A stretch of 64,000 nucleotides of DNA from the NCBI GenBank assembly GCA_025526995.1, contig JAHLKG010000035.1, forward strand, positions 1 through 64,000, read 5' to 3'. The stretch comes from Powellomyces hirtus. Taxonomy: Eukaryota > Chytridiomycota > Chytridiomycetes > Spizellomycetales > Powellomycetaceae. The notes beneath the pieces were generated by a model, which had not been told where the DNA came from, did not search any database, and saw nothing but the letters and a program-made list of their open reading frames with translations. Position numbers and translations under genes: made by a program. This document shows, piece after piece, positions 1 to 64,000 of the stretch; the first letter of the stretch is position 1, and each line of letters begins with the position of its first letter.

Positions 1-165
1 TGTCGAGCTTTCTAATCTACTTTTTCTCCAATCACATGATCACACGGGATCCAATTCAGCTCTTAGCGTTACCGGTATGGTGGTCATGCGTTCTAGTCGG
101 AGAATCCAAGTAAGGATCTAATGTAAGGACCAAACGTTGAGTACGCAAGTCTCAACATTCCAATA
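1..165 (-). repeat. Partial 3' LTR of Copia family A (copy A0)
   Basis: This is the reverse complement of the first part of the family A LTR. It ends at 165 with the LTR terminus TATTGGA read on the minus strand and is cut by the window edge at position 1. A purine-rich tract (ACAGGGGG on the minus strand) follows immediately at 166-178, as expected for the polypurine tract before a 3' LTR. Only about 165 of roughly 369 bp are in the window. Confidence 0.85.
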
Positions 166-204
166 CACCCCCTGTCCGAGCAATCAATCTGCAATGATGG
201 GATT

Positions 205-1507
205 TTACTCATTCGGGAGCTCTGTCATGGACGCTTTCGTCATTGGCGTGATGGTGCTGTCGTAGTGCTTGATGCACATGCTTTTGCGATGGTATTTGAA
301 TGCCGGGGCCGGTAAAGGCTTCGTAAGTGAGTCGGCGACCATTTCAGCGGTGGGTAAGTACTCCAGGTGGATCTCCTTGTCAATATGATCACGGATGAAG
401 TGATGTCGAATGTCGATGTGCTTGGTACGGACGTGATGCACGGGATTCATTGCCAACGAGATGCATGACTGATTGTCTTCGTAGATCGTTGTGGGTCAAG
501 CATTTTCATCGAGATATTCGGGGATTTGAAGTTCTTGCAGAAGTGAGCGAAGCCAGATTGTTTCTTGAGTGGCGAATGAAAGTGCCATGTATTCAGCTTG
601 GGTAGATGAGAGAGCAACGGTGGGTTGGCGCTTCAAAGCCAATGTGACGGGGCCCGCATTTCCAATGTAGAAAAGGTAGCCAGTGATTGACCGTCAGTCA
701 AGGATGTTGTTTCCCCAATCGGCATCGCTGTAGCCGTGAAGGGTGACGTTATTTCCGCCAATGCAGAGGCTGTAATCTGATGTTCCTCGTAGGTAGCGAA
801 GGACGCGCTTTGCAGCTTGCAGATGTTGAGGCGAAGGGTTGCTTGCGAAGCGAGAAAGTATACTGACCGCGACAGCGATGTCAGGATGCGTGCATAACAT
901 CAGGTACATGAGGGAACGAACGATTTCGCGGTATTCTTTTTCTTGCGGGTTGGGGGAAGTCTTTGTATTTTCAACTTCGTAGGGTTTGAGCTTGGTCTCG
1001 TCCATCGGAGTATTGACGGGCTTGCAATCTTGCATACCAAAGCGCTCGAGGATGTCATTTACATATGACTCTTGATCGAGAAAGATGACGTGCCTTGAGT
1101 AATCGCGTCGAACTCTCATTCCTAGGTTGTGGTTGACCTCGCCTAGGTCTGTCATGTTGAACTCGTTGTGCAGGGATGTCTTGATTGACAAGATTTCCGA
1201 TTTGGTCTTTGGGAAAATGAGGAGATCGTTGATGTAGACGGAGATGCACTGCGATGAGTCACTTTCAGGTAGAGTTCTGATGTAGACGGCATTGTCATTT
1301 GCCAGGCGCTTGAATCCCAAAGAAGTCAGTTCTTTGTGAAGTAGGGAGTACCATTCACGCGGGGCTTGTTTCAGACTGTAAAGGGCCTTTCGGAGTCAAA
1401 GGATGGTCCCGGGCGGAAAACCAGAGCCTTCAGGGGCATAGATTAGGATGGTCTCGGTAACCATCCCATTCAGGAATGCGGTTACTACATCCATTTGATG
1501 GCATTTC
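205..1507 (-). pseudogene. Copia family A pol fragment (A0): end of RT and RNase H
   Basis: Minus-strand 3' portion of a family A Copia polyprotein, covering the second half of reverse transcriptase and RNase H down to the C-terminus at 205. Recognisable pieces are the RT motif YIND (normally YVDD, so the first catalytic Asp is Asn), the Copia segment around the TxPDIAVAVS motif, the RNase H motif GYSDADWG and the C-terminal TKHIDIRHHF block. In-frame TGA codons lie at 694-696, 496-498 and 1396-1398. A1 has TGA at the same three places (11648, 11846, 10946), so A0 and A1 derive from one already damaged copy. The fragment stops at 1507 where the A1 LTR begins, with no matching target-site duplication. 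It is non-functional as an RT. Confidence 0.88.
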
Positions 1508-1876
1508 TATTGGAATGTTGAGACTTGCGCACTCAACGTTTGGTCCTTACATTAGATCCTTACTTGGATTCTCCGACTAGAACGCGTGACCACCATACCG
1601 GTAACGCTAAGAGCTGAATTGGATCACGTGTGATCACGTGATTGGAGAAAAAGTAGATTAGAACGCTCGAAGCGAGACATTACCGATAAGACTTTAAGAC
1701 AAAAAAAAATACATTCACATACATTACATCTCTGTGCATCTGACAACGCTACATCGTCAACTGCATCACAGAAGAGCTCTGTAACCCCCCTTTACGAAGT
1801 ATACTGGAGGCCACATCGAATTCAGCCAATCCTCTGCAATTCCGATAAAGTACTGGAAGTGCCGATATCTCCAATA
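1508..1876 (+). repeat. 5' LTR of A1
   Basis: 369 bp LTR starting TATTGGA and ending TCCAATA, a perfect 7 bp terminal inverted repeat. It is nearly identical to the LTR at 12179-12548. Just inside the 5' end GTTGAG and CTCAAC form a small hairpin. The primer-binding site follows directly at 1877. Confidence 0.92.
1625..1641 (+). promoter_or_regulatory. Paired CACGTG motifs in the A LTR
   Basis: Two CACGTG hexamers (1625-1630 and 1636-1641), each within ATCACGTG, lie 11 bp apart in the putative U3. Other A LTRs keep the pair (26944 and 26955 in A2), while A0 has lost it by transitions. CACGTG is the core site of bHLH regulators such as yeast Cbf1 and Pho4. A role as an upstream activating site is inference. 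Confidence 0.4.
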
Positions 1877-1890
1877 GGTTATGAGCCCTG
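1877..1890 (+). other. Primer-binding site (half-tRNA type) of A1
   Basis: GGTTATGAGCCCTG starts at the first base after the 5' LTR. It is the exact complement of the yeast-type initiator tRNA-Met anticodon stem-loop (CAGGGCUCAUAACC), not of a tRNA 3' end. Ty5 and Drosophila copia prime from such a half-tRNA. Families B and D use the same sequence. Confidence 0.8.
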
Positions 1891-1990
1891 AGACCGGTCG
1901 AATTCGAATCATTCTCCCTTCGTAAAACCTGCAAACTACAAGTCTTCCGTCAAATTCAAGTGCCAAGAAAGTACCGAGCACACCGTCAAG

Positions 1991-3650
1991 ATGCCTACTG
2001 CAAGATCTCCCATTCTAGGAGTGCAGACCCGCCAACAAGCCCGTCAAGCCACACGAGAAGCCCAACGGGGTCCTGACGCTGAAGAAGACGTTAATATCGA
2101 TGCCTCAATCTACCATGATTCCCACGACGCAGATGCCGATGTGGATGAGATGAATCATGGAGAAATTCATGCAGACTCGGCGATAGTACCGTCCGAAGTA
2201 CCGACTGACATTGTCATGCAAATTCTGCAGAGGTTCAAGATGGAAATCGACGAAAAGCTCGACCATCGGATGGACAGGTTGGAGAGGACTTTATTGACTA
2301 GTTCAAACCCTCTCGCTACATCAACTTCCCATCAACAACCCGAGAAGTACGAAAAGCCTCATATCGGTGGTCATACTACGGCCGTTTCACCGATGAGAAG
2401 CCCAAAAGCGGGCCTTGAGTACCCTTTTCTACATCAACACATTACTCACGGCGAAGTTGAAGCCCCAGTTGCCCCTCACTTTCGTCCGTCTTCCCCAACG
2501 GAGAGCACAACAACTACGAGCAGCAGAAAGAGCGATGATCGAGACGCACAACGTACATCATTTGCATACTTCAAATCTGCGATCGATGCAGTATCTACAT
2601 TCGACGGGACGGGAAATCTCTCAAAACTCGCCGACTTCATTGATCAGCTTACTCTAGTCTTTCGCCTAAAACCGGTATCTGAAGAAGAACAACTCTCATT
2701 CATCTTCACGAAGCTCTCTGGCGAAGCAAAACAATGGTATCGTAATCACCAGAAAGATGCCGAACAAGGGATGGTGGAGCCCGTCACGGATTGGGAATCC
2801 TTCAAGCCTCCTTTCCTCTCGCATTAGCAACCAAGCGATCACGAAGAAACTTTGCTCACTCAACTTGAAAGACTCCGACAAGGAAGTCATTCCATCTCGC
2901 AGTACAATACCTCATTCACGAAGATCACAAGTCAAATCCCCTTGAAGGTGCCGTTCGAAATCTACAAGTGGTTCTATCTTCGCGGAATGAATGAACATCA
3001 TGCAGAGCTCGTCAGAACTCAAAGTTTCAAGGATCTCCATGGCCTCATGGCAGCTGCCAAGCGTCTGGATAACGGTAGTAACAAGAGTAACCAAAACAAC
3101 CGTTTCGCCAAGAAGAGCGAAAACATCGCGCTCGAAGCCCAACCTTCAAAGAAAGACGGCTCAAGTCACAAGAAGACCGACGCGAAGAAGACCACAGACT
3201 CGAAGAAGAGACAGAACTTCCCCTGTTGGTTATGCAATTCGAATGAACATACCCCATTCAATTGTCCCCTCAAAGCCAAGGCAGTCGAAGCCTTAAAACC
3301 CGTTGCTAATGCCAACATTGCAGAAGCACATAACGCCACTACATTGGCATACCTGGATTCGGGCTGCTCACAGCACATGACAAATGACATTTCCATTCTC
3401 GAATCCTACGAAGAGCACTCAACGCGCGTCAGATTTGGAAACAACGCCTTTCTTGATGCCAAAGCGAAAGGGAATGCTATCTTGAAGCTTCCAGATGGAG
3501 ATGTACCCCTCACAGATGTTCTCTACGTTCCGAAGCTCGCCAAGACTCTCATCTCGGTCTCCGCACTCGCCAAAGATGGAAAGAGAGTCACCTTTGAAGA
3601 TGAAAGCGCTGTCATTCAAGACTGCAATGGCACTACGAACGACATCACCA
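1991..3650 (+). pseudogene. A1 gag and protease, first part
   Basis: Starts with ATG 100 bp after the PBS in a good context. The product opens with a basic, Gln/Arg-rich leader and an acidic Asp/His segment, then a capsid region resembling the Retrotrans_gag family of Ty3/gypsy elements (LSGEAKQWY, then W..F...FL.RYQ, then LTQLERLRQG, then WFYLRGMNEHHAELV). A zinc knuckle C-x2-C-x4-H-x4-C follows at about 3225-3265, then the aspartic protease motif DSGCSQHMT at about 3357-3380. The frame is broken by TAG at 2825-2827, where intact copies read TAC for Tyr, and is cut at 3650 by B1. The rest of the gene is at 8995-12139. Confidence 0.85.
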
Positions 3651-4150
3651 TGTTGAGACGTCTTGACATCTACAAACAGGAACTCAGCATACCAGATAGG
3701 TTGCTAGGTTGTTGTCAAGACTTGCAGAGGGTCTGAAGGTGCTTCCCAAGGTAGGGAAGGTCGCCTGTAGTGTTTGGCAGAGTGTACTAGACAAGTAGAG
3801 TGTGTTGGACTGTTATTGTATTGGTTGGGGATGCCCAGAGGGCGTCCTTTTATAACAATTTGGATCATAGTACATGTGTAGTGACAATCTAACTGTGCCC
3901 TAGCTTGGCCAAGACGGCCCTGGCCTGACCTAGTATTGTTCCCAATCACAGGGTGTCTTTTTGCCTTTTCTTGGCGCTTCTATCAGCGCTCCAGACGTGT
4001 TCTAGGCCTTCCCAGGCCCTCTCCAGCTATTCTGGATCGTTCTAGACCATTCTGGACCATTCCAGACCATTCTAGACACAAGTGGATGTCCTCCCACATG
4101 TCCCGTGTGCTCTAAGTCCTCCCAGAGGCGCCCACAGGTAGATTCCAACA
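3651..4150 (-). repeat. 3' LTR of B1
   Basis: 500 bp LTR; on the minus strand it starts TGTTGGAATC and ends GTCTCAACA, giving TG...CA termini. It appears identical to the 5' LTR at 8490-8989. Confidence 0.95.
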
Positions 4151-4157
4151 CTCCCAC

Positions 4158-7100
4158 TCACGAAACATGTTTTGTGATCCCACAGGCGTCCCTCAGTTTC
4201 AAGAACTGATCCCTAGCCAGTGGTTTTGTCAAGATGTCTGCAACCATGTCCTGAGTCGAGAGATACTCTAATGCAATCTCCAAGCGTCCTAGTGCTTCTC
4301 TGATAAAGTGGTACCTCACTTCAATGTGTTTGGTGCTGGCATGCAATGTCGGGTTCTTAGCAAGAGCAATGGCACCCTGGTTGTCCCCAAAGAGCATTGT
4401 GGGTCCATCCTGCTTGAATCCGAGCTCCCCTGCAAGCAGACGAAGCCAAACAGCTTCCTTGGTGCACTGGGCTAGTGCCATGTACTCTGCTTCCGTGCTT
4501 GAAAGAGCTACAGTGGTCTGCCGCTTGGATTGCCAGGTGATAGGCCCGTTGAACATGAAGATGAATCCAGTGGTTGATCTCCTTGTGTCCAAACATCCAG
4601 CATAGTCGGAATCCGAGTATCCAACCAGCTTCCTAGGCTCAGAGACATTCTCTTTGCCTCCCAGAAGGATTCCAAGTTCGCTTGTGCCCTTCAGGTATCT
4701 GATGATCCGCTTGGCAGCACTCCAATGCTCCTTTCCAGGCTTTGCAAGGTACTTGGACACAATTCCAACTGCAGCAGCAATGTCAGGGCGTGTTCCTAGC
4801 ATGGCATAGATCAAACTGCCCACTGCATTCCTGTATGGCACAGAGCTCATCTCCAGCTCCTCCGTCTCATTCTGAGGTGCCATGTTGTTTCTGAGGTGCA
4901 GTCCATGTTCCATAGGCGTGGCATGAACCTTGGCATCTCCCATGTTGAATTTCGAAACGACCTCTTCAACATACTTCTTCTGAGACAACCAGATGGTGCG
5001 GGTGCTTCTGCTCCGTCTGATGTGAATCCCAAGGAAGTAATTCAGCTCTCCAAGGTCTGTCATCTCAAAAGCTCGCCTCAGCTCCTTCTTGACATCCCCC
5101 AGCTGTTCCTTGCTTGATGAGGCCACAATGAGGTCGTCCACATAGATCAGAATGTACTCTGTTGTCCCATTCTGACTCCTGTAGTACATGCAAGGCTCTG
5201 CAGTCGACTGCACAAAGCCCATAGACTTCAGTTTGTGGTCTATCTTGTGGTTGAAGCGCCTTGCTGATTGCTTGAGGCCGTAGAGGGGTCTCCCAAGCTT
5301 GCAGACCCGTCCTGGATGCTTGGAATCCTCAAAGCCCTCCGGTTGGCGCATGTAGATCACATAGTCCAGATCCCCTTGCAAGAATGCTGTCTTCACGTCC
5401 ATCTGATGTGCTTCCAAGTCGTCTGTGGCAATAATGGAGAACAGCAGTCTCATGGGACCAAACTTGGCAACAGGAGCAAATGTCTCCTGATAGTCCAATC
5501 CCTCTCTCTGAGAGAATCCCTTGGCAACAAGTCTTGCCTTGTATCTGTCAAGCTCTCCTGTGTCCTTCAGCTTTCGTTTGAAGACCCACTTGCATCCAAT
5601 AGCTTTTCTGCCCGTTGGCAGATCCACGAGTTGCCATGTCCCATTCTTGGCAAGAGCATCCATCTCTTCCTGAGCAGCCTGACGCCATTGTGAAGCATCT
5701 GGCATGGTCTGGCTCTCCTTGTAGCTTGTGGGCTCGTTTGAGACAAAGGAGACAGCATAGGCAACTGCAGCAACGTTTGCAGCGTTGCTTGAAGCCTTCC
5801 ACCACTCTCCTGGCGGCTTCCTGAGTCTTTTGGGGGTTGGAGAAGGCTCTGCAGCACTCTCATAGTCAGAGGACGGCTCAGGGGTCCGTTCCCTCATGTT
5901 CTCCTCTCCCTCTGACATGGCTGTGTCCTCAGAGTCGTCACTGACATCCTGCAGCTCGTCACTGACATCCTGCAGCTCGTCACTGACATCCTGCAGCTTC
6001 ATTTCAGGCCCAATTCCCACTTCCAGGCTCTCAGCAGGCAATTGGGGCGTCTGAGCAGACTGGAGGGATGGAATGAAGCTCTTCTCATCGAATTTGACAC
6101 TTCTGGAGAACAGGATCTTCTTAGTCTGTATGTCCATAAGCCGGTATTCCTTGCTGTGGGAGCTATACCCCAGCATGATGCACTTGACAGCAGCATCATC
6201 CAGCTTCTGGCGCTTGTTGGGTTGAATGTAGGCATAGGCAATGCATCCAAACGTCCTCAAATGTCCCAGAGATGGTGGGATACCATGGAACATCTCATAA
6301 GGCGTCTTGGGGCATGCAACAGTGGGAGATCTGTTCCTCAGATAGACTGCTGTCATGATTGCTTCTCCCCAGAAACGCTTGTCCAAGCCTGACTGCTTCA
6401 ACAAACATCTCCCCATCTCCACAAGGGTACGGTTGGCTCGTTCAGCAACACCATTTTGCTGTGGAGTATTTACTGAACTCCTCTGATGCTGTGTGCCCTT
6501 CTCCTTGAAGTGGTCCCTTAGCAAGTTGCTCATGTACTCGCCTCCTGGGTCGGATCTGACAGCTTTGATCTGCTTTCCATGTAGGGGGACAAGTGCTGCT
6601 TCCAGCTCCTGATAGTGCCTAGCAACTTCTCCCTTGGTCTTCATAAGGCAAACATGGAAATATCTCGTCTTGTCATCAATGAATGTGACGAAATAGCGAT
6701 ATCCAGTGATTGTGGGTGGTTCAACTGGTCCCCAGACATCTGTGTGGATCAATCCCAGCTTCTCTGATGCTCTGGAGGCCTGTGCCTTGGGGAATGGCGC
6801 TCTGCTTGCTTTGCTGAGTGCACAAGTGTCACAAATGCTCAAGCTCCCACTAGTTTGAACGCCCTTGGCAAGCTTGGTGAGCCTTCCAATGTCTGCAACG
6901 TTCAAATGGCCGAGTCTCTGATGCCATAGGGACAAGTCCTGACTTGTTGTGTCCCTTCCAACATTGTGGGCAATCCCAGCATTTGCCTGCCCATGTGTTG
7001 TCTCGAATGTGTAGACAAATTGGTTCTCTTTGGCAAGGAAAGCCGTCCCATCCTTTGCAATGATCCGAGCAGCTTGTGGTCCCACTTCAAAACAAGCTCC

Positions 7101-8231
7101 AGCTTTGGCAAGGCGAGCCAGTGATAGGAGGTTCTTGGTCATCTTGGGGACGTGCCAGCAGTTCTGGATTTGCAGGGGCACTGTCTTCCCCTCTATGTTG
7201 ATCACCCATGTGTGAAGCGTTCCATGCCCCACAGCTTCCAATGTGTGATTGTCTGCCATCTCAATGGCGACAGGAGACATCTTCTCATAGTCCTCAAACA
7301 GCTCTCTGCGGCCAGTCATGTGCTGAGAGGCTCCTGAGTCCAAAATCCAAGTGTTGGATGTCAGGGATGGCATCTGAGTTCCAATGGTGGTGAAAGCAAA
7401 GCCTCCAGGCGTCTGTTGAGTCGAGTTGGCCTGGTTTAGGCCCTTCTTCTCGTCTGCTGCCCTCTTGTGGCATTCCTTCTTGATGTGGCCCTTCTTGTTG
7501 CAGTAGTGACAGACTGCCTCCTTCTTCCAATCTGGCTTTCCCCCAGCCTTGTTGGTCTTCTGAGCATTCCCTTTGGTGTCAGCTTGTGTGAAGAAGGCTT
7601 TTGCTGCCTTTCCAGAGTTCTTCTTTCCATCTGCACGCCTCATTTCCTCCTGCAACAGCCTGGATGTCACAAAAGCCAAGTCCAGCTTCTCACTGGTCGA
7701 CTCCAGAGTCATCACAAGGGTGTCAAAGGCTTCTGGAAGGGAAGAGAGCAAGGAGAACACATGGTCCTCCTCAGAAACGGGAGCTCCGATGGCTGCAAGT
7801 TCCTGTGTCATCCTCTTGATCTTGTTGATGTGGATGGTCATGGAATCAGTTGGGTCCATTGTCACAGTGAGGAACCGACGTCTCAGGAAGTGTCTGTTGG
7901 CAACCCCCTTCTTCTCATGCACCTCCCTCAGCTTTTCCCATGCTTCAAGGGCGGATTCGGCCTCATGAACATGCATCAATTGCTCATCATTCAAAGACAT
8001 GATCAGCAGAGCCAGAGCTCTCTCATCTCGACGTATCCAGTCGTCTGATGCTGTGTTGGTGGCCTTGGCAGTTCCAGAGCCGTCCTTGATGTCAATGGCA
8101 TCCCAAAGTCCCTTCTCAATCAACAGCATCTTCATTTTCAACTTCCAAAGGTGAAAGTTCTCCCCAGTGAACCTCTCAATGGACACTCGGATGTCAGAGT
8201 CGCCAGCCATCTTGTGCAAAGAGTGTGGCAA
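4158..8231 (-). CDS. Copia Gag-Pol polyprotein, intact (B1)
   Basis: Uninterrupted 1357-residue polyprotein. Order: Copia-type Gag (UBN2-like; W-L-K-K region near residue 30, SLPEAFDTLV near 170), zinc knuckle C-x2-C-x4-H-x4-C at about 240-253, aspartic protease motif DSGAS near 298, GAG-pre-integrase (WHQRLGH, then C-x2-C) at about 430-475, and integrase with catalytic Asp in HTDVWGP (~495), Asp in RSDPGGEY (~560) and Glu in NGVAERAN (~596). An acidic linker carries three LQDVSDE repeats (~745-765). RT has YVDD at ~1033; RNase H has GYSDSDYAG, STEAEY (~1247) and STKHIEVRYHF. All catalytic motifs I can see are intact. There is no chromodomain, unlike families A and D. Translation may start at Met1 or at Met8 (MAGDSD). 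The stop lies 7 bp from the 3' LTR. Confidence 0.95.
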   Translation of the reverse strand: MPHSLHKMAGDSDIRVSIERFTGENFHLWKLKMKMLLIEKGLWDAIDIKDGSGTAKATNTASDDWIRRDERALALLIMSLNDEQLMHVHEAESALEAWEKLREVHEKKGVANRHFLRRRFLTVTMDPTDSMTIHINKIKRMTQELAAIGAPVSEEDHVFSLLSSLPEAFDTLVMTLESTSEKLDLAFVTSRLLQEEMRRADGKKNSGKAAKAFFTQADTKGNAQKTNKAGGKPDWKKEAVCHYCNKKGHIKKECHKRAADEKKGLNQANSTQQTPGGFAFTTIGTQMPSLTSNTWILDSGASQHMTGRRELFEDYEKMSPVAIEMADNHTLEAVGHGTLHTWVINIEGKTVPLQIQNCWHVPKMTKNLLSLARLAKAGACFEVGPQAARIIAKDGTAFLAKENQFVYTFETTHGQANAGIAHNVGRDTTSQDLSLWHQRLGHLNVADIGRLTKLAKGVQTSGSLSICDTCALSKASRAPFPKAQASRASEKLGLIHTDVWGPVEPPTITGYRYFVTFIDDKTRYFHVCLMKTKGEVARHYQELEAALVPLHGKQIKAVRSDPGGEYMSNLLRDHFKEKGTQHQRSSVNTPQQNGVAERANRTLVEMGRCLLKQSGLDKRFWGEAIMTAVYLRNRSPTVACPKTPYEMFHGIPPSLGHLRTFGCIAYAYIQPNKRQKLDDAAVKCIMLGYSSHSKEYRLMDIQTKKILFSRSVKFDEKSFIPSLQSAQTPQLPAESLEVGIGPEMKLQDVSDELQDVSDELQDVSDDSEDTAMSEGEENMRERTPEPSSDYESAAEPSPTPKRLRKPPGEWWKASSNAANVAAVAYAVSFVSNEPTSYKESQTMPDASQWRQAAQEEMDALAKNGTWQLVDLPTGRKAIGCKWVFKRKLKDTGELDRYKARLVAKGFSQREGLDYQETFAPVAKFGPMRLLFSIIATDDLEAHQMDVKTAFLQGDLDYVIYMRQPEGFEDSKHPGRVCKLGRPLYGLKQSARRFNHKIDHKLKSMGFVQSTAEPCMYYRSQNGTTEYILIYVDDLIVASSSKEQLGDVKKELRRAFEMTDLGELNYFLGIHIRRSRSTRTIWLSQKKYVEEVVSKFNMGDAKVHATPMEHGLHLRNNMAPQNETEELEMSSVPYRNAVGSLIYAMLGTRPDIAAAVGIVSKYLAKPGKEHWSAAKRIIRYLKGTSELGILLGGKENVSEPRKLVGYSDSDYAGCLDTRRSTTGFIFMFNGPITWQSKRQTTVALSSTEAEYMALAQCTKEAVWLRLLAGELGFKQDGPTMLFGDNQGAIALAKNPTLHASTKHIEVRYHFIREALGRLEIALEYLSTQDMVADILTKPLARDQFLKLRDACGITKHVS
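5939..6001 (-). repeat. 21-bp coding tandem repeat, three units (B1)
   Basis: Three 21 bp units encode LQDVSDE repeats in the acidic linker between integrase and RT. B2 has three units (15885-15947) and B3 two (about 25940-25980), so copy number varies by slippage. Confidence 0.8.
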
Positions 8232-8475
8232 AATGGGATAGTCCCGGTGTTCAACCGCAAGTGGTCAGAACCTGCTCCAGAAAATCCACTCCAGTCCAGT
8301 CCACTCCAGACAATAGCTTGTTCGATGGTCAGACGCAGGTGTCCTATGCCTGCTATTTAGGCTTCTCGAGTGCTCAAACAGTTCTCCAAGTCCTCAGCAG
8401 TACCAGTGATAGGCACAGTGATGTGTTTCCCAGATAGGGATAGAGGTGGAGTCAGTAATGTTCAGACAGCTGTGT

Positions 8476-8489
8476 CAGGGCTCATAACC
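8476..8489 (-). other. Primer-binding site of B1
   Basis: On the minus strand GGTTATGAGCCCTG directly follows the 5' LTR. It is the same half-initiator-tRNA-Met primer site as in families A and D. Confidence 0.8.
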
Positions 8490-8686
8490 TGTTGAGACGT
8501 CTTGACATCTACAAACAGGAACTCAGCATACCAGATAGGTTGCTAGGTTGTTGTCAAGACTTGCAGAGGGTCTGAAGGTGCTTCCCAAGGTAGGGAAGGT
8601 CGCCTGTAGTGTTTGGCAGAGTGTACTAGACAAGTAGAGTGTGTTGGACTGTTATTGTATTGGTTGGGGATGCCCAGAGGGCGTCC

Positions 8687-8693
8687 TTTTATA
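8687..8693 (-). promoter_or_regulatory. TATA box of the B1 LTR
   Basis: TATAAAA on the minus strand, about 300 bp into the LTR. It places transcription start near 8660, leaving an R/U5 of roughly 170 bp. The B2 5' LTR has TATTAAAG at this place. Confidence 0.5.
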
Positions 8694-8870
8694 ACAATTT
8701 GGATCATAGTACATGTGTAGTGACAATCTAACTGTGCCCTAGCTTGGCCAAGACGGCCCTGGCCTGACCTAGTATTGTTCCCAATCACAGGGTGTCTTTT
8801 TGCCTTTTCTTGGCGCTTCTATCAGCGCTCCAGACGTGTTCTAGGCCTTCCCAGGCCCTCTCCAGCTATT

Positions 8871-8920
8871 CTGGATCGTTCTAGACCATTCTGGACCATT
8901 CCAGACCATTCTAGACACAA
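8871..8920 (-). repeat. Five 10-bp U3 repeats (B1 5' LTR)
   Basis: Degenerate 10 bp units of the form CTGGACCATT/CTAGACCATT, five in a row, about 180 bp upstream of the TATA box. The period equals one helical turn. The B3 5' LTR has lost exactly two units (20 bp). An enhancer-like role is inference. Confidence 0.5.
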
Positions 8921-8994
8921 GTGGATGTCCTCCCACATGTCCCGTGTGCTCTAAGTCCTCCCAGAGGCGCCCACAGGTAGATTCCAACACACCA

Positions 8995-11900
8995 TACCTC
9001 TCGTTCGAGGAATGTATCACATCTCGCCAACTCCGATGGCTTTCGCTACTCAAACTCGCTCAAGGACAAACGCGTCCAATGTACCGACACACGCGTCCAA
9101 TACATCGATTCAAGCACTCAACCTGTCGACAGACGCTACCGGTATGGCGGTCACGCGTTCTACCCCGCTCCAAGCCACGTCGGAGGGGCCGGCTGCCCCG
9201 AATGGGGGGCCAGCCGGCCCCATACTCTCCAGTGAGGGGGCTGGCCGCCCCAATTTGAGGCTGGCCAGCCCCCCACTGGAGAGTGAGAGTTGTGGGTGCT
9301 GTGGTGGGGGGCCGGCCGCCCCAAAGGCATCGGATGATGCCGAGGATGGTGCCCCCTCGGGGGCACCATCCGCCGATGCCGCCGCCGCTGCTGCTTTGGC
9401 GGCTTCTTCTGGGGCTTGTTCTGGTCCCTCTTTTCCAGTCAACGAAGGAACCCTCTGGCATCACCGATTGGGCCATCCTGGCACTCACATCATGAAGCAA
9501 CTCAAGCTCCCAATGACCAACGAAGTCTGCAAAGGTTGCGAGTTTGGTAAGCACAAGCACTCACCATTCAACGGTACGATGACACGGTCCAAGACGCCAC
9601 TCGATCGCCTACATTTCGACCTAAACGGTCTGCACATACCCGCGGTTGGCAATGAGAAATATGCCCTCGTTGTGATCGATGACCATTCACGCTTCACATG
9701 GATCTTCTTCTTGAAGACGAAGAGCGAATCTACTGCAAAATTGATTGAATTCATCAATTTCATCGAAAAACAGACCAACGAAAGGGTCAGATGACTTCAT
9801 TCCGATCGAGGGGGGGAGTTTGTCAATCACGATCTGAAAGAATTCATTTCAAAAAAGGGCATTCTGCACGAACTCACCGCTGCAGATTCCCCACAGTCTA
9901 ACAGTGTAGCTGAAAGGTTCAACCTCACCCTGTTCGACACCATTCGTTCTTTGGAACACTCATACGGCATCCCAAAACAACTCTGGACAGAGTTAGCGGC
10001 TACATCAGTCTACTTACGGAATCGCCTACCCCACAAGTCCAATAACAACATTTCGCCGTACAAACGGCTCAACGGCAAAGAGCCCTCACTTTCTCACCTT
10101 CGTGTGATTTGGGCCGATGCCTTCGTGCATCTCGTCAAGAGAAAACAAGCCTCAAAGTTGGCACCGCGCGCCACATGTCTCAAACTCATCGGTTACGAAT
10201 TTAACAGCGCTTACCGCTGTTGGGATGACAACCGTCAAGAAATAGTCATTTCTCGCAATGTAACGTTTGACAAACCCTTGGCACTCGAACTAGCAAAAGA
10301 TTACATCCCACCTGAAGAACTCTATGAAGCCAAAGAGATTCTCAACTGACGTGATGGCCCGGAAGGCCCCGAATTCCTCTGCAAATGGCTAGGATTCGAA
10401 GGCGAAGATAATACATGGGAACCGCTCGAAAATGTCAATCACTTGACGGTCTTTGCTAATTACATCAACAAGAAGACGGCGATTGCCCTTTCGGCTGCAA
10501 GTACTGAAAAACCCCAACCTACAAACAAGCTTTCTCATCAGACGACGCGCCAAAGTGGACCAAGGCCATAAATGCCAAATTGAAGTCCCTTCATACCATT
10601 GAAACATGGGAAGCCATTAACCCCAAATCCTTACTGCACAATCAACAGCCCATCTGCACCAAATGGGTATTCAAGATTAAGCGAGACCTGAATGGTCAAC
10701 CCCAACGATACAAGGCCCGGCTTGTAGTGAAAGGCTTCAAACAACACTATGGCATCGACTACAATGAAACCTACGCTCCGGTTGCCAAGATAGCTACCCA
10801 ACGCGTCCTTCTTGCTCTCGCCGCCAGCCTAGGCTTGAAATGCCATCAAATGGATGTAGTAACCGCATTCATGAATGGGATTGTTACCGAGACCATCCTA
10901 ATCTATGCCCCTGAAGGCTCTGGCTTTCCGCCTGGGACCATCCTTTGACTCCGAAAGGCCCTTTACAGTCTGAAACAAGCCCCGCGTGAATGGTACTCCC
11001 TACTTTACAAAGAACTGACTTCTTTGGGATTCAAGCGCCTGGCAAATGACAATGCCGTCTACATCAGAACTCTACCTGAAAGTGACTCATCGCAGTGCAT
11101 CTTCGTCTACATCAACGATCTCCTCATTTTCGCAAAGACCGAATCGGAAATCTTGTCAATCAAGACATCCCTGCACAACGAGTTCAACATGACAGACCTA
11201 GGCGAGGTCAACCACAACCTAGGAATGAGAGTTCGACGCGATTACTCAAGGCACGTCATCTTTCTCGATCAAGAGTCATATGTAAATGACATCCTCAAGC
11301 GCTTTGGTATGCAAGATTGCAAGCCCGTCAATACTCCGATGGACGAGACCAAGCTCGAACCCTACGAAGTTGAAAATACAAAGACTTCCCCCAACCCGCA
11401 AGAAGGAGAATACCGTGAAATCGTTGGTTCTCTCATGTACCTGATGATATGCACGCGTCCTGACATCGCTGTCGCGGTCAGTATGCTTTCTCGCTTCGCA
11501 AGCAACCCTTCGCCTCAACATCTGCAAGCTGCAAAGCGCGTCCTTCGCTACCTACGAGGAACATCAGATTACAGCCTCTGCATCGGCGGAAATAACGTCA
11601 CCCTTCACGGCTACAGCGATGCCGATTGGGGAAACAACATCCTTGACTGACGGTCAATCACTGGCTACCTTTTCTACATTGGAAATGCGGGCCCCGTCAC
11701 ATTGGCTTTGAAGCGCCAACCCACCGTTGCTCTCTCATCTACCCAAGCTGAATATATGGCACTTTCATTCGCCACTCAAGAAACAATCTGGCTTCGCTCA
11801 CTTCTGCAAGAACTTCAAATCCCCGAATATCTCGATGAAAATGCTTGACCCACAACGATCTACGAAGACAATCAGTCATGCATCTCGTTGGCAATGAATC

Positions 11901-12139
11901 CCGTGCATCACGTCCGTACCAAGCACATCGACATTCGACATCACTTCATCCGTGATCATATTGACAAGGAGATCCACCTGGAGTACTTACCCACCGCTGA
12001 AATGGTCGCCGACTCACTTACGAAGCCTTTACCGGCCCCGGCATTCAAATACCATCGCAAAAGCATGTGCATCAAGCACTACGACAGCACCATCACGCCA
12101 ATGACGAAAGCGTCCATGACAGAGCTCCCGAATGAGTAA
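8995..12139 (+). pseudogene. A1 pol, second part: integrase, chromodomain, RT, RNase H
   Basis: Continues the A1 frame after B1. Order: a low-complexity Thr/Ser/Pro then Ala/Gly/Pro-rich spacer (9060-9430), GAG-pre-integrase WHHRLGHPG (~9456) with C-x2-C, integrase core (HFDLNG ~9616, HSDRGGEF ~9800, SVAERF ~9905), chromodomain (~10320-10450), RT ([10 protein letters not shown] ~10660; YIND ~11107 in place of YVDD) and RNase H to 12139. In-frame TGA codons occur at 9792, 10347, 10946, 11648 and 11846; all but the one at 10347 correspond to CGA in better copies. A 1 bp deletion near 10517 shifts the frame. The copy cannot encode active RT. Confidence 0.88.
9185..9370 (+). repeat. GC-rich palindrome cluster inside A1 pol
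   Basis: Three hairpins in about 190 bp. GGGGCCGGCTG at 9185-9195 pairs with 9211-9221. An arm of about 21 bp at 9225-9246 pairs with 9263-9283. GATGGTGCCCCC at 9345-9356 pairs perfectly with 9359-9370 around a 2 bp loop. The reading frame stays open through all of them in A1 and A2. They encode the spacer between protease and integrase. A3 and A4 have different palindromes at the same place. Confidence 0.8.
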
Positions 12140-12165
12140 AATCCCATCATTGCAGATCGATTGCT

Positions 12166-12178
12166 CGGACAGGGGGTG
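12166..12178 (+). other. Polypurine tract of A1
   Basis: GGACAGGGGGTG lies immediately before the 3' LTR, the expected place for plus-strand priming. Confidence 0.7.
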
Positions 12179-12548
12179 TATTGGAATGTTGAGACTTGCG
12201 TACTCAACGTTTGGTCCTTACATTAGATCCTTACTTGGATTCTCCAACTAGAACGCATGACCACCATACCGGTAACGCTAAGAGCTGAATTGGATCCCGT
12301 GTGATCATGTGATTGGAGAAAAAGTAGATTAGAAAGCTCGACAAGCGAGACATTACTGATAAGACTTTAAGACATAAATTTACATTCACATACATTACAT
12401 CTCCGTGCATCTGACAACGCTACATCGTCAGCTGCATCACAGAAGAGCTCTGTAACCCCCTTTTTACGAAGTATACTGAAGGCTGCATCGAATTCGGCCA
12501 ATCCTCTGCATTTCCGATAAAGTACTGGAAACGCCGATATCTCCAATA
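12179..12548 (+). repeat. 3' LTR of A1
   Basis: 370 bp LTR starting TATTGGA and ending TCCAATA. It has several differences from the 5' LTR at 1508-1876, including altered CACGTG motifs. Confidence 0.92.
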
Positions 12549-12737
12549 GATACAGCAGCAATATAACCACGTACAAGACACGCTTTTCCATATTTCAGGA
12601 GACATGTGATAATGAGACTTGTTTCAGCCACTCCTAGCTAACTCCAACCCGCATTCATTTGGGAATTGAACCAGTGGCTTAGGGAGATAGTCCTCATTGC
12701 TTACGATGGTGGTTTTAGGACGCGGGGCATATGGCAC
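12549..12737. repeat. Unidentified repeat beside A LTRs, then unassigned sequence
   Basis: 12549-12617 is an inverted, diverged copy of 40373-40442; both abut the 3' end of an A-family LTR, so two A elements appear to have entered the same unidentified repeat. I recognise no coding sequence here. The stretch 12618-12737 contains nothing I can name. Confidence 0.5.
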
Positions 12738-13596
12738 AGAGAGCTTTGAGTCACTCATTGTGTCTCCGGAGTCCAGGGCAGATGACCTGATTCTGGAGTT
12801 CCTCTCTGCAAGGCTTCTGCATGAGGAGACATGCCGCTCTGAAGGAGAGGATGGCAGTGGAAAGGACGGCAGGGCCTTCGATGGCAGGAGCCAGATTAGC
12901 AACACCACTATGAAGAAGGCAGGAGGGCCTTGCTTCTGTTGTGGAAAGGAAGGGCACTTCAAGAAGGAGGCTGGCAGCAGAGCAGCAGAGCCCAGAGGCG
13001 AACCAGGCTGCAGCAGGGATGGCCATTGGATCATCGAATGAGGTGCATCACAGCACATGACCAGCAACAGAGCCTGGTTGAGCGACTTGCAACCTCTCAA
13101 CGATGCTAGGGTGCATCTGGCTGACAACAGGATGGTGCAGGTGCCCCAGAAGAGCACAGCAACCATCCAGACGGCGCTCCCTAATGGCAGGACCACTACC
13201 TGCACCTTCAAAGATGTCTGGTTTATGCCCAACCTCAAACAAAGCCTTCTGTCAGTTGCTCAATTGGAGAGAGCAGGAGCCGACATCCAGTTTGTTGGGA
13301 TAAGATTCAAAATCAGGACCAGTAAGGGGGTGCTTGCTCTCAGTTGCAATTATCAGAATGGTCTTCATGCCCTGGGACACCCCCTGGATGCTGCTGCCCA
13401 GTACCATGCTGTTGCCATCAGCACAACTGCAGCAACTCTGGAGACCTGTCATCGAGGCCTGGGCATCCCAACCATCAGAGCGTCCAGCTTATGGCAAGGA
13501 AGGGCCTGGTCCAAGGCATGGAAGCAGTAGGAGTGCTGGAAACCGCACCCTGCTCAACCTGTGCTCTAGGCAATGCCACCACGCTGCCCTGCCCAA
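12738..13596 (+). pseudogene. Copia family C Gag-protease relic, first part
   Basis: Plus-strand relic beginning inside a Copia UBN2-type Gag (SFESLIVSPESRADDLILEF), followed by the zinc knuckle C-x2-C-x4-H and a protease region whose DSG is damaged (a TGA precedes GASQHMT at 13039-13041). After that comes the conserved block FKDVWFMPNLKQSLLSV (~13207-13257). The pre-integrase part is frameshifted near 13500. Better preserved in family B, the same domains show this is an ordinary Copia element without a gypsy-like Gag. It is cut at 13596 by B2 and resumes at 18941. No intact LTR of this family is visible. Confidence 0.75.
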
Positions 13597-14096
13597 TGTT
13601 GAGACGTCTTGACATCTACAAACAGGAACTCAGCATACCAGATAGGTTGCTAGGTTGTTGTCAAGACTTGCAGAGGGTCTGAAGGTGCTTCCCAAGGTAG
13701 GGAAGGTCGCCTGTGGTGTTTGGCAGAGTGTACTAGACAAGTAGAGTGTGTTGGACTGTTATTGTATTGGTTGGGGATGCCCAGAGGGCGTCCTTTTATA
13801 ACAATTTGGATCATAGTACATGTGTAGTGACAATCTAACTGTGCCCTAGCTTGGCCAAGACGGCCCTGGCCTGACCTAGTATTGTTCCCAATCACAGGGT
13901 GTCTTTTTGCCTTTTCTTGGCGCTTCTATCAGCGCTCCAGACGTGTTCTAGGCCTTCCCAGGCCCTCTCCAGCTATTCTGGATCGTTCTAGACCATTCTG
14001 GACCATTCCAGACCATTCTAGACACAAGTGGATGTCCTCCCACATGTCCCGTGTGCTCTAAGTCCTCCCAGAGGCGCCCACAGGTAGATTCCAACA
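13597..14096 (-). repeat. 3' LTR of B2
   Basis: 500 bp, TG...CA termini on the minus strand; differs from the B1 LTRs by about one base (GTGGTG for GTAGTG near 13713). Confidence 0.93.
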
Positions 14097-14103
14097 CTCC
14101 CAC

Positions 14104-17100
14104 TCACGAAACATGTTTTGTGATCCCACAGGCGTCCCTCAGTTTCAAGAACTGATCCCTAGCCAGTGGTTTTGTCAAGATGTCTGCAACCATGTCCTGA
14201 GTCGAGAGATACTCTAATGCAATCTCCAAGCGTCCTAGTGCTTCTCTGATAAAGTGGTACCTCACTTCAATGTGTTTGGTGCTGGCATGCAATGTCGGGT
14301 TCTTAGCAAGAGCAATGGCACCCTGGTTGTCCCCAAAGAGCATTGTGGGTCCATCCTGCTTGAATCCGAGCTCCCCTGCAAGCAGACGAAGCCAAACAGC
14401 TTCCTTGGTGCACTGGGCTAGTGCCATGTACTCTGCTTCCGTGCTTGAAAGAGCTACAGTGGTCTGCCGCTTGGATTGCCAGGTGATAGGCCCGTTGAAC
14501 ATGAAGATGAATCCAGTGGTTGATCTCCTTGTGTCCAAACATCCAGCATAGTCGGAATCCGAGTATCCAACCAGCTTCCTAGGCTCAGAGACATTCTCTT
14601 TGCCTCCCAGAAGGATTCCAAGTTCGCTTGTGCCCTTCAGGTATCTGATGATCCGCTTGGCAGCACTCCAATGCTCCTTTCCAGGCTTTGCAAGGTACTT
14701 GGACACAATTCCAACTGCAGCAGCAATGTCAGGGCGTGTTCCTAGCATGGCATAGATCAAACTGCCCACTGCATTCCTGTATGGCACAGAGCTCATCTCC
14801 AGCTCCTCCGTCTCATTCTGAGGTGCCATGTTGTTTCTGAGGTGCAGTCCATGTTCCATAGGCGTGGCATGAACCTTGGCATCTCCCATGTTGAATTTCG
14901 AAACGACCTCTTCAACATACTTCTTCTGAGACAACCAGATGGTGCGGGTGCTTCTGCTCCGTCTGATGTGAATCCCAAGGAAGTAATTCAGCTCTCCAAG
15001 GTCTGTCATCTCAAAAGCTCGCCTCAGCTCCTTCTTGACATCCCCCAGCTGTTCCTTGCTTGATGAGGCCACAATGAGGTCGTCCACATAGATCAGAATG
15101 TACTCTGTTGTCCCATTCTGACTCCTGTAGTACATGCAAGGCTCTGCAGTCGACTGCACAAAGCCCATAGACTTCAGTTTGTGGTCTATCTTGTGGTTGA
15201 AGCGCCTTGCTGATTGCTTGAGGCCGTAGAGGGGTCTCCCAAGCTTGCAGACCCGTCCTGGATGCTTGGAATCCTCAAAGCCCTCCGGTTGGCGCATGTA
15301 GATCACATAGTCCAGATCCCCTTGCAAGAATGCTGTCTTCACGTCCATCTGATGTGCTTCCAAGTCGTCTGTGGCAATAATGGAGAACAGCAGTCTCATG
15401 GGACCAAACTTGGCAACAGGAGCAAATGTCTCCTGATAGTCCAATCCCTCTCTCTGAGAGAATCCCTTGGCAACAAGTCTTGCCTTGTATCTGTCAAGCT
15501 CTCCTGTGTCCTTCAGCTTTCGTTTGAAGACCCACTTGCATCCAATAGCTTTTCTGCCCGTTGGCAGATCCACAAGTTGCCATGTCCCATTCTTGGCAAG
15601 AGCATCCATCTCTTCCTGAGCAGCCTGACGCCATTGTGAAGCATCTGGCATGGTCTGGCTCTCCTTGTAGCTTGTGGGCTCGTTTGAGACAAAGGAGACA
15701 GCATAGGCAACTGCAGCAACGTTTGCAGCGTTGCTTGAAGCCTTCCACCACTCTCCTGGCGGCTTCCTGAGTCTTTTGGGGGTTGGAGAAGGCTCTGCAG
15801 CACTCTCATAGTCAGAGGACGGCTCAGGGGTCCGTTCCCTCATGTTCTCCTCTCCCTCTGACATGGCTGTGTCCTCAGAGTCGTCACTGACATCCTGCAG
15901 CTCGTCACTGACATCCTGCAGCTCGTCACTGACATCCTGCAGCTTCATTTCAGGCCCAATTCCCACTTCCAGGCTCTCAGCAGGCAATTGGGGCGTCTGA
16001 GCAGACTGGAGGGATGGAATGAAGCTCTTCTCATCGAATTTGACACTTCTGGAGAACAGGATCTTCTTAGTCTGTATGTCCATAAGCCGGTATTCCTTGC
16101 TGTGGGAGCTATACCCCAGCATGATGCACTTGACAGCAGCATCATCCAGCTTCTGGCGCTTGTTGGGTTGAATGTAGGCATAGGCAATGCATCCAAACGT
16201 CCTCAAATGTCCCAGAGATGGTGGGATACCATGGAACATCTCATAAGGCGTCTTGGGGCATGCAACAGTGGGAGATCTGTTCCTCAGATAGACTGCTGTC
16301 ATGATTGCTTCTCCCCAGAAACGCTTGTCCAAGCCTGACTGCTTCAACAAACATCTCCCCATCTCCACAAGGGTACGGTTGGCTCGTTCAGCAACACCAT
16401 TTTGCTGTGGAGTATTTACTGAACTCCTCTGATGCTGTGTGCCCTTCTCCTTGAAGTGGTCCCTTAGCAAGTTGCTCATGTACTCGCCTCCTGGGTCGGA
16501 TCTGACAGCTTTGATCTGCTTTCCATGTAGGGGGACAAGTGCTGCTTCCAGCTCCTGATAGTGCCTAGCAACTTCTCCCTTGGTCTTCATAAGGCAAACA
16601 TGGAAATATCTCGTCTTGTCATCAATGAATGTGACGAAATAGCGATATCCAGTGATTGTGGGTGGTTCAACTGGTCCCCAGACATCTGTGTGGATCAATC
16701 CCAGCTTCTCTGATGCTCTGGAGGCCTGTGCCTTGGGGAATGGCGCTCTGCTTGCTTTGCTGAGTGCACAAGTGTCACAAATGCTCAAGCTCCCACTAGT
16801 TTGAACGCCCTTGGCAAGCTTGGTGAGCCTTCCAATGTCTGCAACGTTCAAATGGCCGAGTCTCTGATGCCATAGGGACAAGTCCTGACTTGTTGTGTCC
16901 CTTCCAACATTGTGGGCAATCCCAGCATTTGCCTGCCCATGTGTTGTCTCGAATGTGTAGACAAATTGGTTCTCTTTGGCAAGGAAAGCCGTCCCATCCT
17001 TTGCAATGATCCGAGCAGCTTGTGGTCCCACTTCAAAACAAGCTCCAGCTTTGGCAAGGCGAGCCAGTGATAGGAGGTTCTTGGTCATCTTGGGGACGTG

Positions 17101-18177
17101 CCAGCAGTTCTGGATTTGCAGGGGCACTGTCTTCCCCTCTATGTTGATCACCCATGTGTGAAGCGTTCCATGCCCCACAGCTTCCAATGTGTGATTGTCT
17201 GCCATCTCAATGGCGACAGGAGACATCTTCTCATAGTCCTCAAACAGCTCTCTGCGGCCAGTCATGTGCTGAGAGGCTCCTGAGTCCAAAATCCAAGTGT
17301 TGGATGTCAGGGATGGCATCTGAGTTCCAATGGTGGTGAAAGCAAAGCCTCCAGGCGTCTGTTGAGTCGAGTTGGCCTGGTTTAGGCCCTTCTTCTCGTC
17401 TGCTGCCCTCTTGTGGCATTCCTTCTTGATGTGGCCCTTCTTGTTGCAGTAGTGACAGACTGCCTCCTTCTTCCAATCTGGCTTTCCCCCAGCCTTGTTG
17501 GTCTTCTGAGCATTCCCTTTGGTGTCAGCTTGTGTGAAGAAGGCTTTTGCTGCCTTTCCAGAGTTCTTCTTTCCATCTGCACGCCTCATTTCCTCCTGCA
17601 ACAGCCTGGATGTCACAAAAGCCAAGTCCAGCTTCTCACTGGTCGACTCCAGAGTCATCACAAGGGTGTCAAAGGCTTCTGGAAGGGAAGAGAGCAAGGA
17701 GAACACATGGTCCTCCTCAGAAACGGGAGCTCCGATGGCTGCAAGTTCCTGTGTCATCCTCTTGATCTTGTTGATGTGGATGGTCATGGAATCAGTTGGG
17801 TCCATTGTCACAGTGAGGAACCGACGTCTCAGGAAGTGTCTGTTGGCAACCCCCTTCTTCTCATGCACCTCCCTCAGCTTTTCCCATGCTTCAAGGGCGG
17901 ATTCGGCCTCATGAACATGCATCAATTGCTCATCATTCAAAGACATGATCAGCAGAGCCAGAGCTCTCTCATCTCGACGTATCCAGTCGTCTGATGCTGT
18001 GTTGGTGGCCTTGGCAGTTCCAGAGCCGTCCTTGATGTCAATGGCATCCCAAAGTCCCTTCTCAATCAACAGCATCTTCATTTTCAACTTCCAAAGGTGA
18101 AAGTTCTCCCCAGTGAACCTCTCAATGGACACTCGGATGTCAGAGTCGCCAGCCATCTTGTGCAAAGAGTGTGGCAA
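14104..18177 (-). CDS. Copia Gag-Pol polyprotein, intact (B2)
   Basis: 1357-residue uninterrupted polyprotein that reads the same as that of B1 throughout my comparison; the base difference near 15571 is silent. Domains are as in B1: UBN2-like Gag, zinc knuckle, DSGAS protease, D,D,E integrase, acidic linker with three LQDVSDE units, YVDD reverse transcriptase and RNase H. All catalytic motifs are intact, so the protein should be functional if expressed. Its own promoter may be weakened, because the 5' LTR TATA box is changed. It lies antisense within relic C. Confidence 0.95.
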   Translation of the reverse strand: MPHSLHKMAGDSDIRVSIERFTGENFHLWKLKMKMLLIEKGLWDAIDIKDGSGTAKATNTASDDWIRRDERALALLIMSLNDEQLMHVHEAESALEAWEKLREVHEKKGVANRHFLRRRFLTVTMDPTDSMTIHINKIKRMTQELAAIGAPVSEEDHVFSLLSSLPEAFDTLVMTLESTSEKLDLAFVTSRLLQEEMRRADGKKNSGKAAKAFFTQADTKGNAQKTNKAGGKPDWKKEAVCHYCNKKGHIKKECHKRAADEKKGLNQANSTQQTPGGFAFTTIGTQMPSLTSNTWILDSGASQHMTGRRELFEDYEKMSPVAIEMADNHTLEAVGHGTLHTWVINIEGKTVPLQIQNCWHVPKMTKNLLSLARLAKAGACFEVGPQAARIIAKDGTAFLAKENQFVYTFETTHGQANAGIAHNVGRDTTSQDLSLWHQRLGHLNVADIGRLTKLAKGVQTSGSLSICDTCALSKASRAPFPKAQASRASEKLGLIHTDVWGPVEPPTITGYRYFVTFIDDKTRYFHVCLMKTKGEVARHYQELEAALVPLHGKQIKAVRSDPGGEYMSNLLRDHFKEKGTQHQRSSVNTPQQNGVAERANRTLVEMGRCLLKQSGLDKRFWGEAIMTAVYLRNRSPTVACPKTPYEMFHGIPPSLGHLRTFGCIAYAYIQPNKRQKLDDAAVKCIMLGYSSHSKEYRLMDIQTKKILFSRSVKFDEKSFIPSLQSAQTPQLPAESLEVGIGPEMKLQDVSDELQDVSDELQDVSDDSEDTAMSEGEENMRERTPEPSSDYESAAEPSPTPKRLRKPPGEWWKASSNAANVAAVAYAVSFVSNEPTSYKESQTMPDASQWRQAAQEEMDALAKNGTWQLVDLPTGRKAIGCKWVFKRKLKDTGELDRYKARLVAKGFSQREGLDYQETFAPVAKFGPMRLLFSIIATDDLEAHQMDVKTAFLQGDLDYVIYMRQPEGFEDSKHPGRVCKLGRPLYGLKQSARRFNHKIDHKLKSMGFVQSTAEPCMYYRSQNGTTEYILIYVDDLIVASSSKEQLGDVKKELRRAFEMTDLGELNYFLGIHIRRSRSTRTIWLSQKKYVEEVVSKFNMGDAKVHATPMEHGLHLRNNMAPQNETEELEMSSVPYRNAVGSLIYAMLGTRPDIAAAVGIVSKYLAKPGKEHWSAAKRIIRYLKGTSELGILLGGKENVSEPRKLVGYSDSDYAGCLDTRRSTTGFIFMFNGPITWQSKRQTTVALSSTEAEYMALAQCTKEAVWLRLLAGELGFKQDGPTMLFGDNQGAIALAKNPTLHASTKHIEVRYHFIREALGRLEIALEYLSTQDMVADILTKPLARDQFLKLRDACGITKHVS

Positions 18178-18421
18178 AATGGGATAGTCCCGGTGTTCAA
18201 CCGCAAGTGGTCAGAACCTGCTCCAGAAAATCCACTCCAGTCCAGTCCACTCCAGACAATAGCTTGTTCGATGGTCAGACGCAGGTGTCCTATGCCTGCT
18301 ATTTAGGCTTCTCGAGTGCTCAAACAGTTCTCCAAGTCCTCAGCAGTACCAGTGATAGGCACAGTGATGTGTTTCCCAGATAGGGATAGAGGTGGAGTCA
18401 GTAATGTTCAGACAGCTGTGT

Positions 18422-18435
18422 CAGGGCTCATAACC
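18422..18435 (-). other. Primer-binding site of B2
   Basis: GGTTATGAGCCCTG on the minus strand directly after the 5' LTR, as in B1. Confidence 0.8.
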
Positions 18436-18935
18436 TGTTGAGACGTCTTGACATCTACAAACAGGAACTCAGCATACCAGATAGGTTGCTAGGTTGTTGT
18501 CAAGACTTGCAGAGGGTCTGAAGGTGCTTCCCAAGGTAGGGAAGGTCGCCTGTAGTGTTTGGCAGAGTGTACTAGACAAGTAGAGTGTGTTGGACTGTTT
18601 TTATATTGGTTGGGGATGCCCAGAGGGCGTCCTTTAATAACAATTTGGATCATAGTACATGTGTAGTGACAATCTAACTGTGCCCTAGCTTGGCCAAGAC
18701 GGCCCTGGCCTGGCCTAGTATTGTTCCCAATCACAGGGTGTCTTTTTGCCTTTTCTTGGCGCTTCTATCAGCGCTCCAGACGTGTTCTAGGCCTTCCCAG
18801 GCCCTCTCCAGCTATTCTGGATCGTTCTAGACCATTCTGGACCATTCCAGACCATTCTAGACACAAGTGGATGTCCTCCCACATGTCCCGTGTGCTCTAA
18901 GTCCTCCCAGAGGCGCCCACAGGTAGATTCCAACA
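18436..18935 (-). repeat. 5' LTR of B2
   Basis: 500 bp LTR. Relative to B1 it has a changed TATA box (TATTAAAG instead of TATAAAAG on the minus strand, near 18634-18641) and a T-rich change near 18600. It is followed by the CCCAA duplication. Confidence 0.93.
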
Positions 18936-18940
18936 CCCAA

Positions 18941-20953
18941 ATGAGCGCTCATCCACATCTTGGAACTGGTGCCTTCAGATGTCTGTGAGCCAATGAGGAT
19001 GCTCACAATTGGAGGAGCTCGCTATTTTGTCCTCGTCATTGACGACAAGAGCAGGGCAGTCTTCCCCTATCTGCTCAAGACCAAGGCAGAGACGCTTCCG
19101 AGCTTCAAGATATTTGCTGCAGCAGCTGCAACAGAGACAGGATGATCGCTCAAGGTCCTTCAGTCTGACCATGGTGGAGAATACCTGTCCAAGGTCTTCT
19201 CAAACTTCTTGGGCATCTGACACCAGCTCAGCTCCATTGCCACACCTCAGCAGATTGGTGTTCTGAAGGGCATGAACAGGACGCTTGTTGAGATGGCTCG
19301 ATGCTTGCTGCTCCAAGCTGGACTTCTCTACAAGTTCTGGCATACCTGAGGAACTGCAGCCCCGCTCAAGCTCTCCACAACAAAGGCCACACCCTGGCAG
19401 ATCTGGACAGGCACTCATCCAAACATTCAGCACCTCCGCATCTTTGGCTGTACAGCCTATGCTTCCATTCTCAAGAAGAACCAGCACAAGCTTGGTCCAA
19501 ACGCCACCAGGTGCATCTTCCTGGGCTACAGCCAGACTACAAAGGGCTATCGACTCTGAGACGATACAGCTGGCAAGCTGATTGAGAGCAGAGATGTCCG
19601 GTTTGATGAGGAGTCCCTTGTTGGAGATCCTGGCAGACCAGATCCTGCTGCCCAGGTTTCCCCTGAAATGGCAGATGAGCTGTCAGATGCTGAAGATGAC
19701 TTTTCTCAGCAAGGGGAGGTGCGGGAGGAAGCCTCCGAGCAGGGAGACAGTGGCTCTGAGCAAGGAGAGGCCTTTGAGGATGCTCAGGAGCACCAGCCCA
19801 GCCCTGTGGGAGCGATCCCATCTGCTCCCAGGAATCCCAAGGCCTCCAAAGTACCTGAACGGAGCTTAACCCGCATCCGACAGCCCCCTCAAGAGTACTG
19901 GAAGTCAGGAACTGGTCTGCTGGCTGAGGCAACGGGCCTGCTGGCTGAGGCTATTGCACCTGGAGAGGACAAACCTGCCTCCATCAAGGCTGCTCTCAAA
20001 GCCCCTGATGCAAGGCAGTGGGAGCAAGCAGCTCAAACCGAACTCGACAGCCTGCATGTCAACCACACCTGGGATCTCGTTCCCTTGCATGCAGGCTGTC
20101 AGCCCACCAAGTGCAAATGGGTCTTCAAGATCAAGAGAGCAGCAGATGGCACGCTCCAGCGCTACAAGGCCTGTCTGGTTGCCAAAGGCTTTTCTCAATG
20201 AGAGAGAGTTGATTACGGCGAGACCTTTGCCCCTGTGGCCAAGTTTGGCTCTGTCAGGACGGTTCTGGCTATTGCAGCCATTGAGGACATGGAACTGGCG
20301 CATATGGATGCTGTGACAGCATTCCTTAACCCCGACATTGAGGAAGAGATCTACATGGAGCAGCCTGAGGGCTTTGCCAGCTGGGCAGGAGGATCTGGTT
20401 TGCAGACTTTGTTGCAGCCGATACGGTCTCAAGCAGCCATCTCGCAACTGGAATCAGCTTCTTGATGCCTGCCTCAAGCAGCTGGGCTTTGTGCAGAGCA
20501 ATGCTGACAATTGCACCTACACTCTGCATGCACAAGACCCCAAAAGCGCCCTGTATCTGCTGATCTATGTGAACGGCACCCAAATCCATGGTGCAGATCA
20601 ACCACATCAAGACTGAGCTGTCCACCCGCCCCAGGCGTCGCATGGGGAGAGAAAGAGTACATGTAGCAAGCAAAAGGGTCCCAAACTGCATGGCAACAAT
20701 GAAAGGTCCTGTGGCTCTCTTGGAAGCATTATCAACTGAAAACCAGTCAGCACACCAATGGAGACCTCCCCTCGCTTGATCAAGGCCATGGAGCCCCAAA
20801 GCAATGAGGAGAGGGCCCAGATGCCCTACCGGAGTGCTGTTGGCAGCCTGATCTGGGCATGCTTGGCACTAGGCCCAATCTCGCAGGCTCTGTGGGCAAT
20901 TCATGGCCCCCTGGGCCTGGACACTGGCAAGCTGTGAAGCGCATTCTGCGCTA
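18941..20953 (+). pseudogene. Copia family C integrase-RT relic, second part
   Basis: Continues relic C after B2. Integrase pieces are readable in shifting frames: GGARYFVLVIDDKSRAVFPYL, then QSDHGGEYLSKVF near 19160-19200, then MNRTLVEMARCLL. Integrase C-terminus and an acidic Glu/Ser/Gln linker (19668-19870) follow, then RT (CKWVFKIKRAADG ~20115; DAVTAFLN ~20310). The RT active site reads YVNG near 20567 instead of YVDD. TGA at 20199-20201 replaces the CGA of the KGFSQRE motif. No chromodomain is visible in the linker. The relic ends at about 20953 within the RT/RNase H connection (WQAVKRILR), where an inverted C fragment begins. Confidence 0.78.
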
Positions 20954-21300
20954 GAAGGCACTGCGATCCTTTCCACTGCCATCCTGTCCATCAAAGCGGC
21001 ATGTTCCCTCATGCAGAAGCCTTGCAGTGAGGAACTCCATCATCAGGTCATCTGCCCTGGACTCCAGAGACACAATGAGTGACTCAAAGCTCTCCGGCAG
21101 GCTGTAGTGCAGCGTGGTGATGATGTCCTCACTGTCCACCTTTGCCCCAATTGCCTCCAGCTTTTGAGCTATCATCTTGACCTTGTTGATGTGTTCCAGC
21201 ATTCCATCACCATCCTCCATTACCACTGTCAGGAACTTGCATCTCAGATAGAGCTTGTTCACAATCCCCTCCCTCACATGCACCTCCTTCAGCTTCCTGC
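20954..21300 (-). pseudogene. Inverted Copia family C Gag fragment
   Basis: Minus-strand open stretch encoding about 110 residues of UBN2-type Gag (INKVKMIAQKLEAIGA, SLPESFESLIVSLESRADD, ARLLHEGTC). It is homologous to the start of relic C at 12738 on the opposite strand. Head-to-head placement directly after the end of C suggests rearrangement rather than two independent insertions. Confidence 0.75.
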
Positions 21301-21356
21301 AGACCTAAGCAGCAGTTGTAGGGCAATCCCTGGGGCTAGCCTAGCTCCATCAGTAG

Positions 21357-22620
21357 CTACCTGAGCCAGATTGGCTCTTTGCAGGCCTGAGTGAGCACCA
21401 TGCACTCTGCCTCAGTGTGGGACAGAGCCACAGTGGGCTGGCGTTTGCTTCGCCAGGCTACAGTGCCTCCAACCTTGAAGACAAAGCCAGTGGTGGAGCA
21501 TCTGGAGTCTTTGCAGCCAGCCCAGTCAGAGGCAGAGTACCCTTCCAGTTCTCCCAGCTCTAGAACACCGTCCAGGGTGCCTGACACATACTCTCTTGGT
21601 AGTCCAGGCCATAGGCGTTGGGTAAAACCCTTAGCTACAAGGCGAGCTTTGAATTTGTTGATAATACCATCCACATTGTGTTTGAGTGCAAAGACCCAGC
21701 GGGAATCCACAACGTTGGTGGGAGGGGCTGGACGGTCAACAACTGACCAGGTGTTGTTCAAGGTCAGAGAGTCAAGTTCGGCTTGCATAGCGGCTTCCCA
21801 GGAGACACGGTGGGGAGAAGCAAGGGCCTGCTTGAGAGTATTGGGCACATCGTAATTGCAAGGCACAGGAGTGGCTTCGGACGTAGCAGTAGATGTCTGG
21901 AAGGCATGGGTGTGTCAGGTGCGTGGTGAGTTGCCCAAGTCATTGTCGTCAAGGTATCGATTGAGAAGTTCGTGACAATGATCAAGCCAGTCTTCATCTT
22001 CCCAAGTGTTGTCAGAAGATGGATAACCTTTCCATTTGATGTAGAACTGGAGCTTGCCACGTTGGTGGCGATGCTGCATGATCTTCTCCACTTCATACTC
22101 GTCCTCAGATAAGCAAGATTCGTCAGAGGAGCTGCTGGCAGAGCCAGACGTGGGAAGGTCATTGCCAGTGGGTTTGTCAATGGGAAGGTTGGCCACTGTG
22201 AAGTCTTGGAGTTGATCCAAGGAAAGAGCCGCGTCCCAGAATAGTTTAGATTTGTCAAAACGAACATTGCGGGTTTCCACAATGGAGGAGGTGGCCGGAT
22301 TCCAAATACGGTAAATAGGTGAGGACAGCCATAGCCAACAAGAACGCCAGTCCATGAGCATGGAAGGAGCTTGTCCTTCATAGGAACTGGGGTTACATAG
22401 ACGGTGCACCTCATTGAAGGGGAACTCGAATATCCAGTTGAAGCCATTCTCGACAAAACCGTCACCAGCCGAGGCTGCACCCGCCGCCAAATGTTTCTAA
22501 CCAAGTACATCGGCTGGCCCAAACCTTTGTGGCAACCAGAAGCCAACCTTAGAGACACCGAAGCGTTCAAAATATGGAGAGTGAACAATTTCCCTCTTCC
22601 ACTTAGATAGCAGAACAAAG
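21357..22620 (-). pseudogene. Copia family F relic with chromodomain and RT-RNase H deletion fusion
   Basis: Minus-strand relic, distinct from A-D. From its 5' side: integrase C-terminus (YRIWNPATSSIVETRNVRFD, ~22245-22305), a Ser/Asp-rich linker, then a chromodomain at about 21960-22105 (YEVEKI, YIKWKGY, NTWE) with the Tyr, Trp and Tyr expected of the methyl-lysine cage. RT then starts (SWEAAMQAELDSL, WVFALKHNVDG, KARLVAKGFTQR) but jumps at about 21590 straight into RNase H (LEGYSASDWAGCKDSR, TVAWRSKRQPTVALSHTEAE). Most of RT, including YxDD, is deleted while the frame stays open. The integrase part is in other frames upstream. Confidence 0.75.
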
Positions 22621-22911
22621 CAATAGCTCCCTGTTCACATGGATAAAGCCGCTTAGGAGCCGCTCCCTGTCCAGGCTATAAGCCAAACCCATACCGAGCC
22701 CGACGGGGTTTTGAAGCACCAATCTACTCGATGGAGAGATTGACGCCAATGTAAGCTCAAGCGCTGCACCAGGAGCTGACACCATATGGGAGCTCGTCCT
22801 ATGGCAAGCCAGCAACTGACGCCGCATGGGGGGGAGCTCGACCTGCGACTCAGTAACCCCATGCCTCCTGCCCTAAAGCCCAAGAGGCAAAGGGGGGTGT
22901 GAGATGGCATA
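22621..22911. other. Unassigned sequence
   Basis: No coding sequence, repeat or RNA gene that I recognise. It lies between two Copia relics on opposite strands and is probably further decayed element sequence. Confidence 0.4.
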
Positions 22912-23652
22912 ATGGCTGCTCCGGCATCCAGCTTGGCACTGGCTATTGGGGTTCCCACTATCCTCTCTTTGGGAGACTATCTCCTTTGGCATGCTCAACT
23001 TGGTCACCCTTTCTATGACCGCTTTAAAGAGGGGTCACCGCTTTACCTCTTGCCTTCACTTTACCGCCTTCAGATGTCATCCCTCTTTGTGCTGAATGTG
23101 CCATCGGCAAGGACCATAGAGTGGCCAAACCCAAAGTCAACCCCACCTTCTATCTTGACAATTCCGGCCTGATTCACGTTGATCTCTTTGGTCCAGTTTC
23201 AACTCCTTCCCTGTGAGGAGCTAGCTATTGTCTGGTTATCCTTGACCAAGACACACATTATTCCAAGAGCTACTTCTTAAAGGACAAATCGGCCCACACC
23301 GTCCTTTCCTGCCTATTGGATTATGCTGCCCTCTACAAGACCCAACGTGGCTAACCTATCAAGCACGCCCACACAGATCAAGGCTCTGAATTCCTCAACG
23401 ATGTGATTCAGGGTTGGAGTGCTTCCCAAGGCATCATCTGGAACACCACGGCTGCTTATTTTTCCTTCCAAAATCTGGTTGAATGTACTCATCGTACCCT
23501 TGCAGACATGGGACGTACACTGCTACATGCAGCTCATTTCACTCTGGATTTCTGGGCTGAAGCTTGAAATACCGCAAACTATCTACGTAACTGTTTGCCG
23601 GCCCATGGATATATCAAGATGCCTTTTGAAGCTTGGACTGGCATCATACCTA
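22912..23652 (+). pseudogene. Copia family H integrase relic
   Basis: Plus-strand relic starting near the GAG-pre-integrase motif (LLWHAQLGHPFYDRFK ~22978) and continuing through the integrase core: HVDLFGPVSTPSL (~23178), HTDQGSEFLNDVIQG (~23370) and VECTHRTLADMGRTLLHAAHFTLDFWAEA (~23482). In-frame stops occur near 23215, 23353 and 23565. The third catalytic residue is preserved as Glu in VECTHRT. The relic is cut at 23652 by the B3 LTR. Confidence 0.72.
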
Positions 23653-24152
23653 TATTGAGACGTCTTGACATCTACAAACAGGAACTCAGCATACCAGATA
23701 GGTTGCTAGGTTGTTGTCAAGACTTGCAGAGGGTCTGAAGGTGCTTCCCAAGGTAGGGAAGGTCGCCTGTAGTATTTGGCAGAGTGTACTAGACAAGTAG
23801 AGTGTGTTGGACTGTTATTATATTGGTTGGGGATGCCCAGAGGGCGTCCTTTTATAACAATTTGGATCATAGTACATGTGTAGTGACAATCTAACTGTGC
23901 CCTAGCTTGGCCAAGACGGCCCTGGCCTGGCCTAGTATTGTTCCCAATCACAGGGTGTCTTTTTGCCTTTTCTTGGCGCTTCTATCAGCGCTCCAGACGT
24001 GTTCTAGGCCTTCCCAGGCCCTCTCCAGCTATTCTGGATCGTTCTAGACCATTCTGGACCATTCCAGACCATTCTAGACACAAGTGGATGTCCTCCCACA
24101 TGTCCCGTGTACTCTAAGTCCTCCCAGAGGCGCCCACAGGTAGATTTCAACA
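23653..24152 (-). repeat. 3' LTR of B3
   Basis: 500 bp; its outer end is mutated (TATTGAG for TGTTGAG). Several further changes separate it from B1. Confidence 0.9.
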
Positions 24153-24159
24153 CTCCCAC

Positions 24160-26828
24160 TCACGAAACATGTTTTGTGATCCCACAGGCGTCCCTCAGTT
24201 TCAAGAACTGATCCCTAGCCAGTGGTTTTGTCAAGATGTCTGCAACCATGTCCTGAGTCGAGAGATACTCTAATGCAATCTCCAAGCGTCCTAGTGCTTC
24301 TCTGATAAAGTGGTACCTCACTTCATTGTGTTTGGTGCTGGCATGCAGTGTTGGGTTCTTAGCAAGAGCAATGGCACCCTGGTTGTCCTCAAAGAGCATT
24401 GTGGGTCCATCCTGCTTGAATCCAAGCTCCCCTGCAAGCAGACGAAGCCAGACACCTTCCTTGATGCACTGGGCTAGGGCCATGTACTCTGCTTCCGTGC
24501 TTGAAAGGGCTACAGTGGTCTGCCGCTTGGATTGCCAGGTGATAGGCCCGTTGAACATGAAGATGAATCCAGTGGTTGATCTCCTTGTGTCCAAACATCC
24601 AGCATAGTCGGAATCCGAGTATCCAACCAGCTTCCTAGGCTCAGAGACATTCTCTTTGCCTCCCAGAAGGATTCCAAGTTCGCTTGTGCCCTTCAGGTAT
24701 CTGATGATCCGCTTGGCAGCACTCCAATGCTCCTTTCCAGGCTTTGCGAGGTACTTGGACACAATTCCAACTGCAGCAGCAATGTCAGGGCGTGTTCCTA
24801 GCATGGCATAGATCAAACTGCCCACTGCATTCCTGTATGGCACAGAGCTCATCTCCAGCTCATCCGTCTCATTCTGAGGTGCCATGTTGTTTCTGAGGTG
24901 CAGTCCATGTTCCATAGGCGTGGCGTGAACCTTGGCATCTCCCATGTTGAATTTCGAAACGACCTCTTCAACATACTTCTTCTGAGACAACCAGATGGTG
25001 CGGGTGCTTCTGCTCCGTCTGATGTGAATCCCAAGGAAGTAATTCAGCTCTCCAAGGTCTGTCATCTCAAAAGCTCGCCTCAGCTCCTTCTTGACATCCC
25101 CCAGCTGTTCCTTGCTTGATGAGGCCACAATGAGGTCGTCCACATAGATCAGAATGTACTCTGTTGTCCCATTCTGACTCCTGTAGTACATGCAAGGCTC
25201 TGCAGTCGACTGCACAAAGCCCATACACTTCGGTTTGTGGTCTATCTTGTGGTTGAAGCGCCTTGCTGATTGCTTGAGGCCGTAGAGGGGTCTCCCAAGC
25301 TTGCAGACCCGTCCAGGATGCTTGGAATCCTCAAAGCCCTCCGGTTGGCGCATGTAGATCACATAGTTCAGATCCCCTTGCAAGAATGCTGTCTTCACGT
25401 CCATCTGATGTGCTTCCAAGTCGTCTGTGGCAATAATGAAGAACAGCAGTCTCATGGGACCAAACTTGGCAACAGGAGCAAACGTCTCCTGATAGTCCAA
25501 TCCCTCTCTCTGAGAGGATCCCTTGGCAACAAGTCTTGCCTTGTATCTGTCAAGCTCTCCTGTGTCCTTCAGCTTTCGTTTGAAGACCCACTTGCATCCA
25601 ATAGCTTTTCTGCCCATTGGCAGATCCACAAGTTGCCATGTCCCATTCTTGGCAAGAGCATCCATCTCTTCCTGAGCGGCCTGACGCCATTGTGAAGCAT
25701 CTGGCATGGTCTGGCTCTCCTTGTAGCTTGTGGGCTCGTTTGTGACAAAGAAGACAGCATAGGCAACTGCAGCAACGTTTGCAGCATTGCTTGAAGCCTT
25801 CCACCACTCTCCTGGCAGCTTCCTGAGTCTTTTGGGGGTTGGAGAAGGCTCTGCAGCACTCTCATAGTCAGAGTATGGCTCAGGGGTCCGTTCCCTCACG
25901 TTCTCCTCTCCCTCTGACATGTCTGTGTCCTCAGAGTCGTTACTGACATCCTGCAGCTCGTCACTGACATCCTGCAGCTTCATTTCAGGCCCAATTCCCA
26001 CTTCCAGGCTCTCAGCAGGCACTTGTGGCATCTGAGCAGACTGGAGGGATGGAATGAAGCTCTTCTCATCGAATTTGACACTTCTGGAGAACAGGATCTT
26101 CTTAGTCTGTACGTCCATAAGCCAGTATTCCTTGCAGTGGGAGCTATATCTCAGCATGATGCACTTGACGGCAGCATCATCCAGCTTCTGGCGCTTGTTG
26201 GGTTGAATGTAGGCATAGGCAATGCATCCAAACGTCCACAAATGTCCCAGAGATGGTGGGATACCATGGAACATCTCATAAGGCATCTTGGGGCATGCAA
26301 CAGTGGGAGATCTGTTCCTCAGATAGACTGCTGTCATGATTGCTTCTCCCCAGAAATGCTTGTCCAAGCCTGACTGCGCCAACAAACATCTCCCCATCTC
26401 CACAAGGGTATGGTTGGCTCGTTCAGCAACACCATTTTGCTGTGGAGTATTTACTGAACTCCTCTGATGCTGTGTGCCCTTCTCCTTGAAGTGGTCCCTT
26501 AGCAAGTTGCTAATGTATCCGCCTCCTGGGTCGGATCTGACAGCTTTGATCTGCTTTCCATGTAGGGGGACGAGTGCTGCTTCCAGCTCCTGATAGTGCT
26601 TAGCAACTTCTCCCTTGGTCTTCAAAAGGCAAACATGGAAATATCTCGTCTTGTCATCAATGAATGTGACGAAATAGCGATATCCAGTGATTGTGGGTGG
26701 TTCAACTGGTCCCCAAACATCTGTGTGGATCAATCCCAGCTTCTCTGATGCTCTGGAGGCCTGTGCCTTGGGGAATGGCACTCTGCTTGCTTTGCTGAGT
26801 GCACAAGTGTCACAAATGCTCAAGCTCC
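24160..26828 (-). pseudogene. B3 pol, C-terminal part
   Basis: Open for about 890 codons from the pre-integrase Cys motif (ICDTCALSKASR) through integrase (DVWGPVEP; RSDPGGGYISN, in which the Glu after GG is Gly; GVAERANHT), the acidic linker with two LQDVSDE-type units, RT (YVDD intact near 25133) and RNase H (STEAEY, STKHNEVRYHF). It begins where A2 is inserted, so it has no start of its own apart from a Met contributed by the A2 LTR. The N-terminal part is at 32591-33979. Confidence 0.9.
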
Positions 26829-27193
26829 TATTGGAATGTTGAGCTTGCGTACTCAACGTTAGTCCTTACATTAGATCCTAATTTGGAATCTCCGGCTAGA
26901 ACGCGTGACCGTGATACCGGTAACGCTAAGAGCTGAATTGGATCACGTGTGATCACGTGATTGGAGAAAAAGTAGATTAGAACGCTCGAAGCGAGACATT
27001 ACCGATAAGACTTTAAGACATAAAAATACATTCACATACATTACATCTCCGTGCATCTGACAACGCTACATCGTCATCTGCATCACAGAAGAGCTCTGTA
27101 AACCCCCTTTACGAAGTATACTGGAGGCCACATCGAATTCGGCCAATCCTCTGCATTTCCGATAAAGTACTGGAAACGCCGATATCTCCATTA
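26829..27193 (+). repeat. 5' LTR of A2
   Basis: 365 bp. CACGTG motifs are at 26944-26949 and 26955-26960. It is followed by the PBS at 27194-27207 (GGTTATGAGCCCTG). Confidence 0.93.
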
Positions 27194-29216
27194 GGTTATG
27201 AGCCCTGAGACCGGTCGAATTCGAATCATTCTCCCTTCGTAAAACCTGTAAACTACAAGTCTTCCGTCAAATTCAAGTGCCAAGAAAGTACTGAGCACAC
27301 CGTCAAGATGCCTACTGCAAGATCTCCCATTCTAGGAGTGCAGACCCGCCAACAAGCCCGTCAAGCCACACGAGAAGCCCAACGGGGTCCTGACGCTGAA
27401 GAAGACGTTAATATCGATGCCTTGATCTATCATGATTCCCACGACGCAGATGCCGATGTGGATGAGATGAATCATGGAGAAATTCATGCAGACTCGGCGA
27501 TAGTACCGTCCGAAGTACCGACTGACATTGTCATGGAAATTCTGCAGAGGTTCAAGATGGAAATCCACGAAAAGCTCGACCATCGGATGGACAGGTTGGA
27601 GAGGACTTTATAGACTAGTTCAAACCCGCTCGCTACATCAACTTCCCATCAACAACCCGAGAAGTACGAAAAGCCTCATATCGGTGGTCATCCTATGGCC
27701 GTTTCACCGATGAGAAGCCCAAAAGCGGGCCTTGAGTACCCTTTTCTACATCAACACATTACTCACAGCGAAGTTGAAGCCCCAGTTGCCCCTCACTTTC
27801 GTCTGTCTTCCCCAATGGAGAGCACAACAACTACGAGCAGCAGAAAGAGCGATGATCGAGATGCACAATGTACATCATTCGCATACTTCAAATCTGCAAT
27901 CGATGCAGTATCTACATTCGACGGGACGGGAAATCTCTCAAAACTCGCCGACTTCGTCAATCAACTTACTCTAGTCTTTCGCCTAAAACCTGTATCTGAA
28001 GAAGAACAACTCTCATTCATCTTCACGAAGCTCTCTGGCGAAGCAAAACAATGGTATTGTAATCACCAGAAAGATGCCGAACAAGGGATGGTGGAGCCCA
28101 TCACGGATTGGGAATCCTTCAAGCCTCCCTTCCTCTCGCGTTACCAACCAAGCGATCACGAAGAAACTTTGCTCACTCAACTTGAAAGACTCCGACAAGG
28201 AAGTCATTCCATCTCGCAGTACAATACCTCATTCACGAAGATTACAAGTCAAATCCCCTTGAAGGTGCCGTTCGAAATCTACAAGTGGTTCTATCTTCGC
28301 GGAATGAATGAACATCATGCAGAGCTCGTCAGAACTCAAAGTTTCAAGGATCTCCATGGCCTCATGGCAGCGGCCAAGCGTCTGGATAACGGTAGTAACA
28401 AGAGTAACCAAAACAACCGTTTCGCCAAGAAGAGCGAAAACGTCGCGCTCGAAGCCCAACCTTCAAAGAAAGACGGCTCAAGTCACAAGAAGACCGACGC
28501 AAAGAAGACCACAGACTCAAAGAAGAGACAGAACTTCCCCTGTTGGTTATGCAATTCGAATGAACATACCCCATTCAATTGTCCCCTCAAAGCCAAGGCA
28601 GTCGAAGCCTTAAAACCCGCTGCTAATGCCAACATTGCAGAAGCACATAACGCCATTACACTGGCTTACCTGGATTCGGGCTGCTCACAGCACATGACGA
28701 ATGACATTTCCATTCTCGAATCCTACGAAGAGCACTCAACGCACGTCAGATTTGGAAACAACGCCTTTCTCGATGCCAAAGCAAAAGGGAACGCTATCTT
28801 GAAGCTTTCAGATGGAGATGTACCCCTCACAGATGTTCTCTATGTTCCGAAGCTCGCCAAGACTCTCATCTCGGTCTCCGCACTCACCAAAGATGGAAAG
28901 AGAGTCACCTTTGAAGATGAGAGCGCCATCATTCAAGACTGCAATGGCACTACGAACGACATCACCCTACCTCTCGTTCAAGGAATGTATCACATCTCGC
29001 CAACTCCGATGGCTTTCGTTACTCAAACTCGCTCAAGGACACACGCGTCCAATGTACCGACACACGCGCCAAAAAATACATCTACCGAATTGACAAAATG
29101 GACAAACGCGTCCAATGTACCGACACACGCGTCCGATACATCGATTCAAGCACTCAACCTGTTGACAGATGCTACCGGTATGGCGGTCACGCGTTCTACC
29201 CCGCTCCAAGCCACGT

Positions 29217-29414
29217 CGGAGGGGCCGGCTGCCCCAAATGGGGGGCCAGCCGGCTGCATACTCTCCAGTGAGGGGGCTGGCCGCCCCAATTTGGGGCTGG
29301 CCAGCCCCCCACTGGAGAGTGAGAGTTGTGGGTGCTGTGGTGGGGGGCCAGCCGCCCCAAAAGCACCGGATGATGCTGAGGATGGTGCCCCCTCGGGGGC
29401 ACCATCCGCCGATG
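29217..29414 (+). repeat. GC-rich palindrome cluster inside A2 pol
   Basis: Same palindromes as A1 9185-9370, with small changes and an enlarged Ala-codon (GCC) run. A direct repeat lies just upstream (29040-29140, ACGCGTCCAATGTACCGACA units), which lengthens the spacer by about 36 residues relative to A1. The frame stays open. Confidence 0.75.
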
Positions 29415-30357
29415 GCGCCGCCGCCGCCGCCGCTGCTTCGGCGGCTTCTTCTGGGGCTTGTTCTGGTCCCTTTTCTCCTGTCAACAAAGGAACCCTCTGG
29501 CATCACCGATTGGGCCATCCAGGCACTCACATCATGAAGCAACTCAAGCTCCCAATGACCAACGAAGTCTGCAAAGGCTGCGAGTTTGGTAAGCACAAGC
29601 GCTCACCATTCAACGGTACAATGACACGGTCCAAGACACCACTCGATCGCCTACATTTCGACCTAAACGGTCCGCACATACCCGCAGTTGGCGATGAGAA
29701 ATATGCCCTCGTTGTGATCGATGACTATTCATGCTTCACCTGGATCTTCTTCTTGAAGACGAAGAGCGAATCTACTGCAAAATTGATTGAATTCATCACT
29801 TTCATCGAAAAACAGACCAACGAAAGGGTCAGACGACTTCATTCCAATCGACGGGGGGAGTTTGTCAATCACGATCTGAAAGAATTCATTTCGAAAAAGG
29901 GCATTCTGCACGAACTCACCGCTGCAGATTCCCCACAGTCTAACAGTGTAGCTGAAAGGTTCAACCTCACCCTGTTCGACACCACTCGTTCATTGGAACA
30001 CTCATACGGCATCCCGAAACAACTCTGGACCGAGTTAGCGGCTACATCAGTCTACTTACGGAATCGCCTACCCCACAAGTCCAATAACAACATCTTGCCG
30101 TACGAACGGCTCAACGGCAAAGAGCCCTCACTTTCTCACCTTTGTGTGATTTGGGCCGATGCCTTTGTGCATCTCGTCAAGAGAAAACAAGTCTCAAAGT
30201 TGGCACCGCGCACCACACGTCTCAAACTAAACGGTTACGAATTTGACGGCGCTTACCGCTGTTGGGATGACAACCGTCAAGAAATAGTCATTTCTCGCGA
30301 TGTAACGTTCGACGAAAACTCAGCACTCGAACTCGCAAAAGACTACATTCCCCCCGA

Positions 30358-30490
30358 AGAACTCTACGAAGTCGAAGAGATTCTCGACTCACGTGATGGC
30401 CCGGAAGGCCCCAAATTCCTCTGCAAATGGCTAGGATTCGAAGACGAAGATAATACATGGGAACCGCTCGAAAATGTCAATCATTTGACA
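30358..30490 (+). other. Chromodomain segment of A2
   Basis: Encodes YEVEEI, FLCKWLGF and NTWEPLENV, the core of a chromodomain, with Tyr, Trp and Phe at the three cage positions. It lies after the integrase C-terminal block (SRDVTFDE) and before the RT start (TYKQALSS). Known chromodomains of chromoviruses bind methylated histone H3 and guide integration; the same role here is inference. Confidence 0.85.
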
Positions 30491-32209
30491 GTCTGCGCTG
30501 ACTACATCAACGAGAAGACGGCGATCGCTCTTTCGGCTGCAAGTACCGAAGAACCCCAAACCTACAAACAAGCGCTCTCATCAGACGACGCGCCGAAGTG
30601 GACCGAGGCCATAAATGCCGAATTGAAGTCCCTTCATACCAGTGAAACATGGGAAGTCATTAACCCCAAATCCTTACCGCACAATCAACGGCCCATCCGC
30701 ACTAAATGGGTATTCAAGATTAAGCGAGACCTGAATGGTCAACCCCAACAATACAAGGCCCGGCTTGTAGTGAAAGGCTTCGAACAACGCTACGGCATCG
30801 ACTACAACGAAACCTATGCTCTGGTTGCCAAGATTGCTACCCAACGCGTCCTTCTCGCTCTCGCCGCCAGTCTAGGCTTGAAATGCCATCAAATGGATGT
30901 AGTAACCGCATTCCTGAATGGGATTGTTACCGAGACCATCCTAATCTATGCCCCTGAAGGCTCTGGCTTTCCGCCCGGGACCATCCTTTGACTCCGAAAG
31001 GCCCTGTACGGTCTGAAACAAGCCCCGCGCGAATGGTACTCCCTACTTCACAAGGAACTGACCTCCTTGGGATTCAAGCGCCTGGCAAATGACAATGCCG
31101 TTTACATCAGAACTCTACCTGAAAGTGACTCATCGCAGTACATCTCCGTCTACGTCGACGATCTCCTCATTTTCCCAAAGACCGAATCGGAAATCTCATC
31201 AATCAAGACATTCCTGCACAACGAGTTCAACATGACAGACCTAGGCAAAGTCAACCACTACCTGGGAATGAGAGTTCGAGGCGACTACTCAAGGCACGTC
31301 ATCTACCTCGATCAAGAGTCATATGTAAATGACATCCTTGAGCGCTTTGGTATGCAAGATTGCAAGCCCGTCAACACTCCGATGGACCAGACCAAGCTCG
31401 AACCCTACGAAGTCGAAAATACAAAGACTTCACCTAATCCGCAAGAAGGAGAATATCGCAAAATCGTTGGTTCTCTCATGTACCTGATGATATGCACGCG
31501 TCCTGACATCGCTGTCGCAGTCAGTATGCTTTCTCGCTTCGCAAGCAACCCTTCGCCTCAACATCTGCAAGCTGCCAAGCGCGTTCTTTGCTACCTACGG
31601 GGAACATCAGATTACAGCCTCTGCATCGGCGGAAATAACATCACCCTTCACGGCTACAGCGATGCCGATTGGGGAAACAATATCATTGATCGACGGTCAA
31701 TCACTGGCTACCTTTTCTACATTGGAAATGCGGGCCCCGTTACTTGGGCTTCGAAGCGCCAACCCACCGTTGCTCTCTCATCTACCGAAGCTGAATACAT
31801 GGCACTTTCCTTTGCCACTCAAGAGACAATCTGGCTTCGCTCACTTCTGCAAGAACTCCAAATCCCCGAATATCTCGATGAAAATGCTCGACCTACAATG
31901 ATCTACAAAGACAATCAGTCATGCATCTCGTTGGCAATGAATCCCGTGCATCACGCCCGTACCAAGCACATTGACATTCGACATCACTTCATTTGTGATC
32001 ACATCGACAAGGAGATTCACCTGGAGTACTTACCCACCGCTGAAATGGTAGCCGACTCACTTACGAAGCCTTTACCGGCCTTGGCATTCAAATACCATCG
32101 CGAAAACATGTGCATCAAGCACTACGACAACACCATCATGCCAATGACGAAAGCGTCCATGACGGAGCTCCCAAATGAGTAAAATCCCATCATCGCGGAT
32201 CGATTGCTC

Positions 32210-32221
32210 GGACAGGGGGTG
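32210..32221 (+). other. Polypurine tract of A2
   Basis: GGACAGGGGGTG immediately upstream of the 3' LTR, the same as in A1. Confidence 0.7.
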
Positions 32222-32590
32222 TATTGGAATGTTGAGACTTGCGCACTCAACGTTTGGTCCTTACATTAGATCCTTACTTGGATTCTCCGACTAGAACGCG
32301 TGACCACCATACCGGTAACGCTAAGAGCTGAATTGGATCACGTGTGATCACGTGATCGGAGAAAAAGTAGATTAGAACGCTTGACAAGCGAGACATTACC
32401 GATAAGACTTTAAGACATAAAATTACATTCACATACATTACATCTCTGTGCATCTGACAATGCTACATCGTCAACTGCATCACAGAAGAGCTCTGTAAAC
32501 CCCCTTTACGAAGTATACTGAAGGCCACATCGAATTCGGCCAATCCTCTGCATTTCCGATAAAGTACTGGAAACGCCGATATCTCCATTA
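32222..32590 (+). repeat. 3' LTR of A2
   Basis: 369 bp. It ends TCCATTA, followed by the GCTCC duplication and the B3 coding sequence. Confidence 0.93.
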
Positions 32591-33979
32591 GCTCCCACTG
32601 GTTTGAACGCCCTTGGCAAGCTTGGTGAGCCTTCCAATGTCTGCAACGTTCAAATGGCCGAGTCTCTGATGCCATAGGGACAAGTCCTGACTTGTTGTGT
32701 CCCTTCCAACGTTGTGGGCAATCCCAGCATTTGCCTGCCCATGTGTTGTCTCAAATGTGTAGACAAATTGGTTCTCTTTGGCAAGGAAAGCCGTCCCATC
32801 CTTTGCAATGATCCGAGCAGCCTGTGGTCCCACTTCAAAACAAGCTCCAGCTTTGACAAGGTGAGCCAGTGATAGGAGGTTCTTGGTCATCTTGGGGACA
32901 TGCCAGCAGTTCTGGATTTGCAGGGGCACTGTCTTCCCCTCTATGTTGATCACCCATGTGTGAAACGTTCCATGCCCCACAGCTTCCAATGTGTGATTGC
33001 CTGCCATCTCAATGGCGACAGGAGACATCTTCTCATAGTCCCTAAACAGCTCTCTGCGGCCAGTCATGTGCTGAGAGGCTCCTGAGTCCAAAATCCAAGT
33101 GTTGGATGTCAGGGATGGCATCTGAGTCCCAATGGTGATGAAAGCAAAGCCTCCAGGCATCTGTTAAGTCGAGTTGGCCTGGTTTAGGCCCTTCTTCTTG
33201 ATTGCTGCCCTCCTGTGGCACTCCTTCTTGATGTGGCCCTTCTTGTTGCAGTAGTGACAGACTGCCTCCTTCTTCCAATCTGGCTTTCCCTCAGCCTTGT
33301 TGGTCTTCTGAGCATTCCCTTTGGCGTCAGCTTGTGTGGAGAAGGCTTTTGCTGCCTTTCCAGAGTTCTTCTTTCCATCTGCATGCCTCATTTCCTCCTG
33401 CAACAGCCTGGATGTCACAAAAGCCAAGTCCAGCTTCTCACTGGTCGACTCCAGAGTCATCACAAGGGTGTCAAAGGCTTCAGGAAGGGAAGAGAGTAAG
33501 GAGAACACATGGTCCTCCTCAGAAACGGGAGCTCCAATGGCAGCAAGTTCCTGGGTCATCCTCTTGATCTTGTTGATGTGGATGGTCATGGATCCAGTTG
33601 GGTCCATTGTCACAGTGAGGAACCGACATCTCAGGGAGTGTCTGTTGGCAACCCCCTTTTTCTCATGCACCTCCCTCAGCTTTTCCCATGCTTCAAGGGC
33701 GGATTCGGCCTCATGAACATGCATCAATTGCTCATCATTCAAAGACATGATCAGCAGAGCCAGAGCTCTCTCATATCGACGTATCCAGTCGTCTGATGCT
33801 GTGTTGGTGGCCTTGGCAGTTCCAGAGCCGTCCTTGATGTCAATGGCATCCCAAAGTCCCTTCTCAATCAACAGCATCTTCATTTTCAACTTCCAAAGGT
33901 GAAAGTTCTCCCCAGTGAACCTCTCAATGGACACTTGGATGTCAGAGTCGCCAGCCATCTTGTGCAAAGAGTGTGGCAA
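32591..33979 (-). pseudogene. B3 gag-pol, N-terminal part
   Basis: N-terminal third of the B polyprotein: UBN2-like Gag, zinc knuckle C-x2-C-x4-H-x4-C (~33235-33275), protease DSGAS (~33080) and the pre-integrase block, up to the A2 insertion. TAA at 33164-33166 replaces CAA (Gln) between the zinc knuckle and protease, and there are scattered missense changes relative to B1. The continuation is at 24160-26828. Confidence 0.9.
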
Positions 33980-34236
33980 AATGGGATAGTCCTGGTGTTC
34001 AACGGCAAGTGGTCAGAACCTGCTCCAGAAAATCCACTCCAGTCCAGTCCAGTCCAGACAATAGCTCGTTCAATGGTCAGACGCAGGTGTCCTATGCCTG
34101 CTATCTAGACTCTCGAGTGCTCAAACAGTTCTCCAAGTCCTCAGCAGTACCAGTGATAGGCACAGTGACGTGTTTCCCAGATAGAGATAGAGGTGGAGTC
34201 AGTAATGTTCAGACAGCTGTGTCAGGGCTCATAACC

Positions 34237-34716
34237 TGTTGAGACGTCTTGACACCTACAAACAGGAACTCAGCATACCAGATAGGTTGCTAGGTTGTTG
34301 TCAAGACTTGCAGAGGGTCTGAAGGTGCTTCCTAAGGTAGGGAAGGTCACCTGCGGTGTTTGGCGCGGTGTACTAGACAAGTAGAGTGTGTTGGACTGTT
34401 ATTGTATTGGTTGGGGATGCCCAGAGGGCATCCTTTTATAACAATTTGGATCATAGTACATGTGCAGTGACAATCTAACTGTGCCCTAGCTTGGCCAAGA
34501 CGGACCTGGCCTGGCCTAGTATTGTTCCCAATCACAGGGTGTCTTTTTGCCTTTTCTTGGCGCTTATATCAGCGCTCCGGATGTGTTCTAGGCCTTCCCA
34601 GGTCCTCTCCAGCTATTCTGGATTGTTCTAGACCATTCTGGACACAAGTGGATGTCCTCCCACATGTCCTGTGTGCTCTCAGTCCTTCCAGAGGTGCCCA
34701 CAGGTAGATTCCAACA
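34237..34716 (-). repeat. 5' LTR of B3
   Basis: 480 bp. Compared with B1 it lacks exactly 20 bp, two of the five 10-bp U3 repeats (near 34615-34645). The PBS precedes it at 34223-34236. Confidence 0.9.
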
Positions 34717-36443
34717 AAAACAAGCAGCATTTGGTGCAGGTACGGACAAAGGAGCAAATATCCTGCTGCATTTTGGGCCAGAAGTATTGTTGCAGCATTT
34801 TGGCGTAAGTAACTAATGGCCCTTGATGTCTGCCGTTAGGAAGTTCATCATGGAATTCTCAAAGGACATATGGCCTGATAGTGTAAGGAACGTAGAGTTG
34901 TTTGCCTTCGTATGTAATGATTCCATCGGGTCGTATAGCGAATCTTCGATAACGACCTGGGCGCTCATGTTCAGGTTTTTCAAGTATTTTGGTGATGTGA
35001 AGCGCATATTTGTCCTGACGTACTTCATGTTTCCATTCTTCAAATCTGAATGTAGTCGAGAATGGGTGCTTGTTGGTATTCATGTATGCTGTAACAATCA
35101 GTCGTTTTTGACATTCAATTAGGTGTGGCGCATATGTAGGTTTTCAAGAGAGCAGGTCGGCGATTGTGTTGAATTGGCTGGAAAGATATTGAATCGAGAA
35201 GTTGGATTCTTGTAGTGTTTCGCCCCATCCTGCTTGGCGTTTACTCAAATGTGGTTGCGTTTGTAGGTGCACGAGTGATCGGTGATCAACAAGAGCGATG
35301 AAGGGCCAATTGATAAGGTAAAACCGGTTTGTCTTGAGAAACTTCACGAGGGCTAATAGCTCTTGCTCGTGTACTGGATATTGGGTCTCGGCTCTGTTCG
35401 TTTTACGTGAGAAGAATAGTACTGGACGAAGCTTAGGAAGTTGTTCCATGGCTCATACTCAGTGAATTGGTAGTGGCATGGGAAAGGATTTCCCATCACT
35501 TGTTTGCCCCGACCATCCCGAGATGGCATAGGCAGAAGAATCGGTATGGACGTAGATTGGTTGATCAGGGTTGAACGTCGCTAGGACCGGAGCACTTGTG
35601 ACGGCAGCCTTGAGGGCATCGAAGGCTTTTTGTTCTTTGACCGTCCGTTCAAATGTGCTTTTGATGCCTTGTAAGGCTGATAATGGGGCGGCGATTTTGG
35701 CGTATCGTTCAATGTAATTGAGGAAGTAGTTGGTCAATCCAAGAAATTGCTGGATGTGCCGTGTGGTCCGCAGGGTTGGCCAATCTCGGACGGCTGCAAT
35801 CTTGTCATCCACAATGCGCATGCCGTTGATGCTGAAAAGATGTCCGCAAAACTCGATTTTGCGTTGGCCCCAATGGCATTTGGCAGCATTGACATAGAGG
35901 GAATGGTCTTGTAATCGCTGAAGGACTTTAGCCATATCTTGGCAATGTTTATTAGGATCAGGTGAGAGAGATAAGAATGTTGTTGAGGTAACAGATAACG
36001 CAGATGTTGTAGAGGTCACCTAGGACTTGATTCATCAGTCGTTGAAAGGCGCCAGGTGCGTTGCAGAGCCCAAAGGGCATGACGACATATTAAAAGAGTC
36101 CGAATCTGGTACAAATGGCCGTCTTCTCGTGGTCTTCTGGGGCGATAAGTAGTTGATGGTAAGCGTCTTTCAAGTCGATAAGGGTATAGAAGCAGGCGCC
36201 CAATAGCTGGTTTCCCATTTCGTTTAAGTTTGGAAGCGGAGTTCGGTCCTTGATTGTGACTGCATTCAATCCGCAATAATCCCAGCAAACGCGGATTCTG
36301 CCAGTCTTCTTGACGGCATATACCACGGAAGCGCCCCATGGGGACTTGGAGTGCTGTATCCATCCTTTCGAAAGCAGGTGATCGAGCTGCTCCCAGAGTT
36401 TGCCTAGTTGATCTTGTGATATAGGATGTAGAGCTTGGAACAC
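34717..36443 (-). pseudogene. Ty3/gypsy element G1: RT, RNase H, integrase N-terminus
   Basis: Minus-strand gypsy relic. RT: KGWIQHSKSPWGASVVYAVKK, RVCWDYCGLNAVTIKDRTPLPN, FYTLIDLKDAYHQLLIAPEDHEKTAICTRFGLF, with the active site reading YLNN instead of YLDD (near 35985-36000). RT thumb and RNase H follow (FCGHLFSINGMRI, FLGLTNYFLNYIERYA, APLSAL, YVHTDSSAYAISGW, then ETQYPVHEQELLALVKFL near 35370). The integrase zinc finger (FHDELPNGRHQG...CTKC) is at 34720-34860. Stops and frameshifts are frequent. It is cut at 34717 by B3, so the integrase core and 3' LTR are missing. Confidence 0.85.
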
Positions 36444-36499
36444 CGGTTTAGATCTGGGAACGATATCAATATGGAAGTTATTGTCGCCTCGATTGGGGG

Positions 36500-38542
36500 G
36501 TAGGTCATTGGTTTCTTTGAAGAGTGTATTTTCGAATCGTCAAAGAACTGAATCGAGGAATTTAGGCCATGATGGATCGGTCTTGGCTTTGTTCTCTTCC
36601 GTAGTAGTATGTATGTGGACTGCAAATGCTTCACGATACTGTTTATGTCGGAGTTGTTTATTGAATCGTTTTGTCAAGACAGCGGCAATGCCTTGAAAAG
36701 GTTTCTGTCGTTCACGTTTGACGCTTTTGGCTGCTCTGTGAATGGTGAATGTTTGGGCTTTCCTGATGAATGAATCGGGACTTTGAGCATGCCGCTTGGA
36801 TGGAAGTGATGAGATGTTAAAGGGTTTTCCATCCAGAGTGAACAAGATACGGTGCGGTCATTCAACGGTGATACAAGTAAAAGTGCCAATTAGTTTGAAG
36901 AACGGGAGTCCCAGGATGAGGGGGATTCCAATGGGTGCAATTTCGAAATAAAAAGAAGTAAACGGAATCGTAGTTTTGTGAAGCATTGTTGAAGATCTGG
37001 ATCGATTGAGTTGTAAGGGATGTGATTCAAATCGTTTGACCGGCACCAGCGGTATCGATGTCGTAGGGGTTGCTGAGAGGTTTCTTTTTGAGTTTCCGTT
37101 CTTTGGCAACGCGGTCTTGGACTATCATCGTGTTGCAGCCAGTATCTAGAAGGGCTATGATTGGCTCGGTACCCATCTTGACTCGGAAGACCCAACTGGG
37201 TGCACAAGGTCCATTTGTTGGATGGACGTGGGATTGCCCTTAGGGCTTTCAGGTGGTTGATTGCATGTCATCCATGGGATATCGGATTCGGAGAAGATAA
37301 TATGTCCCTTATTGGGCTGAGAGGAACCGATTTCTATTCCCAGCCGTCCAGAAAATCCTGGGAGTCTTGATCTTCTTCATCAGCTTTGATTTCGCTGATT
37401 CGACTGATTTGTCTGACTGGGTAGCTGCGGTCACTAGCAGGCTTCTCGATAGCTTTGCTGTTGACATCTCGTTTGGCGAAGCAATCTTGGATTGTGTGGT
37501 TGATTTGTCTGCATCGTTTGCAGAGCATAGCGCTTCCTTGTTTCATAGGCGTCTTGGGTGTGCCCGGAGTTCCAGTGAATGCTGGTCTCCGTGTGAGAGT
37601 CCTCTGAGAATTTGTGATTGATGTTGGCAGGCTAGGTTTCCTCCTTGGTGTTTGCGGAATTGCTTGCTTAGAGACTTGACCTTCAGTTGTTGATCTTTGA
37701 GGTGTAATCGGTGCAGGTTGAAATGCACGCTGAGGGGTACGAGAAGGGGCTTGTTCGATGCCCGAATAGGGATGGAATCATGCAGGGGCCTTGGCTTGTG
37801 TGCGTGCCGGAGTGGTAAGATAACCATTGACCAGATTACGAGAGGCTGCTGCATTTCGGATGCATAACACGGCTAGGGGCCAGACGACGTGTTGGCCAAT
37901 GGTAAGTCTCATCGTCATGAAGCTTTGAAGGGCTTGGACAAGATAGAGGCCATAGGTTGGGTTACGTAGAAGGCCTGCATGGAAGATATCAATCATCTCG
38001 CTTTTAAGTAGAAGGCGTTCGGTAGCATTGCCATTGGCATGGACAGTGATGGTTGCGAGATGTTGACATCGTTCCAGTTTGCGAATGTAGTCTTCAAGCG
38101 AGTTCCCAAGTGAGAGGGCCGCCATTTCTTGATGTAGAGGGTTGGTAATGTTCCGAGACATCCATCGTTGATAGAATTGGGTGGCCCACCAGGCCGCGAC
38201 ACCTTTGACAGGGGTGGCAGGTTGTACACAGAGGGTATTCATGATAGCTGTGTGCCATGCGACGACTGACAGATTCATGTTAGTTACGGCATATTTGTCG
38301 AAGTAGTTGAACTCATTGTAGGTAATGCCAGTGTAGGCCGTCATGAAATGGTTGCACGCTTTGACATTGGTAGTAAAGAAAAGATCGATCAACTCCATGT
38401 TGTGCTCATCGGAGAAGTACGGGGTCGTCTTCGTATTGGCGACAAGAGTTGTATGCAAGGTGAGCTCATTGAGTCGATCAACGTTTTGTAGCGCAGGGCC
38501 GATGGGAGGTATGGTCCAGGCGGCAGGTCCTGGTGCAGCCAT
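36500..38542 (-). pseudogene. Ty3/gypsy element G1: Gag, zinc knuckle, protease
   Basis: Gag frame opens at 38542 and runs about 254 residues (WWATQFYQRWM..., LEDYIRKLERCQHL, EMIDIFHAGLL), then a stop. The zinc knuckle C-x2-C-x4-H-x4-C (CKRCRQINHTIQDC) is at about 37480-37525. A decayed retropepsin region, with its Asp motif near 37140-37160 and ILGLPFF near 36900, links it to RT. The same strand, order and spacing show it is one element with the RT-integrase part downstream. Confidence 0.8.
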
Positions 38543-39024
38543 TGTGGATCACTATGTTTCAATCAAAAAAGAACAAGAATAGATGAGTTTGACAGGAAAG
38601 AACGGGAGTGGCGCTACCATGTGAGGTGCCTATGTTTCGAGGCGGGAGAAGAAGTATGCTTCGAGCAGAGGATAGATGAGTGAGGAGTTGGAACAAGAGA
38701 GAAGTGATATTTTGAATGGTTGAGTGAGGAATGTTGATGTATTGATGGATAATGATCTTCTGCCGAGAGGTTCTTTCCTTTCCGTTATATATGAGGTTCT
38801 TTGACGCTAATGTCTCTAGCTAACTTGTGGCGAACAGGGAGATGATCTAGGGATCTATGGCAGTGTTGCTGTGCAGTACTGAGACCGCAAGGTAAACTTG
38901 TGGGGAGTTCTGCTTATGAGGAATTTGGTAATTGCTTATGAGGCGCGTCTGTCTTAACTTGGGATATGGCTTTTTACTAGCCGAAAATAAGTAAGTATAA
39001 ATATGCCATGATGGCCATCTCACA
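38543..39024 (-). other. Probable leader and 5' LTR region of G1
   Basis: About 480 bp without coding sequence upstream of the G1 gag. On the minus strand there is a TATATAA box at 38785-38792. LTR boundaries cannot be fixed because the 3' LTR is lost, so assignment to G1 rests on position only. Confidence 0.35.
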
Positions 39025-39199
39025 CATAATAATACTTTCCCATACATTACATCTCCGTGCATCTGACAACAATACACCATCATCTGCATCACAGAAGAGC
39101 TTTGTAAAAACCCCTTTACGAAGTATACTGGAGACTGCATCGAAATTGCCAATCCTCTGCATTTCCGATAAAGTACTGGAAATGCCGATATCTCCAATA
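39025..39199 (+). repeat. 3' part of an A-family LTR (A5, 5' side)
   Basis: Matches the last ~175 bp of the A LTR and ends TCCAATA at 39199. A single base of the PBS remains before the sequence jumps into RT. Confidence 0.85.
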
Positions 39200-39966
39200 G
39201 AAAATACAAAGACTTTGCCTAACCCACAAGAAGGAGAATATTGCAAAATGGTTGGTTCTCTCATGTACCTGATGATATGCACGCGCCCTGACATCGCTGT
39301 CACAGTCAGTATGCTTTCTTGCTTCGCAAGCAACCCTTTGCCTCAACATCTGCAAGCTGCAAAGCGCGTTCCTTGCTACCTGCAAGGAACATCCAACTAC
39401 AGCCTCTGCATTGGCGGAAACAACGTTACCCTTCATGGCTATAGCGACGCCAATTGGGGAAGCAATATCATTGATCGACGGTTGATCAAAGGCTACCTTT
39501 TCTACATTGGAAATGCGGGCCCTGTCACGTGGGCTTCGAAGCGCCAACCCACCGTTGCTCTCTCATCTACCGAAGCTGAATACATGGCACTTTCTTTCGC
39601 CACTCAAGAAACAATCTGGCTTTGCTTACTTCTGCAAGAACTCCAAATCTCCGAATATCTCGATGAAAATGCTTGGCCCACATCCATCTACAAAGACAAC
39701 CAGTCATGCATCTCGTTGGCGATGAACCCTGTGCATCACGCCTGTACTAAGCACATCGACATTTGACATCACTTCATCCGTGATCACATCGACAAGGAGA
39801 TTCACCTGGAGTACCTACCCACCACTGACATGGTCGCCGACTCACTTACGAAGCCCTTACCGGCCCTGGCATTCAAATACCATCGCAAAAACATGTGCAT
39901 CAAGCACTACAATAACACCATCACGCCAATGACAAAAGCGTCCATAACGAAGCTTCCAAATGAGTA
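39200..39966 (+). pseudogene. Family A pol fragment (A5): RT end and RNase H
   Basis: Internal deletion joins the LTR end directly to the last ~250 codons of A pol (ENTKTLPNPQEGEY onward). RT-RNase H motifs are recognisable: CTRPDIAV, GYSDANWG (Asp to Asn in the usual GYSDADWG), STEAEYMAL. TGA at 39764-39766 replaces CGA in DIRHHF. The C-terminus ends at 39966 and a polypurine tract (GGAGGGGTG) precedes the LTR. It is defective and derived from an A subfamily distinct from A1. Confidence 0.85.
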
Positions 39967-40003
39967 AAATCCCTTCATCGCAGATTGATTGCTCGGAGGG
40001 GTG

Positions 40004-40372
40004 TACTGGAATGTTGAGCCATGCGTACTCAACTTTAGTCCTTACATTAGATCCTAACTTAGAATATCCGGCTAGAACGTGTGACCGTCATACCGGTAAC
40101 GCTAAGAGGTGAATTGAATCACATGTTGAATCACGTGATTAAAGAAATAGTAGATTAGAACGCTTGACAAGCAAAACATTACCGATAAGACTTAAGACAT
40201 AATAATACTTTCCCATACATTACATCTTTGTGCATCTGACAACGCTACACCGTCATCTGCATCACAGAAGAGCTCTGTAACCCCCTACAAAGGCAATACA
40301 AGCAGGCTGCATCAAATTTGTCCAACCCTCTGCATTCCCAATAAAGTACTGGAAACACCGATATCTCTAATA
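40004..40372 (+). repeat. 3' LTR of A5
   Basis: 369 bp diverged A LTR (starts TACTGGA, ends TCTAATA), more decayed than the A1 and A2 LTRs. Confidence 0.85.
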
Positions 40373-40739
40373 TCATTATCACATGTCTCTTGAAACATGG
40401 AAAAGACGTGTCTTGTACTCAGTTACATTGTCGCTGTATCCACTGTATCTGCGATGGAGAAAAGCAGCTTAATAGTTGTCGCAATAAGCGGGAGTAGGCG
40501 CAAAAAAAAAATAGTATAGCACTTCCCGCTCCCGTTTAAAGAAATATATGGTCTTCGGAACTCACACTTAGTTCATATTACTTGTCCTTCCTACCTAAGA
40601 CACCAATATCTTGGAGTATATCACATGGTAGCTCTACACAATCCTCGGCATCTCCGATAAAGTACTGGAAACGCCAATATCTCCATAACTAATGTTGAGT
40701 ATGCAAAGCTCAACATTCCAATACACTCAAAGTCTAATT
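40373..40739. repeat. Unidentified repeat and decayed A-LTR pieces
   Basis: 40373-40442 is the inverted counterpart of 12549-12617. An inverted repeat GCGGGAG/CTCCCGC lies at 40489-40537. 40640-40685 resembles the 3' end of the A LTR, and 40690-40728 is an inverted LTR start containing the palindrome AATGTTGAG/CTCAACATT. No gene is seen. Confidence 0.5.
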
Positions 40740-41346
40740 GAGTTTCACTTATTTTTTGACAAGTGCATCTGATATTTTGATAGACAAAATTTACTTTGTC
40801 AATTTTCTTTGAGTTATATTCACTGATGACTGATGTGCCATGATGACAAGGCAATCGCAATTGTGCGCAAAGAGTTGAAACTTTTGATTCCAAGATTCTT
40901 GAACAGCTGCAATGAAAGGGATAATTACAGGAAGTACATTAATGTGTTCAAATTCAAAATTGGAATGTCTAAAAATAAATCATCATTCGTTTTTAAAAGC
41001 AAAAAGTTTAACACTTTCTGGATGTTCTAAAAAAGAAATATCGTTGCAATAAGTTTGGAAGTGACAGTATTTTTTTCACAATTTTCAAAAAAGTTGATAG
41101 ATATATTAATTATTTTTTAAAAAGTTCAAAAAAAACATTGAACATTGTTTTTGATATAGTACAATAAAACCAGTCTTACAAAGATAAATTATCAAATTAA
41201 TTTTTGAGCTGTGTTTTTGCATGAGTGAATTTATTCATATGCCAAACCGCATAAAAAATTTTGAATCTATATTACTACAGAGTCCTCCAATAAAGTCACG
41301 GACCTCCTTTGTATATATAATCTCAGTCACATGACACAGAAATGCC
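40740..41346. other. AT-rich island, no gene recognised
   Basis: Base composition changes sharply to AT-rich here, unlike the transposons on both sides. A 65-codon plus-strand open frame (40833-41030) has no motif I know. It could be host DNA or very old repeat sequence. Confidence 0.4.
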
Positions 41347-41861
41347 TTATCCGCATATATCTTCACTGTTACAAATCCAGTCATGCTTGGCAGGGAACCA
41401 CTTCTTGTCTCTCTCATTGTCGCACTCAAAATAAGCGAGAATCATCTTGAGATTGCATTTCTGAAAGAAAAATGTGGATTCAGAGTTAATGTACATTAGG
41501 GAGTAAGTTGCATCCAGCCACAATGCGTTCTCGCCAGCAAGTGATGCCTCAAACTCACCTCATTGAGATTTCTTGCCACATGTTGCCAATTCTTAATTGT
41601 TGGCCAATTGGTGGGCTGACAATCTATGCCTTGTTCATCAAACCATTTAAAGTGCTCAATGAGGATCTCGTCATTGAGATCTTCAAGCGGGGCGGGAGTG
41701 GTGGCTGAGGGCAATGAGGGCGGAAAGGAGTGGTGGCTGGGGACGATGCGGATGGAAGGGAGTGGTGGCTGGGGGCAATGTGGGCGGGGTGGGAGTGGTG
41801 GCCGGGGGCAATGCGGGAGCTTCCTTGTTGGTTCCGAGCATATCGATAGTAGTCGTATGTT
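41347..41861 (-). CDS. Probable spliced host-like gene fragment, function unknown
   Basis: Minus-strand exon at about 41559-41861 with a Pro-rich start, then a mixed-composition stretch (LNDEILIEHFKWFDEQG, WPTIKNWQHVARNLNE). It reaches a donor GTGAGT at 41558. A 98 bp intron ends in a pyrimidine-rich TTTTCTTTCAG at 41461, and the second exon (41347-41460) stays in frame for 37 more residues to TAA. The exon itself is preceded by a T-rich CAG acceptor at 41862, so an upstream exon is likely; I cannot place it. The protein is not recognised. Splice signals in frame, and a lack of retroelement motifs, favour a real host gene or gene relic. The Pro-rich part is encoded by a minisatellite, in which all three frames are open. 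Confidence 0.4.
41693..41822. repeat. 32-33 bp minisatellite, four units
   Basis: Four tandem units of GGAGTGGTGGCTGGGGGCAA type, each 32-33 bp, with scattered differences. They overlap the Pro-rich part of the minus-strand gene fragment. Confidence 0.75.
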
Positions 41862-41894
41862 CTGAAAAAAAAAAGAGGGACAACAGCTCCAGGT

Positions 41895-41945
41895 GCCCAG
41901 ACTTTATAGCAGATAGACGGCCCAGACTTTATAGCAGATAGACGC
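41895..41945. repeat. Short tandem duplication
   Basis: A ~24 bp unit containing CCCAGACTTTATAGCAGATA occurs twice in tandem. Confidence 0.8.
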
Positions 41946-42357
41946 GTTTCAGCCTGACGCGTGTGATTCTTCTGAAGAGAAGGTATTTCTGGTGGCACAG
42001 CACGCGTCGAGATGAGATTTAAATGATACATAAGAGCATCTTCACCGGTTGGCTGAAAAGCCAGGTTTTTGCATGTTGCCTTTTTGAGGTACGCATTTGA
42101 AGCGATTTTCAACACCACCGGGACCTCAGAATCCAGCTGAAACAAAGCGATTTGAGATTCTCATGCTCTAGGGACGGATAAACTTTTGAGACGCCAACAT
42201 TCATATGGGGATACACAAGAGTTTTGCAGGTGGTTTTGCCATCTGAATAGTTTTACGGTTACTTCTTCCCAAGGCGCTGGTAAATGTGTCCAATTGAAAG
42301 TTTATGAGATTGCACATTTTCTACATTTAGCGTAAATATCAGACAATCAGGCTACTT

Positions 42358-42702
42358 ATGGGACCCAGTATTTTCGTGACATATACACGTGTGTTCTGTG
42401 TCGTGTTCTGTATGGTACAGTGCAATTGCACTTTGCAGAAGTGCACTCTCATAAATGCATGTTTGGGTGCACTTACCGATGTCTTGGAGCGTTTAGGAAC
42501 CCAACGGTTGGAGCTGCGAGCTGAAGGTAAAATGCTACAGATTCAGCGTCCAATCAAATCATGGCTGATGGCAGCAGCTATTGGATCAACTTCAAGTATT
42601 TCAGCCTACCGCTGGAAATGCTCTAAAGACCAGAATCACAAATGGCGTAACTTTTGTGACTTTTCTGACCCAGAAAACACGTCACCAGAGGGTTGCAAAT
42701 AA
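42358..42702 (+). CDS. Hypothetical 114-residue open frame
   Basis: ATG to TAA, the longest uninterrupted frame in the non-transposon island. It is Cys-rich near the N-terminus (MVQCNCTLQKCTLINACLG), with no family motif I recognise. No neighbouring regulatory signal or splice partner was identified. It may be a chance open frame. Confidence 0.2.
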   Translation: MGPSIFVTYTRVFCVVFCMVQCNCTLQKCTLINACLGALTDVLERLGTQRLELRAEGKMLQIQRPIKSWLMAAAIGSTSSISAYRWKCSKDQNHKWRNFCDFSDPENTSPEGCK

Positions 42703-42754
42703 CTAATCCATTTTACGCATAAGATAATGGAAAAAAAAATGTTGATGTACATTG

Positions 42755-43010
42755 TGTTGTGCGTAGATCCGGTTGGGGTGTAGTGCAACAGAGGAAAGCT
42801 AGCTCGACACTCTCAATGACAATGGGATGATTGTATTGTTGTTAAGTGTAAATGATGGGTGAAAGAGATCTACACTACGAAGAAGAAAGGTGGCTGTGCA
42901 AGCTATCTAAGCATACGCGGTCAGATGAAGCACGATTGCGCAGCGGGGTCACGTGGAGTCTTGGAGCGCTGTCGATTTGACAGGTTTATCTCAAAAGTCC
43001 AATCTCAACA
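42755..43010 (-). repeat. 3' LTR of D
   Basis: 256 bp, TGTTGAG...CAACA on the minus strand. It also lies just upstream of the antisense RING gene, so it may supply that gene's promoter. Confidence 0.93.
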
Positions 43011-43027
43011 CTCCCCCGACTTTGGAG
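43011..43027 (-). other. Polypurine tract of D
   Basis: On the minus strand the tract containing GTCGGGGGAG abuts the 3' LTR. It proves that the RING gene lies within the element, on the pol side of the tract. Confidence 0.7.
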
Positions 43028-43034
43028 ACCAAAC

Positions 43035-43475
43035 ATGCCACAAAACGGTCGAGCTCCGAAGTGTCCCGTTTGTCTTTTTCGAGATGCCGAATTCTGTGGG
43101 GACTGCGGGCACCTGCTGTGCTTCCGGTGTTTGAAGTACATTTGGGTGACACCTGACGACGCCGCACGCAGATGTGTTATTTGCAGGTGATGAAGGAGCC
43201 CCGTTGTGCTGGTTTCAGGGTATTGATATCTCGCATTGCACAGAGAAGAATGGGTTAACCTCTTTGAAGGGGAAGTAACGAGAAGGCGGTGTGACAGGTG
43301 TTATGAAAGAAAAGACTGTCGGACACCGCACGCCTGTGGAGAGAGAAACCCCTGTTTTCTGTGTGAGAGCTGTTCACGGGGTCTGGTGCATCAAAGTGGA
43401 GAAATACGTTGCCTGAAATGCAACAAGTCGGACCGTCGATTGAGATGGTGGTTGCGGCGGGTGTATTTCAACTAG
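43035..43475 (+). CDS. Two-exon RING-finger protein, antisense inside Copia D
   Basis: Exon 1 (43035-43186) begins ATG with A at -3 and encodes a canonical C3HC4 RING: C10-x2-C13-x10-C24-x-H26-x2-C29-x2-C32-x14-C47-x2-C50. Unspliced, a TGA follows at once. A 57 bp GT-AG intron (43187-43243; GTGATG...TTGCACAG, possible branch TATTGAT) removes three in-frame stops and keeps the frame. Exon 2 (43244-43475) adds about 77 residues with a second Cys/His cluster (CDRC, HACGERNPCFLC, CLKC) and a basic tail ending in TAG. The predicted protein is about 128 residues. RING domains usually bind E2 enzymes in ubiquitin ligases; that function is inferred from the domain. It is transcribed opposite to gag-pol, starting 24 bp from the 3' LTR, so it may be a captured host gene. 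The RING pattern and in-frame intron make chance unlikely. Confidence 0.75.
43187..43243 (+). other. Predicted intron of the RING gene
   Basis: 57 bp (19 codons), donor AG/GTGATG, acceptor TTGCACAG, typical of short fungal introns. An earlier AG at 43217-43218 would lead to a stop, so the distal AG is chosen. Confidence 0.65.
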
Positions 43476-43493
43476 GCTTATAATGGGTGTATA

Positions 43494-45962
43494 TCAATGA
43501 GATTTGGCGTAATCTGATTTCGTTCGGAGTCCAGTTCGGTGTCGCAGATCATCAAGTAATGGGCGAGGTAGCGGTTTCGTCAGGGCATCAGCCAGCATGA
43601 GCTTGGACTCAATGTACTGTAGGTGAATGCGCTCGTTACCGACGAGGTCTCGCAGGAAGTGATAACGGACATCGATGTGTTTGGTTCGTTGGTGATGCGT
43701 TGGATTGGCAGCAAGCTTGATAGCGGCCTGATTGTCCTCATAGATGAGAACTGCTGTCTGCTCCGTTGCTGACAGTTCGGATAGGAGACCCTGGATCCAG
43801 AGTGCTTCCTTTGCACATTCCGCAAGTGCAATGTATTCTGCTTCTGCTGTGGATAGCGCCGTTGATTTTTGACGTTGAGACTTCCATGAAATGGCAGCTC
43901 CGTTGAGCATGAATACATAGCCGGAGGTTGAGCGACGCGTGTCCGTACAGCGTGCATAGTCGGCATCCGAATATCCGACAATATCTCCCCCATCTTTGAA
44001 GACAAGAGAGAGATCACTGGTTGTGTTTGCGTACGCGCAAACTTTCTTTGCGGCCGTCATGTGTGCGGCCGTCGGTGCTGCCAGAAACTGAGACAAGCGA
44101 GAGACTGAGTAGGCCAGGTCAGGGGGAGTCCCTAACATCAGCTACATTGGTGTTCCAATGATCGACTGATATTCCTTGATTCCTGATGCGTCGAGGGCGT
44201 CGGCTCCATTGTGCGTGTTTAGATGTAAGGTCGGGTCCATCGGAATGTGATGCGGCCGCATGCCGTTAAGGTTAAACTTCTCGATCATGTCTTTGATGTA
44301 CTTCTGTTGGCCGATGGTAATGCATCGCTTTGACCGGTCGCGCGTAATCTGAAGACCGAGAAGGAAAGAGATCTCCCCCATGTCCTCCATCTTGAAGCGT
44401 TCGGCAAGCGCGGATTTGAGAGCAAGCAGGTCATCAAGGTTTGATGCGAAAATCGTGAGATCATCCATGTAGACGGCAACAATCAGGATCTTTGTGTTGT
44501 CAGTCCGCTTAATGTAGAGCGCGGTGTCGAGTTCTGATACTGAGAACCCAAGCTGTTGAAGAAAAGAGTCGAGAACCTTGTTCCATAGGTGCTGCGATTG
44601 TTTAAGGCCGTAAAGGGAACGGCGTAGTTTGACAACGTCGTCAGTGACGCCGGCTGGGAGCCGCATCCAGATTTCTACGTCGAGATCTCCGTTGAGAAAT
44701 GCGGTGATGACATCCATCTGATGGACGTGAAGGTCGAGCTTAGCGGCAAGCGCGAGTAGCGCCCGCAAGGTGTTAAACTTGACGACGGGCGCATATGTTT
44801 CGTTGAAGTCAATGCCTTCACGCTGCGTGAAGCCTCGGGCAACGAGGCGGGCTTTGAACTTCTTGATGGAACCATCGGCGTTGCGTTTGACTTTGAAGAC
44901 CCATTTAGAATCAACAAGGTGAGTGCCAGACGGTGTTTGCGTGGTGTCCGTGTCCCACGTCTTGTTAGTGCGGTGAGATGAGAGTTCAGCGTCGATCGCT
45001 TGTTTCCACTCTTTCGCGTACGGCGAGTTGATTGCCGCCTGGTAAGTGGCGGGCTCGTCAATGTCAGTGCTGCATGCGGCATGCAGCTCGGCGATTACGG
45101 GTGTGCCGTCATCTTCGATTCCGGTGAATTGCGTCAGGGCCTCTGAATCCTTGACGTTGTCGAGGGGTTCCCATGTTGGTTCGTCGTAGCCAAGCCACTT
45201 GACCAGGAATTCCTCTCCCCCTTCGCCGTTGCGAGAGAGTAAGATGCGCTCAACCACATATTCAGGAGTGGTGTCGCTCTGAGCGACAGGGCTGATGTAA
45301 TCAGCCTCGTTAATTGTGACGTCTCGTGCGTCGATGATCGAATCCGTCGATGCATCATAAAGGCGATAGTTGCCTTGTTTAGTGGGGTGATAACCCACTA
45401 GTCGGAACAGTCCGACAGCGCGAGCTCCGAGCTTGCGGTGTGTTCGACGGCGCACAGGTTGATGCATATAGGCCATGCTCCAGATGGTGCGGAGGTTCGA
45501 TACATCGGCAGGGGTCCCAAACCAACGTTGGTATGGGGTCTCTCCGTTGAGAGACGTTGATGGCGTCCGTTGACGCAGGTAGGTGACGGCCATGGTGAGT
45601 TCTCCCCAAAGTTTGAAAGGAGCGCGGCTGTCATGAAGAATCGCTTGGACCTGGTCCATGAGCGTACGGTTGAACCGTTCAGCAATGCCATTTTGCTGAG
45701 AGGAGTACGGGTGAGTAGGGTTTAACGTGATCCCATCGGCGAGCAGCTCAGCCTGTAGGGGATAGTATTCACCGCCGTTATCGCAGCGCAGCTTCTTGAT
45801 TTTGGAGTCGAGATGGCGTTCAGCGTACGCGCGATAGTTTTGCCAATAATCGTTGGTTTGATCTTTGGTCTTGAGGAGGTAGATGACGGAATACCGTGTG
45901 TATTCGTCGATGAACGTGAGGATGTAGCGGGCGCCAGAGAGGGAGAGAAGATTGGCGTCCAT
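43494..45962 (-). pseudogene. Copia D integrase, chromodomain, RT and RNase H
   Basis: Single frame from the pre-integrase Cys motif (upstream to about 46180) through the integrase core (HSDILDMD; LRCDNGGEYYPL; NGIAERFNRT), C-terminal block (YRLYDASTDSIIDARDVTI), chromodomain (45150-45266), RT (WVFKVKRNADGS; VYMDDLTIFAS, an intact YMDD) and RNase H (GYSDADYARC, STAEAEYIAL, TKHIDVRYHF) to the stop at 43494. One in-frame TAG at 44139-44141 (normally Tyr in SLMYLM) splits RT from RNase H. Catalytic residues otherwise look intact. Gag-protease is in a different frame (-1). Confidence 0.88.
45150..45266 (-). other. Chromodomain segment of D
   Basis: Encodes YVVERI, FLVKWLGY and TWEPLDNV, with Tyr, Trp and Tyr at the cage positions. 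It sits between integrase and RT (TYQAAINS) exactly as in family A, but the sequence is clearly different, so it is not a recent transfer from A. Confidence 0.85.
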
Positions 45963-46114
45963 GTCAAGAATGTCCGAGTGTATGCGATCAAGTGGTTTGG
46001 TTGCAGGTCGAGAGTTTTGCCCATTGAAGGGCAGCCGAGTGGATTTACCGAGGGAGCAGCCGGAGCACAGCGCGTGTTCCGGTTCGACGTTGTTTGGCAG
46101 ATCGAGAGAATAGA

Positions 46115-47788
46115 TCAGATTCGCAGCTTGAAGCGCTCGTTGTCCAATGTGCCCAAAGCATCGATGCCATAGTTTATAGACATTGCGGTCCTTTGTTTTG
46201 CAGCTTCGTTTGCAAAAACAGCGGCGGTGGTTTCAACATAACCATCAATAAATGGCAGGTTTCCGTTGTGGCGGAGCGGTAGGATAACGCGGCCGTTCTT
46301 TAAGATGGAGGAACCATTAGTTGAGAACGTGATTTCGTAACCGTCCCGGTTCAGTGGCGATGTGGAAACCAAGTTGCGGCTTGCTTCAGGTATGTAGAGC
46401 ACGTCGACGCAGACAATGGCTTCATCCGTGTCGTTATTGCTGATGGTGAGTGTGCCTGCATCGTGAGCGGTACGGTTTTCGCCGTTTGCGACGCTGATTT
46501 TGACTGCCGGGATGGGTCGCAGGTCAGTAAGGAGAATAGTGTCCTTGATAATGTGGTGCGTTGCGCAAGAATCAAGGGCGATTGAATGCGAGGACCTGTG
46601 GTTAGTTGCCAAAACGAGGTTTGCTTTGGCAGCAGGTTCTTGCTGATGTTGTTTAAGGAGCTCGCGCGCGTCCTTCATTTTCGGGCAGTCCTTCATCCAA
46701 TGACCGGTTTGTTCGCAGAGGAGGCACGGAGATCCTGGAACTGAGCGGCGGCATTGTTTTTTCCACGATTTTTGGGGCGCGTGTTCATTGGTGTTGGCGT
46801 CCGAATTGCCATGCATCACATGGGCTTCAACGTGAGACTCGGTTTTGGGCACACGAGCGCCCCGTTCTGAGGTAAGCTGTTCCTGTCGGATTGCGGCTTC
46901 CTGCATGGCGTCCAGATCCAAGAGATCCTTTGAGATGATGGCTGAGTAGATAGGGCGCTTGAGTCCCTTGAGATAGCGATGCTCGATTTCTCCTTTGTTC
47001 ATGTCGGGAATCTGCATGACGAGTTTGTTGAACGCATTGTTGTATGCAATGACCGACGTGGTCTGCGAAAGATCATCCAGTTTATCACGGATCATCGAGC
47101 TGAACGCTGGTGGTGCGAATCTCAGGCGTAGCGTTGTTTTGAGGTGGTTCCATGTTCGAGGGGCGGTCCCCTGGCTTTCCTGGGTCCTCCACCAGATGTG
47201 AGCGGTAGATGTGAGTTTGCTTACCGCCATTTTTGCTTCGTGAAGTGGCGGAAGGTATGCAACCTCGAAAAAATTGTCCAGTTTTGCAATGAATTCGAGA
47301 AGTAATTGCGGACTACTCATATCACCATCGAAGTTGGGAACTTGTTTAAGGAGCTCCTTTGCGACGGAATTCATTGAGGACGACATGGGAGAAGAATTCT
47401 CTAATGAGCGAGAGTGTGGGCGGTCCTCCGGGAAAACATGAGGGTTTGCAGCGGCGGCCGTCTGCATTTGCATTTGTGCAAAGGTAGAAATCATCTTTTC
47501 CATCATCTCTCGTTGGGATTCAGCCGCAAGGTGCTGAGACTCCCTTTGTGACTCGGCGGCAAGTTGCTGCGATTCCAGCAGCATGCGTTCCTGCATTTCG
47601 GCGATAATGCGTTGGGATTCCAACAGCGCCTTCTCCAAATACTCCTTGGTGACGCTCTCGTCGTCAGGTCGAGCGGCTCGACTCTTGTCGTCCTCACTGT
47701 GAGGACCCTCATCTGCAGAATCCTGCGTCGGCGCAGGGGCGGTGTTTGTTCCGGACCAGGTCCGAATGGGGCTACGGGACAATGGCAT
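46115..47788 (-). CDS. Copia D Gag-protease
   Basis: 557-codon frame. It starts 67 bp after the PBS. N-terminal acidic region, then a Gln/Glu-rich repeat region (ESQR/AESQ, likely coiled coil, residues ~65-105), then a capsid region of Retrotrans_gag type (LTSTAHIWWRTQ, W.HLKTTLRLRF, LDDLSQT..VIAYNNAFNKLVMQIPD, YLKGL) at about 150-290. Zinc knuckle C-x2-C-x4-H-x4-C is at about 350-363. The protease motif reads DSCATHH where DSGATHH is usual (~46555-46580), a change at the Gly next to the catalytic Asp. The frame runs on past protease and ends at 46115; pre-integrase continues in the -1 frame from about 46195, either a programmed shift or a 1 bp indel. Confidence 0.82.
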   Translation of the reverse strand: MPLSRSPIRTWSGTNTAPAPTQDSADEGPHSEDDKSRAARPDDESVTKEYLEKALLESQRIIAEMQERMLLESQQLAAESQRESQHLAAESQREMMEKMISTFAQMQMQTAAAANPHVFPEDRPHSRSLENSSPMSSSMNSVAKELLKQVPNFDGDMSSPQLLLEFIAKLDNFFEVAYLPPLHEAKMAVSKLTSTAHIWWRTQESQGTAPRTWNHLKTTLRLRFAPPAFSSMIRDKLDDLSQTTSVIAYNNAFNKLVMQIPDMNKGEIEHRYLKGLKRPIYSAIISKDLLDLDAMQEAAIRQEQLTSERGARVPKTESHVEAHVMHGNSDANTNEHAPQKSWKKQCRRSVPGSPCLLCEQTGHWMKDCPKMKDARELLKQHQQEPAAKANLVLATNHRSSHSIALDSCATHHIIKDTILLTDLRPIPAVKISVANGENRTAHDAGTLTISNNDTDEAIVCVDVLYIPEASRNLVSTSPLNRDGYEITFSTNGSSILKNGRVILPLRHNGNLPFIDGYVETTAAVFANEAAKQRTAMSINYGIDALGTLDNERFKLRI

Positions 47789-47855
47789 GATTGAGTATTG
47801 AACAACGTGAAGAAGGATGCAGGATGCTTGTCGTTTTAAGCGTTAAGCGGGCTAA

Positions 47856-47869
47856 CAGGGCTCATAACC
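47856..47869 (-). other. Primer-binding site of D
   Basis: GGTTATGAGCCCTG on the minus strand immediately after the 5' LTR; the same half-tRNA site as in A and B. Confidence 0.8.
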
Positions 47870-48126
47870 TGTTGTGCGTAGGTCCGGTTAAGGTGTAGTG
47901 CAACAGAGGAAAGCTAGCTCGACACTCTCAATGACAATGGGATGATTGTGTTGTTGTTAAGTGTAAACGATGGGTGAAAGAGACCTTCACTACAAAGAAG
48001 AAAGGTGGCTGTGCAAGCTATCTAAGCATATGCGGTCAGATGAAGCACCATTGCGCAGCGGGGGTCACGTGGAGTCTTGGAGCGCTGTCGATTTGACAGG
48101 TTTATCTCAAAAGTCCAATCTCAACA
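47870..48126 (-). repeat. 5' LTR of D
   Basis: 257 bp, with about a dozen differences from the 3' LTR. Confidence 0.93.
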
Positions 48127-48433
48127 ACTTGGACACAATTTGGATGATTCTTGGCTGATCCTAGAGCCGGAAAATATTGCTGATATCTGCCAGAGGAGTT
48201 TCTCTCTGCCCAATTCCCGTGAAGTGATATGGTCAGTGGATCACTTCATTTATTTGCATTGGACCCCAATTGGACGTGATTTGGATGATCCTTGGCTGAT
48301 TCTAGCATAGGGTTTTGAGCCATTTTGGAGCACTTTTGGATCTGCAGGTGTGCCGTTTGAGCCTGATTTGTGGACTTTTAGGGCTCTGCTGAGACATATT
48401 GCGAATGGCTGTAAAACCGAGCCCCTGAGCTGG
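48127..48433. repeat. Unidentified repeat, inverted copy at 49337
   Basis: The part 48165-48275 matches the reverse complement of 49337-49450 (shared CCCAATTCCCGTG, TTATTTGCATT). Within it TTGGATGATTCTTGGCTGAT and a close variant are repeated 137 bp apart. No coding sequence is seen. D and the solo D LTR each abut a copy of this repeat. Confidence 0.6.
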
Positions 48434-48790
48434 TTTCAGCCAGTTTTGGAGTGTTGTGGGAGAGTTCAAGTTGGAGGGTAAAACAGGGATCCTGAGGCAA
48501 TTCCAAGGGGTTTTGGAACGTTCTGTGAAGTTTCAAGTTGAAGCATAAAACAGGGTTTCTGAGACGGTTTCAAGGGGTTTTGGAGCGTTCTGGGAGGTTT
48601 CAAGTTGGAGGGTAAAACAGGGGTCCTGAGACTGTTTCAAGGGGTTTTGGAGCATTCTGAGTTGGAGGGTAAAACAGGAATTCTGAGGCGGTTTCAAGAG
48701 GTTTTGGAGTGTTCTCGGAGGTTTCAAGTTGGAGTGTACAACAGGGGTTTTGAGACGGTTTCAAAGGATTTTGGAACCTGTTTCAGAAAC
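48434..48790. repeat. ~66 bp minisatellite, five to six units
   Basis: Tandem units of about 66 bp containing GGTTTTGGAGCGTTCTG, CAAGTTGGAGGGTAAAACAG and CTGAGACGGTTTCAAGG, one of them shortened by roughly 10-15 bp. It is noncoding on both strands as far as I can tell. Confidence 0.8.
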
Positions 48791-49080
48791 CCCTTTTTTG
48801 TCCTAAAGTGCTCTACTCTGTAGTCACACACAACACAGACATGTTCCATAATATGCCCAGAATTCAACAGTATGAATTTTGTGAATTCCAAGTGCAAAAC
48901 CAGTGACATACCAGTCAGATGGTGTCTAGTACATGGAGGGGCAATTCACACTGGGCCAAAGCAAAATAGGTGGGCGTCAATTTTCACCTTTCTCTTGAAT
49001 TAGCAATGGAAAGAGCTTCTTTCGTTTCGATGGACACCTTTTTCTTTTGCTCATAGCTTGACAAACATTTGTTTTCAATG
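48791..49080. other. Unassigned sequence
   Basis: No gene, repeat or RNA recognised in this 290 bp stretch. Confidence 0.4.
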
Positions 49081-49336
49081 TGTTGAGATTGGACTTTTGA
49101 GATAAACCTGTCAAATCAGCAGCGCTCCAAGACTCCACGTGACCCCGCTGCACAATGGTGCTTCATCTGACCGCGTATGCTTAGATAGCTTGCACAGCCA
49201 CCTTTCTTCTTTGTAGTGTAGATCTCTTTCCCCCATCATTTACACTTAACAACAATACAATCATCCCATTGTCATTGAGAGTGTCGAGCTAGCTTTCCTC
49301 TGTTGCACTACACCTTAACCGGACCTATGCACAACA
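49081..49336 (+). repeat. Solo LTR of family D
   Basis: 256 bp, TGTTGAG...CACAACA, in the opposite orientation to element D. Flanks CAATG and CAATT match at four of five bases, consistent with an old target duplication and loss of the body by LTR-LTR recombination. Confidence 0.88.
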
Positions 49337-49611
49337 CAATTTGGTTCGAATGCAAATAAATGCAAAGGTCGGGAATCCTGACCACTGCACGGGAATTGGG
49401 CAGAGAGAAACTTCTGTGGCAGATATCCGCAACATTTTCCGGCTCTTATGAGGCCCCGGTGACCCCCACAATAGGCACACCTGGGCACCCCAGGGTCAAG
49501 ACCCTGCAAGGGCCAGCGAAACAAAGTCCCGACCCTGCAAGTGACAGGATGCCGACCCTGTTTCTAGCGAGGCCCCGGGTTCAAACCTCGAAGATGGCAG
49601 TTGATTTTTCT
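49337..49611. repeat. Inverted copy of the 48165 repeat, then unassigned sequence
   Basis: 49337-49450 is the inverted counterpart of 48165-48275. 49490-49560 holds three short direct repeats of the GACCCTGCAAG type. A GGGTTCAAACCTC box at 49578-49590 resembles a tRNA B box, but I see no A box or cloverleaf. Confidence 0.5.
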
Positions 49612-50510
49612 TTACAAAGAACCTTTCTTTGCGTGAAGCCTTTTAGTCAACGGAATTTCAACATGAGAAAAGATGCGCCGCTGTATAGGTCGCACAGCTT
49701 GAATGTTCTGTACAGTAGACCGCAATCTTGCAGGCAACATGATTGCAGGACGATCAAAGGCTGTTTGCAGCTTGGCAACATCACGGGCAACAGAGTGTTG
49801 ATCTCGGGAAGGTTTCACCACTTTAGTGGGACGAGAGGTGTCTACAGCTGTTGCTGAGTGCATGTCTCCAACTTTCTGTAACTCATAGTAGGCATATCTT
49901 CTTGTTGGAAGATCATTGACAATAAGCTTGTAACCGTCCTTGTTCACAATATGATGGTCGGTAGTGCTAAATTGGGGGTCATAACCTTTGGCGAAGGTGT
50001 CTCTGTTGAGAAGCACACGTACACGGTCTCCCACATCAAACTGCTGCAGGGCAGCCCCTGCCTCAATATTGTCCAGAGTATAGTCACCGTTTCTTACATG
50101 TTCAGATGCTTTGCCTAGGACAGAGTGGACTGTGCTGTTGTAGTTGGCCACAAGATCAGGAAGAACATTGATGAAGGTTTTTGTATGTCGTGCAGTCATG
50201 TACCTGGCTATGAGAGACTTGAGAGTGCGGTTGAAGCGCTCAACAATTCCCATCTTATTGTGATCTCCTACATCAGCAAAGAACTGTCTCACATTGTATT
50301 CCTTGATTAAAGCTCTCATTTCACTGTTGTTGAACTCACTGCTCAGGTTGCAGGTTAGATTATCGCACGTCTTTGCCTGAAACAGAGTCCTAAAGCATAA
50401 GGCAATTGTATGCTTGGCTTTTTTCTTCAACGGAAACACATGTGCATACCGTGAATAGACGTCTACAACACAGAGAAGATATTTGACGCCCCGATTGGTT
50501 TTGGCATACC
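49612..50510 (-). pseudogene. Polinton/Maverick-like integrase relic
   Basis: Minus-strand open frame of about 300 residues in an rve-type integrase: VKYLLCVVDVYSRYAHVFPLKKK (first Asp), EFNNSEMRALIKEYNV, GIVERFNRTLKSLIARYM (Glu), VLPDLVANYNSTVHS, then a C-terminal GDRVRVLLNRDTFAKGYDPQFS and YYELQKV. The segment after Glu and the ELQKV ending resemble integrases of Polinton/Maverick elements more than those of LTR retrotransposons; this is from memory of the families. The second Asp region reads CNLSSEF where TDxGxEF is usual, so the catalytic Asp is Asn. It is truncated at 50510 by an inverted A LTR; no other Polinton gene is in the window. Confidence 0.6.
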
Positions 50511-50676
50511 TAATGGAGATATCAGCGTTTCCACTACTTTATCGGAAATGCAGAGGATTGGCAAATTCGATGCAGCCTCCAGTATACTTTGTAAGGGGGT
50601 TACAGAGCTCTTCTGTGATGCAGATGATGGTGTATTGTTGTCAGATGCACGGAGATGTAATGTATGGGAAAGTGTG
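50511..50676 (-). repeat. Inverted 3' part of an A-family LTR
   Basis: Reverse complement of the last ~165 bp of the A LTR (begins TAATGGA on the plus strand). It stands head to head with the A3 5' LTR and cuts the integrase relic. Confidence 0.85.
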
Positions 50677-50856
50677 ATTATTGTAATGTTGAGCCTTGCG
50701 TACTCAACGTTAGTCCTTACATTAGATCCTAACTTGGAATCTCCGGCTAGAACGCGGGTGTATGGGAAAGTGTGATTATTGTAATGTTGAGCCTTGCGTA
50801 CTCAACGTTAGTCCTTACATTAGATCCTAACTTGGAATCTCCGGCTAGAACACGGG
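50661..50856. repeat. 98 bp tandem duplication across an LTR junction
   Basis: Two 98 bp units (50661-50758 and 50759-50856) differing by about one base. Each contains the end of the inverted LTR piece and the first ~80 bp of the A3 LTR. The duplication therefore happened after the two LTR pieces were joined. Confidence 0.85.
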
Positions 50857-51152
50857 ACCGTGATACCGGTAACGCTAAGAGCTGAATTGGATCACGTGTG
50901 ATCACGTGATTGAAGCAAAGAGTAGATTAGAACGCTCGAAGCAAAACATTACAGATAAGACTTGAGACAAAAAAATACATTCACATACATTACATCTCCA
51001 TGCATCTGACAACGATACACCGTCATCTGCATCATAGAAGAGCTCTGTAAACCCCCCCCCCCCCCCCTTACGAAGTTTACTGGAGGCTACCTCAAATTTG
51101 GCCAATCCTTTGCAATTCCGATAAAGTACTGGAAGTGCCGATATCTCCAATA
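50777..51152 (+). repeat. 5' LTR of A3
   Basis: 376 bp, starts TATTGTA and ends TCCAATA. It contains a run of about 16 C at 51053-51068 that may be variable or an assembly artefact. Confidence 0.88.
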
Positions 51153-51266
51153 GGTTATGAGCCCTGAGACCAGTCGAATTCGAATCATTCTCCCTTCGTA
51201 AAACCTGTAAACTACAAGTCTTCCGTCAAATTCAAGTGCCAAGAAAGTACTGAGCACACCGTCAAG

Positions 51267-54200
51267 ATGCCTACTGCAAGATCTCCCATTCTAGGAGTGC
51301 AGACCCGCCAACAAGCCCGTCAAGCCACACGAGAAGCCCAACGGGGTCCTGACGCTGAAGAAGACGTTAATATCGATGCCTCGATCTATCATGATTCCCA
51401 CGACGCAGATGCCGATGTGGATGAGATGAATCATGGAGAAATTCATGCAGACTTGGCGATAGTACCGTCCGAAGTACCGACTGACATTGTCATGGAAATT
51501 CTGCAGAGGTTCAAGATGGAAATCCACGAAAAGCTCGACCATCGGATGGACAGGTTGGAGAGGACTTTATAGACTAGTTCAAACCCGCTCGCTACATCAA
51601 CTTCCCATCAACAACCCGAGAAGTACGAAAAGCCTCATATCGGTGGTCATCCTATGGCCGTTTCACCGATGAGAAGCCCAAAAGCGGGCCTTGAGTACCC
51701 TTTTCTACATCAACACATTACTCACAGCAAAGCTGAAGCCCCAGTTGCCTCTCACTTTCGTCCGTCTTCTCCAATGGAGAGCACTACAACTACGAACAGC
51801 CGAAAAAGCAAAGACCGTGAAGCCCAGCGCACATCATTCAAATTCTTTGAATCAGCAATCAATGCAGTCATCACATTCGACGGAACGGGAAATCTCTCAA
51901 AACTCGTAGATTTCGTCAATCAAGTTGATGTGGTCTTTTGCCTCAAATCTGTACCTGGAGAAGAACAACTCGCATTCATCTTCAGTAAGCTCTCTGGCAA
52001 TGCAAAGCAATGGTATCGAAACTACAGCAAAGAGGTCGAAAAAGGGAAGCATGATCCAATCACGAATTGGCAAACTTTCAAGCGACCTTTCCTCCGGCGT
52101 TATCAACCGACCAATCACAAGGAAGTCCTACTCACTCAACTCGAAAGACTATGACAAAGAAGCCATACCATCGCAGAGTATAAAACCTTGTTCACAAAGA
52201 TTACCAGTCAGCTTGTCTTGGACATCCCGTTCCTAGTCTACAAATGGTTTTACCTTCGAGGCATGAACAAACATTAAGCGGAGATCGTCAGAACCCAAAG
52301 TTTTGATGACCTCAAAGGCCTACACGTGGCTGCCAAACGCTTGGACAATGGAAGTAACAAGAGTAACCAAAACAACCATTTCGCCAAGAAGAGCGAAAAC
52401 ATTGCCCTCGAAGCCCAACCTTCAAAGAAAGGTGGCTCAAGTCACAAGAAGACCGACGCGAAGAAGACCACAGACTTGAAGAAGAGACAGAACTTCCCCT
52501 GTCGGTTATGCAATTCAAATGAACATACTCCATTCAATTGTCTCCTCAAAGCCAAGGCTGTCGAAGCCCTAAAACCCACTACTGATGCCAACATTGCAGA
52601 AGCACATAACGCCACTACATTGGCTTGCCTGGATTCGGGCTGCTCACAGCACACGACGAATGACATTTCCATTCTCAAATCCTACGAGGAGCACTCAACG
52701 CGCGTCAGATTTGGAAATAATGCCTTTGTCGATGCCGAAGCGAAAGGGAACGCTATCTTGAAGCTTCCAGATGGAGATGTACTTCTCACTGATGTTCTTT
52801 AAGTTCCGAAATTCGCCAAAACCCTTGTCGTGGTCTCCGCACTCGCCAAAGATGGAAAGAGAGTTACCTTTGAAGATGAGAGCGCCGTCATTCAAGACTG
52901 CAATGGCACTACAAATGACATCACCATACCTCTCGTTCGAGGAATGTATCACATCTCGCCAACTCCGATGGCTTTTGCTACTCAAACTCGCTCAAGAACA
53001 GATGCGCCCAACCTGTCGACAGACGCTACCGGTATCTCAGTCACGCTTTCTACTCCAATCCAAGCCACAACGGAGGGGCCGGCCGTCCCAAATCAGGGCT
53101 GGTCGGCCCCATCGGGGAACGTTGGCCCCATTCTTGCTGAGGATGCCCTCCCCCCCTCCAAGAGCACCGAGGGGTCCTCCCCGCCGTCAACCAGAGCGGC
53201 GGGGGGGCCCCCCCCTTGGTGCTCTTGGAAAGGAGGGGGGGGGGGGCACGCACCCCTGCAGAACGGGCGGGGCACAAGCGCCGGTCGGGGCAGGCAGCTT
53301 TAGCACTGCCTCCGCTGCTGCTTTGGCGGCCTCTTCTGGGGCTTGTTCTGGTCCCTCTTCCCCTGTCAACGAAGGAATCCTCTGGCATCACCGTTTGGGC
53401 CATCCTGGCACTCACATCATGAAGCAACTCAAGCTCCCATTGACCAACGAGGTCTGCAAAGGTTGTGAGTTTGATAAGCACAAGCACTCACCATTCAACG
53501 GTACGATGACACGGTCCAAGACGCCACTCGATCACCTACACTTCGACCTAAACGGTCCGCACATACCCACGGTTGGCGATGAGAAATATGCCCTCGTTGT
53601 GATCGATGACTATTCACGCTTCACATGGATCTTCTTCTTGAAGGTGAAGAGCGAATCTACTGCAAAATTGATTGAATTCATCAATTTCATCGAAAAACAG
53701 ACCAACGAACGGGTCAGACAACTTCATTCCGATCGAGGGGGGGAGTTTGTCAATCACGATCTGAAAGAATTCATTTCAAAAAAGGGCATTCTGCACGAAC
53801 TCACCGCTGCAGATTCCCCACAGTCCAACAGTGTAGCAGAAAGGTTCAACCTCACCCTGTTCGACACCATACGTTCTTTGGAACATTCATATGGCATCCC
53901 GAAACAACTCTGGACCGAGTTAGCGGCTACATCAGTCTACTTTCGGAATCACCTACCCCACAAGTCCAATAACAACATTTCGCCGTACGAACGGCTCAAC
54001 GGCAAAGAGCCCTCACTTTCTCACCTTTGTGTGATTTGGGCCGATGCCTTTGTGCATCTCGTCAAGAGAAAACAAGCCTCAAAGTTGGCACCGTGCGCCA
54101 CATGTCTCAAATTCATCGGTTACGAATTTGACGGTGCTTACCGCTGTTGGGATGACAACCGTCAAGAAATAGTCGTTTCTCGCGATGTAACGTTTGACGA

Positions 54201-55189
54201 AACCTCAGCACTCGAACTAGCGAAAGACTACATCCCGCCTGAAGAACTCTACAAAGTCGAAGAGATTCTCGACTCACGTGATGGCCCAGAAGGCCCCGAA
54301 TTCCTCTGCAAATGGCTAGGATTCGAAGACAAAGATAATACATGGGAACCGCTTGAAAATGTTGATCATTTGACAGTCTTTGCTGACTACATCAACGAGA
54401 AGACAGCGATCGCTCTTTCGGCTGCAAGTACCGAAGAACCCCAAACCTACAAACAAGCGCTCTCATCAGATGACGTGCCGAAGCGGACCGAGGCCATAAA
54501 TGCCAAATTGAAGTCCCTTCATACCAATGAAACATGGGAAGTCATTAATCCCAAATCCTTACCGCACAATCAACGGCCCATCCGCACTAAATGAGTATTC
54601 AAGATTAAGCGAGATCTGAATGGTCAACCCCAACAATACAAGGCCCGGCTTGTAGTGAAAGGCTTCGAACAACGCTACGGTATTGACTACAACGAAACCT
54701 ACGCTCCAGTTGCCAAGATAGCTACCCAAGGCGTCCTTCTCACTCTCGCGCCAGCCTAGGCTTGAAATGCCATCAAATGGATGTAGTAACCGCATTCCTG
54801 AATGGGATTGTTACCGAGACCATCCTAATCTATGCCCCTGAAGGCTCTGGCTTTCCGCCTGGGACCATCCTTCGACTCTGAAAGGCCCTTTACGGTCTGA
54901 AACAAGCCCCGCACGAATGGTACTCCCTACTTCACAAAGAAGTTACTTCTTTGGGATTCAAGCGCCTGGCAAATGACAATGCTGTCTACATCAGAACTCT
55001 ACCTGAAAGTGACTCATTGCAGTAAATCTCCGTCTACGTCGACGATCTCCTCATTTTCGCAAAGACCGAATCGGAAATCTCGTCAATCAAGACATCCCTG
55101 CACAACGAGTTCAACATGACAGACCTAGGCGAAGTCAACCACTACCTAGGAATGAGAGTTCGACGCGATTACTCAAGGCACGTCATCTA
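51267..55189 (+). pseudogene. A3 gag-pol relic, mosaic gag
   Basis: Same domain order as A2: acidic N-terminus, Retrotrans_gag-like capsid, zinc knuckle (~52498-52540), protease DSGCSQH (~52636), GC-rich palindromic spacer (53060-53310), WHHRLGHPG (~53383), integrase (HFDLNG; HSDRGGEF intact ~53728; SVAERF), chromodomain (~54250-54365) and RT (YVDD present near 55035, after a TAA at 55022). Stops: TAG 51570, TGA near 52152, TAA near 52275, TAA 52800, TGA at 54592 (Trp codon). The frame changes within the spacer and again by a 1 bp loss near 54750. From about 51790 to 52350 the gag is only moderately similar to the other A copies. Confidence 0.85.
53161..53224 (+). repeat. GC-rich palindrome in A3 spacer
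   Basis: AGAGCACCGAGGGG pairs with the segment ending TTGGTGCTCT at 53224. Long G and C runs lie between and after. The reading frame changes in this region. The A4 counterpart is the shorter hairpin at 60241-60264. Confidence 0.7.
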
Positions 55190-55467
55190 TGTAACGTCAA
55201 AGGAAGCTTTGATAGTTGGTAGTAATAAATAGTGTGTATTATCGTGTGTTGTAAGGTAACAAGCGGAGAAAGGCGACCAGCGGCTGACAGCTTTATATAA
55301 ACGTGTCAGGGTGGCGCACACATAATTTATCCGGGAGGCGCTTTATTGCCTATGAGTCAGGAGTCATGTGTATCACCCATGAACGGGTGGCCAGCCCGAA
55401 CAAAGGATCGCGTATAACATAATCAGAAAGTCACGAAAAAGTATAAGAATATGAGGTTTCCCCGACA
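55190..55467 (-). repeat. 3' LTR of E1
   Basis: 278 bp; on the minus strand starts TGTCGGGG and ends GACGTTACA. The polypurine tract GGTCTGAGGGAGG lies next to it at 55468-55480. Confidence 0.85.
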
Positions 55468-55753
55468 CCTCCCTCAGACCCTGAGGAAGCATCATAGATG
55501 AATGTGAAGGGGATGAATAGAAAGGGAGAGCTCATGTTCATTTTAGACTGTTGACGCAGTGCTCAGTTCTTGCATTGGCGTGCAATGTTTGTGTATGCGA
55601 CAGAGGCGTCCCTCGTGCCGAAGTATTTGTGTGTATGTGTAGGTCGGTTCTTGCGTCGCCGCGCATGTGATTATAGGCCGGTTCTTGCGTCGCCGCGCGT
55701 GATGTGAGGAGACGAGGCAAAGCCAATCCGTCTTTGTTGAGTAGTGATGAGAT
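55468..55753 (-). repeat. E1 3' untranslated region with 34 bp duplication
   Basis: Between the chromodomain stop and the LTR. It contains two 34 bp units (55642-55675 and 55676-55709) sharing GGTTCTTGCGTCGCCGCGC. E2 has the same pair at 62654-62721. No further gene is recognised. Confidence 0.7.
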
Positions 55754-57863
55754 CTATCTTTTCTTCGTATGTGGCTGAATTGCCAGAGAGTGAGGATGGG
55801 CTGTTCGCCATTGTTGGTATGCAGGTGTTTGTCGGAGTTCAGACTCAGGTTCCCATGTAGGGTCGGCCCATCCTGCCCATTTGACCAAGAGATTTTGCTT
55901 ATGGCGCCGTTCATCAATGATGTCTTCGACAACCCATTCTTGTTCCCCACGAACTTCGATCGGTTCAGGTGGTTGTTCGACTTCGCATTGCGGATACTGG
56001 TCTGTTGCGTGAGGACGTAGGATATCAACGTGGAAGACAGGCCAAATGCCACTAATCTTTGAAGGTGAAAGGTTGAGTTCATAGGTGTCAGGGTGATCAC
56101 CTTTGGCGATGACTTTGTAGGGTCCGATCCATATAGTAGAGAATCGAGGGCCTCTTCTTATGTCAACCTCGAGGTCTATACCCTTGCGATTGAGGTCAAC
56201 GAGATCTCCAATATTGTAAGCGATAGGAGTGCGGCCTTTGTCATGTTGTTGGGCGTATTCATCTTGTGCTCGACGTAGATTTTCGCGTACGATTCGGGCT
56301 ATCTCTTCTTGTCCTTTATGGTATCTTTCGAGCTTGGCCTTGTCGACTCCGCGTATACAAAGTTCTTGCCCTTCTAGGAGTGGATTCCATCCAGGTAAGA
56401 TGACTGTACGGCCAAGGTCTACTTCGAATGGTGTCAGGCCTTCATATTCGCTTCTAGGGGCAGTGTTGAAGGCAAATTCCACAAGCGGGAGTAACTTCTT
56501 CCAATTGCTCTTATCGTAGTTGAGATACTGCTTAAAGATTCTCTTCAGTGTTTGAATGGCTCGTTCAACTTTCCCATCTGTTTGCTGATGTCGAGCCGTG
56601 GCAAATTCATGTTTAACGCCGAGTAAGATATCGAAAGCGAGGAAAAAATCTGAAAGTGCTCGAGGTTCACGGTCCATAACAAAGACTTTTGGAGTCCTGA
56701 CATATTTCCATACTCGATCCAGAAAAATGGCAGCAAGTTCTTTACCGCCAATGTTCTTATTGACTGCTGAAAGGATAGCACGTCCTGATAGATAATCGAT
56801 ACAGGCGAGACATGCTTCATCTCCGATATAGAAGATATCAAATCCAATGGTATGCCATCTTCCCAAAGGCACAGGAAGTGGTCGTAGAAATCCGTAACGG
56901 CGATGACCAGGTTTGAATTGTCGACAGGATTTGCATGTTCCGACATACTTCATGACGTCTTGTCTAACATTAGGCCAATAATAATTGACGAGAATTCGAG
57001 CGAGTGTTTTCTTAACGCCGAGGTGACCTCCAGTGGCTAAATCATCATGAAATTGTCGTAAGACTTTTGGGCGTAGGCTTTCAGGTACGTAAAGACATCC
57101 TTCGTGGTGAGCGATTCCGCCTTGGAAAGTATACCGTCGTTCTTTTGCGGTCTTTTCGTGATCGGGTTTCTTACAAATCTCTTTGAGATATTCCGCGTAG
57201 GGATCAATAGCTAAAGCTTGTTTCCATTCTTCAATAGAATACGTTGGTGTCGTGCAAAGATCAATTGTTGTTCCGACTATAGGAGGAATTCCATCCATCA
57301 TATTATTGATCTGAGTATGCATATCGACACGTCTTTGACATTTGACACAACGTGGAGCATAAATAGCACTTTGGGAGAGGATGTCCGCAATATGATTCCA
57401 CCTCCCTGGAATGTACTGAATCGTAAAATCGTATTCTTGTAGAATTTCGACCCATCGAGCTTGTCTTCTGCTAAGGTGAGGTTGTGTTTGGATAAATTCT
57501 AAACCTTTGTGATCGCTGAAGCACCGAAACGGTTGTTTAACCAGGTATGGTCTATTGGCTACAAGCATCTTGACTAATGTGAGTAGTTCTTGTTCGTGTG
57601 TCGGATACCGAGTCTCAGCACCCTTCATCCTGCGAGAGTAGAAAACGACAGGTCGGAGGCGAGGTAATTGTTTCCATCTGCCGACGAGACGAGGAAGATT
57701 AGTTGGTATAGTCTCGTCATCATATGGTTGTCCGATCCATCCAGCAATAGCGTAGCCAGACAAATCTGTGTAGATGTAGATAGGTTTACTTTCATCGATA
57801 GTTGCTAGAGCTGGCGCGTTGATAAGTGCTTCCTTCAGTTTCTGGAATGCATGCTCTTGATCG
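55754..57863 (-). pseudogene. E1 pol: RNase H, integrase, chromodomain
   Basis: About 703 uninterrupted codons of a gypsy pol. RNase H (IYTDLSGYAIAGWIG, ETRYPTHEQELLTLVKML, DHKGLEFIQTQPHLSRRQARW), integrase zinc finger (H-x5-H...CKSC; FHDDLATGGHLG), rve core (FDIFYIG; VMDREPRALSD, with an Asp; DGKVERAIQ, Glu), GPY/F motif (IGPYKV), and at the C-terminus a chromodomain (WVVEDI, LLVKWAGW, TWEPESEL). This is the standard chromovirus order and a useful contrast to the Copia chromodomains nearby. The N-terminus is lost at 57863; upstream codons come from the A4 LTR on the other strand. The protein part present is intact. Confidence 0.9.
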
Positions 57864-58220
57864 TATTGGAATGTTGAGACTTGCGTACTCAACGTTTGGT
57901 CCTTACATTAGATCCTTACTTGGATTCTCCGACTAGAACGCGTGACCATCATACCGGTAACGCTAAGAGCTGAATTGGATCACGTGTGATCACGTGATTG
58001 GAGAAAAAGTAGATTAGAACGCTCGAAGCGAGACATTACCGATAAGACTTTAAGACATAAAAATACATTACATCTCCGTGCATCTGACAACGCTACATCG
58101 TCAACTGCATCACAGAAGAGCTCTGTAACCCCCCTTTACGAAGTATACTGGAGGCCACATCGAATTCGGCCAATCCTCTGCAATTCCGATAAAGTACTGG
58201 AAGTGCCGATATCTCCAATA
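57864..58220 (+). repeat. 5' LTR of A4
   Basis: 357 bp, TATTGGA...TCCAATA. It is shorter than other A LTRs because one of two adjacent ACATTACAT-like repeats is lost near 58060. Confidence 0.9.
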
Positions 58221-58334
58221 GGTTATGAGCCCTGAGACCGGTCGAATTCGAATCATTCTCCCTTCGTAAAACCTGCAAACTACAAGTCTTCCGTCAAATT
58301 CAAGTGCCAAGAAAGTACCGAGCACACCGTCAAG

Positions 58335-61300
58335 ATGCCTACTGCAAGATCTCCCATTCAAGGAGTGCAGACCCGCCAACAAGCCCGTCAAGCCACACGA
58401 GAAGCCCAACGGGGTCCTGACGCTGAAGAAGACGTTAATATCGATGCCTCAATCTACCATGATTCCCACGACGCAGATGTCGATGTGGATGAGATGAATC
58501 ATGGAGAAATTCATGCAGACTCGGCGATAGTACCGTCCGAAGTACCGACTGACATTGTCATGCAAATTCTGCAGAGGTTCAAGATGGAAATCGACGAAAA
58601 GCTCGACCATCGGATGGACAGGTTGGAGAGGACTTTATTGACTAGTTCAAACCCTCTCGCTACATCAACTTCCCATCAACAACCCGAGAAGTACGAAAAG
58701 CCTCATATCGGTGGTCATTCTACGGCCGTTTCACCGATGAGAAGCCCAAAAGCGGGCCTTGAGTACCCTTTTCTACATCAACACATTACTCACGGCGAAG
58801 TTGAAGCCCCAGTTGCCCCTCACTTTCGTCCGTCTTCCCCAACGGAAAGCACAACAACTACGAGCAGCAGAAAGAGCGATGATCGAGACGCACAACGTAC
58901 ATCATTTGCATACTTCAAATCTGCGATCGATGCAGTATCTACATTCGACGGGACGGGAAATCTCTCAAAACTCGCCGACTTCGTCGATCAACTTACCCTA
59001 GTCTTTTGCCTAAAACCTGTATCTGAAGAAGAACAACTCTCATTCATCTTCACGAAGCTCTCTGGCGAAGCAAAACAATGGTATCGTAATCACCAGAAAG
59101 ATGCCGAACAAGGGATGGTGGAGCCCATCACGGATTGGGAATCCTTCAAGCCTCCTTTCCTCTCGCGTTACCAACCAAGCGATCACGAAGAAACTTTGCT
59201 CACTCAACTTGAAAGACTCCGACAAGGAAGTCATTCCATCTCGCAGTACAATACCTCATTCACGAAGATCACAAGTCAAATCCCCTTGAAGGTGCCGTTC
59301 GAAATCTACAAGTGGTTTTACCTTCGCGGAATGAATGAACATCATGCAGAGCTCGTCAGAACTCAAAGTTTCCAGGATCTCCATGGCCTCATGGCAGCAG
59401 CCAAGCGTCTGGATAACGGTAGTAACAAGAGTAACCAAAACAACCGTTTCGCCAAGAAGAGCGAAAACGTCGCGCTCGAAGCCCAACCTTCAAAGAAAGA
59501 CGGCTCAAGTCACAAGAAGACCGACGCAAAGAAGACCACAGACTCGAAGAAGAGACAGACCTTCCCCTGTCGGTTATGCAATTCAAATGAACATACTCCA
59601 TTCAATTGTCTCCTCAAAGCCAAGGCTGTCGAAGCCCTAAAACCCACTACTGATGCCAACATTGCAGAAGCACATAACGCCACTACATTGGCTTGCCTGG
59701 ATTCGGGCTGCTCACAGCACACGACGAATGACATTTCCATTCTCAAATCCTACGAGGAGCACTCAACGCGCGTCAGATTTGGAAATAACGCCTTTGTCGA
59801 TGCCGAAGCGAAAGGGAACGCTATCTTGAAGCTTCCAGATGGAGATGTACTTCTCACTGATGTTCTTTAAGTTCCGAAATTCGCCAAAACCCTTGTCGTG
59901 GTCTCCGCACTCGCCAAAGATGGAAAGAGAGTTACCTTTGAAGATGAGAGCGCCGTCATTCAAGACTGCAATGGCACTACAAATGACATCACCATACCTC
60001 TCGTTCGAGGAATGTATCACATCTCGCCAACTCCAATGGCTTTCACTACTCAAACTCGCTCAAGAACAAAAGCGTCCAACCTGCCGACAGACGCTACCGG
60101 TATCTCGGTCACACGTTCTACTCCGATCCGAGCCATGACGGAGGGGCCGGCCGCCCCAAATCGGGGCTGGTCGGCCTCATCGGGGCTGGTCGGCCTCATC
60201 GGGGAACGTCGGCCCCATCCTCACTGGGGATGCCCCCCCCAGAGCACCGCCCCCTCGGTGCTCTCGGAAAGGAGGGGGGGCACGCCCCCCTGCAGAGGGG
60301 GCTGGCAGCTTTAGCACTGCCTCCGCTGCTGCTTTGGCGGCTTCTTCTGGGGCTTGTTCTGGTCCCTCTTCTCCTGTCAACGAAGGAACCCTCTGGCATC
60401 ACTGATTGGGCCATCCTGGCACTCACATCATGAAGCAACTCAAGCTCCCAATGATCAACAAAGTCTGCAAAGGTTGCGAGTTTGGTAAGCACAAGCGCTC
60501 ACCATTCAACGGTACGATGACACGGTCCAAGACGCCACTCGATCGCCTACATTTCGACCTAAACGGTCTGCACATACCCGCGGTTGGCAATGAGAAATAT
60601 GCCCTCGTTGTGATCGATGACCATTCACGCTTCACATGGATCTTCTTCTTGAAGACGAAGAGCGAATCTACTGCAAAATTGATTGAATTCATCAATTTCA
60701 TCGAAAAACAGACCAACAAAAGGGTCAGATGACTTCATTCCGATCGAGGGGGGGAGTTTGTCAATCACGATCTGAAAGAATTCATTTCGAAAAAGGGCAT
60801 TCTGCACAAACTCACCGCTGCAAATTCCCCACAGTCCAACAGTGTAGCTGAAAGGTTCAACCTCACCCTGTTCGACACCATTCGTTCATTAGAACACTCA
60901 TACGGCATCCCAAAACAACTCTGGACAGAGTTAGCGGCTACATCAGTCTACTTACGGAATCGCCTACCCCACAAGTCCAATGACAACATTTCGCCGTACG
61001 AACGGCTCAACGGCAAAGAGCCCTCACTTTCTCACCTTCGTGTGATTTGGGCCGATGCCTTCGTGCATCTCGTCAAGAGAAAACAAGCCTCAAAGTTGGC
61101 ACCGCGCGCCACACGTCTCAAATTCATCGGTTACGAATTTGACGGTGCTTACCGCTGTTGGGATGACAACCGTCAAGAAATAGTCGTTTCTCGCGATGTA
61201 ACGTTTGACGAAACCTCAGCACTCGAACTAGCGAAAGACTACATCCCGCCTGAAGAACTCTACAAAGTCGAAGAGATTCTCGACTCACGTGATGGCCCAG

Positions 61301-62201
61301 AAGGCCCCGAATTCCTCTGCAAATGGCTAGGATTCGAAGACAAAGATAATACATGGGAACCGCTTGAAAATGTTGATCATTTGACAGTCTTTGCTGACTA
61401 CATCAACGAGAAGACAGCGATCGCTCTTTCAGCTGCAAGTACCGAAGAACCCCAAACCTACAAACAAGCGCTCTCATCAGATGACGTGCCGAAGCGGACC
61501 GAGGCCATAAATGCCAAATTGAAGTCCCTTCATACCAATGAAACATGGGAAGTCATTAATCCCAAATCCTTACCGCACAATCAACGGCCCATCCGCACTA
61601 AATGAGTATTCAAGATTAAGCGAGATCTGAATGGTCAACCCCAACAATACAAGGCCCGGCTTGTAGTGAAAGGCTTCGAACAACGCTACGGTATTGACTA
61701 CAACGAAACCTACGCTCCAGTTGCCAAGATAGCTACCCAAGGCGTCCTTCTCACTCTCGCCGCCAGCCTAGGCTTGAAATGCCATCAAATGGATGTAGTA
61801 ACCGCATTCCTGAATGGGATTGTTACCGAGACCATCCTAATCTATGCCCCTGAAGGCTCTGGCTTTCCGCCTGGGACCATCCTTCGACTCTGAAAGGCCC
61901 TTTACGGTCTGAAACAAGCCCCGCACGAATGGTACTCCCTACTTCACAAAGAAGTTACTTCTTTGGGATTCAAGCGCCTGGCAAATGACAATGCTGTCTA
62001 CATCAGAACTCTACCTGAAAGTGACTCATTGCAGTAAATCTCCGTCTACGTCGACGATCTCCTCATTTTCGCAAAGACCGAATCGGAAATCTCGTCAATC
62101 AAGACATCCCTGCACAACGAGTTCAACATGACAGACCTAGGCGAAGTCAACCACTACCTAGGAATGAGAGTTCGATGCGATTACTCAAGGCACGTCATCT
62201 A
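58335..62201 (+). pseudogene. A4 gag-pol relic
   Basis: Gag and protease are open for 511 codons (58335-59870): Retrotrans_gag-like capsid, zinc knuckle (~59568-59610), DSGCSQH (~59706). Then come TAA at 59868, a frame change in the GC-rich spacer (60130-60320), WHHxLGHPG, integrase (TGA at 60730 replacing CGA, core HSDRGGEF, SVAERF), chromodomain (~61262-61375), RT interrupted by TGA at 61603 (Trp codon) and 61891 (CGA), and a TAA near 62034 just before YVDD. Non-functional. Integrase and chromodomain motifs are preserved, so it is a recent casualty. Confidence 0.85.
60241..60264 (+). repeat. GC-rich palindrome in A4 spacer
   Basis: AGAGCACCG at 60241-60249 pairs perfectly with CGGTGCTCT at 60256-60264. 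It sits where A1 and A2 have unrelated palindromes. Confidence 0.7.
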
Positions 62202-62479
62202 TGTAACGTCAAAGGAAGCTTTGATAGTTGGTAGTAATAAATAGTGTGTATTATCGTGTGTTGTAAGGTAACAAGCGGAGAAAGGCGACCAGCGGCTGAC
62301 AGCTTTATATAAACGTGTCAGGGTGGCGCACACATAATTTATCCGGGAGGCGCTTTATTGCCTATGAGTCAGGAGTCATGTGTATCACCCATGAACGGGT
62401 GGCCAGCCCGAACAAAGGATCGCGTATAACATAATCAGAAAGTCACGAAAAAGTATAAGAATATGAGGTTTCCCCGACA
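62202..62479 (-). repeat. 3' LTR of E2
   Basis: 278 bp, essentially identical to that of E1. Confidence 0.85.
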
Positions 62480-62765
62480 CCTCCCTCAGACCCTGAGGAA
62501 GCATCATAGATGAATGTGAAGGGGATGAATAGAAAGGGAGAGCTCATGTTCATTTTCGACTGTTGACGCAGTGCTCAGTTCTTGCATTGGCGTGCAATGT
62601 TTGTGTATGCGACAGAGGCGTCCCTCGTGCCGAAGTATTTGTGTGTATGTGTAGGTCGGTTCTTGCGTCGCCGCGCATGTGATTATAGGCCGGTTCTTGC
62701 GTCGCCGCGCGTGATGTGAGGAGACAAGGCAAAGCCAATCCGTCTTTGTTGAGTAGTGATGAGAT

Positions 62766-64000
62766 CTATCTTTTCTTTGTACGTGGCTGAATTGCCAGAG
62801 AGTGAGGATGGGCTGTTCGCCATTGTTGGTATGCAGGTGTTTGTCGGAGTTCAGACTCAGGTTCCCATGTAGGGTCGGCCCATCCTGCCCATTTGACCAA
62901 GAGATTTTGCTTATGGCGCCGTTCATCAATGATGTCTTCGACAACCCATTCTTGTTCCCCACGAACTTCGATCGGTTCAGGTGGTTGTTCGACTTCGCAT
63001 TGCGGATACTGGTCTGTTGCGTGAGGACGTAGGATATCAACGTGGAAGACAGGCCAAATGCCACTAATCTTGGAAGGTGAAAGGTTGAGTTCATAGGTGT
63101 CAGGGTGATCACCTTTGGCGATGACTTTGTAGGGTCCGATCCATATAGTAGAGAATCGAGGGCCTCTTCTTATGTCAACCTCGAGGTCTATACCCTTGCG
63201 ATTGAGGTCAACGAGATCTCCAATATTGTAAGCGATAGGAGTGCGGCCTTTGTCATGTTGTTGGGCGTATTCATCTTGTGCTCGACGTAGATTTTCGCGT
63301 ACGATTCGGGCTATCTCTTCTTGTCCTTTATGGTATCTTTCGAGCTTGGCCTTGTCGACTCCGCGTATACAAAGTTCTTGCCCTTCTAGGAGTGGATTCC
63401 ATCCAGGTAAGATGACTGTACGGCCAAGGTCTACTTCGAATGGTGTCAGGCCTTCATATTCGCTTCTAGGGGCAGTGTTGAAGGCGAATTCCACAAGCGG
63501 GAGTAACTTCTTCCAATTGCTCTTATTGTAGTTGAGATACTGCTTAAAGATTCTCTTCAGTGTTTGAATGGCTCGTTCAACTTTCCCATCTGTTTGCTGA
63601 TGTCGAGCCGTGGCAAATTCATGTTTAACGCCGAGTAAGATATCGAAAGCGAGGAAAAAATCTGAAAGTGCTCGAGGTTCACGGTCCGTAACAAAGACTT
63701 TTGGAGTCCCGACATATTTCCATACTCGATCCAGAAAAATGGCAGCAAGTTCTTTACCGCCAATGTTCTTATTGACTGCTGAAAGGATAGCACGTCCTGA
63801 TAGATAATCGATACAGGCGAGACATGCTTCATCTCCGATATAGAAGATATCAAATCCAATGGTATGCCATCTTCCCAAAGGCACAGGAAGTGGTCGTAGA
63901 AATCCGTAACGGCGATGACCAGGTTTGAATTGTCGACAGGATTTGCATGTTCCGACATACTTCATGACGTCTTGTCTAACATTAGGCCAATAATAATTGA
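62766..64000 (-). CDS. E2 pol, integrase-chromodomain part (partial)
   Basis: Open to the window edge. Integrase zinc-finger Cys pair (CKSC), rve core (VTDREPRALSD, where E1 has VMD; DGKVERAIQ), GPY/F motif and C-terminal chromodomain (WVVEDI, LLVKWAGW, TWEPESEL), stop at 62766. The VTD form is the usual one, so E2 is closer to the ancestral sequence at this site. The N-terminal part lies outside the window. Confidence 0.88.
   Translation of the reverse strand, partial: NYYWPNVRQDVMKYVGTCKSCRQFKPGHRRYGFLRPLPVPLGRWHTIGFDIFYIGDEACLACIDYLSGRAILSAVNKNIGGKELAAIFLDRVWKYVGTPKVFVTDREPRALSDFFLAFDILLGVKHEFATARHQQTDGKVERAIQTLKRIFKQYLNYNKSNWKKLLPLVEFAFNTAPRSEYEGLTPFEVDLGRTVILPGWNPLLEGQELCIRGVDKAKLERYHKGQEEIARIVRENLRRAQDEYAQQHDKGRTPIAYNIGDLVDLNRKGIDLEVDIRRGPRFSTIWIGPYKVIAKGDHPDTYELNLSPSKISGIWPVFHVDILRPHATDQYPQCEVEQPPEPIEVRGEQEWVVEDIIDERRHKQNLLVKWAGWADPTWEPESELRQTPAYQQWRTAHPHSLAIQPRTKKR

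Follow-up and report, generated by a model that had tools for sequence, protein, structure and literature searches.

A short, cysteine-rich reading frame on the strand opposite to the genes of a retrotransposon raises the question of whether a mobile element of the chytrid fungus Powellomyces hirtus carries a spliced accessory gene, what the encoded protein may do for the element, and where the gene came from. The frame lies in the window, by which we mean the whole analysed stretch of 64,000 nucleotides (positions 1 to 64,000 of contig JAHLKG010000035.1, assembly GCA_025526995.1); it sits in a repeat-rich contig (C35) of an assembly of 29.26 Mb in 60 contigs. Judging from a RIB43A match in this genome, the organism is probably flagellated, as a zoosporic fungus would be. 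An earlier note on this DNA had described the frame as a RING-finger gene carried antisense inside a Copia retrotransposon, here referred to as element D, whose parts are arranged as follows.

42755..43010, minus strand: 3' LTR of element D, 256 bp (LTR pair comparison)
43011..43034, plus strand: 24-bp leader from the LTR to the start codon (sequence)
43035..43186, plus strand: exon 1, beginning at the start codon and ending after the second base of codon 51, with the C3HC4 RING
43187..43243, plus strand: intron of 57 bp, GT-AG, with three in-frame TGA stops
43244..43475, plus strand: exon 2, with the second cysteine-rich finger, a conserved basic C-terminus and the stop codon
43494..44138, minus strand: RNase H part of pol of element D, named from its position after RVT_2
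44142..45962, minus strand: pol of element D with integrase, SH3-like domain, chromodomain and Copia-type reverse transcriptase (RVT_2) (Pfam)
46115..47788, minus strand: gag (Retrotrans_gag and Ty3_capsid models, zinc knuckle) and Pol_BBD domain (Pfam)
47870..48126, minus strand: 5' LTR of element D, 257 bp (LTR pair comparison)

Positions 43035-43186 of the plus strand, joined to 43244-43475, encode 127 residues, in which a C3HC4 RING (ligands C10, C13, C24, H26, C29, C32, C47 and C50) is followed by a second cysteine-rich finger of RING-like spacing (C67, C70, C82, C88, C91, C94, C107 and C110); the unspliced frame from 43035 halts after 51 codons. Re-reading of the sequence has borne out the extent of 43035..43475, the 57-bp GT-AG intron with its three stops and its in-frame junction to exon 2, and the position on the opposite strand between RNase H and the polypurine tract, 24 bp off the 3' LTR, and has corrected the product length from about 128 to 127 residues. 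As the ATG lies 24 bp from the 3' LTR and the stop codon 18 bp from the end of pol, the gene takes up the whole interval from pol to the polypurine tract, whose likely position, read by eye on the minus strand, is within 43011..43034. A promoter of the gene would have to sit in the 3' LTR, directly upstream on the plus strand.

In one frame of element D the Pfam domains follow the order rve, SH3_retrovirus, RVT_2, which places the integrase ahead of a Copia-type reverse transcriptase. A Copia-type gag has not been found among the Pfam matches, the gag matching Retrotrans_gag and Ty3_capsid, and the RNase H frame at 43494..44138 has remained without a Pfam match. Judged by its domains, element D is a mosaic, and the label "Copia-type" rests on pol. 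The window copy is worn, being the sole one of 35 with T at intron position +5 and having pol split into separate frames; its LTR pair is identical in 246/257 columns and differs in 11/257. A chromodomain (PF00385) has been observed after the integrase in two Copia-order families of the window (44142-47788, minus strand, E 5e-10; 27695-32182, plus strand, E 1.7e-11), both of which are mosaic elements with a Ty3/Gypsy-type gag; no title on chromodomain-bearing Copia elements has been found in the literature searched, including those parts of PMC3248453 that were available. Just beyond the 5' LTR, at 48371-48775, lies a tandem array with a unit spacing of 57-67 bp, and at 49081-49336 (minus strand) a seemingly solo, inverted LTR of the same family (96% identical). 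Since the stretch at ~47858-47869, beside the 5' LTR, resembles by eye what we take to be the complement of the initiator tRNA-Met anticodon arm, a half-tRNA primer as in Drosophila copia is suggested for element D.

The antisense gene has been found in most of the listed copies of the family. A search with RNase H, in which the best 150 of 555 candidates were scored, has given 38 matches of the element D family at 75% identity at least (the RNase H of a second high-copy Copia family is near 50% identical to that of element D), and 36 of these 38 listed matches are directly followed by the gene in antisense orientation, including a copy on C33 in which it is split by an insertion. The two others (C10:579154 and C32:121623) end inside RNase H, so that copies lacking the region, which the earlier note had named as evidence against a gene, have not been met with. 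A DNA search with the gene itself (best 40 of 43 candidates scored) has yielded 40 matches including that of the window, five of them without a scored RNase H within 400 bp. The alignment of the window with the 39 fetched copies comprises 35 gene-spanning copies once the partial ones (L039, L040, L044, L046 and L047) are left out, and a full-length spliced frame of 126-127 codons is kept in 18 of them. The remaining 17 have been counted as carrying a stop, a frameshift or a lost start; among them are one with an in-frame loss (L024), one with an altered, longer end (L025) and one with an open frame without ATG (L045).

Some of these copies appear to be young. Nine LTR pairs have been picked from the best 40 of 92 candidate LTR matches of the genome, which were those scored, and in seven of the nine the 5-bp flanking sequences match and the LTRs have 0-6 mismatches; the two pairs without matching flanks differ by 4 mismatches and gaps (C20) and by 13 mismatches and gaps (C41). 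A tandem of two elements on C3 has three identical LTRs and a 5-bp match flanking it. The full gene frame is kept in 9/11 of these elements, the exceptions being those on C30 and C41; the family has moved recently while carrying the gene.

Whether the encoded protein matters to the element has been approached through the pattern of substitutions. Fitch parsimony has placed 7 changes on the first and second positions of the Cys/His codons (40 sites) and 289 on those of the other codons (214 sites); about 47 were expected for the former (binomial P 3e-14), and each of the seven occurs in a single copy. Neutral evolution simulated 300 times along the same tree, an approximation that starts from one present copy at the midpoint root, has changed 61-319 Cys/His cells versus 8 observed, and has left 0-5 of the 20 ligand sites invariant versus 14/20 observed. 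The random decay of the Cys/His positions that the earlier note had considered has thus been tested and has not been seen. A dN/dS estimate, which it had proposed for the RING cysteines, has given for the whole gene 0.52 (bootstrap 0.39-0.68, 12 copies) with values below 1 in all 2000 whole-gene bootstraps, and 0.61 (0.47-0.81, 12 copies) when the Cys/His codons are removed, these being pairwise estimates made without a codon-model program and bootstrapped over codons, not lineages. Within 17 young copies pN/pS is 0.31, and for the C-terminal 19 codons alone the dN/dS interval spans 0.16-1.71. In 11 copies the dN/dS of the gene (0.50, dS 0.32) exceeds that of RNase H (0.18, dS 0.34), the gene being selected and less constrained; a value near 0.5 is also expected of a weakly constrained gene. 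The zinc scaffold is fixed and the remainder changes fast, a pattern that fits changing partners and loose constraint alike. Taken together, the codon patterns indicate that the gene is under purifying selection centred on the zinc ligands. As a trans-acting protein helps all copies, selection per copy would need a cis-preference or few active copies.

These results bear on the idea that the protein is irrelevant and that antisense transcription over the 3' end controls copy number via double-stranded or antisense RNA, the frame being a passenger. In other elements antisense transcripts are thought capable of such control, as far as the accessible part of the source goes (PMC7264820), and the stop-free copies (23/35 in the window-anchored frame) are no more than neutral simulations give (0-28, mean 5.9), a count which by itself is no evidence against neutrality. 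Selection on the ligands and the dN/dS below 1 speak against a passenger, a reading that the parsimony counts, dN/dS and neutral simulations largely refute and that we consider improbable.

The origin of the gene has been addressed by protein searches of the genome, which have revealed divergent relatives on five contigs.

L055, C1: intact, 119 aa
L056, C34: 93% identical DNA, with a stop in exon 1
L054, C17:554500-564400, about 4828-5055: exon 2 only
L058, C5: start only
L057, C3:1064000-1073900, 4920-5172: intronless, degraded

The C1 product shares 50, 49, 45, 45 and 38% identity with five products of the element and has in common with them the eight RING ligands and the eight cysteines of the second finger, but not C76, H80 and H100. 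Its gene is interrupted by a 67-bp intron at the homologous codon and in the same phase as in the element, and stands head-to-head with a dynein LC8 gene (C1:351735-351980). The search for a host homologue, which the earlier note had proposed, has thereby turned up a candidate in the same genome. Fragments on C23 and C39 have been matched as well, that on C23 being of the D type where read, and a short match has been noticed on C11. Frames beside the C1 gene (L055 1306-3416) are partly common to C34; one of them, Fanzor-like by eye, has been dropped after Pfam gave no match. In the C17 relative, exon 2 is open and preceded by intron-like sequence, and exon 1 has not been found in the fetched stretch. 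The C3 relative has on one side an integrase frame of Gypsy type (by eye) and on the other a decayed pol of Copia type, the latter ~1.1 kb away on the opposite strand; it may be a processed copy, or it may belong to another element that carries it.

The earlier suggestion of a captured host gene is favoured by this non-element relative; the tree, being midpoint-rooted, does not bear on the direction of transfer. With one intact relative and no outgroup, a host source would be the simplest reading and is favoured here. Conversely, the element may have taken no host gene, the C1 relative being a domesticated or relic antisense gene of a mobile element and the gene itself being old in retroelements. 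The relatives on C34, C17, C5 and C3 are broken or partial, which leaves one intact non-element relative; the gene is absent from three other LC8 loci (1.5 kb each), so that the LC8 neighbourhood need not be ancestral; and the C3 relic lies close to a Copia pol. This reversed history is weakened by the 9.9 kb around the C1 gene, where a search with the polyproteins of the three Copia families present in the window has given no match, and by the copy that was read from the second high-copy Copia family, in which the antisense gene has no room because pol reaches to within ~10 bp of the apparent LTR end (by eye). We regard it as rather unlikely.

Splicing of the antisense transcript has been judged from the 35 gene-spanning copies. 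The donor GT and the hexamer GCACAG that closes the intron are invariant in all of them, the latter with zero changes against 1.09 per site in the intron body; at donor position +3, 31 copies have G and 4 have A, and at position +5, 32 copies have G, 2 have A and the window copy alone has T. The intron measures 57 nt in 31 copies, 56 in 3 and 59 in one (L038), whose spliced frame of 126 aa is intact, so that in this copy the reading frame depends on removal of the intron. The split codon 51 reads AGA in 29 copies and AGG in 6, and thus encodes Arg in 35/35. The C3 relative is intronless at the junction (by eye), as a processed copy would be. From the invariance of donor and acceptor, the intron lengths together with the L038 frame, the constancy of codon 51 and the intronless relative, splicing is very likely. 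A strict CTRAY branch motif has been found in 25/35 copies only. An alternative 32-bp intron ending in TTTCAG has been rejected, as this motif is altered in some copies (L032, L045) and GCACAG is invariant in all 35. That the frame arose by chance in non-coding sequence separating pol from the LTR might be suspected from a short product without database relative; this reading is opposed by the Cys/His conservation, dN/dS, the intron signals, the C1 relative and the neutral simulations alike and is refuted, its probability being next to nil.

What the product might be is less clearly defined. The "perfect C3HC4 RING" of the earlier note holds for the ligand pattern, since ligand order and spacing of the first finger are conserved and match the C3HC4 RING pattern, and does not hold for the Pfam RING models, all of which stay under their curated cut-offs: the best score, that of exon 1 by itself, is 23.3 bits (PF15227, cut-off 30), whereas the joined product reaches 17.5 and the host-type relative on C1 22.8 (PF13920, cut-off 27). 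In the alignment the second finger follows C-x2-C-x11-C-x(2 or 5)-C-x2-C-x2-C-x12-C-x2-C, eight cysteines in a RING-like arrangement; it has given no significant Pfam or PDB-profile match, the weak hits being to zinc ribbons, UBR boxes and RINGs. When the profile of the element products was searched against the PDB, 21/24 weak hits were RING proteins (best E 0.022), among the hits being the RING domain of a horse herpesvirus (1chc) with a non-significant E of 0.29. An Arg follows the last RING cysteine in 35/35 element copies, versus Gln in the C1 product; in active RING ligases this position contacts ubiquitin. The structure prediction proposed earlier has been run and has returned single-sequence models too poor to use (pLDDT 65 for exon 1 and 56 for exon 2). 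In a search of 5.8 billion proteins, which finds only relatives sharing five-residue words, the window product has given 3 candidates, none at E 1, and an alignment of 7 element products as well as one including the host-type product 1260 candidates each, none at E 10; among viral contigs 121 stretches fit a search pattern, and none has been confirmed as a relative.

From these data, we give ubiquitin-ligase activity of the product about an even chance. A selected accessory protein that is no ligase, acting as a zinc-finger nucleic-acid-binding or scaffold protein, e.g., a regulator of element transcription or RNA, a role known for HBZ of HTLV, is a somewhat less probable alternative. It would agree with the sub-threshold Pfam scores, the unspecific weak matches of the second finger, the strongly kept basic C-terminus and the Gln of the C1 relative, and regulatory or DNA-binding roles have been proposed for plant antisense genes in what was accessible of the sources (PMC7264820, PMC11963269). 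The ligand spacing of the first finger, the predominance of RING proteins among the PDB hits and the Arg in all element copies argue against it.

The reading that we put forward, and to which we give roughly equal chances of being right and wrong, is that of a selected, spliced antisense accessory gene in a recently active Copia-type family, coding for a host-derived, LTR-driven tandem-RING ligase or RING cofactor. Under this proposal the gene would have been taken from the host at the DNA level, intron included, and the U3 end of the 3' LTR would supply its promoter. The intron would be removed from the antisense transcript and could survive transposition because the genomic RNA bears its complement. 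The resulting small tandem-RING protein would serve the element as ubiquitin ligase or RING cofactor, and its most likely action would be the tagging of a host protein that limits transposition. The fuller version, in which a captured host tandem-RING gene with its intron kept and driven antisense from the LTR yields a ubiquitin ligase directed against a restriction factor in the manner of Vif or ICP0, is doubtful, as is the counter-defence role of the product taken separately; no particular host target is indicated by the comparisons made here.

Genes of this position form a recognised class. Antisense genes located in the interval from pol to the 3' LTR (aORF-3R) recur in retrotransposons and are described as being of unknown function in the part of the source available (PMC7264820), and by its position and its presence in most copies the present gene belongs, on sequence grounds, to this class. 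In place, orientation and presence in most copies it resembles the aORF-3R genes including brtn of the Botrytis element Boty, as far as the sources were accessible (PMC7264820, PMC8365987, PMC11963269). In the same partial sources Retand (PMC11963269) and Boty (PMC8365987) are Gypsy-type elements, and the antisense genes of Retand bear TRP28, Smc and a few other domains (PMC11963269). The present gene differs from those of Retand and Boty in its Copia-type carrier, its tandem zinc-finger product, its conserved intron and its relative outside the elements. Grande and RIRE2 are likewise Gypsy-type. The main text of PMC7264820 makes no use of the terms RING, zinc or intron, nor does that of PMC11963269 use zinc finger or intron, and no RING product of such an antisense gene is named in the literature searched, which was mostly open-access. 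The earlier note, which knew of no described Copia element with such a gene, agrees with this literature, except that the antisense position itself is known; to the extent of the search, the novelty lies in a tandem zinc-finger product made from a spliced gene, in a carrier of Copia type and in a relative located elsewhere than in the element.

More distant parallels exist among elements with added genes. The ORF3s of bdelloid LTR elements are captured genes expressed from spliced messages, as far as the part consulted shows (PMC5408684); they resemble the present case as domain genes added to an LTR element and differ in that RING, zinc and intron are absent from the main text of that source. 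The same likeness of an added domain gene holds for certain LTR elements of orchids. These, of the Gypsy type, have reportedly gained an m6A demethylase domain. HBZ of HTLV-1 is transcribed from the 3' LTR in antisense direction relative to the genome, is spliced, and encodes a bZIP regulator; it shares with the present gene the spliced antisense arrangement beside the 3' LTR and differs from its zinc finger in the bZIP product, and no homology is claimed. The accessible part of PMC7264820 refers to a promoter of antisense direction within the HTLV 3' LTR. As to the possible working mode, a RING protein that marks host proteins would find an analogy in herpesviruses. Their ICP0 is a RING accessory protein of this kind of action, and tandem-RING and C4C4-RING ligases exist as well, to which the RING-like spacing of eight cysteines in the second finger may be compared, with no significant sequence match.

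The gene described here stands out within the antisense class by a biochemical type that can be recognised, by an intron that is conserved, and by a relative which the same genome contains outside the elements. Three questions have thereby been made testable, namely the function of antisense genes, the uptake of host ubiquitin-system genes by mobile elements, and the persistence of introns on the strand opposite to the element's own genes. If the proposed reading is true, the element uses an enzyme for protein tagging that is akin to one of the host's own, and if the counter-defence reading were true as well, the host-type relative would still be at hand in the same genome for comparison.
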